NCBI GenBank assembly: GCA_963930775.1
Contig: OZ005703.1
Span: 3,224,001-3,288,000, forward strand
Reading direction: 5' to 3'
Length of the DNA stretch: 64,000 bases
Source of the DNA: Cliona cf. orientalis
Lineage: Eukaryota; Porifera; Demospongiae; Clionaida; Clionaidae
Shown: piece by piece, positions 1 through 64,000 of the stretch
Layout: the number at the start of each line of letters is the position of its first letter
How positions within the stretch are numbered: the first letter of the stretch is position 1
The notes under the pieces: model-generated
The model's input: the letters and a program-made list of their open reading frames with translations, nothing else
The model's database searches: none
Told to the model about the DNA's origin: nothing
Made by a program: the position numbers and the translations under genes

Positions 1-245
1 CGCCGTACAGTGCCTCATTAACAGACATGGCCTCACCTTTGACCTCCTGCCACGCCCCCAAAGCCTCCTGGACGGGTTCAAAGGTCACCACCGCATCCGG
101 GACACGCCCACCTATCGCCGCAGCCACGTCCCCGGCCGCGATGTCCAAGCACTGGCCCGTGAAGCCACGCCCAATCGGAAGCAATAAAACCTGCAATAAC
201 GCACACGCACACACTCCACACAGTGCCAGGAACACGCCCACACGC
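1..245. repeat. GC-rich repeat, inverted copy of 33540-33780
   Basis: This segment is a close reverse-complement match of 33540-33780: both carry the same series of short cgtgg/cgccc-rich blocks ending at a gtacagtgcctcatt-like sequence. It is the mirror image of part of the block near 33 kb, so the element is dispersed and present in both orientations. No credible protein is encoded; the 78-codon open frame here is low-complexity proline/threonine-rich. The element class is unknown. Confidence 0.75.
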
Positions 246-647
246 TTAATTAGGCCTAATTAGCTTCTTTTTTTTTTTTTTGTCGTTGCGGTTAATAGTT
301 AAGCAAGAATGCTTTGATCTTGCTTTGATGTGGGCAATTACCGGCCTTTTCTTCAGCGGCCACTTCCGGTCGCTAATTACACGCGCATAATCATCCCTGG
401 CCGATTCTGGACACGCCCACCTTCGACCAAAAGCACTCGTATGGCCTCTTCGGCCACGCCCCTTCACGATTCGCTAATTGAATTAGCCATTCCTGACGCT
501 CACGCCCACGCAATTAAATGGTACCTTAACAAGTGGGTTGCAGGGAGAGAATGAGTGGAGCATGCAGTTAGCTTTGTGAACAAGATCTTTCTCACTCTAA
601 CCATAGATTAGGCCTATATAATCTATGCTCTAACAATATCACATAGT
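246..647. other. Non-coding stretch, no gene seen
   Basis: Contains a poly-T run near 269-280 and AT/GC mixed sequence with many cacgccc-type motifs. No coding or RNA gene signature was recognised. Confidence 0.5.
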
Positions 648-898
648 TACCCCGCGCGCATGCGCAAGGGGTAAAGTAATCGGTCGTGTCGTCGTTGTCG
701 TTAGCAGAAAAATCGCCATATCTCGAGATCTAGGCACCTGAGCGACTAGTAAGCACAATGAATCAGTAGCATTTGGCGAAAAACTTAGTGTGTTTCGAAT
801 CAAGGGATATGGTCCACGAGCGCCACAAATAGTGCCTTTTTGTTAGCCTTCGTAACCACGCCTATCGACAGTGCCCACTCAACGCATTATGCATGCTA
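648..898. repeat. Dispersed repeat, copy 1 (second copy 32927-33202)
   Basis: Begins with an imperfect palindrome (taccccgcgcgcatgcgca then aggggta) followed by a GTCGTCGTTGTCG-type run. It matches 32927-33202 in the same orientation for about 250 bp with scattered substitutions. Likely a non-autonomous element or part of a larger repeat, since the copy at 33 kb continues into further repeat sequence. Confidence 0.75.
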
Positions 899-955
899 GT
901 CTCGTCCCCAGACCCCACCCTCGAGGAGGAAAAGGGTCTGGTGAACTTGGGCAGA
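897..955. repeat. CTAGTCTCG hairpin element copy
   Basis: The sequence starts ctagtctcgtccccagaccc and ends in the inverted motif gggtctgg. A reverse-complement copy sits at about 9464-9520. Related CTAGTCTCG/CCAGACCC hairpins occur at 34019-34084, 38361-38460, 38919-39014 and 57450-57535, so this is one member of a dispersed palindromic family. Confidence 0.6.
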
Positions 956-1080
956 ATCCTTGGGCCTGCGCTAAGGAATTTCCACGCGCCAATGAGATCG
1001 TAGCTTTGGCTCAGTCATATGACAAGCTTACCGCAGGAATGCAACATCGCTATACCGTCTGTATAGCTATTCAATTTCGC

Positions 1081-1400
1081 CGACCAATCAGATTCAAGGT
1101 TTGTTTTACTGCCGGTTGCGGGCATGCGATCACATGTAAACGCAGCCATAGCGACCAATCAGAACCAAGCTTTGCATGGCCTTGTCGGCACATATGCGCA
1201 TGCGCCGTAGAACGAGAAATGAGGTTTAACGCAGTTAAACCAAGTTAACTGGGAGGCAGGCCGAGCTGGTTGTGAAGGGGTGGGGCGTGTTAACCTAACG
1301 CAGCGCCGCCAGCAAAGGTAGGTGTGATGGTAATCGGTCAACGTGATTGGTGGAATTTAGCAGGTTGCTATGGTACTTAGGATAAAAGGAGTGTTGGTAA
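1081..1400 (+). promoter_or_regulatory. Possible promoter: two CCAAT boxes and a TATA-like box
   Basis: Two GACCAATCAG-type CCAAT boxes lie at about 1082-1091 and 1153-1162, and a TATA-like GATAAAAGG lies at 1381-1389. This spacing resembles a pol II promoter reading plus, upstream of an ATG at 1506 in good Kozak context. Motif-based only; transcription is not shown. Confidence 0.3.
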
Positions 1401-1505
1401 ATACAAACGGCAGTCTGAACAGTCTACTTAGCAACGGATGGTGAGCGAGAAAAAGGAGCATCTGCAGAGTTCTCAGCCTATTCTACTTCATTGCTCAAGT
1501 GCAAA

Positions 1506-1584
1506 ATGGCTCATAGACCTCGGCCCCACTGGAGGCTACGACTCGGTGGCACTTCTATTATCTACTCTCTGTTGTACCTAGGCT
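1506..1584 (+). other. Possible first coding exon
   Basis: An ATG in a caaaATGG context opens a short frame of 26 codons plus one base, with a basic start and then a hydrophobic stretch (IIYSLLYL) like a signal anchor. A consensus donor GTGAGT follows at 1585. It lies about 115 bp downstream of a TATA-like box. No following exon was recognised, and the downstream DNA is full of repeats and a retrotransposon. This could be exon 1 of a gene, a relic, or chance. Confidence 0.2.
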
Positions 1585-1590
1585 GTGAGT

Positions 1591-1990
1591 TTGGTATTTG
1601 ACGGCCGGTTTTTTGAGCAGTATTATCAACTAGCAGTATTGTCAGTGTTCAATGAATCATAACGTACTGGCTAGGATTTAGCATCTTCAAATGCTGTGGT
1701 GGTGGTTATGTTCAAGTCGGTCGGTGTGTATTATTCAGGATAATGTATTCATGCCCAACAGCTGTTAATGGTATCATGGTGTGCTGGTGCTGTACAGTAT
1801 TTATGCAACTGTCGTTCAATCCTCGATTCAGTCAGTGTCGTGTGGACGCTACTAGCAGGTAGGTGGCTAGTATTATGTACGAGACTCGGAGTTGGTGTAT
1901 TCTTCCTAACCATGATAGCCGCTCAGTGATAGCTAGTGCTATAGAGTTTAATTTTTTTTTTTTTTTTTTTTTTTTTTCAAGGCGACCTGA
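1591..1990. other. Non-coding stretch with poly-T tract
   Basis: No gene seen. A poly-T run of about 27 bases near 1951-1977 directly precedes the repeat pair at 1991-2782. Confidence 0.5.
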
Positions 1991-2782
1991 ACACTAAGCA
2001 GAAAAAAAATTGTCCAAAAACCACCATATAATCGAGCTGGGTGCATAGTGGAACCATACAATGCAAGCAGGCAGCCTAAATTTCAATTTTGTCAAAAAGT
2101 TGGTAAAGGTCGTCACATTTATGTGCGCGCGTGGCTCCGCCCCTCACGTAGCGCGTGGGCGGAAACATTGCAAACGCATGGCTTCCCTGTACAAACATAT
2201 GGGGAAACTTCAAAGGGCCGTAACTTTGATTCTAAGGCGTGAATCAAAATTCCTGAAGGTCAAATCTCTGCATTTGATCCATTCTGCGCGCCGGTACAAA
2301 AATTATGTCCCCAAGTGCTCCCAATTCCCCCCTGAATTAATTAATTAAAGTTCTTTTTTTTTTTTCTACTTAGTGTTTAACAAGGCGACCAGAACACTAA
2401 GCAGAAAAAAAAATTGTTCGAAAACCGCCACATAGTTGAGCTTGATGCATAATAGAGCCATACAATGCAAGCAGGCAGCCTATACATCAATTTTGATCAA
2501 AGTGGGTAATGGTCGTCACGTTAATGTGCGCGCGTGGCCCCGCCCCTCACGTAGCGCGTGGGCGGGAAACATTGCAAACGCATGGCTTCCTATACAAACA
2601 TATGGGAAAACTTCAAAGGGCCATAACTTTAATTCTAAGGTGTGAATCAAAATTCCCCTGCGTCAAATCTCTAGTTTCGACCCATTCTGCGTGCCCATAT
2701 AAAAATTATCCCCCCAAGTGCTCCCAAATCCCCCATGAATTAGATTATTTATTTAAATTTGCTTTTTTTTTCTACTTAGTGT
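1991..2782. repeat. Two tandem ACACTAAG-terminated MITE-like elements
   Basis: Two direct copies, 1991-2376 and 2394-2782, each begin ACACTAAGCAGAAAAAAA and end with the inverted motif CTACTTAGTGT. Between and before them is the shared flank caaggcgacc. The interior is conserved, including ctcacgtagcgcgtgggcg and a caaacatatggg block. The same family recurs many times in opposite orientation at 29507-32900. Apparent open frames of 60-110 codons inside are repeat sequence, not genes. Confidence 0.8.
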
Positions 2783-2784
2783 AT

Positions 2785-4736
2785 AATTTGTGTATAATAA
2801 TTTCTGTCGTAAAATATACAGAGGTCACATGAATAGCAAAAAGTGCTAACAAAAACATGAGACCCGACTTATAACTAATGAGAAAAATATTAACTAAATA
2901 ACTATAATAGGTTCGATTTGAAAACATAAACAGAGGGTGAAGAGGCAGTGCTGCAAGGCAGGGTGTTCCATTGTGCAATGGTCCTGGGGAAAAATGAATT
3001 ATGGAACTGAGAAGTTCTAGCCGCTATGTTTTGAAGCTGCAGAGCATGAGAAAACCTGTTGTTGTAATTAATGATCCGATATTGGAGAGGTGCTTCAGGA
3101 AAGACAGTCAGATCGTTGACTATTTTGAACAAGTGACTCAGCCTACATTGCTTACGCCTGTCAGAAAGAGCAGGGATTTGACTCTGTATATACAATTGAT
3201 TATGATCAGAGGACCAGTTCTTGAGACATACACGCAAGGCAAATCTCTGAACCTTCTCAAGAGCATCAACATCCCTAGCAAGATATGGGTCCCACACAAT
3301 GGAGCCGTACTCGAGGTGGGGGCGGATGAAAGACTTGTATAATGTAAGGAGGGTGGTAGAGTCAGCATGCTTGTAGAACTGACGATATAAGAGACCAACA
3401 AGCTTCCTAACTTTACTGCAAAGTTTAGCTACATGAGGAGACCAAGAGAGGTCACAATTGATTAGAATACCTAGGTACTTCACAGAAGAAACATGCGAGA
3501 GTGGAGTACCCTGAACTGAAAAGGACGGGGGAGAACTTGGGCTCCTCCTCCTGGAAACAAGCATAGAGCAACATTTAGCTGGTTGCAGAGAAAGTAAGGA
3601 ATTGTTAATCCATGATACTATGGCATTGACATCCCTCTGCAGTATGCTGAAGTCCACGTCAGAGTGGATGGGCCTGTACAAAGCTATATCGTCAGCAAAA
3701 AGAGAAATTGAACTACCAAAGGAGATCTGATGGGCTATGTCATTAATGAAGATTATGAACAGAAGCGGGCCGAGCACGGAGCCTTGCGGCACTCCAGAGA
3801 TTACTGGAAGAACAGGAGACTCTTCACCGCCTACGACAACTGACTGAGACCTACTCGAAAGATAGCTATGGATCCATTGGACAAGATATTGATTTATGCC
3901 GATCTCTTCAAGTCTTTGCAAGAGCAGGCTGTGGGACACACTGTCGAAGGCCTTCCTCAAGTCAAAGAAAATGACACACGTGTCATTACCTAATTCGAGT
4001 TGCTGGAGCCAGTCGTGGGTGACGGAAAGAAGTGCAGACGCAGTACACCTCCCTGGCAGAAAGCCCCACTGACGGACTGATAGAGGGTGGTGAATGCTAA
4101 GATATCGGAAGATTGACTGGTGGACATGGCGCTCGAGTAGTTTGCTGACAACAGACAAAATAGATATGGGACGGTAATTGGTAGGGTCAGCGGAGTCCCC
4201 AGACTTGGGAACTGGAACAATGCGAGCCAACTTCCATGAATTTGGGAAAGTACCAGTAGATAGTGATAGATTAAATATCCTGGTGAGACTAGGAACTATT
4301 GCATCGATTGTTCCTTTCAACATCTTAACGGAAATTCCGTCAGGACCGGTGGACTTTGTAGGATCAAGACCAAGGATTAAATCGTAGACTTCAGCCTCGT
4401 CACAAAGTAGCTCCACTGGAAAATTTGAAGGCTGCAAATTAGGAGGGAGATTTGGCAGCGGCGGCGAATTAGCATTAAAACATTTGTAGAAAAAGGAGTT
4501 CAGTAGGCTGGCCTTATCAACGTTGTCTGTGATTGCAGAACCATTTGAAACTAATGTGGGAATTGAGCAGTCTTGCTTGTTCAGCATCTTCATAGATTTC
4601 CAAAAAGCTTTAGAGGTTTGAAATTTGAGATCTCGAAAAAATTTAGTCTTGCTTAGACGCAACATAGCAACAACTTTGTTTCTCGCTGCTCGATACCTCT
4701 GGTAGGCAGATCCGGCACTGTTCGCTGTTCGTGATT
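2785..4736 (-). mobile_element. 5'-truncated non-LTR retrotransposon
   Basis: A minus-strand element whose coding part ends at 2902 and whose open frame reaches back to about 4733, where an in-frame stop and unrelated sequence mark a 5' truncation. About 115 bp of 3' tail separates the stop from the repeat array at 2782, with an attatacac-type repeat at the end. The endonuclease and ORF1 parts are missing. The family resembles the Jockey/CR1 side of non-LTR elements. Confidence 0.8.
2902..4665 (-). CDS. Reverse transcriptase of a non-LTR retrotransposon (partial)
   Basis: The frame of 587 codons carries the ordered reverse-transcriptase blocks: STGPDGIS, NYRPISIL, GFLPGRCT, FFDLRKAFDSV, GVPQGSVLGPLLF, the catalytic LFADDIAL (FADD box) and KYLGILI, then a C-terminal region ending in an RTIAQWNTLP-type motif typical of the end of ORF2 in Jockey/CR1-like elements. 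The frame continues upstream of the ATG for about 22 codons, so the true protein was longer and started 5' of the truncation. The endonuclease is absent. The RT is uninterrupted, suggesting a fairly recent insertion, but this copy cannot be autonomous. Confidence 0.88.
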   Translation of the reverse strand: MLRLSKTKFFRDLKFQTSKAFWKSMKMLNKQDCSIPTLVSNGSAITDNVDKASLLNSFFYKCFNANSPPLPNLPPNLQPSNFPVELLCDEAEVYDLILGLDPTKSTGPDGISVKMLKGTIDAIVPSLTRIFNLSLSTGTFPNSWKLARIVPVPKSGDSADPTNYRPISILSVVSKLLERHVHQSIFRYLSIHHPLSVRQWGFLPGRCTASALLSVTHDWLQQLELGNDTCVIFFDLRKAFDSVSHSLLLQRLEEIGINQYLVQWIHSYLSSRSQSVVVGGEESPVLPVISGVPQGSVLGPLLFIIFINDIAHQISFGSSISLFADDIALYRPIHSDVDFSILQRDVNAIVSWINNSLLSLQPAKCCSMLVSRRRSPSSPPSFSVQGTPLSHVSSVKYLGILINCDLSWSPHVAKLCSKVRKLVGLLYRQFYKHADSTTLLTLYKSFIRPHLEYGSIVWDPYLARDVDALEKVQRFALRVCLKNWSSDHNQLYIQSQIPALSDRRKQCRLSHLFKIVNDLTVFPEAPLQYRIINYNNRFSHALQLQNIAARTSQFHNSFFPRTIAQWNTLPCSTASSPSVYVFKSNLL

Positions 4737-5160
4737 AATTGATGTGTCAGGCAAATTATGTAGCCTGCGTGCATATCCAGAATTTTATTAGAGCATTAGA
4801 CAGCTACCTGACCCGTGTGTCATACACTATGACTGGTTGCATCAGTTAGCATAGAGCTTACTTTACTGCCTTTAGTCTTGCCGTGGCACAGTGCATAAAA
4901 TTAATGAACAACTGAAACAGAGCTCCTCAGCAAGTATAGTAATAATAGGTCGAATTGAGCATTATAGTAAGTTCATAGAGCATCTATAGACTGTTCAGAA
5001 TTGGTTGCAGTAGTCAAGCTAGCTAAGTGTTTTATAATGGATCTTTTCTGTAGTTTCTTGAATGATAAGCCAAGGGATGTCTGACGGCAATCTTGATATT
5101 TGTCCACTGGTTGTTTGTTAGGCGATGAGGGGTGTCTTGGTGGCAGCCGGGGCAGTTGTG
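4737..5160. other. Non-coding stretch, no gene seen
   Basis: AT-rich sequence flanking the truncated retrotransposon. No coding signature recognised. Confidence 0.5.
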
Positions 5161-6200
5161 TGCTTACAGCGTGTTCTATGGGAAAGCAATTGTAAATTTG
5201 CATTGGGTTGTATGGGCAATCAGTTGTGTGCTTGCAGTGGCGGGCCGCTGTTGTGTGCTTACGGTATGCTATATACGGGCAGGTAGTTAGTTATAACCTT
5301 GCAGGATGTCGTAGATGGTGGGAGCGATGAGTAAGGAGAGTACAGCGAGTTGAACACTACCCAGTATCAAGTATCATTCGCTCTCATTCAGCCCGAGGGA
5401 CCATGTGCAGATGTCAAAACTTTTCGCAGTGTAGGTAGTCAAGATAGATAATGCAGGTCCCTAAAACCTCAGACATAGATTCAACAAACTCAGAACTTAC
5501 AAGGTGTTTAGTCATGTGACCAAAAATCAGCTGATCATACAATACAAGTATTGATAGTGATATAATCAATATTATAATTTAAAATTTTCCCTCAAATTGG
5601 CGACATAGCGGCGCGTGTACCACACTAGTGTCCTATGGGGTTGATCATGATCGCGTTTGCGCTGTGGCAAACTTACCTTGTGTTGTCACAGTGGTTGTAT
5701 GGAGTGTGTTCTATGGGCAGGTGGTTGTATGTTGGCAGTGTGCTGGCGGTGTTCTATAGGCTGGCGGTGGTGGGCCTGCAGGGTATTCTATTGGCAGGCG
5801 GTGGTGTGAATACAGCGTGTTCTATGGGTGTTCTACAGGCTGGCGGTTGTGGGCCTGCAGTGTGTTCTATGGATGTTCTACGGGCTGGCCGTTGTGTGCC
5901 TGCAGTGTGTTCTATGGGCACGCAGTAGTGTGAAAGCAGTGTTTTCTATGAGTACACTGTGGGGAATGAATGGTGGGCGTCGCCGCTTGGTGGTGGTGTC
6001 TGTGGCGGGGTGTGGTGATCGTCACTGCATTTTGCCGCAGGTGTCGCTGCTGGGTGGTGGCGTTCGCTGTTTGTTTTTTACAGTGTATTCTACGGGCTGG
6101 CGGTTGTGTGCCTGCGGTGTGTTATATATGGGCTGGTGACTGTGGGCCAGCAGTTTGTTCTACGGGCAGGCAGTTGTGTTCTACTGGAAGGAGGTTGAGT
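5160..6200. repeat. Degenerate tandem repeat block
   Basis: Many imperfect copies of a unit built from gtgttctatggg, caggcggttgtg and tgcctgcagtg follow each other, clearest at 5690-5930 and 6085-6190. Spacing is irregular, roughly 35-50 bp. Overlapping open frames of about 95-125 codons arise because the repeat lacks stops; none resembles a known protein. Confidence 0.6.
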
Positions 6201-7440
6201 GCTTGCCAGTGGCTTGCATCATTAGGTATGTGGGAGATTGTAATTACGTGGATACTTATCTGTTCTCAATGGGTGCATGGGTGTGGGGTAACGTCCTTAA
6301 AAATGTTAGCAGGAGCGATTCATATATCTGCATCAGTCATCGGTACTTGAGGGAATGGAATCAGGCAAGTTCATTTGTAGTCATGCACTCGGCTAGTTCA
6401 GCTTACATGTGTATGGTCTGTGCAATGTGTGTATCAAATATCGTATAGCTGATTTAGTCTACGTTAATAGGGACGAATGCAGCAATCTAACAGAAATTGA
6501 GTTAGGTCAGTGTCAAAGCCAGCATGTAGCTATATAAATAATGCTTCAACGGAAACTCTATAGGCATATTATACCTAATAATAATGGTATTAGTGTGTGC
6601 CAGTGCTTGCTGTGACCACCCTACTGATCATACCTAGTGTGAGTCGAGTTAATTTGTAGCTTAGGCCTCACTTCAATTGTCGGTTAAGCTATGGAAGCAG
6701 ATATGTACAATTTTACTACCATCCAATGATTCTTAAGAGGGGTCGATCGTTTGGGTTTAATTAAACCTTTTTAGCCATAATTGGTACCGTTAGTATTATT
6801 TTCACTGTGTCACTACCAGGGGTCATAGTCTAGGTATATACTTCTTGTCCACTAAATCTATTTAGTGTGACCGGGGTTAATCCCCATTCCTAACTTTTGG
6901 TTGGTTGTCTATAGATACTAGTCTGTCCACCTCGCAAGAGGTGTGACCGGGGTTGAACTTGCTTCTCCCCACGATTAACTATTATTATACTGGTATTGTA
7001 ATTTATCCTGACTCGGATGATTTGGTTGGATCAAGTGAGTTCAGTACACGGAGAGGTGTTATCTATTAGCTAGCGATATTATACTAGATACTAGTATTAT
7101 CATTATGGAAGCAACAGGGGGGTTGATATGAGTTTGAAGCTTACACAGTTGTGGAGTTTGCTATTAGCTACTCGGACATATAACAGTCAGTGTTTGGATT
7201 GGGATTCACAGTTGGCTGCTATCATGCTATTAAGGATGGAGTATCTTCAGTTGATCAAGATAGCAAAATAATTGCAAGTATAGGTAATGAATTGATGTGT
7301 GACGACGAAGGGCAAAGTGTATGTCAAGGCATATAGCTTTTAATTATTCTTTGGCATAAAATCTGCTCCAAACTAGCTACTCGTTGTCATAGTGTTAAGT
7401 TGGTTATTGAACTTGGGTAGATTGATATAATGTGGAATTG
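6201..7440. other. Non-coding stretch, no gene seen
   Basis: No coding gene or RNA gene recognised. A short duplicated motif (tgtgaccggggtt) occurs at about 6868 and 6941. Confidence 0.45.
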
Positions 7441-7449
7441 ATTTATTGT

Positions 7450-7660
7450 GGCATTAGTGATCATCATTGAGTTTTTGAGGGCTTAGTTAGTATACGTATA
7501 TCTGGATGATCATCACTGAGTATTGAGGGTTAGGTGTACATGTATTTGGATGATCATTGTTGAGTATTGAGGGTTTACTTGTATTTGGATGATCAACATT
7601 GAGTATCAGGGCTTAGTTATCTGGATGATCGTGGCTGAGTCTTGCAATTGAGGGCTTAAT
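7450..7660. repeat. Short tandem repeat around a GGATGATCA unit
   Basis: About five degenerate copies of a roughly 50-bp unit that includes ggatgatcat, tgagtattgagggt and ttagt follow each other. No coding content. Confidence 0.65.
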
Positions 7661-7669
7661 CAACCTCAG

Positions 7670-8427
7670 AGCATCACTTAAATGTTTAGTTTGGATATTG
7701 GACTCAATTAAGAAGTGTTGGAGGATCCAGCCACTATTATTATGTTAATTTCTAGGGAGGCTTCATATCAAGGAGTTCGTCCAGAAGAGGGGATCAGTCT
7801 GCACAGTAGCAGCAGTTTGCATCTACAATAGCTTCAACATAGCTACTCAGCTACCTATAGCGGTGTGGCCACATACATGTAGCTACTCAGGTGTAGCTGT
7901 ATACAGCTAGTGTTTCTTGCCATTGACTGTATGGAGTGTTGCTAAAGCTGAATTTCCATGTAGGCCCATCTCAGTCCGTCCCAGTATAGTGGTAGAGGTG
8001 AGGGATTTGTCGTTAGGGGACTGGAAGTCAGTAGCTAGCTAGATAGCATTGTAGATACACTTGTGATGAGTGTAGGGCATGCTATAGTATAATATTATAG
8101 TATAGTGAGATGGTCTGATACTCTTATATAGGCGCCAAGCTCTTATGAGCATCTCAATTAAGGGTCAAAATTGACCATTCAGGTGCATGGTACTTTACTG
8201 CATAATATGGTATCTGTAGCATGAGTTTGTTGTCTTCCTTCGTGTAGTTAGCTGATAAAATATTGACAGCTAGTTAGGACGGGCATAGTAGAGTTAGTGA
8301 TTCCTCTGAACCACAGCAGGACACGTTACCAAAGCACAAGCTTTAACTGGTTAGTTACCACAGATGGAGAGAGGCAGCCATCCTAGTATAATATTATTTG
8401 TAGCAGTAGCAGTTGCTGTAGCTTCTT
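7670..8427. other. Non-coding stretch, no gene seen
   Basis: Mostly AT-rich sequence with many tagct/agcta motifs. No gene recognised on either strand. Confidence 0.45.
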
Positions 8428-9107
8428 GAATAGCTATTATAGCCTGGAATTATTTTGGTGGATTCTTCGTAATGTTCTTTGGTCACGTGCTTCATAGATT
8501 ATTGATGAAAACAAATAGACAATGATATTCTGTGATCTGACTATCGTGTCACCATTGGTGTAAATAAACATCATGGTTTTACCGTGTGCATTTATCCCTG
8601 GTATTGGTCCATCAGTTATGCGGCATAATATCCACCCTGTTTGCAAAAATTTAATATTATTTTGGAAAGTGTTGCATGGTTATTCATCTTCATTTTAGAG
8701 ACAAAGAAAGCTATGCAGTTATAATGCATGTAGCAGATATCGATAAGATAAACTCATTCACTGTAGGGTGTTTATGTAACTGCTTGGATAGCTACTAACC
8801 TGGAAATGTTTTGGTAGATTCTTCGGAATATTTGTTGGTCACATGCTTCATAGATTACAAGTGAACAATGATATTCTGTTGATCTGGCTATCGCGTCACA
8901 TTAGTATGGTTTGACAGTTTGCATTTATCACTGGTGTGTACTTTGGTTGGTTCATCAGTTATGCTATATAATATCCAACCCGTTTGCCAAAGTGTTGCAA
9001 TGGTTATTCATCTTCAATTTAGAGACAAGGAAAAGCTATGTAGTTATAGCCAACACATGTCTGAAGAGATCAGTAAGACAAATTCATTCACTGTAGGGAA
9101 TTCAGGT
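8428..9107. repeat. Tandem direct duplication, two copies of about 330-355 bp
   Basis: Copy 1 (about 8428-8783) and copy 2 (about 8784-9107) share successive blocks: tagctattatagcctgg/tagctactaacctgg, ttggtcac, caatgatattctgt, ggttattcatctt and tcattcactgtaggg. Divergence is moderate with several indels, so the duplication is not recent. Neither copy has a convincing reading frame. Confidence 0.75.
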
Positions 9108-9545
9108 CATTGTTAGAATCAGGGTGGTTATATATATTTGAGGTGGTGTGGCTTGGAGGGAATGGCTTTGCCATTCAGTGGATGGATTGGGGTGATGAAT
9201 CCCCCCAATTTGGGTCCCTCCAAGCAAGATGAGGATGTAAAAGGGGCGTGGCGGCTGCAGTGGCCCTAGCTTGGCTGCTGCTGGCGTCAGTGGCTTGTAT
9301 TTGCCATGGGCATGCACAGCGTCAACAGCATAAAGTACATGTGCATGCAATACGGATGCCCCAAGGCAGTTCTATGCCATACCCTAGCAACTGACTCGGC
9401 ATGACCTCCATACAAGGTGAAAGGTTGAATTATGGACGAACGAACCAGTTAACCGAGGATTCAGCCCAAGTTCACCAGACCCTTTTCCTTCTTTTGGGAG
9501 TGGGGTCTGGGGACGAGACTATATGCATGCAGGCCTTGTGCCTTC
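9108..9545. other. Non-coding stretch with palindromic repeat copy
   Basis: No gene seen. At about 9464-9520 lies a reverse-complement copy of the 897-955 hairpin element. From 9525 the sequence is a second copy of the repeat at 33198, interrupted by the foldback element that follows. Confidence 0.5.
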
Positions 9546-9922
9546 CAGAGGAGGTAGGACACACTTGACCTTTGGCTAATAGTTCACTAATTAAATCGCT
9601 AGTTTAGGCTTTCGTGAAGATTTTTAGAGGATATCTTTGCGATTTTCGAACTCAGCGCTATTGATTTAGTGGGGGAGCCCCTCTTAGTTAGCACTGTAGA
9701 GCAATTTTTAGGTCTTTGGAATGTTAATCAGCCGCTTTAATTAACATTCCAAAGACCTAAAAATTGCTCTACAGTGCTAACTAAGAGGGGCTCCCCCACT
9801 AAATCAATAGCGCTAAGTTCGAAAATCACTACGATATCCTCTAAAAACCTTCACGAAAGCCTATACTAGCGATTTAATTAGTGAACTATTAGCCAAAGGT
9901 CAAGCGTGTCCTACCTCCTCTG
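9546..9922. mobile_element. 377-bp foldback element with 9-bp target duplication, copy 1
   Basis: The element begins CAGAGGAGGTAGGACAC and ends with its reverse complement; almost its whole length is two inverted arms of about 180 bp around a short centre near 9730. It is flanked by perfect 9-bp direct repeats TGTGCCTTC at 9537-9545 and 9923-9931. A second copy at 49663-50036 also has a 9-bp duplication. Long arms and 9-bp duplications resemble Mutator-like MITEs; the superfamily is inference. It sits inside a repeat whose uninterrupted version is at 33198. Confidence 0.88.
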
Positions 9923-10212
9923 TGTGCCTTCTGCTCATGCGCATAACGTTGAATATTATAGACTGGTAAAGGTCGTCAATAATGGTAGTGGCACACGTTT
10001 CTATTCGCAGACTGGAATGTAAAGCCCCCTCGAATCAGAATGTAAGATACCTAGTCTAGATCTGGTGCAGAGAGAGTTAGTGGTGTTTTGGCTGATGTCA
10101 CCAAGAGCCCTATATTATACACCCCGCTCTTGATACAACCAAGCAGCAACAAAAGCAGATCTATAGATTGCGCAATGAGCGCGCGGGGTATGTGCTCTAT
10201 AGAGCTCTAGTT
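9923..10212. repeat. Dispersed repeat, second copy of 33213-33539
   Basis: After the foldback insertion this segment continues the repeat also found at 33198-33539, sharing gactggtaaaggtcgtcaat, gaatcagaatgtaag and gagagagttagtggtg, and ending in the block gatctatagattg...gagctctag. A third, shorter copy of the end block is at about 21412-21464. Confidence 0.75.
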
Positions 10213-10459
10213 GCCAACTGTCCCGGGCCGAAACTGGCGGGACAGTCCCAAAAATATGTCCAGCTCTTGTCCCTCTGCTGACATCATCATAGTACATCAC
10301 TACGTATGATACACAAAAGGGGTGTGGCACAAGCCTAACCTTAGTATACTACCCTGTTTTTGTCCGTGGTAGGTTTGTGCGTGGTCGCGGACGTGACATT
10401 GCCGAAATAGTGGGAGTGGCAATGCAAAATGGGCGTGGTCCCAAAGTTTTCGCGCGCGT
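10213..10459. other. Non-coding stretch, no gene seen
   Basis: GC-rich sequence with gggcgtggtc motifs typical of the repeats in this window. No coding signature. Confidence 0.45.
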
Positions 10460-10687
10460 TCAGCTCATTAGCTCATCTGTCCAGAATCCGTTGCTGGCAA
10501 CTATGATATCATCAGTATCAGAACGGTTAAAGGAAAGTAAATAACCTAAGTGCTTGGCTGAGTGACTCAAATTGAGCTCCAAACCATTAATTAAGAAGAA
10601 AGAATTCAAAGAAAGATCCCTTACAGCAATAGGGGTATTAATGCTAACACTGTCTGCATACCACATGCAACTACTACTGCATATCAA
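10460..10687 (-). pseudogene. Non-LTR reverse transcriptase fragment
   Basis: A 75-codon minus-strand frame contains WYADSVS and HSAKHLGYLLSFNRSD, matching the palm/thumb region after the catalytic box in Jockey/CR1-like reverse transcriptases (YLG motif). It has no catalytic FADD and no room for a complete domain. A 3' fragment in the opposite orientation directly abuts it, so this is a broken and inverted relic. Confidence 0.5.
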
Positions 10688-10807
10688 CAGTCCTTCTATC
10701 CAAAAACTCTCTCTGTGTGGAATTCGCTACCTGAAGGAGTGACAAGCTGTACTAGCATTTCTGGTTTTAAGTGCCACATGAAACAATCAAACTTGCAAAT
10801 TAATTAG
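10688..10807 (+). pseudogene. 3' end fragment of a non-LTR retrotransposon ORF2
   Basis: The plus frame ending with TAG at 10807 contains SFYPKTLSVWNSLPEGV, the characteristic end of many non-LTR ORF2 proteins (compare RTIAQWNTLP in the element at 2.9 kb). Only about 40 codons remain. Its orientation is opposite to the neighbouring RT scrap. Confidence 0.6.
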
Positions 10808-11218
10808 TATAATACATCATATATTTCCCTTTAAGTCTCATTTATTTCTATGTAGACATGCATTTAAATTAGCTATATAATATATAGCTACTTTGTGTGT
10901 CTTCTGCATATTGTGCAGTAAATTAGTATAAACAAAAAGAATGTTGAATGGTCCCTCGTTAACAAGCCATTGAGATGACCATTGATGATGACTATAATAT
11001 ACTGGATGGATGTGGTTTTGAGAGTAATTATTAATACCCTCCATCCTGCAAATGAAGTATGGGGTGCATGCACAACAAGCCTACCATAATATTAAATTTT
11101 ATAGCCCACTTAGAGGACTTATAGCTGCTAGGTCAGGTTAGAGACCTATGAAAGAACAATTTTGTGTTACAACTATATTTCTCCAAAGATGGAGTATAAT
11201 ATAATATTATTATAATCG
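10808..11218. other. 3' flank of the large minus-strand gene
   Basis: AT-rich DNA directly downstream of the stop at 11219. It probably holds the 3' UTR of the NLR-Src gene, but no single polyadenylation site stands out. No other gene seen. Confidence 0.4.
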
Positions 11219-12326
11219 TTATGCATAGCTATTATCAAAATGTGCTAGTTGCTGCTGGAGGCTCTCAAATGTGGGTCGCTTTGCAGGCTCAACTCGCCAG
11301 CAATTGAGCATGATGTCATAGAGCTTGTCTGGACATCCCATAGGTTGGAACATACAGTAGCCTTGTCGTATTTGCTGCTCCGCCTCAGCATCAGTCATAC
11401 CAGGATAGGGTGGTTTACCATAAGTGATAATTTCATAAAGAACAATCCCAAATGACCAAACATCTGACTTGATGCTGAACTTGTTATGTAAGGTAGCCTC
11501 TGGTGCTGCCCATTTGATAGCAATTTTTTCCCCTTCTTGACCCTCATAGACATCTTGATGCATTACTCGAGCTAGTTTAAAGACGGCTAGTTTGCATATT
11601 GGGCCTGCTCCAACCAGGACATTACTGGCTTGTAAATCCCTGTGAACAACATTCTTTTTCTCAAGGTAGGCCATTCCTGCTGCCACTTGTGAGGCCATGT
11701 CCATCAACTGATTCAATGACTTCCCTCCACAATGCAAGTGTTCTAGCAAATTCCCATGTTCCATGAACTCAGTGATAATGAGTACAGGCTCTTCCTTGGA
11801 ACAAAGACCGTAAAGTTGAACAAGTTTTGGGTGTTGTAATTTCATCATCAGATTTGCTGGTTGCAAAAATTCATCTACAGTCATTTTTTGCTTTGGTTTG
11901 AGTATCTTAACTGCAACTGGTGTAGTGTTATTCCATACACCCTCCCACACTTCAGTAAATTCACCAGATGTTAGCTTCTTAACAAATCTTACATCACTTT
12001 TATCAATTTGCCATTCATCTCCTGAAACATCTGTAGGATTGACACAGGGCTTCTTGAGATTGACACAAAGTCCATCAGCTTGTTGTTGATAATAAATTAC
12101 AAGGTCTTGAAGAGTCTTGAATCTGGAACGTGGAATGATAAAGAACTCTCCATTTTCTAACTGACTAATTTTGTAGTGCGCAAAGTTATCCCTATCTCGA
12201 ACAGAAAGTGCATAACCACTAGTAGTATTTTCACTTTTTCGAACAAGATATGATCCGTAACTATTGAATGGGAGCTTGAGTTGTTTCTCAGCATCTTCAC
12301 GTTTGATTATTTGACTAAAGAACCAC
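11219..12326 (-). CDS. Exon 6: SH2 domain and Src-like pseudokinase
   Basis: The exon runs from WFFSQIIKREDAEKQL through an SH2 with GSYLVRKSE (FLVR arginine kept) and ADGLCVNL, into a Src-like kinase fold. Kept: VAVK lysine, HRDLQASN with its Asp and Asn, KWAAPEA and SDVWSFGIVLYE. Lost: the DFG motif reads VFK, the alphaC glutamate position in FLQEAQ reads FLQPAN, and the glycine loop reads TSGEFTEV instead of GxGxxG. The C-tail stops at NSYA without a Src-type regulatory tail. Catalysis is therefore unlikely; a scaffold, decoy or allosteric role is more plausible. The exon is continuous from the acceptor TATAG at 12331-12327 to TAA at 11219. Confidence 0.9.
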
Positions 12327-15300
12327 CTATAAGGGAGAGAGGGGGTGGAGAGGAGAGAGGGATATCAATATTCAAATCAAGCAATATATATACCCACTCA
12401 GGGCAGCCCAACTTACTTTTCATCATGCAAACCACTCCCATACTCAGTCACATAGTTGCTGGGGACAAAGCCCTCTTGTCCGCCATCCTTCTTGCGTGCC
12501 CACCACCAGTCATCATCTTTATCATCGATAATGTACATCAAATCACCTTTCATAAAGCTTAAGTCTTCAACAACTCTAGCAGAATAATCATACAATCCAA
12601 TATAGGTTTGAGATTTTTCTGTTTTGGGTCGTGGGATAGGAGTTGCAGCTGTTGGCTAGGATAATTATTCTGAAATAATATTAAGTAAAAATAGTATACA
12701 GTAACTACACCCACCTTGTGCTTAGATGATAGCATGGGTACAATGGACACATTATGTGACTCCAGTACTTTATGATCGTGTACTTGACCTAGTTTTTAAG
12801 ATTTTATGATAATACTGTATTATTATTAGCAATACTCACATTTTGGAAGATTGTTAGCAGCAGCTGGATTGATCAATAAGTATTCATCACATGGAGTGAC
12901 ACATCTTGAGAGATTGAGTGATGGTAGGGGTGTTGGTTGTACATTTGGATATGTCTCTGGTTGGGGTATGGGTTCATCATAATCACTAGAATCATCTTCT
13001 TCACTTTCATATTCACACACAAGGCTTCGGACGATTTTTGCACAATTATGAAAGTCAGCTTGTTCAAAGACATTCATCAATCTCTGGTAGGTAGCATCAG
13101 AACCAAGCTTTCGCTTCCATAGATACAAAGCTTCTCTCCTGTGAAGAATTAATTTTATGAAACTCATTGTACAAAATGGACCAGATGAACAATGTCATTG
13201 CTTGAATATCTTACGATTGTAGCTTTAGATTTCTTGGGTGCTTTGTGTGGATACTTGCAACATCAGCTGATGTGAGTTTGAGTTCATCAGAAATCCGACC
13301 TTCCCACTCAGTCATTGAATCAGCAATTTGACCAAGGTGCTTAAGAACTCCATGACCATCACCATCAATCACTTTATCCAATTGTGCTTTTCCTATTAAA
13401 AAATGAAGTAAGCTTCTACAATCATGTATGCTGTATAAGCAGACAATATTACCTGGTTTTCGCTTCTTGTGGAGGTTCCAAATTTCGCAACCCTTTGGTA
13501 GATTTCCACGACGTCGTCTGTTTGCAGCCTTACATACCACCTTAAATGGATTTTTTCCATCCCATTCTACTTCAGCTGGATGCTTATGAGCTTGACATGT
13601 AGATAGTGTACAGTAAAAGCCAAAAAAGTAGCTGCACTCCATGCACTGACTAGTGATGGTGCTCATGGCCTTTTTGATTTGCATAGACACCATTTCACAC
13701 GTTTTCTTTATTAGCTCATCGTCTTCTTCAGATACTCCTTCTGTTGAATCTGCTTCAGAGTAATAGCTGATTTCCAAGTGAGTAGGTAGAATTCTCAGAG
13801 TAATATTTCCATGTGCTTGGATAGCAAAGGAAGCTTCATTTTTGAATATCATATCTGGAATAATATTCCAACATTGTTTTGACCTCATTTCATTCGTCAT
13901 GAGGTACTTGATCAGGGCCCCTGGAATTCCACGAGGGCAGAAACCACTCCTGAATCCAACCAGCAATGAAGGCCATAAATATGCATGAGCTGATTTAGAA
14001 TCAGATTTGGGTGCATGGCAAAGTGCTGATGGGAAGAAGTACTTATCACCATCTCTGTCTTTGAATAAGGCAGCTATTCTGAGGTAGTTTAATAAATTAG
14101 TCAGCCATATAAATGGTAGTTGTGAATCAGAGCCTTTTTCATCCTTATCACTAATATTTTGCATGACTGTCATGGGTATGAAGCCCCTCTGACAAAAATC
14201 TTCTTTTTTCTTAACACCAACATTTTCAACTGTAAACGTCTTGACTATGAGATCTGTGATCTTGTCAAATAGGATTTGAGGGTCAATCACCACAAGTGTA
14301 TTCAGGTCATTTACATCGAAATATCGTACAAGTCCAAGCCTTGAGTGAATGAATGATAGCGCTTGATTCAACTCTTTACGATCAGATATCCCACATTCCC
14401 GGGCAATGCTAAAACACTTATCAAAGGTCAAGATCCGATCGGATTTGTGTTTTGCTCTGAGAATTAGGCTCAATATAAGCCATGATGAAGGACACTCAAT
14501 TGTAAACTCGTCTCTTTCAACAGTTGTCTGTACAGCTGATCGTATTTTCTGAAATTCGTCATCATCTTCTGAAAGATTGTTGACTACAAATATTAACTGT
14601 TTAGGATGCTCAGCAAACTGAAATGCATCTTGATCAAATAGATCTGTTTGTCTCACATGGCTCTGAAGCATTTCATCATTCCTTTGGATGATCTCTTTTG
14701 CCTTATTTGTTGGTAGGCAGTCTTTATGTGTACCAACAAAGAAAACTTTGGGTTTTATTATTATTGCCTCAGAATCTTTCTGCTGTCCACTTGTAAAGTG
14801 AGAAGCACTGATGGTTGCAAGTGTTTGGAGTAGTTCCTGCAACAAAGTTCCTGGTGATTTGTATGTCTCCACTCGACCATCTAGATACTCGTAACAGACA
14901 TCATAAGGCTCATTAAGATCATAATGAAGAGGAAATGTAACAAAAAAGATTGATGGCCCACAAACAAGGAGAGGAAGATGTTCCTGAAATTCAATCTGTC
15001 CCCCTGTGTTGGTGAGGTATAGGGACCATGATGATTCAAGGTGCTCTCGTAGAGCATCCATGCCTCGTAGCTTCACGGCCTGTTTAAAAATATCCACAGG
15101 CTCAACATCTGGTGTATACACAATTGCACTCTTTTCTTCTTCTTGAATTTTATAACCCACAGGATCATGATCAGATTTTTGTGCTTTCACAATCTTATCT
15201 TTTGTCGTACTATATTCAGGATCACCAAGGAATTTGGAAGGAATAGATGATTTAGCACTAGTTATTATGGGAATTTCTGTTTGCTCCTTAATGATGTATT

Positions 15301-17827
15301 TTGTTACAATCGGTTTTGATATAGTGGTAGTTGCAGAGTGATGCCTTGCTGTGGTCATGATCAGCTCAAGTGCCTCTTCATCATACTGCAGCTTTTTCCA
15401 CTCTAAATTACTAACAGCGGTGGCAACTGTGCACAGCTTTTTCACTTCAACTTTAACTATGCTTTCCAATACTCCAGTACTAGGTGAAAAGGTATCGGAC
15501 TTGGGCGGTCCATTTCCCATCAAACGACTCATCAAGGTGTTTTTACCAGAGCGCCCAGGACCAACAATCACTCCATGAGCAATAGTATGATTTATTATTC
15601 CTTTCTTTTTTATTGACTCTTCCATAACACATACAAGTTCATCATGAACCTCAGACATGTACTCATCATTTAAACACAAATTAAAGTTTCTTCCAAGGCT
15701 AAGGAGTTGTGAAATCACTTTGCTTAAATCTGGATTTCCAGGTTCTCCCAAATTATTTTCAGTGAGATCAAGTCGTCGGAGAAGTTTACATTTAGATGAG
15801 AGTACATTAGTGAAATTTGCCAAAGAACTTGTAGTTACTTCATCATTTAACGATCCCTTCAGGCCTAAATTTTGCAGGCTTTCAAATGTGCCATAATACT
15901 CAAGATGCTGCTGCAGAACTTGTAAGGAAGAAATTGATATATGATTAAATGATAGATCAAAATGAGTCAGTGTTGGAGAAGTGGACTGTGTTAATGCAGA
16001 CAGTATGGCTTCGATATCCAAGGTTGTCCCAATGTCACAGTTACGGAGGATAAGAACCTTTAAGGATTTAAGAGCAGCAGTATTTTTGTTAAAGAAATCA
16101 ACTGCTAGTGAATTACTGAGCCTGTTACCACTCAGATTAAGACCTTTGATCTGAACAATGCTAGATTTTTCACACAGAATATTTGCTAGGTGATTTATGT
16201 GTTCGGGTCTCAGATTGCAGTCTTGAAAGTTGATTTCCACTTTACTCTCTTGTGTTACATTTTGAAGCACATACACCATGGAATTGAAGTCATACACATC
16301 ACGTGCACGACCAAACCTTAATACTCCAGTACCCATGATGCTGATAGCTTCTATTACCTTCTGATTGACTACATCATGTTTTGCTTCATATGACAAATGG
16401 CAAAGGTCCATGTAGTACTTCTGTTTGGTAGTGCAATAAGCTGCTAATAAAATCTTCAAAACTTGATCAACAATATCAGGATTCAAGTTGGCTACCTGAC
16501 GTGCATAGCTACTGACAAAAAAGTGCCAGAATGTTACTGCCATTTTATTTTTGCGTTCTTCATTAGCCACCAATTCATGCATGAATTTAAGCTGTGCTTC
16601 TTGTGGCTGCTTTGCAAGGTGCAAAGCAGCAAGATACTCTTCAGAACGAGGATGAACGAAAGAGAAGGATAGAATGTCTTCAGTTTCTGCTATTGGCTTA
16701 GTTAAACCAAAATATGAGATTTCCTTTAAATTTGATGAAGTAAATGCTGCACCTGACAGAGGAAAAATATTATTGTGACCCTTCTCAATGTTCCTGAAAG
16801 CTAGTTCACATACTTGCCACCATGACTGCTGTAGCTCCTCAGGAAGATCATGATGGTTAGAAAATTGCAAGCTATTTTCGTGAGGATGCATTATGCTAGC
16901 TGAAGCAAGTGTCCAAATCAACTTTGAATACAACTTTGTCATGGTTTCTGGTAGGGGTTCAGCATTGCCAGTGTGACAAATTACAGCAAGATTGAGAGGA
17001 ATACTACACGCATTTGCAACTAATGGGTTATCATTCAGCTGTGCTGTGAGGTAGCGGATTCTCCTTAAGTCACCGGAAAACTCAGACTGGACTACGGATT
17101 CAATGGCTCTTCTATCAAATCCAGTCAAAGTAATGAAACGATCATTTGCTGACTGCATAACGTTTAATATTTGAACTTGGCGGCAGCCTGGTCTGGAGGT
17201 AATAAGAACTGTAGTGGATGGAGTGGGTATAATGTCGCTGCTAAAAAGAAAAGAGTGTAGGAATGATGCTGCTTGGCACTGGGAGTCATGAAGCTCTTCC
17301 CACCCATCAGCAATAAGTAGAATATTATTGTAATGACTCTTTTTCTCAGTTAAGTATTTAGCCACTTTGGAGCTAGTATCATCTTTGAAATCAGCATACA
17401 GCACATTGAGCAGCTCTGAAAGGGAACCAGCTGAGGCTACATTCCTAGAACTGAGAGGCAGCAAAAGCACAAGTTGAAATTCCTGAAATAGCTTTCCACT
17501 AGCCCAGTCCTCCACAATTGACATACATAACATCGTTTTTCCCACAGCCGCTTCACCTTGGATTAGTATCACTTTTCGAGGAGCCGTACTATTTGGATTT
17601 AATGTTACTTCACCGTATATTGGGTCAAATAGGCGATTGTATGGTATACGAACCTGCCTGACCTCTCCTGAGATGCCTGATTCCTTTTCTAATACCGACT
17701 CCAACAATTCCAATTCATGTACATTAACGTTCTTTAAGTGACATGGATACTGTTTTGTGTGGTAAGAACTTACATTGCGATATCTTTCTTTGAATCTGGC
17801 CAAACAACTTGAAATTTCATCATCCAT
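11219..17827 (-). CDS. NACHT-LRR-Roc-COR-Death-SH3-SH2-Src-like pseudokinase protein (six exons)
   Basis: The exon chain is 17827-13453, 13392-13215, 13138-12840, 12788-12715, 12655-12417 and 12326-11219, all joined by GT-AG introns of 60, 76, 51, 59 and 90 bp with matching phases and no stop, giving about 2,090 codons. Domains in order: NACHT (Walker A GEAAVGKT about 91-98, Walker B LLIADGWEEL about 170-179), LRRs (about 540-740), Roc-like GTPase (P-loop about 755-763, NTGGQ about 940, THKD about 1030), COR (about 1060-1330), a Cys/His patch, a Death domain split by an intron (about 1460-1550), an acidic tyrosine/proline-rich linker, SH3 (about 1660-1711), SH2 (about 1722-1815) and a kinase fold (about 1840-2085). 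Inferred role: cytosolic innate-immune-type sensor with Src-like docking. The kinase looks dead. The start ATG at 17827 is the first good one; the open frame reaches 17893, so an upstream exon is possible. The alternative is two adjacent genes, but no promoter or Met-Gly start precedes the SH3 exon. Confidence 0.75.
12417..12655 (-). CDS. Exon 5: SH3 domain (with short exon 4 at 12715-12788)
   Basis: Exon 4 (12788-12715) adds 24 residues ending LSSKHK. Exon 5 starts after the acceptor CCTAG at 12656 with a proline-rich run (PIPRPKT), then a full SH3 fold: GLYDYSA (ALYDY motif), EDLSFMKGD, DDWWWARK and GFVPSNYV. All the usual ligand-binding residues are visible. The domain is closest in feel to Src-family SH3 domains. 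Choosing another nearby AG as acceptor puts the SH3 out of frame, so 12655 is strongly preferred. The donor is AAGTAAGT at 12418-12411. Confidence 0.8.
12840..13138 (-). CDS. Exon 3: second half of the Death domain plus tyrosine/proline-rich linker
   Basis: The exon begins after TTCTTCACAG and completes a codon to give SREALYLWKRKLGSDATY, the classic Death-domain helix 5-6 pattern. It then enters an acidic linker with SDYDEPIP, ETYPNV, PTPLPSL and DEYLLINP. YDEP and YPNV look like SH2 ligand motifs and PTPLP like an SH3 ligand, which could allow intramolecular docking to the SH3/SH2 domains encoded just downstream. That is inference. The donor TGTGAGT lies at 12840-12834. Confidence 0.72.
13215..13392 (-). 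CDS. Exon 2: first half of the Death domain
   Basis: It encodes GKAQLDKVIDG through HPRNLKLQ, with the Death-domain-like helices around LKHLGQIADSMTEWEGRISDE (shown here only as a landmark). The preceding 60-bp intron (13393-13452, GTAATA...AATAG) is a multiple of three and has no stop, so a naive open frame reads straight through it and adds 20 false residues. The exon ends at 13215 with TC before GTAAGA. Confidence 0.75.
13453..17827 (-). CDS. Exon 1: NACHT, LRR and Roc-COR part of the fusion gene
   Basis: This single 4.4-kb exon encodes about 1,458 residues. After a short lead with PYNRLFDP comes the NACHT NTPase, with Walker A GEAAVGKT, Walker B and a sensor-like TTVLITSRPG. The helical region contains FSFVHPRSEEYLAALHLA, typical of NLR winged-helix ends. 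At least four LRR motifs follow (GLNLSGNRL, VLILRNCDI, HFDLSFNHI, RLDLTENNL). The second NTPase has P-loop GPGRSGKN, a G3-like NTGGQIEF where Roc proteins usually have Asp, and a G4-like VGTHKD, followed by a COR-like region (LVVIDPQILFDKITDL). The combination matches death-domain ROCO/NLR proteins known from sponges. Nucleotide binding is likely for both modules but hydrolysis is unknown. Confidence 0.88.
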
Positions 17828-17893
17828 GATCAGTGTAGGTATGATCACTGTAGGTATATAGCTTGGATTATTGTCACTGACCTGCGGCACCAA

Positions 17894-18372
17894 CTTGGTT
17901 AAATCAGTCTGAGCGAGCCTGAACTGACCAACACAAGTAAACAGTTACCAAGCAATGGGCTTATCACGAAATAAATGGTCCCCCGCTACAAATGGACCCC
18001 CGGACCATCCGTTTCCGCTAAATTGGTCCCCCATAGTCATAGATGGTCCCCCTTGCACTTAGTCTGGGGTACCAGCCCCTTCACAACATGAAGCCTGCCC
18101 AAAAGGCTGAAGGTTGAGTGTGATGAAAGGCAAAATTAATGTATCATACTGCAGCGTTATCTTTGCTCAATTGGGCAATGGCCGCCATTGCTATAAAGCC
18201 AGGTTGGGACATCATTGCAGCAGAAGACTAATCTCGCATGCCACACCTCTTGAGATGACAGTGATTTGCAGCAGAAGACATATCATCGCAGGAAAAGCAG
18301 GAATCATCAATAGAATTGACTAAGATCATAATTATAGCTTTATTTCTACAAAATACTGTTATCCATGCACTA
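17894..18372. promoter_or_regulatory. Upstream region of the large minus-strand gene
   Basis: Directly 5' of the NACHT exon. A possible acceptor (GCCGCAG, then GTCAGTG) lies at about 17884-17890, so a small upstream exon and intron may be here. The region 17975-18060 carries repeated ggtcccc/ggaccccc motifs that look repeat-derived. No clear TATA box was identified. Confidence 0.3.
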
Positions 18373-18720
18373 ATGTTGAGAGGGGGGACAGTCAATGTCC
18401 AGGGGGACTGCTTGTGGCAGGCACAGATGTAACCTTATCACCAGAAGGTCTGGGGACGAGGCTAGCACAGATGGCGCATTATCCATGCACTCAAGGTTTC
18501 ATCTAGCAACAAAAAATTGGGGTGGAAGTGTGATAATGAGTGGGCATATTTTAGCACCCCAAGTTCCCCCTGAAACCCCGGCACTGATATTGAGAGCATC
18601 AATGTCCAAGGACTGCTTGTAGTAGGCATAGATGCCGCTGCATTATCAATGCACTGTCAGATGTTGAGGGCCGGGGGGACTGCTTGTGGCAGGCACAGAT
18701 GGTCCGGGGGGACAGGTTAT
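18373..18720. repeat. Degenerate direct repeats around GGGGACTGCTTGT
   Basis: Three imperfect copies of a block including gttgaga, tgtccaggggga, ctgcttgtggcaggca and cagatg occur at about 18373-18430, 18591-18640 and 18660-18705. No coding content. A CTAGTCTCG-type end (ggtctggggacgaggctag) lies at about 18447-18466. Confidence 0.55.
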
Positions 18721-19228
18721 TCTGGTAGCTATCATAAAATTTTGGGGACCCCGGGTCCCCGTTTTCATTACAATTTTGGGGACCCTTCCGTTAATTTGGG
18801 GACTCCCCATGCAGTGGTATAGTTCGATGTTCATAGTAGAACTTGAAGAATCAAGTTAGTGGCAGGCTACTGCTTGTTGGCAGAGTAGCTAAATTATAGC
18901 TAGAAACGTAAGTAGAGTCCGATGATGGTTATTATTAAGTGACTGTCCAACCAAATAATTTTGTCAAGAGGGATTTAAGACAAGAAAAGGAAATAATTGT
19001 GAGACCACACCCCGTTTATTGAAGCCCTGCCCAATTAACATGGCAAAATAGGCCAGTTACGCCCATTATACCCAAACCACACCCACATAAGTGCCGCAAA
19101 CGGACCCAAACCCGAGAAAAACTGAGTAGAAGAGGATTTTCAGTACTATAAACAGTCAATTTTTCAGTCAGATACAGGTACAGTCTAGTTTTCTTGGTGC
19201 TGAATCTAGCTATCTAGCCAAATTAGTG
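18721..19228. other. Non-coding stretch, no gene seen
   Basis: Contains ttttggggac-type motifs that recur at 19745-20050 and 37490, suggesting old repeat debris. No coding region recognised. Confidence 0.45.
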
Positions 19229-19636
19229 TACTGTATTCGCTCGATCAGACGCCGCTCTCGATTAGTCGCCGCTCTCGAATAGTCGCCGCACCTCCGGAAG
19301 TGCTGAACGAAATAGTCGCCGCTCTCGAATAGTAGCCGCGCCACGCCTACTATTCGAGAACACCAGCACATGGACATGTCTCGCGACTCGTTTTCGATGG
19401 CAGGTACACGAGAACCAGTCTAGAGCAAGTTTTAATCTTCTTCTACATCAGCAAAAGGGCCAGAATCTCCTAGATCAGTTCTGTCAATCAACAGTTTCTC
19501 TAAGGATTGCCTCTCTGGCAGCTACTGGTATTAATAAACGCCGCTCTCGAATAGTCGCCGCTCTCGAATAAACGCCGCATAAACTCGGGCGATGAAATAA
19601 ATAGTAGCCGCGGCGTCTGATCGAGCGAATACGGTA
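19229..19636. mobile_element. TACCGTA-type TIR element, 408 bp
   Basis: Terminal inverted repeats: tactgtattcgctcgatcag at the left end and ctgatcgagcgaatacggta at the right. The interior holds several copies of cgccgctctcgaatagtcg. The outermost TA is consistent with a TA target duplication, as for Tc1/mariner-type MITEs. No transposase. Confidence 0.82.
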
Positions 19637-20097
19637 TATATATGCCATATGCATGCATGATGCATGGTGAGCGGGATTTACACTATCCCGCTTGGACGTA
19701 CGTCGGGATGCGGGAGAATCCCGCCAAAATCGGGATGGTTGGACAGTCTGCACTGGGGTCCTCATTTTCATAAGAGGATCCCCAAAATCCTGTGAAAATG
19801 GGGACCCAGGGATCCCTAAAATACGCAGTGGCTATTGATCCGGCAGCCGGACGACCTTTGCCAACACTAGCTATAGATCCGGCAGAAATACTTACTGCAC
19901 TAAAATATTATTATGAAAGTAGGGACCCTGGTCCTTATTTTCCTATGAAAATGGTAACCCGGTCCCCAGTTTGGGGGATCCCTATTTTCATACGATACCG
20001 GCACCAATGGTCCGGGGGGACCATTAATTTTGTTCCCGATATGGATGGTCTGAGGGGACTGATTATGGGGAGAGGGACCATCGGTAGAATGACAGGC
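19637..20097. other. Non-coding stretch with repeat debris
   Basis: Scattered ggggaccc/gatccc motifs related to those at 18730-18800. Open frames of about 100 codons here are low-complexity and not gene-like. Confidence 0.4.
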
Positions 20098-20498
20098 TAA
20101 GGGGGCTTGTCCAAAGTCCTTGTGGAAAAATTAACATCATTATGACATTAGGGGGAGGGGTCTTGTTTACAACTGCATTGTCAGCAGACTTTAGCTTCAG
20201 TTATGATTATACATTCTTGTGGTTAGCCTCCAGCAGTGTCAAAATTTGCATTTTAGTGACAGCTGCTATGTAACTAAAAGTGCATACGTAGCAAGCAAGA
20301 AATTGAGAAGCACAGGTACGCAATGAATCCATGAAGACATAGCTAGCACTGTAGGATACAAGTGAATACTGAATAGTGTGTAGGCTAAATGGAGCAGAAT
20401 CAGAGCTTCAGTGTTGAATATATTATGCTGAAATACTGCAACGTTAATAAATTATTAACGTCATATTTCCATATGGACTTTGGACAGGCCCCCTAACT
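20098..20498. mobile_element. TIR element, about 400 bp
   Basis: The left end GGGGGCTTGTCCAAAGTCC and the right end GGACTTTGGACAGGCCCCC form imperfect inverted repeats of about 30 bp. The interior is non-coding. Family unknown. Confidence 0.7.
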
Positions 20499-20504
20499 AG
20501 CAGA

Positions 20505-20731
20505 TAACACACAAACCTTAAGATATGCATGTACAAACTCACACGTCGTTCGCACGGCACCAGCATCTGAGCCAACGCCTGTCGATCGGGATGACTCGCA
20601 GGAAAGGCTGGTGTCGAATGAAATCAACAATTTCTTTGGTACTTTATTGTTGGATAATTCTGACTCGGAAGCACTGAGAATAATAATTGAAGCTTGTAGC
20701 TACGTAAAAGAGCGGCACACCAAGGCACACT
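20505..20731 (+). other. Orphan open frame, possible exon or gene relic
   Basis: A plus frame of about 75 codons runs from a stop near 20499 to TGA at 20731 with no ATG near its start. It has a gene-like composition, including DRDDSQERLVSNEINNFFG and EACSYVKER. A TAG just before it could serve as a splice acceptor. No family was recognised. It may be the last exon of a gene broken by the TIR element immediately upstream, or chance. Confidence 0.25.
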
Positions 20732-21087
20732 GACTATACTAGTACATGTACTACCCGCTATCCTGACGTATTATATACGTGACCGGATGTGGGGAAATAC
20801 ATCATCTGATATGATGATCCTAGTAATTATTATGATGGCTTGTAAGGGCCACTTCACTTCCTTCAATCACATTTCCATTGTAAATATTCAGTTATACTCT
20901 AGTTCCATTCTAATTCCAAGATCATGCATATGGTCGTGCACTTATTAATCGACTCCAATCCCATTCCTCACAAAGACTTAGTGCAATTTCTGCCTGGAAC
21001 TCAGGCTTCTGAGACTGTATCAAATACATTATTCTCTGCAGTAGAAGTGTTTAATGCTTCCCATATAATTACTTATGTCTATAACAT
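20732..21087. other. Non-coding stretch, no gene seen
   Basis: AT-rich spacer between repeat elements. Nothing recognised. Confidence 0.4.
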
Positions 21088-21639
21088 TACAGTGGTCCCT
21101 CTTTTGAGAGACCGCACTTGAATCCAAATAAAAATGGTCTCCCAAACGAGGTGGTCTTCCACCAGAGGAGGGTGGAGCAATAGGTGGAGCTTTGCAAGAG
21201 TGGGTTGTATTATGCCGTACATAATTTATATGAAAATTAGTTGCTTGGTACCCATATTCATAAGAAAGAAATGAGTGTTTACTACTTTTCAACCTCCAGT
21301 CAGTCAGTCACAGGGATATTTTTAGCCCGATGAACCACTCCTCTTCTAATATGAGAACTTTTCTCTTTCCAGGGTGCATTACTGTGGCAAAATTCCATTC
21401 CAAAGTATAGATCTACAGATTGTGCAATGTGCACGTGGGGTATTTGATCTACAGAGCTCTAGTCGAGATCAGTGATGGTCTTTAATTTCCACATAATTGG
21501 TGGTCTTTGGTTGGGTTCTAGAGGTGGTCTTTGACCAGAGGGCTGTTTGTATGTAGAGTGGTTTTGTGCATGCAATTTTTGGTTCTTAATAAGAGGTGGT
21601 CTCTCACTAGAGGGGTCTCTCAAAGGAGGGACCACTGTA
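21088..21639. mobile_element. CAGTGGTCCCTC TIR element, 552 bp
   Basis: The left end TACAGTGGTCCCTC is inverted at the right end as GGAGGGACCACTGTA, consistent with TA target duplications and a Tc1/mariner-like MITE. Near the middle (about 21412-21464) sits a copy of the repeat block ending gagctctag that also ends the repeats at 10212 and 33539, so elements are nested. No transposase. Confidence 0.78.
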
Positions 21640-22297
21640 CTAGGGTTAATGCTTTATCTTTTTTTTTCTTTATACTGTTTCTGCAATGCAGAGGATATAC
21701 ATGTACATGAAATAGCATGAAGCTAGTACCACTTGGACACATACTTTCATCACAATTCCATTCCATGATACCAATTTGCTTTAACTTTTAATAGCAACTT
21801 CTGCCCTAATTCCACTTCCACTGTAGTTACCTACTTCCATTCTACTTCCTGATTCTCGATCGTACTTTATAAAATTAATTATATAGCATGTCTCAGTGGA
21901 AATAATATAATATACTATACTACATTGTACATGTACAATCTTCAGCCTTGGTAGACTGCAAATCCTGGCATGCAATAATATTATTGTGGGCAAAATTATT
22001 GATAATTGTACAATAATAATATTATTAGCTGTACAAACAATACAAAAGAAGCACTACCTCGTATTGCAGCACATGCATGTATATGTAGTTCAGTAAACTA
22101 ATGAGCCTACAAGCGGGACTTCCACAATACACACAGTACACGATGTCATCTATGTGGCTTGTTTTGTTTTGTTTTTTTTTTCTGAGAGTGCCCTGGCTCT
22201 TCCTGTAGAGAAGTTTCTTCCTTGACCATGCAGTACATCCACCGTGTTCCATACCACCAATAGAACCAGTCACCAGGCAAGTGGTGAAAAGTAATAA
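21640..22297. other. Non-coding stretch, no gene seen
   Basis: AT-rich, with several ataatatta runs. No gene recognised. Confidence 0.4.
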
Positions 22298-22689
22298 TAC
22301 CGTAGAATCCCGCGATTACGCCCCCCCCCCTCGCGCATAAGCCCCCCCTGCATTTTTAGCTCAAGTTCCTGCATAGGTACTTTTGTCTCGCGTATAAGCC
22401 CCCCCCCCCCTCCCTGACTGTAAAATGGAGCCCATAAATCAACAAAAACAGCAGCTACAGCTAGCAAACTAGCTATTTGTGTCATATGATGCCTTACTTT
22501 GTCGTTTTTCCCGAGTTTTGCCAACCAAACAGCCAGAGAAAGTACAGAGATCGCGCGCCCACGTGGCATTCGACGGTCGGTAATGGTCGTCACACGGAAA
22601 TGTAAGGCTCCCGCGTATAAGCCCCCTCCCCTCTTTTGCCCAATCCTAGCATGCACAAAGGGGGGGCGTAATCGCGGGATTCTACGGTA
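22298..22689. mobile_element. TACCGTAGAATCCCGCG TIR element, 392 bp
   Basis: The left end TACCGTAGAATCCCGCGATT is inverted at the right as cgcgggattctacggta. Subterminal C/G-runs follow at both ends. The 128-codon minus frame inside is a read-through of the repeat. The ends share TACCGTA with four other elements in this window. Confidence 0.85.
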
Positions 22690-23461
22690 TATCTACACAA
22701 GTGAAAGCAATAACACAGATAAGCAATAACTATGATAATGATATTATAATGCATAATATTATTATTATTACGTACTGCCACTCAGGGTATTGCATAAACA
22801 ACTATGCCCACACACTACATTTTAGATCAACAACAGCGCACAGTAAGTTGGGAAACAGATATTAATCGCTGGTGCCATATCTTCATTTCGTCCGAGAGTT
22901 TGACAAGTATTGACATTGCCAACTGAAATGTGGGAAAAGATTGATCACTCTAGTCTACTGTAGATTAATTATTATTGTAATACTAGCAATAATGCCTTCG
23001 TTATGGCACAGGGCCAGGGATTTATGGCAGTAAACTGACCCGAGTCTGAGGGCGTAGCCCAAGGACAAGCAGGGGCGGATCCAGGGGATCATGGGGGCAG
23101 ATGACCCCCCGCTTCCAGGGCTGAATATCTTGTACCAGCTTGCTATGCTTGGCTAAACAGCCAGCTTTACCACCCTCCCTTCAACTAATGAACCTTGATC
23201 TGACACAAAATATAGCTAAAAACCTGTTTGTACGGTGAGAAAGTCGGATTCCATTGACATCTCGGGCCAGTGGCGTAGCTAGAGCTACGAGTCTGTTAGG
23301 GCACAAATATTGTTATGGTAAATGGTCACTTATAGCGCTAAGTTCGACCACACCCAAAATCAACACTGCTGAATCTCAATCTTTAGCCTATAATCTGGAT
23401 TATTTCTGCCCTATTCTCATAGTACGTCCGCACTATATCATCTATGGGTCAAGTTGTAAGC
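22690..23461. other. Non-coding stretch with repeat debris
   Basis: Includes a caggggcggatccagggg motif near 23085, similar to the ends of the element at 45292-45487. No gene seen. Confidence 0.4.
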
Positions 23462-23823
23462 ATTATGCGCCTATCAATGTCAAGCCCCACTACCCCCCAT
23501 AGGGGCGAGGGTCGGGCATTTCAAAGTCCATTGACGCAAATTTCGGCCTAAAGGGTGGGGGTTTTGACCCAATAGGGGATGGGAGGGGCATTTGATCATG
23601 CTTAGTGTGTAATTATTGCACATGTGCATTAATACTCCATTTATTATTGCGCAAGGCAAAGTCAATACACAGCTCCTATAGAACTTGATAAATAGGGGGA
23701 TTTTCCTGTAATTTTGGCCCAGGGGGCGGAGACTTTGAACTTCTCGGGTGTCAAATCCCCACCCTACCCCCACCCTCGCCCCTATGGGGGATAGTGGGGC
23801 TTGATATTGATTGGTGCATTACT
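23462..23823. mobile_element. TIR element of the AGCCCCACTAYCCCCC family, about 362 bp
   Basis: The ends are inverted: tatgcgcctatcaatgtcaa then gccccactaccccccatagg on the left, and the complement on the right ending ttggtgcatta. A related element is at 39550-39906. The interior is non-coding. Confidence 0.78.
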
Positions 23824-24158
23824 AGAACAAAGTTGGTCGGGCCTGGCCCTACTAGGCCCACCCCTGGCTATGCCACTGTCTCGGGCTGTTTGTCTCGTTC
23901 GCGGCAACGATATGGGCGTGATTTTCACCAAAGTGCGTGGGCGTGAGGTGGGGATATGACACCTAAACCACATCAAAGTCATTGGTGAGGTGCAGGTTGT
24001 ATGACCACGCCCTTTTAATTGCCCAGGTCTCAGGGGTGTGGCTGCTAGAGCCGGAAGTGTTCATTTAATATCGTCAATGGACTGGAAGCCGAGCCGGAGG
24101 GGAGGGGCCAGGCCACGCCCAAAACAGCACCACCCTGTGCCTCAAGGACCACCATTCT
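23824..24158. other. Non-coding stretch, no gene seen
   Basis: GC-rich with several cacgccc motifs. Nothing gene-like. Confidence 0.4.
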
Positions 24159-24392
24159 CAATTAAAAATTGAAAGTGAAGTAGGGATGGCTGTAATAAAA
24201 AGCATCAAAACAAGGATGGTAGTGATGGTAACTTATACAAAGAGACATCCCTACATCGAATTTATGAAGTCATGTAGTGACAATTAAAAGAAGATGTAGA
24301 TGGATGTGTCCTGTATAAGTTACCATCACTACCATCCTTGTTTTGATGCTTTTTATTACAGCCATCCCTACTTCACTTTTAATTTTTAATTG
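24159..24392. mobile_element. Foldback MITE, 234 bp, arms about 80 bp
   Basis: The left arm (from caattaaaaattgaaagtga, through gatggtagtgatggtaac) is repeated in inverse at the right end almost perfectly. A 70-bp loop separates the arms. No coding content. Confidence 0.85.
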
Positions 24393-25913
24393 TTTTTATT
24401 CTTGTATTATTGTGCCATGCTTTCAGGGGGGGGGGGGGGGGGGGGGGAAATCCCATGGTTCCCCACCCTCTAAATAAAACACTGCACAGTATGCACAGTG
24501 GGTTGCTAACTACAAACATAGGACAGTGCGAATGGGGAATATGCAAGGCTCAGATAAAACAAAATACAACCTAGACAGAAAGGCTGACATCATAGATACA
24601 GAAACTCAGTAGATACAGGCTAGTCGGAAGAAAGGGTGCTCAAGAAAATTTAATATTATTTTGACGTAAAAGCCTCAGCAAGTAGTAATGCTAATACGGC
24701 TCAATAAGCTCAATATAAACAGATTGATCAGTGGAGAAAACTACTGGAAAAAGTAAAGTCAGTGGACACGGAAGGCACAGTGTATATACACAGTGCTAAT
24801 CATGGAATTCGTGAATAGCACGAAGCGTGCACACAGAAGCCTTATCAACTCACAAGGCTAAGCAAAAACTGTTTGCCGTTGCGCTTTCTGCCACCTACTT
24901 GTGAGGTTGAGTACAATCGAAGTAAGCAAGCGCAAGCAGGTGACAGATATCCCCAAATTGCTACAAAATGCGCCATGTAGATACACATTTTGTGGTCAAC
25001 GACATCACATTCAATGATTTCGTTTACATTCCAATGAGACAAGAGGCCGTACATTGTAGCTCCATGCACCAGACCCTTTGAAGTTTCTGGTTAAGAGGGG
25101 CTCGCCTGCAACACTACACACACACACACACACGTTTGATACATGCATATCCTCTCTGTTGCCTCGATCATGTGCTAGAGTATGCAGAGGAGGAAAAAAT
25201 ACCCACATCATGACATGTAACGCACTATGTACCGTGCTAACCTGAGGGAACATGCCTTGGCTAGAAGTTGACATACATCAGTACAAGAACTCGTCATGCG
25301 CAGGCTAGTTACTCAGGCGTGCCTGATTACAAAGCATGAAATCTCAGCACAGATTGCAATAAATGGCGCTAGGCTATACGCCACAGCAGGGTTTCATACA
25401 AGATTTTTTGGTGGTGGTGGGGGGGGGGGGAAGAAGTTTGTGGAGCGCACTAACAGTACATGTATGGGCATGCATGAGATACTGTTCACATGTTAGCACA
25501 TGTAAAAGCTAGGGGGTAGAGCATGCATGCACAGACCCTCTGAAATATAATGTATTCTAAAATTACTTCTCGTAATTTAAGATAACATTGTCTTGGATGA
25601 CGTGTAGTGGTCAGCACAACAGGTATCAAACTAAAAGGATCTAGACACAACCGAGCTCTTACAGCTACGAGGCGCTAGCTAGGTGATTATGTGGTGCATC
25701 ATTCTCAGCACATGACAATGACATGCTACTACATTACAGGTTGTACAATGGCTAAAGTTTTTTTTTTTTGGGGGGGGGGGGGGGAATATTCCAGGGCCCC
25801 CGCCCCCCTGTATGAAAGCCTGCACAGTGTACTACCATCAAAGGCTCAATTTTACCAAGCACATGAAGTTGGGACACAGTGTATATGTCTACATATTATG
25901 TACATCTATAGTT
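24393..25913. other. Non-coding stretch with homopolymer and CA repeats
   Basis: Contains a poly-G run of about 20 near 24427-24447, a CA dinucleotide repeat near 25117-25132, and G-runs near 25420 and 25769. A minus-strand frame of about 75-87 codons at 24845-25274 was examined and not recognised as a gene. Confidence 0.4.
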
Positions 25914-25967
25914 GTGGGATTAGCCCAGCGCTCAGCACGCAAGATATGCAGGTTGATTCCCACTCAC
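25914..25967 (+). repeat. tRNA-derived SINE-like fragment
   Basis: The sequence gggattagcccagcgctcag, a short spacer and aggttgattccc resemble the A box and B box of a tRNA promoter with the anticodon arm missing. It looks like a worn SINE head rather than a functional tRNA. Confidence 0.4.
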
Positions 25968-26117
25968 CACCATGATGTCGACCAATCTTGAAACGAGAGC
26001 CACTCTCTCTCTTCTGTCCTCACGATCTCCAAATTGGACATCTACAGTATATACCAGAGACGACCATTACCAGCTCGAAGGTACAGGGTCGTCAACACCC
26101 CCCCCCCACCTTGGTTT

Positions 26118-26242
26118 CATAATCTGCTCAACTTGAGCAAGTTGGGAGAAGCTGCATCTTTCTTCTGCCCCTTCATCCACGCTGCATCGACCAGTTCCGA
26201 TGGGTGGATGGCTCTGAAGTACTCGGATACGATCAGCATTAG
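26118..26242 (-). pseudogene. RasGEF (CDC25-homology) exon fragment
   Basis: The minus frame from 26242 reads SEYFRAIHPSELVDAAWMK then SPNLLKLSR, which closely resembles the start of the Ras guanine-nucleotide exchange catalytic domain in SOS-like proteins (pattern LxxAxxPxELVxxxW, then SPNLLKMxR). A CAG acceptor-like sequence lies just upstream (cgtcag). The frame hits a TGA three codons after the match and no convincing donor precedes it; a C/G-run repeat follows. No neighbouring RasGEF exons were found, so this is probably a stranded or captured exon. A real exon with a weak GTTGAG donor cannot be excluded. Confidence 0.5.
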
Positions 26243-26756
26243 CTGACGAGTAATCTCAAGGGGGTGGAGCTATGGATGGGACAATGAACCAATCAGTTTC
26301 AGTTTTGTAAAGCAACATGGATTAGCAGTGCTCAAACATAGCATACAGTATGAAGTATTGGGTGTGTGAATACACATTCAGAGACTAGAGTAGGGGCTGC
26401 ATACATGTACATCTAGGTAGTACAATCATGTATGTACACATGTATCGTGTATGTACACGAAAATTTTAGAGGTTTATCTTCGTCACCTATCTTTTAGGGG
26501 AATCCCACCCAATGCCTGCTCAGGCACATTCCTAGGGAGAGGCCAGTTGTACAGTTTTGCACTCACGGTGAGAAGGTTGTACCCTACTTCTTGCGATGTG
26601 CCACGCAACAGGGTCTGGGTCCTTCAATTCAGTGATGGAAAAGGGAGTGGTCTGGTTCACGAGAATACCTACAAGGATGGAGAAATCTACTTACGTGGGC
26701 TGGTAGACAGTTTACTCTAGCGCAGATTGTCCTCCAGACATCTCACAAGCCACACC
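26243..26756. other. Non-coding or uncertain stretch
   Basis: A plus frame at 26451-26720 (89 codons, ends LVDSLL) has no recognised domain and starts in repeat-like sequence. No gene is called. Confidence 0.35.
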
Positions 26757-26926
26757 CTCTAATCACTGCAAGAGAGAGGGTACACATACAGCGAGTTGTG
26801 CCAGCTCCAAGATTCTGGAGCGATCAATCAGATCGTTCGTTTGCATGACGTCAGCACAAAAATCGCGTATTACTATTTTTGAGCGCGCAAATTCGCAATG
26901 TGACCAAATTTACACTCGCGGGTCGA

Positions 26927-27139
26927 TGAAGCTGCTAGGATACTCAAGACCGGAAAGAGAAAGACAATAAAGGCGTTCGCTGAAGGTAGAGATGTGTTAG
27001 CTTTGTTGCCAACTGCTTATGGCAAGTCATTGTGCTGTATATGCCTTGTCACCCGCCGCTTTCAATCACAAGAGGTGACTGGCCGAGAAGACTTCCATGT
27101 TCATGGTCTTGTTGTCTCCATAAGCGCAGACGACAGACC
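26927..27139 (+). pseudogene. RecQ-like DNA helicase N-terminal fragment
   Basis: The plus frame includes KRKTIKAFAEGRDVLALLPTA followed by YGKSLCC and GLVVSI. It matches the start of RecQ-family helicase domains, with motif 0-like residues and motif I, although the Walker A reads TAYGKS instead of TGYGKS. The frame is then broken by the 27140-27857 insertion; past it, the frame reopens briefly to about 27940 and stops. There is no DEAH box or later motif. Clearly a relic. Confidence 0.6.
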
Positions 27140-27857
27140 ATAGATATTATAGACTACGTACACGGGATTGGAAACAGCGGCCCATCCGTGTCCTAGCAAA
27201 ATCCGGGAAAAAACGACAAAAATTCAGTAAAAATGAAGCATTTTTCAAACATTTTCGACAATATCTCGGGAATAAAAGCGCTCACAAACTTAAAAATACG
27301 CTATCCCAGTGGAGACGGCCTTCTGCTAGCTACTCTAGAGACGACAAACTTTGTCTGCCAGTATCTGAAGCGTTCTACTCCCAACAACCAAACCATTTCA
27401 AAATGGTGCCATTTTGGCCCGTTTCGACGTTTTTGGCCCAGTCAAAGCCGCCAAGTTCCCAAAAAGTAGCTATCCCAGTGGACGCTCCCCACAGCTTGGC
27501 CGTAAGCTTCGGTTTTTGGCAGCCACTTCCACGAGAGCTGAGATACACTCCCAAAACCTGTTTTGCACAGGGCACAATGGCGGAACATATAGGAGCACTA
27601 TAGAAACCGGCGACTAGCAAACTTTTCGACTGAGAAACAGCAACAGGCAGCTGTGCTCACCATAGAGAGTTGCTGGTAGTATTCTTCAATCATAGACCTA
27701 CGATTTTGTTGCTTTTTCGAAGCTACAGTACCTACACAGACTCAAATAGAGGCCCACAATGTCGAGCGGCACGGATCGTCCGCCACGAAATGTATTGCTG
27801 GCTATGGATGACGTCATAATGTTTCCAATCCCGTGTACGTAGTCTCTAATATCTACG
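27140..27857. mobile_element. 718-bp TIR element with 8-bp target duplication (hAT-like)
   Basis: Inverted ends of about 38 bp (tagatattatagactacgt and its inverse), plus gactacgtacacgggattgg near both ends. It is flanked by the perfect 8-bp direct repeats GACAGACC at 27132-27139 and 27858-27865, the size used by hAT elements. Non-coding interior. It interrupts the RecQ-like relic. Confidence 0.85.
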
Positions 27858-27997
27858 GACAGACCGAACCAGCTCCTATACAAAATGAGGCTAATGCCAC
27901 GTGTTCGCACGATTTATCAAAATAGTAGCAACTAGTACTACTAATTATGCTGGCACAACTCGCTGTACGCATACCCTCTCTCTCACAGTGATTAGAG

Positions 27998-28169
27998 TTG
28001 CAAGACTAACATTACATGGATGTGCACACAGGACTTACGCTCGCTGGGACACTGATACTCTAGCCAGACTATGGCAATATGGCCATGCACCTGTTTAGTT
28101 GTGTAACAGGGACGGTAGTTGTAAGAAAGCAGCGGATGTCTACATGTATACTAGGCCAGTAGCTTTTTA
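27998..28169. other. Non-coding spacer
   Basis: No gene seen between two TIR elements. Confidence 0.4.
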
Positions 28170-28433
28170 GGCCACTGCAATAAGATTCATTGTTTCCCAT
28201 TTCAGCAGGAAATCAAGAGCATGCGGGCGGGCGGTTCCTTATTCATTATTCATTATCACTATTAGTACTAGAGCACTAGTAACATTGACGACCCTTGCCG
28301 AAGCTACTTATCGGTAGTGACCTAGTTCCAGGTAAGAGTGCGGTATACTAATACACTATAATGAACAAAATCTGGAAATTACAGAAAGGATGCGGGCGGG
28401 AAATGGGAAACAACTAATCATATTGTAGTGGCC
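28170..28433. mobile_element. Harbinger-like MITE, 264 bp, TTA target duplication
   Basis: The element begins GGCCACTGCAATAAGATTC and ends with its inverse tattgtagtggcc; both sides carry TTA (28167-28169 and 28434-28436). Internal atgcgggcggg motifs are shared with the larger relative at 29583-30175. The TTA duplication and GGCC ends fit PIF/Harbinger; the assignment is inference. Confidence 0.8.
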
Positions 28434-28689
28434 TTATACAGTGAACGCAATGACCACGTACCACTTGGTGTACGCTTTGTCTGTTAGACAATATCTACAA
28501 ACAAGGCTACAAATTTGCAGTACACAAACATAGGGCACGTACTACACTAACAGATGGCTGGTCCTGCACTTTTCGCGACCTCCATGCGTACACCATAGTG
28601 CTTTACACTTGGCACAACCCCCTCCGCTCACAAATATTTACAGTACTTACGTATGGGGGGTGGATAGTGTCAAAAGTACAGTCACTGTT
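28434..28689. other. Non-coding spacer
   Basis: Nothing gene-like. Confidence 0.4.
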
Positions 28690-29055
28690 TTGGAGGAGGG
28701 TGACTTCACTGAGGAGGGGGGTGGTTTCGACTGGAGGGGGTGCTTTTCAGTTGGAGGATACCACTTTTTGTGGAGGAGGGGTGCATTTTGATCTCGAGGA
28801 GGGGGTCTAGCTCATCTAGAGTAGGGGGTCATACTTCGCTGGAGGAGGGATGCGTTTCGATCTCGAGGAGGGGATCTAGCTCATCTGGAGTAAGGGTCGT
28901 ACTTCGCTGGAGGAGGGGTGCGTTTCGATCTCGAGGAGGGGGTCATACTTCGCTGGAGGAGGGGTGTGTTTTGAACGCGAGGAGGGGATCATACTTTCGC
29001 TGGACAATGGGTACATTTTGATCTCGAGGGGTCTGCTACCTCCACTGGAGGAGGG
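28690..29055. repeat. GAGGAGGGG-rich minisatellite
   Basis: A tandem repeat built from ggaggaggggtgcgtttcg and atctcgaggaggggatcta with some ctcatctggagt spacers, about 30-70 bp per unit and five to seven degenerate units. The strand is strongly purine-skewed. Open frames across it (up to 93 codons) are repeat-derived. Confidence 0.75.
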
Positions 29056-29506
29056 GCATATTCGAAGCAATGGAGTGGAGCTAGCAGTTGCCGATAGATG
29101 CCGTTTGTGTGTATTATAATTATGTGGGTGTGGCACGTTTCGCGCATGCGCATAAAAAATCCTCGCGTCGGCATGGCCTGTGTGCTTTGAATTTGGACGT
29201 GGCTATAGCTATATAGGCTGGGAAGCTAGTGGCGTGATTCTGGACTGCTGTAGATGTATTACTGGTGTCTCTTGTACAAAGGTACTACATTAATTTTATT
29301 CAATAAAGCACAGATATTTGATAATTTGTTCGTAGCACATACAATTATTTAACCTTTGTACGACAGGAGACACCAACAGCACATTTACACGAGTCCATAA
29401 CAAGTCATTTTCAAGCGACTTGCTTCCCAGCACACGTTCCGTACTGTCATGGTACCAGCACATAGCGCGAAGACTAAAAATTAATAATGTTAAAAATTAT
29501 ACACTA
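29056..29506. other. Non-coding stretch, no gene seen
   Basis: Includes an inverted pair around the motif gtacaaaggt/acctttgtac near 29275 and 29353. No gene recognised. Confidence 0.4.
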
Positions 29507-29582
29507 ACACTAAGTAGAAAAAAAAAATAATAAATAATCTAGTTCATGGGGGGTTTGGGAGCACTTGGGGGGATAATTTTTA

Positions 29583-30175
29583 GGCCATTAGTAGCAATTA
29601 TTGTATCCTTGTTTCCTGTCCACAGTTGGATACAGTTCACATGCGGGCGGGCAATTATTATTCATTATTAATAAAAAAATTATTATTGAATTCAACTTTG
29701 TTCATATAACTACACCATAAATACATATTATTACACATTGTACTTTTGACTTTGCTGTTGACATAACCAATACACATAACTACACCAAAAAATACTATAT
29801 ACACACTACACAATCACATAGAACTGCAAAACACACCTATCATCACTCATTTCGATGATGTCGAACGAGCTGGCTTGAATCTTTTCAAACAGCTGTGTAA
29901 AAGTGACTTCTTTGTCATTCAGTTCAATAATGCTCCAAGGAACCAATGGTCGGCCTAAACTGGCCACAACTTGAACTGTCAAGAGCATAGTTAAACTGCT
30001 AGCTGCAGTATACTTACTGCACTAGTTGATATGAGGCCATGTGCTCTTGTGGTCAAGTGCACGTGACCTCTTAATGATATCCATACTATACTTAATTAGA
30101 TAATATCTGGTGATGCGGGAAGCTGGAATGGATGCGGGCGGTGGATAGGAAACAAACAATTTACTAAGCCCCGCC
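29583..30175. mobile_element. Harbinger-like element, 593 bp, with captured coding segment
   Basis: The ends GGCCATTAGTAGCAATTATT and inverse ttactaagccccgcc are imperfect inverted repeats flanked by TTA (29580-29582, 30176-30178). Internal atgcgggcgg motifs face each other as in the 264-bp relative. It splits an ACACTAAG-family repeat cleanly. Its middle holds a gene-like frame (29806-29988). Confidence 0.78.
29806..29988 (-). other. Gene-like open frame inside a MITE, possible captured exon
   Basis: Sixty codons with non-repetitive, protein-like composition, including VPWSIIELNDKEVTFTQLFEK and SFDIIEMSDDRCVLQFY. A CTTGACAG acceptor-like sequence lies near its 5' end. It is not present in the shorter relative at 28170-28433. 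No family is recognised. It may be a host exon carried by the element. Confidence 0.35.
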
Positions 30176-32193
30176 TTACATGGGCACGCAAAATGTGTCG
30201 AAACTAGAGATTTGACCAGACAGATTTTTGATTCACACCTTACAATTAAAGTTATGGCTCTTTGAAGTTTCCCCATATGTTTGTATAGGAAGCCATTCAC
30301 TTTCAATGTTTTCCGCTCAGGCGCTACGTGAGGGGCGGGGCCAAGCGCGCATACCAACTTGATGACCATTGCCCACTCTGGTCAAAATTGATGTATGCTT
30401 GTTATATGAATATACTATGCATCCAGTTATCCCATATGTTTGTATAGGAAGCCATGCATTTGCAATGTTTTCCGCCCACGCGCTACGTGAGGGGTGGGGC
30501 CTAGCGCGCACATCAACGTGACGATCATTACCAACTTTGGTCGTATAGGCTGCCTGGAAAAAAGAATAGGGAAGAAGGAATTCATGGGGGATTTGGGAGT
30601 ACTTGGAGGGACAATTTTTACATGGGCACGCAGAATGGGTTGAAATTAGAGATTTGACCAGACAGATTTTTGATTCACACCTTACAATTAAAGTTATGGC
30701 CCTTTGAAGTTTCCCCATTTGCAATTTGTTTGTATAGGAATTTGTTTTCCGCCTACGCGCTACGTGAGGGACGGGGCCAAGCGCGCACATCAACATGACG
30801 ACCATTACCCACTTTGGTCAAAATTGATGTATAGGCTGCCTGCTTGCATTGTATGACTATACTATGCATCCAGCTCAACTATATGGTGATTTTTTGACAA
30901 TTTTTTTCTGCTTAGTGTGGTCTCCATGAAAAAAAGCAAACTTAATTAAATAATCTAATTCATGGGGAGTTTGGGAGCACTTGGGGAGATAATTTTTACA
31001 TGATGGGTCCTTTCGGGTTAGGTTTTACGAGAGTGCCTACCCTGCCATCGGAATTTCGCACCTCGCAGCCTAGGCTGTATGTGTTAATTAGGTTGCAGCA
31101 ATCCAGGATGATAATTTTTTTTTATAATTTGTCATGGAAAAGGAAAATACATGTGTGTATAGGTACAGTCAAGGATAAAATAAAAACAATCATAGCTACA
31201 CAACTATAGTATAGTTGGTATTTTTCTACTGTGTTCCATGGCCCTTTGAAGTTTCCCCATATGTTTGTATAGGAAGCCATTCATTTGCAATGTTTTCCGC
31301 CCACGCACTACGTGAGGGGCGGGGCCACGCGCGCACATCAACGTGACGACCATTACCCACTTTGGCCAAAATTGATGTATAGGCTGTCCGCTTGTATTGC
31401 TCTACTATGCATCCAGCTCAACTATGTGGTGGTTTTCAGACATTTTTTTCCTGCTTAGTGTGTGGTCTGCTTGAAAAATTAAATACTAAGTAGTTATTAC
31501 CAACTAAGTAGAAAAAAACAAAATAAATTAATTCACGGGGGGGGGGGGGGGGGTTGGGAGCATCTGGGGAGATAATTTTTACATGGGCACGCAGAATGGG
31601 TCGAAACTAGAGATTTGACCTTGGGGAATTTTGATTCATATCTTAGAATTAAAGTTACGGCCCTTTGAAGTATCCCCATATGTTTGTATAGGTGTTTCCC
31701 CCCTCCGCGCTACGTGAGGGGCGTGGCTACGCGCGCACAGTAACGTGACGACCTTTATCCACTTTTGTCAAAATTGACGTTTAGGCTGCCTACTTGCATT
31801 GCATGGGTTTATGGACTTTTTTTCCTGCTTAGTTGAAAAAAAAGCAAAAATAATTAATTCATGGAGGATTTGGGAGCACTTGGGGAAATAATTTTTACAT
31901 GGGCACGCAGAATGGGACAAAACTAGAGATTTGACCTTGGGGAATTTTGATTCATGTCTTAGAATTAAAGTTACGGCCCTTTGAAGTTTTCCCACATGTT
32001 TGTATAGGGTAGCCATGCATTTTTGCAATGTTTTCCGTCCACGTGCTACGTGAAAAACGGGGAATACCCTTCATGCACGCGTACATATTACGCTGACGAC
32101 CTTTACCCACTTTGCTCAAAATTGGAATACAGGCTCCCTGCTTGCATTGTATGGTTCTCTACTATCGACTATGTGGTGGTTTTCGGACCATTT

Positions 32194-32878
32194 GTGACCG
32201 TCCACGACAAACCAACCATATTGCGCTGGATATCAATCTGAGATACAGGCCTGTTTAGTTGTCCAAGGTGATAATTATCATTTTTCACTTTTTGGCATAG
32301 ATCGATGGAGGAATCATTCCTCTACACAAAAATCTGCTTCGTAGCTTCTAGAATGCTATACTTACTGAGTTATGGCTCGAAGAAGTCGGCCGTGTAGCTA
32401 ACATTGACCGTCCATGATACGGAGCCGTTGCCATAGTTGCACCTAGGCAAGCACGGCAGCTGCACAGAAAAAACTCTCCAGACACTTCTTTCTTCAAATT
32501 TGTGTACTAACGATCTATAGACACGCTTATCTTTTCGTTCTTTTCCATCGAAACGCCGGCTGCTGCTTTCTTTCCAACGTTTTGGCCGCCATCTGGCTCT
32601 TTGACTTAGTGGGCGTGGCCACGTACTTTACATAAACGGCGAGTATACGGACTTCCGCGTGCAACGTACGTAGCAATGTTTGATTGTACAATTGTGCTTG
32701 CTGCACATTTTTATTGCGGGCGATCCGGGTACATTTTGGCTCATATCTCCATGACTACACGGGCTAGAGACTTCAAATTTTGCAGGAGCAATAGTTCAAA
32801 GGTTGTACTTGGTAATGGTGGCCTTAACTAAAAATCGGTTATCAGCGCAATATGGTTGGTTTTGTCATGGAAGGTCAC
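32194..32878. mobile_element. GTGACCGTCC TIR element, 685 bp
   Basis: About 39-bp inverted repeats: gtgaccgtccacgacaaacc on the left and ggttttgtcatggaaggtcac on the right, both followed inward by aaccatattgcgctg or its inverse. It interrupts an ACACTAAG-family copy, whose end resumes at 32879. No clear target duplication and no transposase. Confidence 0.75.
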
Positions 32879-32926
32879 ACGCTTAGTGTGTGGTCCCCTT
32901 GAAAAAAAAAGCTGATTAAGCCTAAT

Positions 32927-33783
32927 TACCCCGCGCGCATGCGCAAGGGGTAAAATAATCGGTCGTGTCGTCGTCGTCGTTGTTGTTGTCGTCGTTGTTG
33001 TCGTTAGCAGAAAAATCGCCATATCTCGAGGTCTAGGCACCTGAGCGACTAGTAAGTACAATGAATCAGTCGCATTTGGCGAAAAACGGGCTTCAGTGTG
33101 CTTAGAATCGAGGGATATGGTCCATGAGCGCCACAAATGGTGCCTTTTGTTAGCCTTCGTAACCACGCCTATCGACAGTGCCCACTCAATGTATTGTGCA
33201 TGCAGGCCTTGTGCTTTCTGCTCATGCGCATAACATTGAATATCATGGACTGGTAAAGGTCGTCAATAATGCTAGTGGCACACGTATGGCTGGTAGCTAT
33301 TCGCAGACTGGAATGCAAAGCCCCATCGAATCAGAATGTAAGATACCAATATCTACCTAGTCTAGATCTGGTGCAGAGAGAGTTAGTGGTGTTTTGGCTG
33401 ATATCACCAAGAGCCCTATATTATACACCCAAGGGTTTATGGGGTCTATAAGCTCTTGATACAACCAATCAGCAACAAAAGCAGATCTATAGATTGCACA
33501 ATGTGCGCGCGGGGTATGTGCTCTATAGAGCTCTAGTTAAGCATGTGGGCGTGTTCCAGGCAGTGTGCGTGCGCGTGTACGTTAATGCAGGTTTTATTGC
33601 TTCCGATTGGGTGTGGCTTCACGAGCTAATGCTTGGATATGGGGGCGCAGGACCGGGCTGCGGCGATAGGTGGGCGTGTCCCGGATGCGGTTTACCCTTT
33701 GAACCCCGCCCAGGTGGCTTTGGGGGCGTGGCAGGAGGTCAAAGGTGAGGCCATGTCAGTTAATGAGGTACTGTACGCCGGTG
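32927..33783. repeat. Composite repeat: copies of 648-898, 9525-10212 and inverse of 1-245
   Basis: Three repeat units lie head to tail: 32927-33202 matches 648-898 directly; 33198-33539 matches 9525-10212 without the foldback insertion; and 33540-33780 is the reverse complement of 1-245. It starts with gtcgtcgtcgtcgttgttg triplet repeats at about 32964-33005. No coding region. Confidence 0.78.
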
Positions 33784-34018
33784 TGATCGAGGGGACCGTA
33801 CGGCGGGACAGAAGCTGACGATGGTTTGAAGCGGATGTGATTGCGATGACGTGTTGTTACCCCGCCCATGCAGGAAATGAGGTGAGCTCTTGTGTGGGCG
33901 GTGTGGCAGAACGGCCTTGAAGTGCTTGTGTGTGTTTTGGCCTTGAGGAAGCTGTGTTTTAATTGGGATGGACTGTGGGCTTCCGGTGGACATCCGGTGG
34001 CCAGTCGGCACTTAAGCG

Positions 34019-34084
34019 CTAGTCTCGTGCCCAGCCCCCTTCATGCACTCGCGCGTGCACGAAGGGGGCTGGGCACGAGACTAG
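34019..34084. repeat. Near-perfect 66-bp palindrome
   Basis: Arms of 24 bp starting CTAGTCTCGTGCCCAGCCCC are perfectly inverted around an 18-bp GC-rich loop. This is the cleanest member of the CTAGTCTCG hairpin family in the window. As RNA or single-stranded DNA it would form a very stable hairpin. Confidence 0.85.
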
Positions 34085-34099
34085 TTAAGTACATATTTT

Positions 34100-35945
34100 T
34101 ATTATTATTAATTATTAATTTTAATGACAGTAGAGGCCAGGAGGCCCAATAGTCAGCATAGTACAAGCATTATAAAAAGAGATAATGGCAGTTAATGAGA
34201 GTTAGTGAGAGTGTGCTCTTTTCTCAAAAGCTACTGAAATGAATTTCCTGAGCAAGTAGATTAAGTGTTTGTCGTTACTACGTGACATAAATCTCCATTT
34301 ATCAATATCTGTGAGGTAGGGGAAGCTTTTGTTTATTTGTTTACTGTAATCAAAGAATTCTTGCCTTTCCTGCGTGTATAGACTGCAACTGAACAAAAAA
34401 TGGACTTCATCTTCGATTGCTTGCTCTTCTGAACAAAACCAACAGGTTCTTTCCTGGACAGGTAGAGGAGCTGGAAGATTATATCGGCCGGTCTCTATCC
34501 GCAGTGCGTGTGCGCTAATTCTTAGTCTGGTATGTGGGACTCTCAAGTACGGGGGGAGGGTCAGGTACATTTCCCGATGGAACTCGTTTTTGATCAGCCT
34601 ATACGACCGAAGTTTCCCAGTTGAGTCCCTGAGCTCTCCTTGCCAGCACTGTATGTACTGATCAATGAGGCGTTGCTCTAATTGCGCTGTGAATTCTGTT
34701 GGGACCACACCAGAGGGACGGTTCCATACTTGTGAGAACCCAGAATTGTTGAGGGTATTTTGGATGAAGCTTACCCATTCATGGGACTCGGCTTTTGCAA
34801 GTGCATAAGCATCTTTCACCAACTCAGGAGCATCCCAGTCTGTGGTTACTCTGAGCCAATACTTAATCATTGAAATTTTTTGCTTGATCATTAAAGGGGT
34901 TCTTCCTACTTCACCATAGCATGCTAAATTGGTAGCTGATCTGGGAACTCCCAGGGCAAACTTACAGAAGCGTTTGTGCAAAATTTCGAGCTCTTCAGCA
35001 GGGTAACAGCCCCACACTACGTTACCATATTCCAGAACAGGTCTCACTAGTGCATCAAATAAGTAACAGAGCAATGATGGCTCTGGGAACGCTAGTTTCG
35101 ATATTGCTCGGAAGAGTGAGAAGAGAGCTTTACTTGCTTGATTAGCTAGTGTGGAAATCGCTGGCTTGAAGGAACCATTACTGGAGAGGACGATTCCGAG
35201 ATACTTATAGCTGGTGGCATATTCAAGCTTCATACCATCCAGAGTGAGTGGGACTTGGTGGACATGTTGCTTTCTATTGAAAATCACAACTTTAGTTTTG
35301 TCTACATTGATATTCAATTTCCATGATTTGCAGAATTCGGTCAGCCTGTCAATCGACTCTTGAAGACCCTTGTTGGAGTCAGCAAGTAGAACTACGTCGT
35401 CTGCGAATAACAAGAGCTGCACTTTACGGTTAGCAAGAGTTATATTTCCTGCCACATTCGATGAGAGGTGGGATTCTAAGTCATTGATAAACAAGCTAAA
35501 TAAAAGAGGACTAAGGTTACAACCTTGTCTTACACCCTTTAAACACGGGAAAGAGGAGGAGGTGTTGTTGTTTATGGTGACTCTTGAAGTGGCATTTGCA
35601 TACATTGATTTCAGTAGCTATATTTAGAATTTTAGTGCTCACGCCCATGGAGGCAAGTTTTTCCCACAGCAATTTGTGATTTACTGAGTCGAAAGCCTTG
35701 GCAAAGTCGATAAAGCATGTGAATAACGGCTTTTTTCTCTTCTTGAAGGATTGGATTGCTGTTGCAATGACAAAAACTGCATCTGTTGTCTGCCTTCCTT
35801 GTCTAAATCCAAATTGTGATTCACAAAGTTTGCCATTAGCTTCGGCCCAGTCTAGTAGCCTGTTCCTGAGAATTGTAGTGAATACTTTTCCCATTACTGG
35901 AAGCAGTGTAATTCCCCTGTAATTGCTAGGGCATTTCCTGTCACC
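34100..35945 (-). mobile_element. Second non-LTR retrotransposon, 5'-truncated and frameshifted
   Basis: Minus-strand element with the end of an ORF2, truncated at its 5' end near 35945 where unrelated repeat sequence begins. Its reverse transcriptase differs clearly from the one at 2.9-4.7 kb, so the two come from separate families. The AT-rich 3' tail runs to about 34100. Confidence 0.8.
34202..35894 (-). pseudogene. Reverse transcriptase and C-terminal zinc knuckle, one frameshift
   Basis: The upstream frame (35894-35517) has FGFRQGRQT and CFIDFAKAFDSVNH. The downstream frame (35605-34202) has GVRQGCNLSPLLFSLFIND, the catalytic LLFADDVVLLAD and YKYLGIVLS, and a C-terminal CWFC ... HFLFSC knuckle common in several non-LTR ORF2 proteins. 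The two frames meet near 35610-35620 through what looks like a one-base indel. Also missing are the endonuclease and the start of the RT. Inactive copy. Confidence 0.85.
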
Positions 35946-36427
35946 TAGCGCATTAAGCGCATAGTTTTGTGCGAGCCTTACCGCTCTTTGTTAGGCGCAT
36001 AATTATGCCCAGCAAGCCACCTAAACGCGTAACGACAAGCGATCGGTTACATGAGCCCAGAAAGAAGAAAACGTCGAGAATTACGCTCTCTGGTTGCTTC
36101 TTGGCCACCGTTGTAGGCCTTTCTACCCTCGACACGTCCTTTACGCACGCCCCACCTACCGCACTTTTAATTAAGCGCATGCTTCCTGTTAAGCGCATAT
36201 TTTCTTGCTGCCACGTGTTATAAGGGCATGCGCTTATCAACCAGATGTGCATAGCCTTGGGAAACATAAAAAGGATACTGTAACAGCAACACAATTGGTA
36301 AGGATTCACAATAACAATGTATGTATAGACGCAACTCAGATCAATTTTCCGTAAACTAACTAAAATATGCCGCATGTTCCATGTCGCTATCAGGGAGGTG
36401 TATTTGCACATGTCATTGAGTTTATAA
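35946..36427. repeat. Repeat with AAGCGCATA motifs; no gene
   Basis: Several copies of ttaagcgcat and inverse tatgcgctta-type motifs lie at about 35950-35965, 36172-36200 and 36226-36236, suggesting an old TIR element. The open frames of 84 and 162 codons have no recognised domain. Confidence 0.45.
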
Positions 36428-36957
36428 TTAGCGATTTCCAACCTCCAAATTTCACTGATTTTTCCGCGGATTATCTTTAGTGGAATATCAATGTTCGAGT
36501 ATCAGAAGGTAGCTCTCCTCCACAAGCTTTATCCAACGGTGTTTGTAACGTGTCCGTAGATAAATGCGTTACGTAGACACGCCCACCAAAACGTTCCTCA
36601 TAGAAACTTAATTAATACAAACAAAAACGAAGCTAGCAGCGGTTCCGCGAAACCGATTTGCGCGGTTAAGGAGTCAGTAGATAGTTCATTCAGTGAACTA
36701 TCCAGCGCATTTTTTCCGCGAGTGTAGCTGAGATATTTTCGATTTACGTGAGGCCCTTTTTTTTTTCTTTATGATAATTTATGCATAAGTATATGCAAGA
36801 GACACATAAAATAGTGCAGAAAAAGCACTAGTGCAAAGTATGTATCCATGAGAGTGACATAAAAATTATAATACGTAGTACTATTGTTATGACGTGAATG
36901 ACATTAAATTTAATAATAGCTAAGATTTAATGCCCTTGGAGGTTGGACATCGCTATT
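36428..36957. mobile_element. TIR element, 530 bp
   Basis: The ends TTAGCGATTTCCAACCTCCAA and inverse ttggaggttggacatcgcta form imperfect inverted repeats of about 21 bp. Internal gatagttcattcagtgaact is a small palindrome. No transposase. Confidence 0.65.
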
Positions 36958-37029
36958 ATAATATTATGCACCCTGAGGTTTGAGGTTTAGCATTGTGCAT
37001 ACCTCTACTAGCTGCCACTGGAACCTGCA

Positions 37030-37382
37030 TAGTAGTACCAAGAGTATATAAAAGGAGGGAGAGAGAGTATCCTACTTCCTATTGCTGTGTGCAAATACCC
37101 TTTGCCAAGTACAGAGGTCAAGTTACACTATCTTACACACAAACTCACCACAAACGTCTGGCATATAACCGCGCGCTTGTACTTGCACACATGATAGTGG
37201 TCTAGTGAGCAATGATAAGCACTAAAATACTGTGGGTGGTCATGCACCTGTACTGTTTTGTGGTAACCTTTGTGTAGTGCTAACCATATTGACCTCTGTA
37301 CTTGGCAAAGGGTGTTTGCACACAGCAATAGGAAGTAGGACACTCTCTCTCCCTCCTCTTATATACTCTTGGTAGTACCATA
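37030..37382. mobile_element. Foldback MITE, 353 bp, arms about 91 bp
   Basis: Left arm 37030-37120 and right arm 37292-37382 are inverted copies, sharing tagtagtaccaagagtata, a gggagagaga run and tgccaagtacagaggtca. The right end abuts a fragment of the tatagcgggaa-type element. Confidence 0.82.
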
Positions 37383-37890
37383 TAGCGGGAATTTTCGAGG
37401 GTACGTGAAAAATACGGTTTAGCCTCCAGATTTAATTTCGTGGGTCTAAATTCTGGAGAGGGGGAGGGGGTCCCCTTATTCAATGAAGGGAAATGGGGAT
37501 CCGGGGTCCCCAAAATTTTATGACACCGGCGCCGGCCGTACGTAATCTAGTATTGCGCAGGCGCAGTACGTACGTAGTACACGCGCGATTTATGCGGCCG
37601 GCACTGGAATCTAGATCTGGATTATCTAGAACGCGTGCGCATGCGTAATAAAACTACTTTTCTTCGCCGGCAGAAAGGTCCCTTGTGTGCTATCCTTGAT
37701 GGTTATTCGTAATATACCCTGCCATCGTGGAGGAAAACGAACCCTGACGATCTTTACCATATGTGACGACCATTACCACATCGACTCCATGAAGGCGTGG
37801 TTTTTACTCAACGATCACGGCAGCGCTCTCTATCTGTACATCCCAATGATTTAAAGAAAAAAAGGCAGAATACGAAGAAACTAGAGCTCT
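37383..37890. other. Non-coding stretch with repeat debris
   Basis: Begins with a partial TATAGCGGGAATTTTCGAGG end and contains repeated gacgatctttaccat/gacgaccattacc motifs. No gene seen. Confidence 0.4.
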
Positions 37891-38061
37891 ATAGACGTAT
37901 AGCGGGAAATTTTCGAGGGAGAAAACTTTCGCGGAAAGCTAAAACTGCTCGCATAATGGGTGTGGCATGCCTAGAATTTCGTGTAGAAAACTTTCGCGGA
38001 TGGCAGAAAAATCACGAAATTCGTGAAGGTTTTCTCCCTCGAAAGTTTCCGCTATACGGTA
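37891..38061. mobile_element. TACCGTATAGCGG TIR element, about 171 bp
   Basis: The left end cgtatagcgggaaattttcg is inverted at the right as cgaaagtttccgctatacgg. Inner gaaaactttcgcgga motifs are also paired. It belongs to the group ending TACCGTA. Confidence 0.75.
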
Positions 38062-38115
38062 TCCCGCGCGCTGCAGCGTCGATGTGAGAGCCATACCATG
38101 CCACGGTACCAAGAC

Positions 38116-39176
38116 AGTCAGACCGCTCCCACCGCAGCGTTTAGTTCTTTCGGGATAAACACGCGAAGGGAGACTGCCTATACCGTTTTGGATCCCGATT
38201 ATGCAAAATGTACGTGACGTCACGCGTTGGGATCCGCCCATACGATGTCAAGAGCCAGCCAGTTAACGCTCTTTTTTGCTGTTAAGCAAGCTAAAAACCT
38301 TCTCTACGATCGAATTAGCCTTCGAGTACTAAATTCACAGAGAAAACTCGATCTGGTGGTAGTCTCGAATCCAGACCCCTCCCTTTCCCGCATCGCTGGA
38401 TGTATTGCATCACCAGCACACGGAAGGAAGGGTCTGGCAACTCTTGCACGGTTTTCGTATTCTCTAGAGGAATTTGCATAGAGCCAATGGGGTGCGAGGT
38501 GTCATGTGACTTTCGAATTATGGACCGCAGGAACGCGCGATCGCGGTTGACTTGGCATGCACTGATATGGCAATACTGTAAGTGAAAAATCATGGCCGAT
38601 TTTATGGACGCTGTAGACTACTAAAGAACACGGCGAAGGAGATGGGCTACACAGCGCTCCGTGATAAGCCCAAGAAAGAAGCTGCTTTTCTAGGAAAAGA
38701 CGTCTTTGTATCTGTGTTCAGTGATAGTCCTGACTCGACGAGGAGCTGTGTTAGTCATTTATGCTTGCTCGAGTCTTCAGGTGCCGAGCAATAGCATAGC
38801 GAGCACCATTTCGTGGCTATGACGTTGATATGTGAGTCGCGCGAATTTTAATAACGCCAAAGAAAAATTATAATGAAATTCCAATCATGTGACTATAGCT
38901 TTGCATACCAAACACACACGAAAACCATGCAAGAGTTGCCAGACCCTTCCTTCCGCGTGCTGGTGATGCAATACATCCAGCGCTGCGGGAAAGGAGGGGT
39001 CTGGATTCGAGACTAATCTGGTGGTTCAAGATTTCAAACGTGTGACGTCACTCGCGTTCTGCAATCTGACTGGCCCGCCAAGATTGCGGATCCAAAACGG
39101 TATAGGCAGTCTCCCAGACCCTCCCTCCGCGTGTTTATCCTGAAAGAACTAAACGCTGCGGTGGGAGCGATCTGGT
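38116..39176. mobile_element. Nested inverted-repeat element, about 1.06 kb, with RecQ-like fragment
   Basis: Outer arms are 38116-38195 and 39088-39176 (ccgcagcgtttagttctttc and inverse). Inner arms are 38361-38460 and 38919-39014 (tctcgaatccagacccctcc and inverse). The centre holds a fragment of a RecQ-like frame (38582-38794). The concentric structure suggests an element inserted in the arms of another, or a compound foldback element. Confidence 0.75.
38582..38794 (+). pseudogene. RecQ-like helicase N-terminal fragment, second copy
   Basis: The plus frame reads AKEMGYTALRDKPKKEAAFLG then KDVFVSVFSD, resembling the segment just before motif I of RecQ-like helicases (LGY.xLRxxQxxA..xFLxGKDVFV.LPTG). 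The Walker A itself is absent, replaced by unrelated sequence, and no helicase motif follows. Together with 26927-27139 it is a second remnant of this gene type enclosed by inverted repeats. Confidence 0.45.
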
Positions 39177-39549
39177 TTCGATACTAGTACATAAGACGAC
39201 CTTTACCTTCAAATTGTGCCAGAAACAACATGGTGGGGTGTGTTGATAGGCGTGGCCAACAAAATGAAGACCCTCTTGGGTGTGGCTTGCGAGACAAATA
39301 CCCCGGTATCAATTTTATGTGGATTTCAACGAGGATGCTTAGATTTCGGGATCTGATAATTATCGTGGTGACGACGGACAGACAAAACCGATTTCAAGAC
39401 AGATTCTGGTGATCTGGCCGACCGTCACGCAAGTGACCATTCTGAGCGACCATTACCATATTGCGGCAAGCCGCAGATGTCAGATGAGGCAGCAAAAACT
39501 TAATTTGCGTAAGCTATTCTACATACCAATCCATCTGTTATGGTCTAGC
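39177..39549. other. Non-coding stretch, no gene seen
   Basis: Repeat-like GC-balanced sequence. Nothing recognised. Confidence 0.4.
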
Positions 39550-39906
39550 TACTATGCACCTGTCAACGTATGCCCCAGTATCCCCCTCCCGCTCCAAGTA
39601 GGGGCTGCATACTAGGGGATTTGACAATGATCAATTCAATTGCCCCAGGGCAACATTTGCAATCAAATTCCCTATTCAGTACCTAGTATGTCCATAGGGG
39701 ATTTGATTGCTTTCATGCTGCTTCTGTTGTGATGTGGCAATCGTAGTCGCGCGAACCACACCCCCTAATTTACAAATAATTTATGTCAATGTATACAAAA
39801 ATATCAAATTCCCCTAGGTCCAGCTTCTCCTGTAAGAACTCCTTGGTACCCCTTGGTTTTGCGTGGGAGGGGGATAGTGGGGCATCCATTGATAGGTGCA
39901 TTAGTG
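39550..39906. mobile_element. TIR element related to 23462-23823, about 357 bp
   Basis: The left end ctatgcacctgtcaacgtat followed by gccccagtatccccctccc is inverted at the right end (gggagggggatagtggggca ... gataggtgcatta). The ends match the family at 23.5 kb; the interior differs. Confidence 0.75.
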
Positions 39907-41090
39907 GTAGCGGCTTCTGAGAAGCCTACCCAGATGGTAGATTATATTATAGTGATTCCCTCATAACCGTACTTATTAATTGGTATATTATTGCCTGGTT
40001 ATATGTGTGGCTATCTTGGTATCTAGTACCCCCTATAATTCAATATTACACCCACGTACAGAGCACTGGCGTATGAACCGGGGGGGGGGGGGGGGGGGGG
40101 GGCTGGGGGGAGCCCCCCTCCTTCCCCAGCCTACCTAGTAATGTACTACCTCAGAAACATACTTGAATAGGAGTTACATAATTCCATGTGTTAGGACATT
40201 GTAATAATATGCAGGTAGCCTCGATTCTGTACATAAGTTTCTGTAACATGGCTATCTCAAGTGAATGAGCAGGCTTTTATTTGGAGTGTCACAGTTGAAC
40301 ATCAGCCCAATAAATGGTATAAATAAGTCTCTGAATTCATAATAGCTATTTGTCAACCAATGTGCCCACAACGTACCATTCTAAAAAGATGTGAAAATCC
40401 AATTTTTCCTAGGGTAGCAACCTGTACTGTATCATAGCTGATGTGTACCAACTCAGGGGTAGTCACCGAGATATACCCTTTACTTCCATCTGTGACAGCG
40501 ATTTAAAAAAATTATCTGGAGATTTCTATTGCAAAGCTATACTATAGAATCTTACTGCATGTTTATACAAGGTTTGTGTGATCATGCACATCAGGGCCAT
40601 AGACTCACTAAACTATTAAATTTTTGTTCTCAGTGGCGTTACATTTATTTTTAACCGTTGAGCTGCATGCCCAAACAGTATAACTTAAAGGAATAAAAAG
40701 GTGTCCATTTCTCTTCCTAGAGGAACACACTGGTGCATAGCCTTCTAGATATTTTGCTCGATTATTGGCGGTGTTTCCTGCTGAGACTAGGAAGGTCCTT
40801 GTCAGAAGATTGGCTGCTACAGACTATCAGGGTTATATCTCTAGTGCTATTGATGCTAGCGCTTCAGCTAGGTATCTATGAGTTATCAGTTGGCTTCCTT
40901 GTTTGAAATTGACTTTACCACGACTTAGATCATAGCTGTAACAAATACTGCAATTTGATTGGCTACTGACAGGTATCTATATCTCATAGTCACCTACAAG
41001 CTTCTCATAGTCAACTACAAGATTTTCATAGTCACCTACAAGTTTTGCCCTCTGGCTCTAGCAATACAAAGCTATATGATCTAAACTTCT
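39907..41090. other. Non-coding stretch with poly-G tract and short tandem repeats
   Basis: Holds a poly-G run of about 22 at 40081-40102 and three 21-bp direct repeats at 40982-41044 (tcatagtcacctacaag). A motif at 40690-40728 (ggaataaaaaggtgtcc ... cctagaggaa) is shared with 47912-47947, upstream of the beta-propeller gene. No gene called. Confidence 0.45.
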
Positions 41091-41224
41091 TAGACACTGT
41101 TTAGTCGGTTTCTATGTGATTTAGAAGACCTCAGGGCTCTCATAGAACCCTCGCTTTGCTCAGGATTCTATATAGATTCCTTCAGTCTTCTAAATCACAT
41201 AGAAACCTCCTAAACAGTGTCTAA
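41091..41224. mobile_element. Foldback MITE, about 134 bp
   Basis: The left arm tagacactgtttagtcgg ... tgtgatttagaagac is inverted in the right arm ending aaacagtgtcta. A loosely related foldback with tagacactg ends is at 59897-60035. Confidence 0.75.
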
Positions 41225-42109
41225 CTAGCTATTTATGACACTTAATTAAGTATGAAGGTGAGGTTTAAATGCGCTGGTACACATCTGGGCTATATTAAGA
41301 GCATTCCTTGGAATTGGTGCAAATGGTTTGTAAAAATGGTTAGTATAGGCAAATGGACAATAGTGTCAGCTCTAGCAAGAGTCTGCGTCAATGTAAGCAG
41401 AGACTTATGGCACACCAAGGATGGTGCCTGGCTAGAGGTGGCTCCCCCCACTACTGTTGTCTCCTATGGATAAGTAGTCTATTAACAGATATTGTCACAG
41501 GGAGATGAGGCTATATGAGATGGTTACTCATGTGACCTTTATCTCACATCATTGTGCATGTAATCTCACAAATGCTATAGGGTGTATTTATAGCTACAGA
41601 ATAGTGCTTATGGTAGAAGAATGACACTTCCACTCTCATGCTAGCTATGTTTTAGAGCCAATATTGGCACATTTCAGATAACCAAAAACATGCCATGAAT
41701 GGCACAAGTGTCACCATGTGTGACTATTGTGCCACTTTCGGTAGAATTGGTAATCAGTTACCCTATAGGGAAGTGTGTGACTACTGTGCCATTTTTGGTT
41801 GAATTGGTAATCGGTTACTCATGCAGGGCCCAGTGGCCTGGAGCTCTGGTATCATAGTACATGTCAGCTTTTTCTGAGGTGTATACATGCATAATATGTG
41901 GTATATGCAACATACCCGGAGTATAATATGCACACAACTACATTTAATGTGTAACTACAAACAGGCAGACAAGGGTAATTCCTAAAGTGATTTCCCAATT
42001 GTGTAAACACATGACTATCAATTTTCAGTATCCATTTTCTACCAGGTACATAATACATCCATTTTAGTTACAAAAAGTCAAAATTAAGGCTACAGTTAGC
42101 GGAACTGCC
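41225..42109. promoter_or_regulatory. Upstream region of POT gene 1 with a 44-bp direct repeat
   Basis: Two direct copies of a 44-bp sequence (gtgtgactaYtgtgccaYtt ... gaattggtaatc) lie at 41718-41761 and 41775-41818, about 300 bp upstream of the ATG at 42110. They could be duplicated regulatory sites or a chance tandem duplication. No TATA box was identified. Confidence 0.3.
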
Positions 42110-43747
42110 ATGTCTGAGGAACTCACTGCCTCAACCACGGACTCTCTCAGGATAGCTTATATCAAGTCATGCTGTAAACCAACCTATAGAGTCAAATGGA
42201 TCAAGAATAAGGGAGCAATATTGATTATACTTTGGAATTATCTGGTGACAAATGTATTTCATCTTTTGAAGATGGGCTATGACCCACAGCTGAAGAATAT
42301 CTATGTTATTGGCATACTTACAATAGTATCGATATTAATTTTTTGCCCGATTGGAGGTTGGCTGGCAGATGCTCACATTGGAAGGTACAGGGCGGTTCGT
42401 TATAGCATGTGGATAATGTGGATCGCACTAGTGTTTGCAACATTCAGTGAATTAGTGGCTCAAGGAAATACTTGGTATGGTATGCATGACCATTTGCGGT
42501 ATGCAATACTCTACATTCTTGCTGTAGTAGCTGCCGTAGGGTTTGCAGGATTTCAGTCAAACAGTGTCCAGCTGGGAATCACTCAACTTTCTAATGCCTC
42601 AACAATAGAGATAACTTCCTTCATAACGTGGTATGTATTGACATTTTTTATTAGTGATGTTACAGTTCAGGTTGCAACAAACTGTTTTATTCCCGACACT
42701 TCTCATGATGAATACATTTACATCAAGACTTTTGCAGTGGCTCTGTTGCTTACAGTAGCCTTAATATTAGACTTGCTATTCCGTAGTTGTCTTATCAAGG
42801 AGCAACCAAAAGGAAAGCCTTTGAGTCTCATATTCAATGTTATCAAATTCAGTGTGAAACACAGGCGTAGTTTCAGAAATGAATTTGAAACACCATCAAA
42901 ACTAAATATTGCAAAGCACATATATGGTGGACCATTTAGCAGCCAAGAAGTTGAAGATGTTAAATCAATGTTACGAATTGTTATGCTAATTGCTATTGGT
43001 TCCATAGTCTGCGCTGCAATAACACCAGTTGAGTACGCTACAAAGAAGATTGAATTCAATCTATTGAAATGGTCTAGGTCAAATGGCCTAACCGGATGCT
43101 ACCAGAGGCTGAGTGTGCACTACAATGATTATTTCTTCACTATTGGCATAGTAGTCGTGTATAAATTTATCGTATACCCAATTTTTCATAAATGCTTGCC
43201 CACACTGAAAATTACAAGTCAGTTTCTTTTAGGGATAGCACTTTTTCTCCTTAGGATCCTAGCATTAATTGGTATAGAAACAGCTATATATCATACGAAA
43301 AAGAATGTATCAAAGTGCATCTTCACACACAGACTTGATTCAAGTGTAGGCATCAACTATTATAAGTGGCTACTACTTCCTGGTCTCACTGGTGGTCTCT
43401 CTACATTTCTTTTCATTCTCTCAGCAATTGAATTTATATGGGCACAGACACCATACTTCATGACTGGACTGATTTTTGGAATAACGTATGCCTTTCTCGC
43501 TCTCTATATTTTCATCCATCTAGCAATAGGTTCTCCCTTCTTGTTTATTGATCATGTACATTGGAACCGCTATCCACTAACATGTGGGATCTGGTACTTT
43601 GTCATGCAAGCAGTGATTGCACTGATAGCGTTGATAGTGGTGTTCATAGCTTTCAAGAAATACAAGGAAAGAACCAGGCACGATTCACAAGCACTCGGTT
43701 CAAGTCTCTATGAGGACAGACCTATAAATCAAGAGCCATTTTGTTGA
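42110..43747 (+). CDS. POT/SLC15-like membrane transporter 1
   Basis: Single-exon frame of 545 residues starting at an ATG in a gccATGtc context. It has about 12 predicted hydrophobic segments and the POT family signature GGWLADAHIGRYRAV (about residues 82-96), followed by the FQSNSVQLGITQL block that corresponds to the FGADQF-like segment of the family. Family members usually import di/tripeptides or related solutes with protons across the plasma or lysosomal membrane. The first membrane segment (KGAILIILWNYLVTN) lacks the usual ExxER proton-coupling motif, so substrate and mechanism are uncertain. It is related to the pseudogene at 46-47.6 kb and the gene at 55.2 kb, all on the plus strand. 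Confidence 0.82.
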   Translation: MSEELTASTTDSLRIAYIKSCCKPTYRVKWIKNKGAILIILWNYLVTNVFHLLKMGYDPQLKNIYVIGILTIVSILIFCPIGGWLADAHIGRYRAVRYSMWIMWIALVFATFSELVAQGNTWYGMHDHLRYAILYILAVVAAVGFAGFQSNSVQLGITQLSNASTIEITSFITWYVLTFFISDVTVQVATNCFIPDTSHDEYIYIKTFAVALLLTVALILDLLFRSCLIKEQPKGKPLSLIFNVIKFSVKHRRSFRNEFETPSKLNIAKHIYGGPFSSQEVEDVKSMLRIVMLIAIGSIVCAAITPVEYATKKIEFNLLKWSRSNGLTGCYQRLSVHYNDYFFTIGIVVVYKFIVYPIFHKCLPTLKITSQFLLGIALFLLRILALIGIETAIYHTKKNVSKCIFTHRLDSSVGINYYKWLLLPGLTGGLSTFLFILSAIEFIWAQTPYFMTGLIFGITYAFLALYIFIHLAIGSPFLFIDHVHWNRYPLTCGIWYFVMQAVIALIALIVVFIAFKKYKERTRHDSQALGSSLYEDRPINQEPFC

Positions 43748-43750
43748 ATA

Positions 43751-45291
43751 TCCACCTTGAAGTTCAAAGAATTGTGTTTTAACTTTCATAATTGAAACTA
43801 TACATAATATTTTGATAATGACAGTCTCCCAAAATAGTAGCTACGGCTTTGTATACAGAACTTGTGATAATGTGGTCACGTAGAGTTAGTCACCATGCGG
43901 ACTGACTACACTTTGGAAAGGAACAAGTTATTGTTTCTGTTTTCAAAACATTATTACTAGTTTTAATATTTGCATATGCTCGTCAGTAAACATGAGTACG
44001 TTTCATGGTAAGTTACTGAAATTATTTGAATTTAAAGGCAATATTGCACATGTCATTGATAATACTTAGATAAAAAGAATTTGTCAATGCTACCTCAGTT
44101 TATAATAGCTTCTCATAAATCTATAGCTGATTCCAAATTTCCCAAAAGCTAGTAAAGGGTGTAATCCTACCCTACCACTGCTTATTTCCATAAGCTTAGA
44201 GTGAAAGGTGCATGCAGCGTGCTATGTTGATGTTCTAGATGATCAACAACATATAAATAAATATGTTTCAATATAGAAATTCAAGATAAACTCTTTACTA
44301 ATAATAATTTGCGAAAATTGTATTGCTAAAAATTTTCGTTTTGTACGAACCTTACCTGCATGTACTAACTTATACAGTGAATATATGGTATGCACTTGAA
44401 GCTGACAAGAATATTGTATATTTCTAACACAAAAATTTTGCAAATGAAATTAATATGAATCACGGTATCTTTAACCAAAAATGGCACAAATGGGAGTCTC
44501 AGATCAATTTATCAGTTTGAGGATTTTATATTCGATTTTTGCCACACAGTAGTCTGTTCAGAATATTATAACTTTTGACCGCCATGGCTGCTTTGTATAT
44601 GCTGTGTAGCTATGATGAAAGTAGATGGGTGACAAATTTGTTAATAATAGCTATAATATGCTGCCTGATCTAGCAATAATTTTCCAAACATTCAATCTTA
44701 GTGAACCGATGTTCAAAACAGCTGCTAATGAACGGCTCCCCTATTTTTATTTGCTATAGAGCTTCTCCACCAGCAGCTGACACATTATGCTTGCCGAATG
44801 GCATATGGATAATACCGGTAGGAAACTTTTACCATCTCCATACCACAAGAGTACTAATCATGTGACACTAATGTCAATGTCAACAATAAGCAATCACTAG
44901 AAGACTCACCAGTAGCTATTCAGATATTGGATCAACTTGCAGAGCAATGTATGTAACTATACTGTAGCTGTAGCTATTGAGTTTACCATGAATGTGTATC
45001 CATGTTGTATATCCTGAGTAACTTCCAAGTAGCTATAACGAGTGACTCAGATACTTCGAAACTATTATCAGATTTGGATAAAAATCAATTATCGGTAGCT
45101 ATTTTCAAGCTGGTCAGCCTTCCACCTGCTCTGACTCGGAGCAAGCATAAAGTTGTTGACATATTCCCAATCAGAGAAGGGATACGACTACATTCTAGAA
45201 CTGTCAACCAGTGCAAAATGACTGTTTCTGGCTAATGTTTTGGGATCAATGGTGTGTCCAATCCAATGAATAGTACCCTCTAATATATATA
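43751..45291. other. Non-coding stretch, no gene seen
   Basis: AT-rich intergenic DNA between POT gene 1 and the POT pseudogene. Small open frames (66-77 codons) are not gene-like. Confidence 0.5.
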
Positions 45292-45487
45292 TTATCAGGG
45301 GCTGATCCAGGGGGAGTGGATAGGGTGGCTAGCCACCCCCCCTTCACTAGTTTTTTTTATGCAATGTAGTATAGGAGACGTCAACCATTATTAACCAGCC
45401 ACCCCCCTTGCATCAGTATAGTTTACTATGGGTAGCCACCCCATCAGCCACCTTCCATGCAAAATTTCTAGATCAGCGCCTGATTAT
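45292..45487. mobile_element. Short TIR element, about 196 bp
   Basis: The left end atcaggggctgatccaggg is inverted at the right as ctagatcagcgcctgat. Internal agccaccccc motifs are paired with the ggtggctagccacc palindrome. No coding region. Confidence 0.6.
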
Positions 45488-45959
45488 GTACTGTGTGTAA
45501 GCAGGTATAGAGCTTATACAATCAAAAGTTTGTTTATGTATGATCATAATGGTAGCATGTAGTTGTTTTGTTCAGTTTATTTAAATGTTAAATCAATTAC
45601 TCATTGTGGAAATGTTGTTGCTCAGTATAGTAAAATAGCCATAAGGTTTTCTAATCATTCCACTATATGAATTTATACTACGAAATTGTACAGAGTTGTG
45701 TGTATTTCGTGTTTTTGAAACCTATAAATGGCTGTTTATGCTAGTACTGCATGTGTGTTCTTGTAAATCAACAGAATCTGATGTCTTTGAAGAATTTATG
45801 TCATATCTAAGTCTAAATTTGAAACATTACCATAATATTATATAGCCGTCGAGTATGAACAACTGCATGAGGCTCAGATGCCGAGAACTTTGATTTCCTT
45901 TGCTTATTATTGTTGCCCTCACTACTAGCGAAATTAATAATTGAAATACTGTTGCTGTA

Positions 45960-47566
45960 TAACGCTGACGCTTGAGTCAAGTGTGGATGAATTAGTCTCA
46001 ACAAACGAGACAACCTCAGAAACTGTTATAGACCGATTTTCAAGATTGATTGGCTCAAGCACAAAGGAGCCCTTCTGGTGCTGATTTGGACTTTCTTGTG
46101 TTTTCCGGTATACCACTTCACATTAAGAAAAATATCACGCAGTCCAATCAAAGACAAGTTGAAATTGCAACCTGGTACTACACTATTACCAATGGGCTTA
46201 TTACTACCAATAGGTGGCTGGCTAGCGGACGCTTTCTTGGTAGGTACAAAGTGATACGTTGTGGCATGTGGATGATGTGGTTTGGGGCAATGTTGAACGG
46301 AGTTAGCCTAGTAATAAGCCAAACGGATGAAGCCTATGGGACTCATGGTGACCCCTGGGTGTCTCTCTTCTCTATGGTCATCATGGGAATTGGTTTTGGG
46401 GCGTATCAAGCAAACATTGTTCAGTTCGGAATTGATCAGTTGATTGATGCTTCCAGTACAGAAATCAAATCAGTTATTGCATGGTACACTATGACCATTT
46501 TCATTTCTGGCATAACCACATACTACAGCAGCTATTGTGCGCAAGAGTATGTGGCTGTGTTGATTATAGCAATGTTTTTGACACTTGCCATTAGCTCAGA
46601 TTTCATTATTGGTCACTGGCTCACAAAAGAACAGATCATAGAGAACCCACTGCCTCTGATATTGAAAATTGTTACCTATACAAATCAAATACAAACTTAA
46701 GGGCCAGAAAACAAACCCTCTAAGGAATCAAGGATTCTGTCTATATTCAACATTGCAAAGAGGGTCTACAATGGACCTTTCACAAATGAGCAGGTGGAAG
46801 ATGTCAAAACATTTTTCCGAGTATTGGTAGTCATTCTGGTGTTCACTGTATTCAGCAGTGGATCAACAACAATAAATGATATTTCTTATCAGATTGCCAT
46901 TCACTTGCATAACTGGCCAATTGATGATACCACAAGTGGATGTTACCACAGTATGAGCATATTCTATGCCACTTTTACGTATTCAGCAGTAGTTGTACTG
47001 ATTTACCTAGTTATGATACATCCGCTGTTTCACAGATTCATCCCAAGGACGAGTATTGCTATCAAATGCCTATGCTCCATATTCATTTTAATAGCTGCTG
47101 TGCTTCTTCTATTGGGGCTAGAAATAACATCTTATCTTCTTGAAAAGAGATTGAATTGGACCACGAATGGATATGCTTTTCAGAAAGAGTCTAACATAGA
47201 CGTTCATTGGGTGATGCTACCAAACTTTCATCGATGTTTTTATACATTCTTTCGGGTATAGAGTTCATTTGTGCTCAAGCACCATTCAACATGAAAGGAC
47301 TGGTACTTGGAATAGCATGTGCACTATTTGGTCTAGGTGCATTGATTAATGGATCGATATCAGAAGCCTTCATCAATAAAGATTCTCTATGGAAGAATGC
47401 TCCATTGACGAGTGGAATCTTATGGTACTTAATAATGGAAGGAGTCATAGTACTGATTGGTTTCATAATCTTGGTGGTAATCATCAAGATGTATAAGAGG
47501 CGTATAAGGATTAGCATGAGTTATAAGCAAACCAACTTGCAAGAAAGTGACATACAATATTTATAA
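45960..47566 (+). pseudogene. POT/SLC15-like transporter pseudogene
   Basis: Homologous along its length to the POT genes at 42.1 and 55.2 kb. It holds GGWLAD, then GRYKVIRCGMWMMW in another frame, FGIDQLIDASSTEIKS, NIAKRVYNGPF, VEDVKTFFRVLVV, and a C-terminus with FICAQAPFNMKGLVLGIA and YKRRIRIS. At least four frame changes are visible (near 46030, 46225, 46690-46740 and 47225), each probably from a small indel, and stops fall in every single frame. The parts between are well conserved, so inactivation is fairly recent. It lies between the two intact genes and is closer in sequence to the 55.2-kb gene. Confidence 0.85.
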
Positions 47567-47569
47567 AAG

Positions 47570-48054
47570 CAAAATTAAGCATAGACAACATAATATTATT
47601 TTTGATTCACCCTTGTATCCAGAAGTTACAGCTAAAAGTTAATATTGCAGGCTACCTATCCTAGATTTTTATTGTCAATTTATATCCTCATAATTAACGA
47701 ATCAACATAATATACAGCTCTATGGCTATATCATCTATAATTTTTGTTTATATATACTTACCAATGAGCATGCGCTGTATTTTTTTATTAATACTATCGT
47801 ATTGTTTCTGTTGTTGAACTTCTCTCAGGCATTGTCTCTAGAAAATCCTTAATTGTACACGTACACATTGTCTCACGTTGCTACAAGTATCATCTAGTTT
47901 TACAAGGACATGGAATAAAAGGTGTCCGTTTCACTTCCTAGAGGAATGTACGACACAAATCTATAAAATACGGTCATCCATGATTGAGTAACGCATCGAT
48001 TGGCTTTGAATTCATTGTACTTGTTTTGGAACTGCGGCATAGTATTGTAATAAG
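47570..48054. promoter_or_regulatory. Upstream region of the beta-propeller-like gene
   Basis: AT-rich. It contains the motif ggaataaaaggtgtcc ... cctagaggaa at 47912-47947, about 110 bp before the ATG and also present at 40690-40728. This may be a shared control element or a repeat scrap. Confidence 0.3.
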
Positions 48055-49050
48055 ATGGCGACTCGAGCTCAAACTGATGACCATGAGAGTGAAGCTGCCT
48101 GCCCAAGATATGTTCTGTTTCAGTCTTCTAAGCAGTTTTCCTCTGCAGGTGAACACCCCACAGTCTGTAAGACTGACAAATTTGTAATTGCCATTAGTGC
48201 AGGATACTACCGCAGTGGAACACTATTCTATACAATGGGAACAATGGAGGACAAGACTGTAACTTGGAAGAAAGAAAAGAAAATTGAGCTTGATGGTAAT
48301 TGCTCATTTCCATCCGTTGCTGCTACCAGTGATGGAGTAATGCTCCTTGCGTATGTCAAGAGCAAGACATCATGCTACTATACTGTTGGAAGTCTAACAG
48401 ATGATGATGATATTGAATGGGGTCAATCAAATTTGATTGATGATGGAAAAAGTCCTTCTATCTGCCTTAGCATTGAAGACAACAACACACATAAAGTGGT
48501 AGTTGCATTCATCACTGCAGCAAAACGTGGCTATACACGAGTCGGCACCCTCGACCTTGATCAAAAAACAATCCGCTGGAATGGTGAAAAGTATGAAATT
48601 TCACCATTCAGCAGTGATCCCAGTTTTAATCAAATCTCAGTCGCTCTTAGTCCAAACAGAGAAGTAGTGATTGCTTATCGATGGGGTTACAGGAAGATCA
48701 TTTGTCAAATTGGAAAGTTTACCACGACAAGCCACGGTGAATGTATTGAGTTTTCTTCAACAGCTAATGACAACCTCTTTGGCTGCAGTCCTTCCATAAG
48801 CATTAACAAAAAAGGACACATCTTGATCATTTTCCAATCAACCGTGGGACGAAAGCTCATGTACCAGAGTGGTGTCGTTCAGCCTAGAGGGATGGGTGAA
48901 GGTATTGTGTGGAAGGATAGGACAGCTGAACTGATCGACTATGGATGCTATCCTTCAGTGACCCTTGCCGATAACGACACCTTCATTGAGCTTCATGGAT
49001 CTAACTTTGGTGCTTCTCTACACTATCGCATTGGAGAAATCCAAAGTTAA
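48055..49050 (+). CDS. Six-repeat beta-propeller-like protein, 331 residues
   Basis: Single-exon frame with ATG in an aagATGG context. There is no signal peptide or membrane segment, so it is probably cytosolic or released without a leader. Six repeats of about 45-60 residues share a strand pattern ending in YxxG(T/S)(L/M) then a W-containing strand: LFYTMGTM, CYYTVGSL, YTRVGTLDL, ICQIGKF, LMYQSGVV and LHYRIGEI, with PSVAATSDG/PSISINKKG-type turns. This suggests a six-bladed beta-propeller or a sialidase-like repeat fold, perhaps sugar-binding. No close named family was recognised. Confidence 0.75.
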   Translation: MATRAQTDDHESEAACPRYVLFQSSKQFSSAGEHPTVCKTDKFVIAISAGYYRSGTLFYTMGTMEDKTVTWKKEKKIELDGNCSFPSVAATSDGVMLLAYVKSKTSCYYTVGSLTDDDDIEWGQSNLIDDGKSPSICLSIEDNNTHKVVVAFITAAKRGYTRVGTLDLDQKTIRWNGEKYEISPFSSDPSFNQISVALSPNREVVIAYRWGYRKIICQIGKFTTTSHGECIEFSSTANDNLFGCSPSISINKKGHILIIFQSTVGRKLMYQSGVVQPRGMGEGIVWKDRTAELIDYGCYPSVTLADNDTFIELHGSNFGASLHYRIGEIQS

Positions 49051-49053
49051 TAG

Positions 49054-49284
49054 CTACTGTATACTGCTGTAATTTTAAGCTGAGTCAGTAGGAATATAGC
49101 TACAACTTCAACTAAAACAAATTTAGTGTGTTATCACCTTTTGCTGTTATTATCAGTTTCATGAAGATTCTGAGTATTAGTGATGCCACATGAATGCGAA
49201 TGCATGGTCCATAAAATTTCCAGTTCCAAGGAAGGAAAATTATTAGCTATGTAATTAACCCTCAGCGCATGCGCACGGTAGTTG

Positions 49285-49320
<36 letters not shown>

Positions 49321-49600
49321 TACCACGCTATCTGGCATTTAAGATGTGCACTGCGTGGATTTCGCTGAAAGCACTTTAATTTTTTCGAAAGTTCTGGCGA
49401 AATTTCCTGACCAGCTACCAAAACCTTCTTTGCTTCTTGATGATCGATGAGCTCTCAATCGAGGAAAAGGCGATCACTTCATTTCAAGATTAGTAGTGTG
49501 TAGCTCTAATGATAGTTCTTCTGACTCATCACTGCTAACAGTTACACTTTTTATCTTTACATGTGTGTGGTACTATTATGTAATTGCTTGCAGTCGATAT
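49054..49600. other. Non-coding stretch with GT microsatellite
   Basis: A GT dinucleotide repeat spans about 49291-49318. No gene seen. Confidence 0.5.
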
Positions 49601-50483
49601 TACCGTACTCGCTCTAATTATCCGAACGGCCAAAAATAATTAATAATATCGCCGTTCGGTGTCAGAGGAGGTAGGACACGCTTGACCTTTGGCTAATAGT
49701 TCACTAATTAAATCGCTGGTATAGACTTTTGTGAAGGTTTTTAGAGAATATCGTGATTTTCGAACTCAGCGCTATTGATTTAGTGGGGGAGCCCCTCTTT
49801 GTTAGCACTGTAGAGCAATTTTTAGGTCCTTGGAATGTTAATCAAAGCGGCTAATTGACATTCCAAAGACCTAAAAATTGTTCTGTAGTGCTAACTAAGA
49901 GGGGCTCCCCCACTAAATCAATAGCGCTGAGTTCGAAAATCGCAATGATATCCTCTAAAAATCTTCACAAAAGCCTCTACCAGCGATTTAATTAGTGAAC
50001 TATTAGCCAAAGGTCAAGCGTGTCCTACCTCCTCTGGTTCGGTGTTAAATATCGGAAAGTAAATAAATTCGGGCAATGGTTTGTTCGAGTGTAAATAGAA
50101 TGGATCCGGTGCAAATGGAGAAGCACTATTATAGCGACGAAGAAACAGTAGTCGATGTCCAACTATAGGTTTATCGTTGTCAGCTCTAGAGTTCTCAGTA
50201 TCGCTGTGCTCTCAGCCTCGGGAGCGATCGCAAAATGATCGCCGCATCTGTGTTACCTTTCCGCTCTTATATGCTGTTCAAGATGTGGTAGCCACACTCT
50301 TCGATGAACGTGGAAGAGTTGTCTCGAGCTCCTGCCATGCCGTACCGCGTAGCCGTTCGGTTGATTTAGAGCGGATGAGAAAACTTGAAATTCAAGATAT
50401 TCGACGAATTAGGAAGGAAATAAATTGCTTAAACTTACCGTTCGGGCTATTAGAATGTTCGAATAATTAGAGCGAGTACGGTA
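49601..50483. mobile_element. TACCGTACTCGCTC TIR element with nested foldback, 883 bp
   Basis: The ends TACCGTACTCGCTCTAATTA and inverse taattagagcgagtacggta form inverted repeats with TA at both outer edges. Without the nested 374-bp element and its duplication the element is about 500 bp. A 97-codon frame (50177-50470) runs out into the right TIR and is not recognised; it may be transposase debris. Confidence 0.82.
49663..50036. mobile_element. 374-bp foldback element with 9-bp target duplication, copy 2
   Basis: Starts CAGAGGAGGTAGGACACGC and ends with the inverse, with arms of about 180 bp as in 9546-9922. It is flanked by perfect 9-bp direct repeats GTTCGGTGT (49654-49662 and 50037-50045). 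It lies inside the TACCGTACTCGCTC element. Confidence 0.9.
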
Positions 50484-50687
50484 GTTCATTCTTGTGGCAC
50501 TGTGCCACGGTAATTATTGTTATGTAATTAGTTACTACATTCTTGTGGCTACTCCATTGCACAATAGAACACTGTGCAAGTGTTAATTACTTAGCTTGAA
50601 ACCAAACTACAGCTAGTGTAAATGGCAGTGCAATGCACTATGGGTTTCACACAATAGTGCTTCATTTATCATCACAGCAAGGCATAT
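50484..50687. other. Non-coding spacer
   Basis: Nothing recognised. Confidence 0.4.
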
Positions 50688-50916
50688 TACCGTAGTATCC
50701 TGGGTAGCTAAGTGTCCATGGATGCTTAGACATATCTCACAATTTTTGGCTGTATGGGTGCTTACCTGGGATCAAAATTCCATACATTTGTATAGAAGCT
50801 GCTATTGTAACAGTGGCCCCTTGAAATGCAGAACTCTAAAACTTTTGATGTGATCCTATACTACTCATACATGGGCACTTACCCGGGAGTAGGCACTTGC
50901 CCGGGACACTACGGTA
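50688..50916. mobile_element. TACCGTAGTATCC TIR element, 229 bp
   Basis: The left end TACCGTAGTATCCTGGGTA is inverted at the right end as a variant ending cgggacactacggta. TA at both outer edges. Interior non-coding. Confidence 0.75.
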
Positions 50917-52274
50917 TGTAGCTACCTGTAAGTAATAATCATTAATTTTTGCTGTATTTTTGTCACTTCTGCATTCATTCACCAGTGATTGTGGTACGTT
51001 TCTATAGAGAGCAGTGTACATTACAATAATATCAAAAGTCATGCATTTTGGCTCAGTGTATTATTATAGCCTCAGTAGTAAATGAAAGTGCATGGCATAA
51101 CCTAGACAAGTATATGGCTCAACTATTACAGTTGATTGGATGGACAGTGCCTGATAAGGGAACCTAGCTGAATGATACTTGCATGGAGAAATTGTCACCA
51201 TGCAGTATTTCATAGGAAGGAATTAATTTAATGATGTGGACACCAAGAAGTTACTGTAGCACTTATAATAGATAATCATCATTTTCACTTTGCTCTCAGT
51301 GGCTTCATAGCTATGCACATTGTTAGTGTATAATATGTATCACATAGGTGATGTGAGAGCGCATAGTATGCAAGTATTGGTTCAATTAGCACTCAGTTTG
51401 AAGATTTTCTACAAGGTTCTTGGGACTTGAACATGTTTATAAATGCTAGTAGCTGTTTATGTTTATCTCCATGAATTAATAGATAAATTTCTTTTCTTAA
51501 ATTCAAATACTATTAGTCCCACTGTGGCACAGATCCAATCCAATGTGACTCACTGAATTTGATTTGGCAAACTTATTAAGTAACACAGTCACTGACAAAA
51601 TTAATATCAATGTGTCAAAGTTTGCAATAATTTGCTCTAAATAGCTATTATCTGAGCATAGAATGCCAACAGCATGAGTGATAACAAAATTAATATAATT
51701 GTGTGATATAAACTGCCGGTCACATCAGTATTAGGTTTATAAATAGATAGCTAATAATTATTTCTCAAAATGATGTGCCCAATACATAATAGTTATCTGA
51801 CAGTAATTGGGGTGCATGAGGTGCATGGTCAAATGCACCCCAATAACTGTCAGATAACTATTTTGTTGGTAGTTGACCTCTGTTCATCATTGGCCTACTT
51901 CATGATGACCCACCCCCTTCCCATAGCCGGCAAATTGCCTATAAAACTTTGGTTGCTAAGCAACTACCAACAAATAAGTTTGCAATAATACTATACTGTG
52001 CTGTAACTACCAGTGTATGCAGATAATTCACATTTAATCACAACCATCTAAATTGTAATATAATGTAGCAAAATAAATCTCCTTATAACTGAGCAGTGCA
52101 ATAAATTAGTGCTAACAATTATAAGGAACTGAAATCATTCTACAATGTAACAATTATCATGGATTATGAAGTAGCTGATAACTTCATCGTTCTACACATA
52201 CTAGATCAGCCAAAAATTCTCTATCTATATATAGCTAGGTACTAGTTTGTTCATTTCAGATAAATCCATTACTT
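50917..52274. other. Non-coding stretch with a 73-bp hairpin
   Basis: AT-rich. A 73-bp hairpin at 51789-51861 has 29-base arms (atagttatctgacagtaat and inverse), and directly after it ttgttggtagttg is inverted again at 51959-51972. No coding region recognised. The 3' UTR of the next minus-strand gene probably lies near 52150-52274. Confidence 0.5.
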
Positions 52275-52990
52275 TCAATGTGCCTTGCAAGCTGAAACCT
52301 CAATATATTTGTGGCAATCTGGTTTCACTTTCTTTTCAAGATTCATGCGTGCACTCATCCTTGCTATCATGCATGCATGGCTTTCCTCACTTTCATGATG
52401 GCCAAAACCCTGAGCTGATTTAACCCTCTCAGTTATAGGACATTTAGCATCTTTAGCGGCGTCCTTGCTGATAGTGGCCACTGAAGAAACAACGTGCTTG
52501 GCTGTCTTATGCTCACATCCGCTAACTTCAATGAATGGGTGGCAAGCAGGGTTAACTGCTGTTTCTAAATCCATTCTTGCAAACATTGTAGCGAAGTTGC
52601 ATGGCTCTAGACCATGTCCACCTTGTATACCAAACTTAGTCTTAAGCCGATCTGACTGTGGGCAATCTCCACCAGGCACCTTTACCCTTGCTGTGACAAT
52701 GGAATATTTTCCATCCTGAGCCTTCACATCTGAATGCCATTACAGAAGTATTAGATCAGACAGTCATAATTAAAGTGTGAAATCTTTTTACCTTCTTCAC
52801 CCATAACCAAAGCAGCTGCAAGTGCCAGCTTTTCAGCTAATTAAAAAAATTAGCAGCAGTTACTATAACCATATCCATGTTAGAAGAGATTTTTATACTT
52901 ACATAGCTTCATAGGACGCTTATCTGTGGCATGGACTGAAGTTGCAGTCAATGCAACAGCCAAACCGATCAGTAGAATCAAATTCCTCAT
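52275..52990 (-). CDS. Small secreted cysteine-repeat protein, three exons, 195 residues
   Basis: Exons 52990-52903, 52836-52792 and 52729-52275 join by GT-AG introns of 66 and 62 bp in matching phase. The N-terminus is a clear signal peptide (about residues 1-21, hydrophobic LILLIGLAVALTA, then SVHA). The mature part has two homologous repeats of about 55 residues, each with four cysteines: CPQSDRLK ... EPCNFATMFARMDLE ... NPACHPFIEVSGC, then CPITERVK ... HACMIARMSARMNLE ... KPDCHKYIEVSAC. The shared ARMxLE and (H)xxIEVSxC motifs show an internal duplication. Each repeat could hold two disulfides. No known family recognised; it could be a secreted inhibitor or structural/defence protein, which is speculation. 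Confidence 0.75.
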
Positions 52991-53176
52991 TCTTGCCTCC
53001 TTCTTCTGCTAGTGCTTATTTGTTGCCTTGAAGTACACTCTGAGTGAAAAGATGCACGACCACAGGTCTTTTATTGGCTCAGATTGTGACAATAATCTTG
53101 ATACCATTCAACCTAACTGTACCTACTTACGACCACTAGTATAAAGTAAATTGGTGACAGTGGTGTACCTCTACAT
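52991..53176. other. 5' flank of the cysteine-repeat gene
   Basis: Probable promoter and 5' UTR region reading minus; TTTTATTGG lies at about 53069-53077. No firm TATA call. Confidence 0.3.
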
Positions 53177-53314
53177 CAAGATACCCTTTGCAGGTGTCCA
53201 AATTAGTTCCAGGTGCATAATAGCTAACTACTCAAGTAGCACTATTATGCTGAACCCTTAAAGTAGTTGCCGAGGAACTTTAAAGTAATTTGGACACCTG
53301 CAAAGGATATCTTG
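53177..53314. mobile_element. Foldback element, 138 bp
   Basis: The left arm caagataccctttgcaggtg tccaaatta is inverted at the right end; about 28-bp arms with one mismatch. An inner agtagctattatgc-type stem adds structure. Confidence 0.7.
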
Positions 53315-55229
53315 CAGGAGGCATGTGCTCTAGAGTCAGCAACTGCAGAAGCATGAACTAGAGCAGACAGTTACTGCATGAGCAGCCGAGCGTAAAATGC
53401 GGTAAATTCATAATAAATATGTAGAAGGATGCAGATTGGGATAGCAAGGGTTATAATAATAATACACTGAACCATGTAGCACGTGTTCGCCATGCTGTAG
53501 TTGTATGGGCCATGCATGGTGCGGATGTAAATTGATGACTCAGCAAATATGTAGATATTATGAAGCCAAGACAGTCAAGGAAATTCATTCTGCTAATTAG
53601 GTAGTCGTCACTTTTAGCTCATGGTTCATGTACTCATGTCACTGATGCATGTTAGAAAAACGTGATTGAATGATAGTCCTAACAATGTTTTTTTCACAAA
53701 GTCCACACAATGCATTTCCTAAAACCCGAGGCTTGAACTCGAAATTCCCTCCCTTTAGGCACATACCAGCTAGTGCACTAACAGATAGACACACTGACTC
53801 ACAAAACAACTACCAAAAAGCGAAAGCCAAAGAATTTTGCCCTCGTTGGCTGTCAATAATATAAAATACACACTAAGTGTAATGCCTGCAGGAAAGAGTA
53901 GATGAGTAAAGACGTTCATGATAAGAATGACGGTGAGGAATGATAGAAATAGCAAATGTGAAGAGATGACTCATATTATGACTCACGGTATACTTCATGG
54001 AGGTACGTAGCTAATGGCTTCTGCTAACTCAAAACAAGTTTTTGAAGTCTGTTGTCAAATAGCAGCCACATCAAAGTACATAGTGTCCAAATTATAGTCA
54101 GTAGTGAATAGATGTTCCAGATGTTGCAATGAGAGCATGCCTTGTCTCCAAATGTACACGCGGGGTATGTCATGGTCGCAGACAGAACTTGCAATGTGGG
54201 GGGCTTGATTATCATTGCATGCGAATCACGCGAAAATTTTCTACCCTATTATTAAAAATGTCATAAAAATTCACATCAATTTGATAATGTAATTACAATT
54301 TTAAAGGTTTTAGACTGATAAAAGCCAACATTTGATACAAGTCAACAATAATTGATTCCAATAAATATTATGTAGAGCCTGAATATCTCTGGGGGGCTTC
54401 AGCTCCCAAAGCTCCCCGGTGTCGCTTTAGTTTAACATGTATACAACTGCGCAGTGGCATGCATGCATGTATGTATGTGATTGAAGCTAACTGAACCAGG
54501 TGCAGTGAAGCGAGCCCTCACTGTACACTAAGTTTATAATATTCAGAGCTTCAGCAATCATCATACCATAACATGGTAATTTAAGTATAGCCCTTGCATG
54601 TATATGTACATTATTATAATAATATAGACCTGGTTTATATTAATGTAAACTGTAGTGTATTATTGTGTCATTTACTGAGTCATACTTTCGTTTGACAAAC
54701 AGGTCCCCATTATTATTATAATGATATAACTTGTGATCGTGTTGTATTTTACTATAGCCTGTAAACCTTATGATGGTCATGAAGTAATGAAGGGCAATCC
54801 CGTTGTTTTTAACATGATAATCCTTTCTATCTGAACTGAAAATTGATCTCTCCAAACTGTTTCTAGAACAAACGTGATAATTATGTACCTAACATGGTAT
54901 GCTAACATTATTATAAAGTCTGACTCAATCTTGAAAATACTTTCCACTTGTATTGTGTAAACAGGGCATAATATTATAGTACAGGCTCTAAGGTTAACTG
55001 CATAAACACTTTCCTCAGTATAGTAGTATTTACTGTCCATTATCGCTTTAATTTTAAAATAAACAGTATTCATGTATTGAGCTATTAGGTTTCAGTTTCT
55101 AATATTATAGCAAACAGTAACTCATACCTCACATAAGTACATTATACTGACTAGTGAAACTACAAACTACACAAGGAAAGTTACAAGGAGAGTAAATTGT
55201 GTGTAATAAACAATCTGTCAGAAAGACGA
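53315..55229. other. Non-coding stretch with a tRNA-derived SINE-like relic
   Basis: At 53715-53815, the minus strand reads gtgagtcagtgtg ... gagttcaagcctcgg, like the A and B boxes of a tRNA-derived SINE. The rest is AT-rich with small open frames of 60-98 codons that are not gene-like. Confidence 0.4.
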
Positions 55230-56873
55230 ATGGAGCTGGAATCAACACTTTCAGGGAAGCCTTTGTTGAAGACTTCATCGACAAGTGAGTATGTTAAGCG
55301 GTACTGCAAACCCTATCACACAAAATGGGTCCGGAGTAAAGGAGCCATTTTAATACTAGCCTGGAGTTTCTTGGCTATGAGTGTTGTATACTACTACAGT
55401 ATTAGTATATCCAGAGGTTCTGTCTCAATGAAAGTGAACAATGAGCGGCCAAAGGGCAGTGAATTAATTGGAATGGGTTCATTTTTGTTGATTGGAGGAT
55501 GGCTTGCTGATGCCTACTTTGGGAGATACAAAGCTATTCGCTCTGGCTTGTGGATCATGTGGGTTGGATCATTCCTGAGTGCTTGTAGTCTGGTGATTGC
55601 TAAATTCGATACAGCTTACAAATACAAGGGTGCAGATAGGTGGGTCTCTCTCTTCTCCGAAATAGTCATGGGAAGTGGTTTTGGACTGTTTCAATCAAAC
55701 ATCATTCAGTTTGGCATAGATCAGCTATCCGACGCCTCCAGTACTGAGATCACATCATTCATTACATGCTACACACTCACACTCTTTATCAGTGGCTTTG
55801 TCATGGACTTCAGTGCACCTGAACATTGTGCTCCAGACTATGTTGGAGTACTAGTTCTAACAGTGTGTCTTACACTGGCAGTGTGCATACACTTTCTTTT
55901 CAGTCACGTACTGGTAAAAGAGCAGACTATTCAAAATCCCCTGCCACTGATATGGAAGGTTGTACGATACAGTATCAAGAATCACAATTTACAGCAGAGA
56001 TTCTCATCGTTTGAAGACCATAGCTTCCTTGATATAGCCAAAATGGTATATGCTGGACCCTTTTCGAGTGAGCAGGTAGAAGATGTCAAAGCCTTTTTTC
56101 GAGTGATGGTAGTCATCATTGCATGCGTACTACCACACAGTGGTACAACAAGCATTATTACCATCAAGGACAGTTTACTACCACATCTACAGAACATTCA
56201 AAGCACTTCTTCCCTCGACTGCTACAGGATATTAACCTTAACACATGCGAATTTCATTTTCACTATTGCATTGGTTTTACTCTACCTCATCATTATACAG
56301 CCACTTTTCTACAACTGCATCCCAAAAGTAAGCATTACAACCAAATTCATTATTGCATTAGCACTATATTTGACCAGAATCATGGCTTTACTAGGCATAG
56401 AATCTGCTTCCTATCAATATCAGCTACAAGGAAATGCTGCCAATATCTCTCGGTGCTATACACTACAAAATGGACATCACACTATAACAAATAATATTAA
56501 TTCCAATTGGATAATAGTTCCAGAGATAGCAAATGGCCTATCGCTTTTCATTCTCGTTCTTGCTGGCTTGGAGTTCGTTTGTGCTCAAGCACCATTCAAT
56601 ATGAAAGGATTCGTATTTGGAATAACCTATGCTCTCTTTGGTTGTTGTACTTTGCTTCAGACAGTGTTACTAGTGCCCTTCCACTATGTAGAGGAGACAG
56701 TATGGGAGAAAGCACCACTGACCTGTGGAACATGGTATTTTCTAATTCAAGTAGTTCTAACACTTTTATGCTTTGTGCTAATGATAGTGGTGATTAAGAG
56801 GTACAAACGTAGAATAAGGATTAGTGCAACTCAAAGTGAGTGGCAGGAGAGCTACTCTGTTAACAGTAATTGA
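55230..56873 (+). CDS. POT/SLC15-like membrane transporter 2
   Basis: Single-exon frame of 547 residues from ATG at 55230; an in-frame TTG lies 33 bp upstream but ATG is the natural start. The POT signature GGWLADAYFGRYKAI (about residues 89-103) is present, then GLFQSNIIQFGIDQLSDASS, about 12 hydrophobic segments, a FVCAQAPFNMKGFVFGI block in the C-terminal half and a basic tail (KRYKRRIRIS). Like gene 1 it lacks the canonical ExxER proton-coupling motif in the first segment (KGAILILAWSFLAMS). An NIS/T site in the large loop (NAANISR) fits an extracellular loop. Likely a proton-linked or facilitated small-solute transporter; the substrate is unknown. Confidence 0.85.
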   Translation: MELESTLSGKPLLKTSSTSEYVKRYCKPYHTKWVRSKGAILILAWSFLAMSVVYYYSISISRGSVSMKVNNERPKGSELIGMGSFLLIGGWLADAYFGRYKAIRSGLWIMWVGSFLSACSLVIAKFDTAYKYKGADRWVSLFSEIVMGSGFGLFQSNIIQFGIDQLSDASSTEITSFITCYTLTLFISGFVMDFSAPEHCAPDYVGVLVLTVCLTLAVCIHFLFSHVLVKEQTIQNPLPLIWKVVRYSIKNHNLQQRFSSFEDHSFLDIAKMVYAGPFSSEQVEDVKAFFRVMVVIIACVLPHSGTTSIITIKDSLLPHLQNIQSTSSLDCYRILTLTHANFIFTIALVLLYLIIIQPLFYNCIPKVSITTKFIIALALYLTRIMALLGIESASYQYQLQGNAANISRCYTLQNGHHTITNNINSNWIIVPEIANGLSLFILVLAGLEFVCAQAPFNMKGFVFGITYALFGCCTLLQTVLLVPFHYVEETVWEKAPLTCGTWYFLIQVVLTLLCFVLMIVVIKRYKRRIRISATQSEWQESYSVNSN

Positions 56874-56876
56874 TAT

Positions 56877-57060
56877 CTCATCATACTTGTGCTTACATAT
56901 TTGAAGCAGTATTAGTGACTTTCATAGTCAATAATAATAATTATTATTCTCCCTTATTATTGTTAGAAATAGCATTATCATAGTTTGTCTTTATACAGTA
57001 ACTGTTATTGTAATTACATACACATGTGTTTGGGATAATGATGTGATATTGAATAGGGTA
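56877..57060. other. 3' flank of POT gene 2
   Basis: AT-rich, with an attattattctccc run; a likely 3' UTR. No other feature. Confidence 0.35.
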
Positions 57061-57927
57061 GGGAGTCTGTAAACAGTGGACTGGACTACTGGAATGGATT
57101 ACTGGACCGACCTTTGACTTCAAATTTAGCCCAACAATGTTGGTGTGTGTGTAGGGAGAAGAGAGTGTGACTGTGATGTACTTAATTTGCCACGAGTGTG
57201 ACTATTCAAGTTCTACTTTATATTTACGGTTTAATAGCTACAGCAGATTTTGTGTGCCTTACTTTTGTATGCAAATTGCTCAGCTATGCATAAATGGAAC
57301 AGGTAGGTGCCATGGTAACTATGTCTTCTTTTACTTCTGTCCGACTGGAGTAGCTAAGATATTGTAACATGTACATCTACATGTACACGTAGCATGCAAC
57401 AACTGAAAATGGCAAGTGTTTACGGTATAATGGGAAAGGGGCAGTGTTGATAATAGTCTCGCTCCCAGGAGGCTAGGTGTAGCCTTGTACCCAGGCCCTT
57501 CCTCCACCTCTAGAAGGGCCTGGGTATGAGGCTAGGTATTGATGGGCTAGAGATTGAAGTTTAATATGCCCCCATGCAACTCCTGCCAGCCAGTTCTGCA
57601 AGCAGCTAATAGCTCAGGCTAGCTATGTGTATCATATCCCCCTCATCTCCACAAGTCAATTGTATATCATCAAGGTCGTAGTTACAGACTAGATCAAAGT
57701 AGCTACTCTGCAACTAAAGAGGGCGCGGTAGCTAAGTAGTAACCATGATTTAAACAAAACAGCTAGCTAATACATACATGTAATATGCATGAAGTAGCTT
57801 GCCTGACATCTACTAGAATCCTCCAGGCTCCCCACTTCTTGTGACCTATGCTATGCTTTAGCAAATCGTGGCTGAATTTGAGGTCAAGGATCAATCCAGT
57901 AGTCCAGTCCACTGTTTACACACTCCC
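57061..57927. mobile_element. TIR element, 867 bp, with nested hairpin
   Basis: The left end gggagtctgtaaacagtgga and its inverse at the right ending cactccc form imperfect inverted repeats of about 70 bp including ctggactactgg. Flanks aatagggta and aatagggga may be a 9-bp target duplication with one mismatch. A CTAGTCTCG-type hairpin (57450-57535) is nested inside. The 66-codon frame at 57167 is not recognised. Confidence 0.7.
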
Positions 57928-58261
57928 AATAGGGGAATAGGGTAGTTTCAGTTTATACGGAATGAATCATTAGCTTTACAAACTCTTTCTCCAGTAATCA
58001 TAATTATACAAATTGAAGTATTATACTTCACCAACTTAACATTTGGCACGGTTACATGTTCACATTAGCTTGCAAGCTGTTCATGTACATGTATGCAGAA
58101 ATTACCAAAACATTTAAGTATACCTGCCTACAACAGAATCAGATTATCACTCATACTCCACTTATTAGCGATCATAATATCTTCAATCATTTGAGTATCA
58201 TAATAATTGTACTCTAATTATTATTATAATATAATTATTATAGAAAGTGTTTCTATAATAA
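57928..58261. other. Downstream region of the lectin gene
   Basis: AT-rich with an attattataat run near 58210-58260, probably the 3' end of the minus-strand lectin transcript. No separate gene. Confidence 0.4.
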
Positions 58262-59266
58262 TTAGATATAGAAGCCAAGAGCATCTATGACTGTTCCTGA
58301 ACGACCATAGAATCCATTAACCACCCCGTCATAGGTGGAAGTCGTATTGCTCCAGGGTGCATCTTGCCCCCATCCATATGGACCATATTCATTTGCCACA
58401 CCTGTAGATACCCACGTGAAAAATTTCAGAAAATCTACAAACTTGCCAGAATGCCCCACAACAATGAGTGAGATGCGCTCATCTTCAATAAAATCAATGT
58501 GAGTGAGTTGTACTTCACTAGTTCCATTGATTGACTCACGAACTGTACCATGCGCCATGGATACCTCTGATCCATTTGGAAGTAAATAGGTTGTGTTGAT
58601 ACCGTTAATATACTTTCCATGGCAGATAGTCATATGGATCATCCTTAGTGGACCAAGAATTGGTAGGTTATCATCAAAGTGTCGCCTTCCACCTCCTCCA
58701 GTGAGGGGAGTCTTCTTATAATAAGGTTGTACAATTGAGTTGTCATATTCAAATCCAATTCCATTTAAAAAGTCTCCACTTTCTCCAAAAAAACCGATCA
58801 CTACACCAGCAAAGTTGAATAAGAACCGATATTTGATGCTCTGTTCTCCAATAGGTCCATATTTGTGGATCTTCCCAGAAGAATCTTTGGTGAAAAAATT
58901 TAGCTGGGTCAAGAAACCGTTTGGAGGACCAAACTTTGAATATCCCTCAACACGAACAATCACCTCATTCTCACCAAATTTCACGTGGTGAGTAGCATTG
59001 CCACCAGTTCCCCCATGCCAGGCTCCTCTCACTACCTGACCATCTTGAAGAAAGTATGTCACTCGCAAGCCATCAATGATTTCTCCATAGCATACTGTAA
59101 GGGATCGAACACTAGCCACTGGAGGAACTATAGCGTATGTACCATCATCAAAGGGTTTTCCACCACTGGGGGTGAACAAAGGAAAGAGAAGAGAGCGCTG
59201 TATGTCAGATGCAATAGGCCTCAAAACTGTTAGACAACACAATACCAATGCAATCACAAACTCCAT
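58262..59266 (-). CDS. Secreted protein with two jacalin-like lectin domains
   Basis: Single-exon frame of 334 residues with a signal peptide (about 1-20, VIALVLCCLTVL). Domain 1 (about 34-172) begins SGGKPFDDG and ends with GFFGESGDFLNGIGF. Domain 2 (about 189-334) begins GGGGRRHFDD and ends GFYGRSGTVIDALGFYI at the protein end. Both have the jacalin pattern of a glycine-rich first strand and a closing GxSGxxL(D/N)xxGF loop. The sugar-contact Asp is kept in domain 2 but is Asn in domain 1, so the two sites may differ. NATHH, NGTS and NTTS are possible N-glycosylation sites. Likely a secreted carbohydrate-binding protein. Confidence 0.85.
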   Translation of the reverse strand: MEFVIALVLCCLTVLRPIASDIQRSLLFPLFTPSGGKPFDDGTYAIVPPVASVRSLTVCYGEIIDGLRVTYFLQDGQVVRGAWHGGTGGNATHHVKFGENEVIVRVEGYSKFGPPNGFLTQLNFFTKDSSGKIHKYGPIGEQSIKYRFLFNFAGVVIGFFGESGDFLNGIGFEYDNSIVQPYYKKTPLTGGGGRRHFDDNLPILGPLRMIHMTICHGKYINGINTTYLLPNGSEVSMAHGTVRESINGTSEVQLTHIDFIEDERISLIVVGHSGKFVDFLKFFTWVSTGVANEYGPYGWGQDAPWSNTTSTYDGVVNGFYGRSGTVIDALGFYI

Positions 59267-59896
59267 AGTTCACTTGCTTCATACACAATATCGTCACTTG
59301 AGAACAATTATTTTCCCTTAAATGGTTTGTACCATAAGCGGTTATAATAATATCATAACAAGAATTGCATATTATAATTACATCACGACTATGGTGGACA
59401 GCCATAGCTATTGCATCTAACTATGTATGTATTCTTAGCAGAATTCCATTCTTCAAGGGAGAGCAAAATTAATTAATTAAGTCCTTGGGGGTGGGAAGTG
59501 ACCCTTCCCCCAGAGTGTGAAACTGAAAATGATTTTATGGATTATAATAATAATTATTATATTAAAGATGCTTCGAACATCCACAGCGATGGCTTTCTTG
59601 TTGGCCAGTGCAAGTACTATTAAAACGTGACTCCATAGCCAGTATCTTCCTCTACAGCTGCGACTCAGCATTCGCCCACTTATGGCAATTAACCTTCAAC
59701 CTCACTGGACCATAGTACACACACATAGTACTTGTGTAGTAGCAGTACAGTCCTACTAGTGTGCCCTGAAGTAGTTTAATAATATCAGACGTTGTATTAT
59801 AAATACAAGGTTTGATAAGTGATTTATAAACCTCATATTATGGAGAAATCTGATTGGTCAGAATTTAAAACCATGGTACACAATACACAAGTTAAA
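59267..59896. other. Upstream region of the lectin gene; no other gene
   Basis: The 5' flank of the minus-strand lectin gene. A minus frame at 59477-59671 starts with a basic then hydrophobic stretch but ends in poly-isoleucine from an ATT run and is not called. Confidence 0.4.
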
Positions 59897-60035
59897 GTTA
59901 GACACTGAAGCCAAGGGATCTACAGGATTTAGAATACTGAAGACACTGATATAAAATCCCAAAGGCGAAACCTGAGGACTTGATAGGTGTCTGAAGTATT
60001 CTACAGTAGATCCCATTAGCTGAAGTGTCTAACTT
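59897..60035. mobile_element. Imperfect foldback element, about 139 bp
   Basis: Arms aagttagacactgaagc and inverse gctgaagtgtctaactt, with inner gaatactgaagacac paired to gtgtctgaagtattc. Related in end motif to 41091-41224. Confidence 0.6.
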
Positions 60036-60175
60036 GTTTAGACTCTAGCATGCTAATTTTATATAATATTATAAGAGTTTATGCGTTCTTTGCAAAGGAC
60101 ATACAAAAATTAATGCTAATATAGGATGTATGCCCAAAATTATGAATAACAATAGTAGTGAAAGACAATTAAAGC

Positions 60176-60330
60176 TTAATTAAGTTGACTCCACACATTC
60201 AATTTGAATGACGGTAGAGAACAGGAGAGCGGCAAGTCCAGAGGCAGTGAATTCCATGCTTCAATCGAGCGAATAATGAAGGAGTTCTGAAACTGATTGG
60301 TATGGAAACTTGGGTATGCAAGTATTTTGT
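60176..60330 (-). pseudogene. 3' end fragment of a non-LTR retrotransposon ORF2
   Basis: The minus frame ending TAA at 60176 reads FQNSFIIRSIEAWNSLPLD then SLPSFK, the typical C-terminus of Jockey/CR1-like ORF2 proteins. About 50 codons remain. A third source of such scraps in this window, after 10688-10807 and 2902-4665. Confidence 0.6.
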
Positions 60331-60479
60331 ATGTTGTTGCCTATAAAAGAACTAGCTTTCTAAGTAGAACCCTTGTTTTTAACCAATCAAATCACAGTAT
60401 TTGAAACAACTAGAATCTAAAGGGAACAAACTAGCTAAAGGCTATACATATGTTGTTTTAAAATCTCCAAGTTGTAATG

Positions 60480-60549
60480 ATGGCTCCCTCTATGGGTTTT
60501 CACAGATTGGTTAATAAGCCTACACTCAAGGTTGATGAAGCAAAGTCAG
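60480..60549 (+). other. Possible short first coding exon with strong donor
   Basis: ATG GCT opens 23 codons (MAPSMGFHRLVNKPTLKVDE, then AKS), directly followed by GTAAGT at 60550. If real, the gene's other exons would lie beyond the LTR element that starts at about 60957 and partly outside the window. No homology was recognised. Confidence 0.2.
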
Positions 60550-60956
60550 GTAAGTAGCTGGATTTGTTCCTGGACCAGATACACATGTACATGCATTGTT
60601 TCACCAATTGCCTGTTTTCTTTAGTGATGAGAGCAGTACACCACAAACTGGACTAGGCTAATTAATGAAGTTAATGATACATGAGCATGAACATTGCATG
60701 TGACAGCGTTCATGCTCTTCAAGGAATTTAATTTAGTGATTGTGCATAAACATCACACTGATTCTGATTCTGTTTGTAATATGTGACATGCTGCACCCTC
60801 AACAGTCTCTATATACCTATCTATCTATAGCTAGCTAGCATGTCACAGTATCATTGCAAAGTTGACTGTTCAGCACCATCTTAGCAGCACTTTTCATTGC
60901 CATGATTTGTAACGCTCAGGGTCTTAGGCGCAAGCAAATTATTGAAGTTTGACCAT

Positions 60957-61145
60957 GTTGCAGAGTAGATTTGTATTATTGTTGCACCAGATACAGACAC
61001 AATGCACACAGTGAGAGACTGACTAGCACAGCCCTTACAATCACCTTAAATACTAATTACAAACCATGATCATTTCCTATACATTAACTCAAGGACATAA
61101 CTTCCACATGATAAAATTAATATTCAAATATCTATATTTCCTACA
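60957..61145 (-). repeat. Probable 3' LTR of a Ty3/Gypsy element
   Basis: Directly beyond the polyprotein end, a purine tract (agtggggggaaa on the minus strand) is followed by TGTAGGAAATA, which would be the LTR start at 61145. The sequence runs about 190 bp to a CAACA end near 60957. The matching 5' LTR lies outside the window, so the lower boundary is an estimate. Confidence 0.5.
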
Positions 61146-61183
61146 TTTCCCCCCACTAAGTTAGGGTCTCGACCTCGAGTGTT

Positions 61184-62152
61184 TCAAATAGTACTCTGTT
61201 CTTCAGCTTGAGTGTCATTTGATGGCTGTGCTTTCTTTTGTACTCGCTTGGACTTTCCACTCCATGATTTGTCTGGAAGTTCGGGGTAGCACAATCGAAC
61301 TCGATTTAATGATACAAAAATTGTGTGATCATCCGGCTTATCAACGAGACGAACTTCTGCATTGGTTGGGGTGAGATCAACAATGCAATATGGTCCATAG
61401 AATGGCCTAGCCAGCTTCCATGTTGTACCTTTCTTCTCACTCGGCATAAACACCATAACTCGATCACCAATTTGATATTGTGGCTGTTTGGAGTGTTTAT
61501 CATATGTCTCTTTTTGTTTGATTTGAGCTTGCTTGATGCTGGTCTTTGCTAAACTCCATGCTTCTGACAGGTGGGTGGTCAATGCAGATTTGTAATCTTC
61601 AGCATCTACTGCATAGTTTGGTGAGTCATTTTGGAGCTCTTCAGTCGGCAAGCGGGGATCTCTTCCATAGAGTAAGTAAAATGGCGACTCTCTCACGGAT
61701 TCTTGAACTGTTGCCCTATATGCAAATAGCAGAAATGGTAGGTGAGAATCCCAGTTGGAATTCTTCTCCGCTGACTTAGCAAGCATGTTTGTTAGAGTGC
61801 TGTTGAATTTTTCTACCAATCCATCAGTTTGAGGATGGTACCCCGAGGTGTTTACTTTCTTGATCTTCAATATCTGGCACACTTCGTGAATGAGATTAGA
61901 TAGAAAGTTTGCACCACGATCAGAGAGTAGTTCTTGGGGTGCCCCATGTCTGCAAAATATCTCCTCCACCAGTAGTCCTGCAATAGTTTCAGCACTTTGG
62001 TCCGGTACCGCAAATGCTTCTGCCCACTTGGTGAGATAGTCCATGAACACTACTACATACCGGTTTCCGGCTTCAGTTAAGGGTAGCTGTAGAACATCTA
62101 CACCAAGACGATGAAATGGACCTCCAACTGGAATTGGTTGCAGTGGTGGTCA
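61184..62152 (-). pseudogene. Integrase core and C-terminal part of the Gypsy polyprotein
   Basis: In the same frame as 62150-64000 but separated from it by a single TGA (62150-62152). The core contains FMDYLTKWAEAF, LLSDRGANF, TSGYHPQTDGLVEKFN (catalytic Asp and Glu in the D,D35E arrangement, with the first Asp just upstream in the VDVLQ segment) and a C-terminal SH3-like region (YQIGDRVMVF, FYGPYCIVD). The protein ends at 61184 just before the purine tract and LTR. Confidence 0.85.
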
Positions 62153-64000
62153 TCCTGCTCTACCTGTGCCTTTTCTTGTTGCACAATTGAGGCATGATCT
62201 GCTGTGTGTTCTCACATCTTTCCGCATTCCTGGCCACCAGTACGACTTTCTCAGTGTATCGTACATCTTTTTCTCTGCAAAATGTCCGGAGAACTTTCCG
62301 CCATGACTTTCATTGAATAGCTTTTCCCTCAATGCTGAAGGAACCACTTGTCTCCAACATCCTGGGTTTACAGGATTCTCGTGATGCAGAACATCATCGA
62401 TGAGATCGTACTGACTTTGCTCCAACACTATTCGTTTGGCCAGCTTTGGATCATCAGGAAGCTCTCCTTCTTCTAGAAATATGATCATAGTAGACAGCTG
62501 TGGGTCTTGTCTTTGCAGTAGACCAATATTGCCGTGTTTCTCTGAATTGTCTTCCTCTTCATCAGTGGTATTTGGTGTATCGTTTGGACTCGCTGAATCA
62601 GTATCAGCTGAAATGCTTTGTGAATCTTCAGGTATTGGGTTTCTAGATAGAGCATCAGCATTAACATTACTCTTTCCTGATCTGTGCTCAATCTGGAGAT
62701 TCATTTCTTGTATTATCATTGCCCATCTGGCCAACTTTGCTGAAGGATTTGGGGTATTGAGTAGTGAAGTGCAAGCAGAATGGTCCGTGTATACGGTGCA
62801 CTTGTGCCCTAGTATATAGGCTCTAAATTGCTTCACGGCCCATACAACTGCCAGTGTTTCCAACTCTGTAATAGCATAATTGGTTTCATGAAGCTGCAAG
62901 CATCGGGATGCATAAGCGATTGGGTGCACATGACCATCTTCTTGCTTTTGTCCCAGTACAGCTCCGAGGCCAGCAATACTAGCATCTGTTTCCAGAATAA
63001 ATTCGGAATTTATTCCAAATTGTGGATATGAGAGCACTGGAGCAGTGGTGAGTAACTGTTTCAACTTGTCAAAGGCTTCTTTGCACTTTGTTGTCCACTG
63101 AAATTGGGCATTTTTCTTTGTGAGAGCATGTAACGGATTGGCAATTGTGGCAAATCCAGGGATAAATCTTCGATAATACGAAGCAAGACCGAGAAATTGT
63201 CTCACTTTAGTCACATCAGTGGGTTCTGGGAAATCTTTCACTCTGGATATTTTTGCAGGGTCAGGTTGGATACCTTGCTGTGAGATAATGTGTCCTAGAA
63301 ATGGAACACTCTCTCGCAGAAATGAACACTTTACTGGTTTAAGTGAGATAATGTGTCCTAGAAATGGAACACTCTCTCGCAGAAATGAACACTTTACTGG
63401 TTTAAGTGTGAGGCCTGACTGTCGTAGTCTATCAAAGACTTGCTGTAAGTGGGTAAGATGCTCTTCCCATGACTTGGAGAACACCAGGATGTCATCTATG
63501 TAGACATAGCACGACTTCCATTCCAAACCAGCCAAAACAGCTTGCATTAATCTTTGGAATGTAGCAGGTGAGTTACAAAGGCCAAAAGGCATTCGAAGGA
63601 ACTCGAATAAACCGCAATGTGTAGTAAAGGCCGACTTATCTCTGGTTGCAGGATCCATTTCGATCTGCCAGTATCCAGATGCCAGATCAAGGGTTGAGAA
63701 ATACTTGGCCTTGTCCAGTGTATCGAGTATGTCATCCACTCTAGGGAGTGGGTACACATCCTTCTTGGTTACTGCATTCACCTTTCTGTAATCTACACAG
63801 AAACGTAGGTTTCCATCCTTTTTGGGTACTAGTACCACTGGGCTTGCCCACGCACTTGATGATGGTTGGATGACCTCTTGTTTGAGCATGTTACTCACAA
63901 GTTGGGCCACTTTCTCTCTGTGTATAAATGGTGTACGTCTCGGACATTGTTTAATGGGTGGATGGTCACCTGTATCAATGGAGTGCTTAACAATAGTGGT
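62150..64000 (-). CDS. Gypsy reverse transcriptase, RNase H and integrase zinc finger
   Basis: The open frame is continuous to the window edge, so the start of the polyprotein is outside. Visible: RT blocks VVLVPKKDGNLRFCVDYRKVN, FSTLDLASGYWQI, AFTTHCGLFEFLRMPFGL and the catalytic YVYIDDILVFS; RNase H with LETDASIAGLGAVL, TELETLAVVWAVK and YTDHSACTSLL; then an HHCC integrase finger (ESHGGKFSGH ... CLNCATRKG). A 63-bp in-frame tandem duplication (about 63286-63411) repeats SFLRESVPFLGHIIS once within the RT thumb/connection region, an abnormal insertion that probably disturbs folding. Confidence 0.9.
   Translation of the reverse strand, partial: TTIVKHSIDTGDHPPIKQCPRRTPFIHREKVAQLVSNMLKQEVIQPSSSAWASPVVLVPKKDGNLRFCVDYRKVNAVTKKDVYPLPRVDDILDTLDKAKYFSTLDLASGYWQIEMDPATRDKSAFTTHCGLFEFLRMPFGLCNSPATFQRLMQAVLAGLEWKSCYVYIDDILVFSKSWEEHLTHLQQVFDRLRQSGLTLKPVKCSFLRESVPFLGHIISLKPVKCSFLRESVPFLGHIISQQGIQPDPAKISRVKDFPEPTDVTKVRQFLGLASYYRRFIPGFATIANPLHALTKKNAQFQWTTKCKEAFDKLKQLLTTAPVLSYPQFGINSEFILETDASIAGLGAVLGQKQEDGHVHPIAYASRCLQLHETNYAITELETLAVVWAVKQFRAYILGHKCTVYTDHSACTSLLNTPNPSAKLARWAMIIQEMNLQIEHRSGKSNVNADALSRNPIPEDSQSISADTDSASPNDTPNTTDEEEDNSEKHGNIGLLQRQDPQLSTMIIFLEEGELPDDPKLAKRIVLEQSQYDLIDDVLHHENPVNPGCWRQVVPSALREKLFNESHGGKFSGHFAEKKMYDTLRKSYWWPGMRKDVRTHSRSCLNCATRKGTGRAG

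Follow-up and report, generated by a model that had tools for sequence, protein, structure and literature searches.

The 64,000-nucleotide window analyzed here, from the sponge Cliona cf. orientalis (contig OZ005703.1, positions 3,224,001 to 3,288,000), holds what we regard with high confidence as a single fused gene, in which an NLR-type receptor ends in a Src-like module with a non-catalytic kinase. The fusion of the NLR-type front to the Src-like tail is very probably real. The tail most likely acts as bait, that is, as an integrated decoy, a reading to which we give about an even chance. The gene lies on the minus strand from 17827 to 11219 and consists of six exons with 2,090 codons plus a stop and zero internal stops, separated by introns of 60, 76, 51, 59, and 90 nt, each of them GT-AG. 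Its domain order is NACHT, LRR, Roc-COR, Death, a 74-nt exon, SH3, SH2, and a kinase fold. An earlier sequence-only reading had proposed this stop-free, in-phase structure and one composite gene of this order; both were borne out, the former by its repetition in paralogues and the latter by Pfam, the spliced Death domain, and motifs for Roc. The same gene model was recovered by splice-aware alignment, which serves as a consistency check only, because its query was the model itself. The sequence also allows a second in-phase splice, which leaves out exon 4. The features are as follows.

13453..17827, minus strand: exon 1, with the N-terminus, NACHT, LRR, Roc, and COR (open frame, splice-aware alignment)
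17075..17572, minus strand: NACHT domain, residues 86-251, Walker A GEAAVGKT (Pfam 7e-20; NLR structures match)
15668..16210 (limits approximate), minus strand: leucine-rich repeats of ribonuclease-inhibitor type (Pfam, structure-profile matches)
14528..15580 (limits approximate), minus strand: putative Roc-like GTPase region with GPGRSGKN, TNTGGQ, and GTHKD (motifs conserved in alignment A2; Pfam Roc unmatched here)
14195..14491, minus strand: COR-A domain, residues 1113-1211 (Pfam 1e-8, 35.6 bits, cut-off 35.3)
13215..13392, minus strand: exon 2, first part of the Death domain (in-phase joining, splice-aware alignment)
12840..13138, minus strand: exon 3, remaining Death domain and a linker with conserved Tyr (splice-aware alignment; Death domain of the spliced protein 1.7e-10)
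12715..12788, minus strand: exon 4, 74 nt, between phase-1 and phase-0 introns (74 nt also in 12 of 14 modelled paralogues, the other two not measurable)
12417..12655, minus strand: exon 5, SH3 domain (Pfam SH3_1 8e-17)
11219..12326, minus strand: exon 6, SH2, kinase fold, and stop codon (in-phase joining, Pfam)
12089..12325, minus strand: SH2 domain, phosphotyrosine-binding Arg retained (Pfam 4e-20; all 14 paralogue models have the Arg)
11246..11989, minus strand: Src-type pseudokinase domain (Pfam tyrosine kinase 2.5e-86; motifs; predicted model and PDB match)
11858..11860, minus strand: alphaC Glu position, Pro here (FLQP; motif comparison)
11576..11584, minus strand: DFG position, Val-Phe-Lys here (motif comparison)

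A domain search of the spliced protein, suggested by the sequence-only reading, gave Pfam matches to NACHT, COR-A, SH3, SH2, and tyrosine kinase, and a weak match to LRR_6 (4e-4, 20.6 bits, under the cut-off of 23.4). LRR_6 was matched in 20 of the 24 alignment members and COR-A in all 24. The front profile covered NLRP1 from NACHT to LRR as one continuous match. Among solved structures, the front half matched best to NLRP3 and chains 5irl/5irm, labelled "Uncharacterized protein", which we take to be NOD2; the LRR matched ribonuclease inhibitor. The Pfam Roc model was unmatched at the Roc position of the window gene and matched in one of 24 alignment members. The G motifs of this region are conserved, with GKN instead of GK[ST] in the P-loop, and it is on them and the adjoining COR-A that the putative Roc-like assignment is based. 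Pfam found no CARD, PYD, or Death N-terminal of NACHT in the window protein, in which Death follows COR.

Of its catalytic elements, the kinase of the window gene retains the Lys and the HRD Asp, whereas the glycine loop, the alphaC Glu, and the DFG Asp are gone. Among the fused copies, all 12 that were readable at the alphaC Glu had lost it, as had all 13 readable at the DFG Asp, and both were intact in all five stand-alone Src-like kinases read. The kinase fold is retained, with a mean pLDDT of 73 for the predicted model and a TM-score of up to 0.84 for its kinase domain against solved kinases, and the tail matched c-Src in structure at 48% identity. Because of the three losses, catalysis is not expected, and the fused kinase looks dead, a pseudokinase, which the sequence-only reading had missed. 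An active composite kinase was thus rejected, and the proposed direct link between NLR sensing and tyrosine-phosphorylation signalling, if through the kinase, finds no support as worded. Of the proposed composite sensor with Src-type docking, the composite gene holds and docking is possible, since the ligand residues of SH2 and SH3 are largely retained. Tyr 1571 and 1581 of the linker were present in 13 of 13 readable models. At the C-terminus, where Src-family kinases carry a regulatory Tyr, the kinase of the window gene has a short tail ending NSYA.

The window gene belongs to a multi-gene family, another point absent from the earlier reading. Copies of the small exon occur at 17 genomic places, 15 of them paired with a same-strand SH2, and 13 of these pairs form a tandem array on C7. 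Its length was exactly 74 nt in the 12 paralogues mentioned above and not measurable in L015 and L020; the scan took exons of 70-80 nt only, and the query of the aligner includes the exon. Intron phases of 1, 2, 1, 0, and 2 were common to eight modelled paralogues. Chance agreement of phase is unlikely, because the paralogues repeat the exon structure. A retrocopy was rejected, since the introns are still in place and the gene aligns with L011 for 7 kb at 90%, through the introns and ~350 nt of 5′ flank. An intact reading frame was observed in only three of ten copies with front and kinase (the window gene, L009, and L014), and the L009 model requires skipping 1,388 nt over a partial duplicate. 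With the window gene left out, seven of nine such array copies carry a frameshift or stop: a single frameshift in each of L010, L011, L013, L019, and L021, one frameshift and one stop in L016, and five frameshifts and one stop in L020. The kinase was absent from the stretch of L022 that was read. On six contigs, distinguished by their lengths only, a front-half ORF was listed together with one for a dead kinase, suggesting a possible linkage of front and kinase elsewhere. A protein search with a Death-to-SH2 query detected no spliced protein of the fused kind, as none of its 1,489 candidates reached E<=0.001; a viral sequence collection gave no match, and a prokaryote collection gave 23 pattern matches with 0 confirmed. 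When ten other ORFs of the window were passed through Pfam, five were without a family.

Phylogenetic analysis placed the fused kinases of the array subfamily in one clade with an SH-aLRT of 99, and the active kinases L006 and P0153 are its sister group. This clade contains 13 fused kinases of this genome and 51 database matches sharing the residue losses, some of which are copies of the same genes. The tail was acquired as genomic DNA: the stand-alone kinase L008 has a phase-2 intron at the equivalent position between SH3 and SH2, and in L002 and L006 the corresponding residue follows an AG acceptor. Median dN/dS was 0.61 for SH3, 0.63 for SH2, and 0.60 for the kinase, compared to 0.20 for COR, 0.27 for Roc, 0.29 for LRR, 0.31 for Death, and 0.32 for NACHT, so that, by this measure, the rate of the tail is two to three times that of the front. 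One pair of active Src-like kinases showed dN of 0.11 and dS of 1.19. Codons 1840-1864, from the former glycine loop to the Lys, had a pooled pN/pS of 1.27. Front and kinase distances were uncorrelated (Mantel r −0.02 and 0.06), and the kinase centre of the window gene was nearest to L009/L010, with most other stretches nearest to L011 or L013. Front and tail sequences therefore reassort between copies. NACHT against LRR-Roc-COR gave a Mantel r of 0.20; the front itself is mosaic, and reassortment is therefore not special to the tail.

Bacterial effectors engage Src-family kinases, and in this sponge family a dead copy from that kinase family is attached to an entire NLR front, as though an enzyme of signalling had become a sensor part. 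In the mechanism that we propose, one gene would yield a receptor of ~2,090 residues whose dead Src cassette serves as bait and docking surface, not as enzyme. The cassette would imitate Src-family kinases and bind proteins targeting them, the candidate ligands being microbial effectors, or phosphotyrosine or polyproline ligands. Binding would release NACHT/Roc-driven oligomerisation, and the Death domains would then recruit an output such as caspases or death adaptors. If true, an early animal lineage would have tied NLR sensing to docking on phosphotyrosine; given the catalytic loss, fast tail, and reassortment, recombinant protein would allow a direct test of the decoy idea. Against it, a dead domain under relaxed constraint would likewise yield dN/dS near 0.6, pN/pS exceeded 1 in only one of 26 codon windows, the front is also mosaic, and frames are broken in seven of ten copies.

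Those broken frames, together with the tail dN/dS of ~0.6 and single pairs reaching 1.24 in SH3 and 1.10 in SH2, would fit an old fusion whose useless kinase drifts in a pseudogene-rich array. However, kinase dN/dS was below 1 in 36 of 36 pairs (0.40-0.86), the losses fall at the same few catalytic positions with the fold retained, and the clade spans the 51 database matches, some being copies from this genome; we consider such decay unlikely. Rather more credible, though still doubtful, is an output adaptor, in which the LRR senses and, after oligomerisation, SH2, SH3, and the linker Tyr gather active tyrosine kinases and substrates around the dead kinase as scaffold. The conserved SH2 Arg and the two linker Tyr agree with this, as do the Src-like kinases with intact motifs in the genome and the intact-motif domains behind other fronts (for example, a kinase in L034 and PTP domains in L037). 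Nevertheless, a tail faster than the LRR is unexpected for a conserved output module, and an active kinase would suit output better.

It is also conceivable, but very improbable, that an NLR-ROCO-Death gene and an adjacent Src-like gene were co-duplicated and are never or rarely spliced together. Exon 4 of the window gene holds one in-frame Met, so an internal start may occur there. AATAAA/ATTAAA-type polyadenylation-like signals lie between Death and SH3 in four of 13 genes (L011, L013, L016, and L021), and none in the 184-nt gap of the window gene. However, exon 3 and the SH3 exon lie 184-288 nt apart in all but one of the 13 genes, the exception having a gap of 606 nt, and the intron phases agree across the eight paralogues. 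Moreover, exon 4 is in frame on both sides, its Met is replaced by Leu in L018, and the SH3 exon of the window gene is Met-free upstream of the domain. The sequence-only reading had noted the lack of a Met-Gly start before SH3, correctly, as the residue after the exon 4 Met is Leu.

No family of the full domain order was found in the open papers searched, in agreement with the sequence-only reading. Like the fused family, animal and sponge NLRs combine NACHT with ribonuclease-inhibitor-type LRR in large species-specific expansions, as described in PMC12909245, which names a COR domain in one figure legend and also counts NACHT-LRR proteins without N-terminal CARD, PYD, or Death (NLRX) as bona fide NLRs. 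In contrast to them, Death of the fused gene follows Roc-COR and SH3-SH2-pseudokinase is added; the main text of that paper contains neither "SH2" nor "SH3". Roc-COR (AP-GTPase) proteins share the LRR-Roc-COR core and a changing C-terminal domain, with at least 24 kinds in bacteria and a kinase in metazoan DAP kinase (PMC8195603), whereas the fused gene has NACHT ahead of this core, and Death and the Src-type pseudokinase behind, an order that the sections consulted do not describe. The same source describes an Amphimedon expansion of TRADD-N proteins, whose front is Death-like and whose C-termini vary, kinase and SH2 being among them, but in the sections consulted reports no NACHT-LRR-Roc-COR front for them. 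The tail resembles Src-family kinases in SH3-SH2-kinase order, SH3-SH2 intron, and identity to c-Src, but it is without a Met-Gly start, has lost catalytic residues, and is fused behind an NLR. A sponge-specific Src-Aque1 family (PMC8662651) may or may not include the dead-kinase clade. In plants, NLRs frequently include a copy of a pathogen target that serves as bait, and some integrate a kinase or pseudokinase (PMC9528084), which the proposed bait mechanism would resemble. The fused gene is a NACHT receptor with Roc-COR-Death instead of NB-ARC; it would therefore work like a plant integrated-domain NLR without being a member.

More generally, and tentatively, animals too may build integrated-decoy NLRs. 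In this genome, different signalling modules would have been joined through introns to a NACHT-LRR-Roc-COR-Death chassis; the dead Src copy of the largest branch would be bait for microbial proteins that target Src-family kinases, and baits would be exchanged among chassis by tandem recombination. The domains after Death were surveyed at 14 loci outside the array subfamily. Examples of the intact motifs behind other fronts were HRDLTARN in the L034 kinase and HCSAGVGRTG in the L037 PTP domains. SHP-like genes sit behind two fronts on C4; these were not counted as fused, because in L038 the first SH2 is immediately preceded by a Met.

The minus-strand exons joined in phase into 2,090 codons, which upheld the six-exon, in-phase gene proposed by the sequence-only reading. 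The domain order was NACHT, LRR, Roc-like, COR-A, Death, a small exon (exon 4, 74 nt), SH3, SH2, and a kinase fold. Among solved structures, the front half came closest to NLRs (5irl/5irm, NLRP3, NLRP1) and its LRR to ribonuclease inhibitor; thus, the NLR assignment is firm. The Roc region was called from its motifs and from the COR next to it. Its P-loop (window 15539-15562) reads GPGRSGKN, in which Asn replaces Ser/Thr and is near-invariant in 24 aligned members, so GTP handling by this region may be unusual. No description of this domain order was found in the open-access papers searched, which may leave out subscription articles such as the first Amphimedon NLR survey.

The window occupies C15:3224001-3288000 of the genome (216.8 Mb, 149 contigs), which was surveyed for paralogues. 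Matches to the Death exon (at least 62% identity), the COR region (at least 77%), and the 74-nt exon converged on the same places:

C7:1.88-2.15 Mb, tandem array of the fused family
C7:4.55 Mb, single copy
C19:2.33 Mb, single copy
C15, the window copy

When each SH2 was assigned to one small-exon copy, 15 of 17 such copies had a same-strand SH2 downstream, 0.4 to 6.0 kb apart; the exceptions were the copy on C19 and, at C7:1.890 Mb, an incomplete duplicate. Family copy counts are lower bounds, as genome searches score best candidates only. We read the neighbourhoods of 20 of 103 SH2 matches, 13 of them picked from the C7 cluster, and observed the fused arrangement, complete or partial, in 15, including the window copy; none was found in L023, L024, L025, L027, and L028. 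Splice-aware alignment of the window protein gave intron phases 1, 2, 1, 0, 2 in L010, L011, L013, L014, L016, L019, L021, and L022. L009 showed the same phases plus a 1,388-nt skip and L018 the same plus further introns; L020 was without the phase-0 intron, and the models of L012, L015, and L017 were partial or odd.

Ten copies carried both the NACHT-to-Death part (the front) and the kinase: the window gene, L009, L010, L011, L013, L014, L016, L019, L020, and L021. Three (window, L009, L014) had no frameshift or stop, five had one frameshift each, L016 had one frameshift and one stop, and L020 had five frameshifts and one stop. The disrupted copies reflect either assembly error or pseudogenes. 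Several array members had ORFs at 99.7-100% identity in another assembly in the protein database, on one contig of size 1024271. The matches of the database proteins P0004 and P0034 to L011 and L010, respectively, were confined to the sequence ahead of the frameshift, so these two frameshifts may be real.

Judged by its residues, the fused kinase is dead. In alignment to L006, a stand-alone Src-like kinase of the same genome, the DFG Asp was absent in 13/13 fused copies, the alphaC Glu in 12/12 readable copies, and the HRD Asp in 4/13; Lys was retained in 11/12 readable copies. All five stand-alone kinases read (L001, L002, L006, L008, L024) retained Lys, Glu, HRD Asp, and DFG Asp, and the third loop glycine was Ala in L008 and L024. 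The best 120 of 3,432 database kinase matches were then classed, with six set aside as double, partial, or odd. Among the 114 classed of the matches listed, Glu and DFG Asp were both absent in 51 and both present in 61, and P0167 and P0224 lacked DFG Asp alone. Of those set aside, P0121, P0147, and P0177 were without both, P0128 and P0158 were without DFG Asp only, and P0157 had both. The few named relatives among the matches listed include an Amphimedon kinase, a fly, and a shark. A model of the SH2-kinase part (mean pLDDT 73, pTM 0.57) had c-Src as best match over its length, and single kinase domains matched it with TM-scores up to 0.84.

In a 103-row kinase tree including 33 active matches (quick search, no bootstrap), the 51 doubly deficient database matches, some being copies of own-genome genes, and 13 fused kinases formed a single clade (SH-aLRT 99) adjoining the active L006 and P0153 (SH-aLRT 94). 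The C8 kinase L030 was located elsewhere, on a long branch. The dead-kinase clade may overlap Src-Aque1, described in PMC8662651 as a sponge-specific Src family. Comparison of the best 120 of 296 front-half matches with the best 120 of 3,432 kinase matches showed contigs of 552971, 299780, 236074, 177598, 642799, and 617477 each listed for a front-half ORF and a dead-kinase ORF; no such contig size was common to a front-half ORF and an intact kinase among the matches listed. If equal size means the same contig, front and dead kinase are linked on those six contigs too. Most database matches are unspliced ORFs, so fusion on these contigs is putative. The fronts in these ORFs were ~69-94% identical to own copies, which suggests other species or haplotypes.

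NACHT and Roc-COR are oligomerising nucleotide switches, and Death domains recruit death adaptors. The sequences establish one frame, a recurring exon structure, a dead kinase, and a kept SH2 Arg. This Arg was present in 14/14 models, and the SH3 ligand residues were kept in 13 (first Tyr), 13 (second Tyr), 12 (Trp), 13 (Pro), and 9 (last Tyr) of 14. The SH3-SH2-kinase tail would act as a bait (integrated decoy) or as a dock; it may also have an adaptor role. Integrated domains of plants are reviewed in PMC9528084.

The tempo of evolution was analyzed by NG86 dN/dS over nine genes (36 non-independent pairs). Medians were 0.20 for COR, 0.27 for Roc, 0.29 for LRR, 0.32 for NACHT, and 0.31 for Death, 0.57 for the linker, and 0.61, 0.63, and 0.60 for SH3, SH2, and kinase; the SH2 pair L009-L010 (2.42) was excluded, its dS being too small. 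The sole unsaturated stand-alone-kinase pair, L002-L006, gave 0.11/1.19 (dN/dS) over SH2-kinase. With 12 genes pooled, one of 26 segments had a pN/pS of 1.27; it covers codons 1840-1864, from what was the glycine loop to the Lys. A tail evolving faster than the LRR favours the bait; relaxed drift of the tail may also explain it. Front and kinase distances were uncorrelated (Mantel r -0.02 and 0.06, ten genes). Death-exon 4, SH3-SH2, and kinase distances correlated at 0.44-0.48, with 15 to 35 of 2,000 permutations as high, and the Death-to-kinase part tends to move as one block. Within the front, NACHT and LRR-Roc-COR distances gave a Mantel r of just 0.20, so it too is a mosaic.

The regions downstream of Death were also read in 14 other front copies (49-58% COR identity):

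L034, C19:5.608 Mb, exon-4-like motif, intron-sized gap, kinase with HRDLTARN (Pfam), then EPIYDDI-type repeats
L040, C19:5.623 Mb, exon-4-like motif, intron-sized gap, kinase with HRDLTARN, called by likeness to L034
L032, FN3 and Death
L036, Death
L037, C17:1780258-1785500, two PTP domains (HCSAGVGRTG and HCSGGNGRTG)
L041, C8:1173926-1177900, NLR-ROCO-Death front, then tyrosine kinase with IGDFGLAR
L043, C8:834000-837500, acidic stretch, then Arf-type GTPase domain (Pfam 1e-21)
L042, PH domain
L030, C8:1196500-1202500, a second SH3-SH2-kinase behind a front, its kinase degenerate (no Lys, HRD, or DFG motif) and not part of the main clade
L033, Gln-rich stretch in the same frame as an exon-4-like motif
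L029 and L038 with L039, C4:7.45-7.52 Mb, two fronts, each then a same-strand SHP-like SH2-SH2-PTP gene

No recognised domain was found in the downstream stretch read at L031 and L035. L032, L033, and L034 look fused, because the module has no preceding Met and is joined through intron-sized gaps or one frame. Modules at the other fronts may be neighbours, and the SHP-like gene at L038 is probably a neighbour rather than fused. Variable C-termini are described on bacterial Roc-COR proteins and sponge TRADD-N proteins in PMC8195603, and according to PMC11378527 the ROCO genes of brown algae show shuffling of LRR exons.

On C17:2316562-2325288 (minus strand), a 2,925-codon open frame, G000, contained an SH2 match and ten tandem kinase-like matches; the database protein P0039 (2,874 aa) resembles it. 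The window also held these ORFs:

58265-59269, minus strand, Jacalin-like lectin domain
2905-4734, 34205-35617, and 61187-64000, minus strand, retroelement reverse transcriptase and integrase
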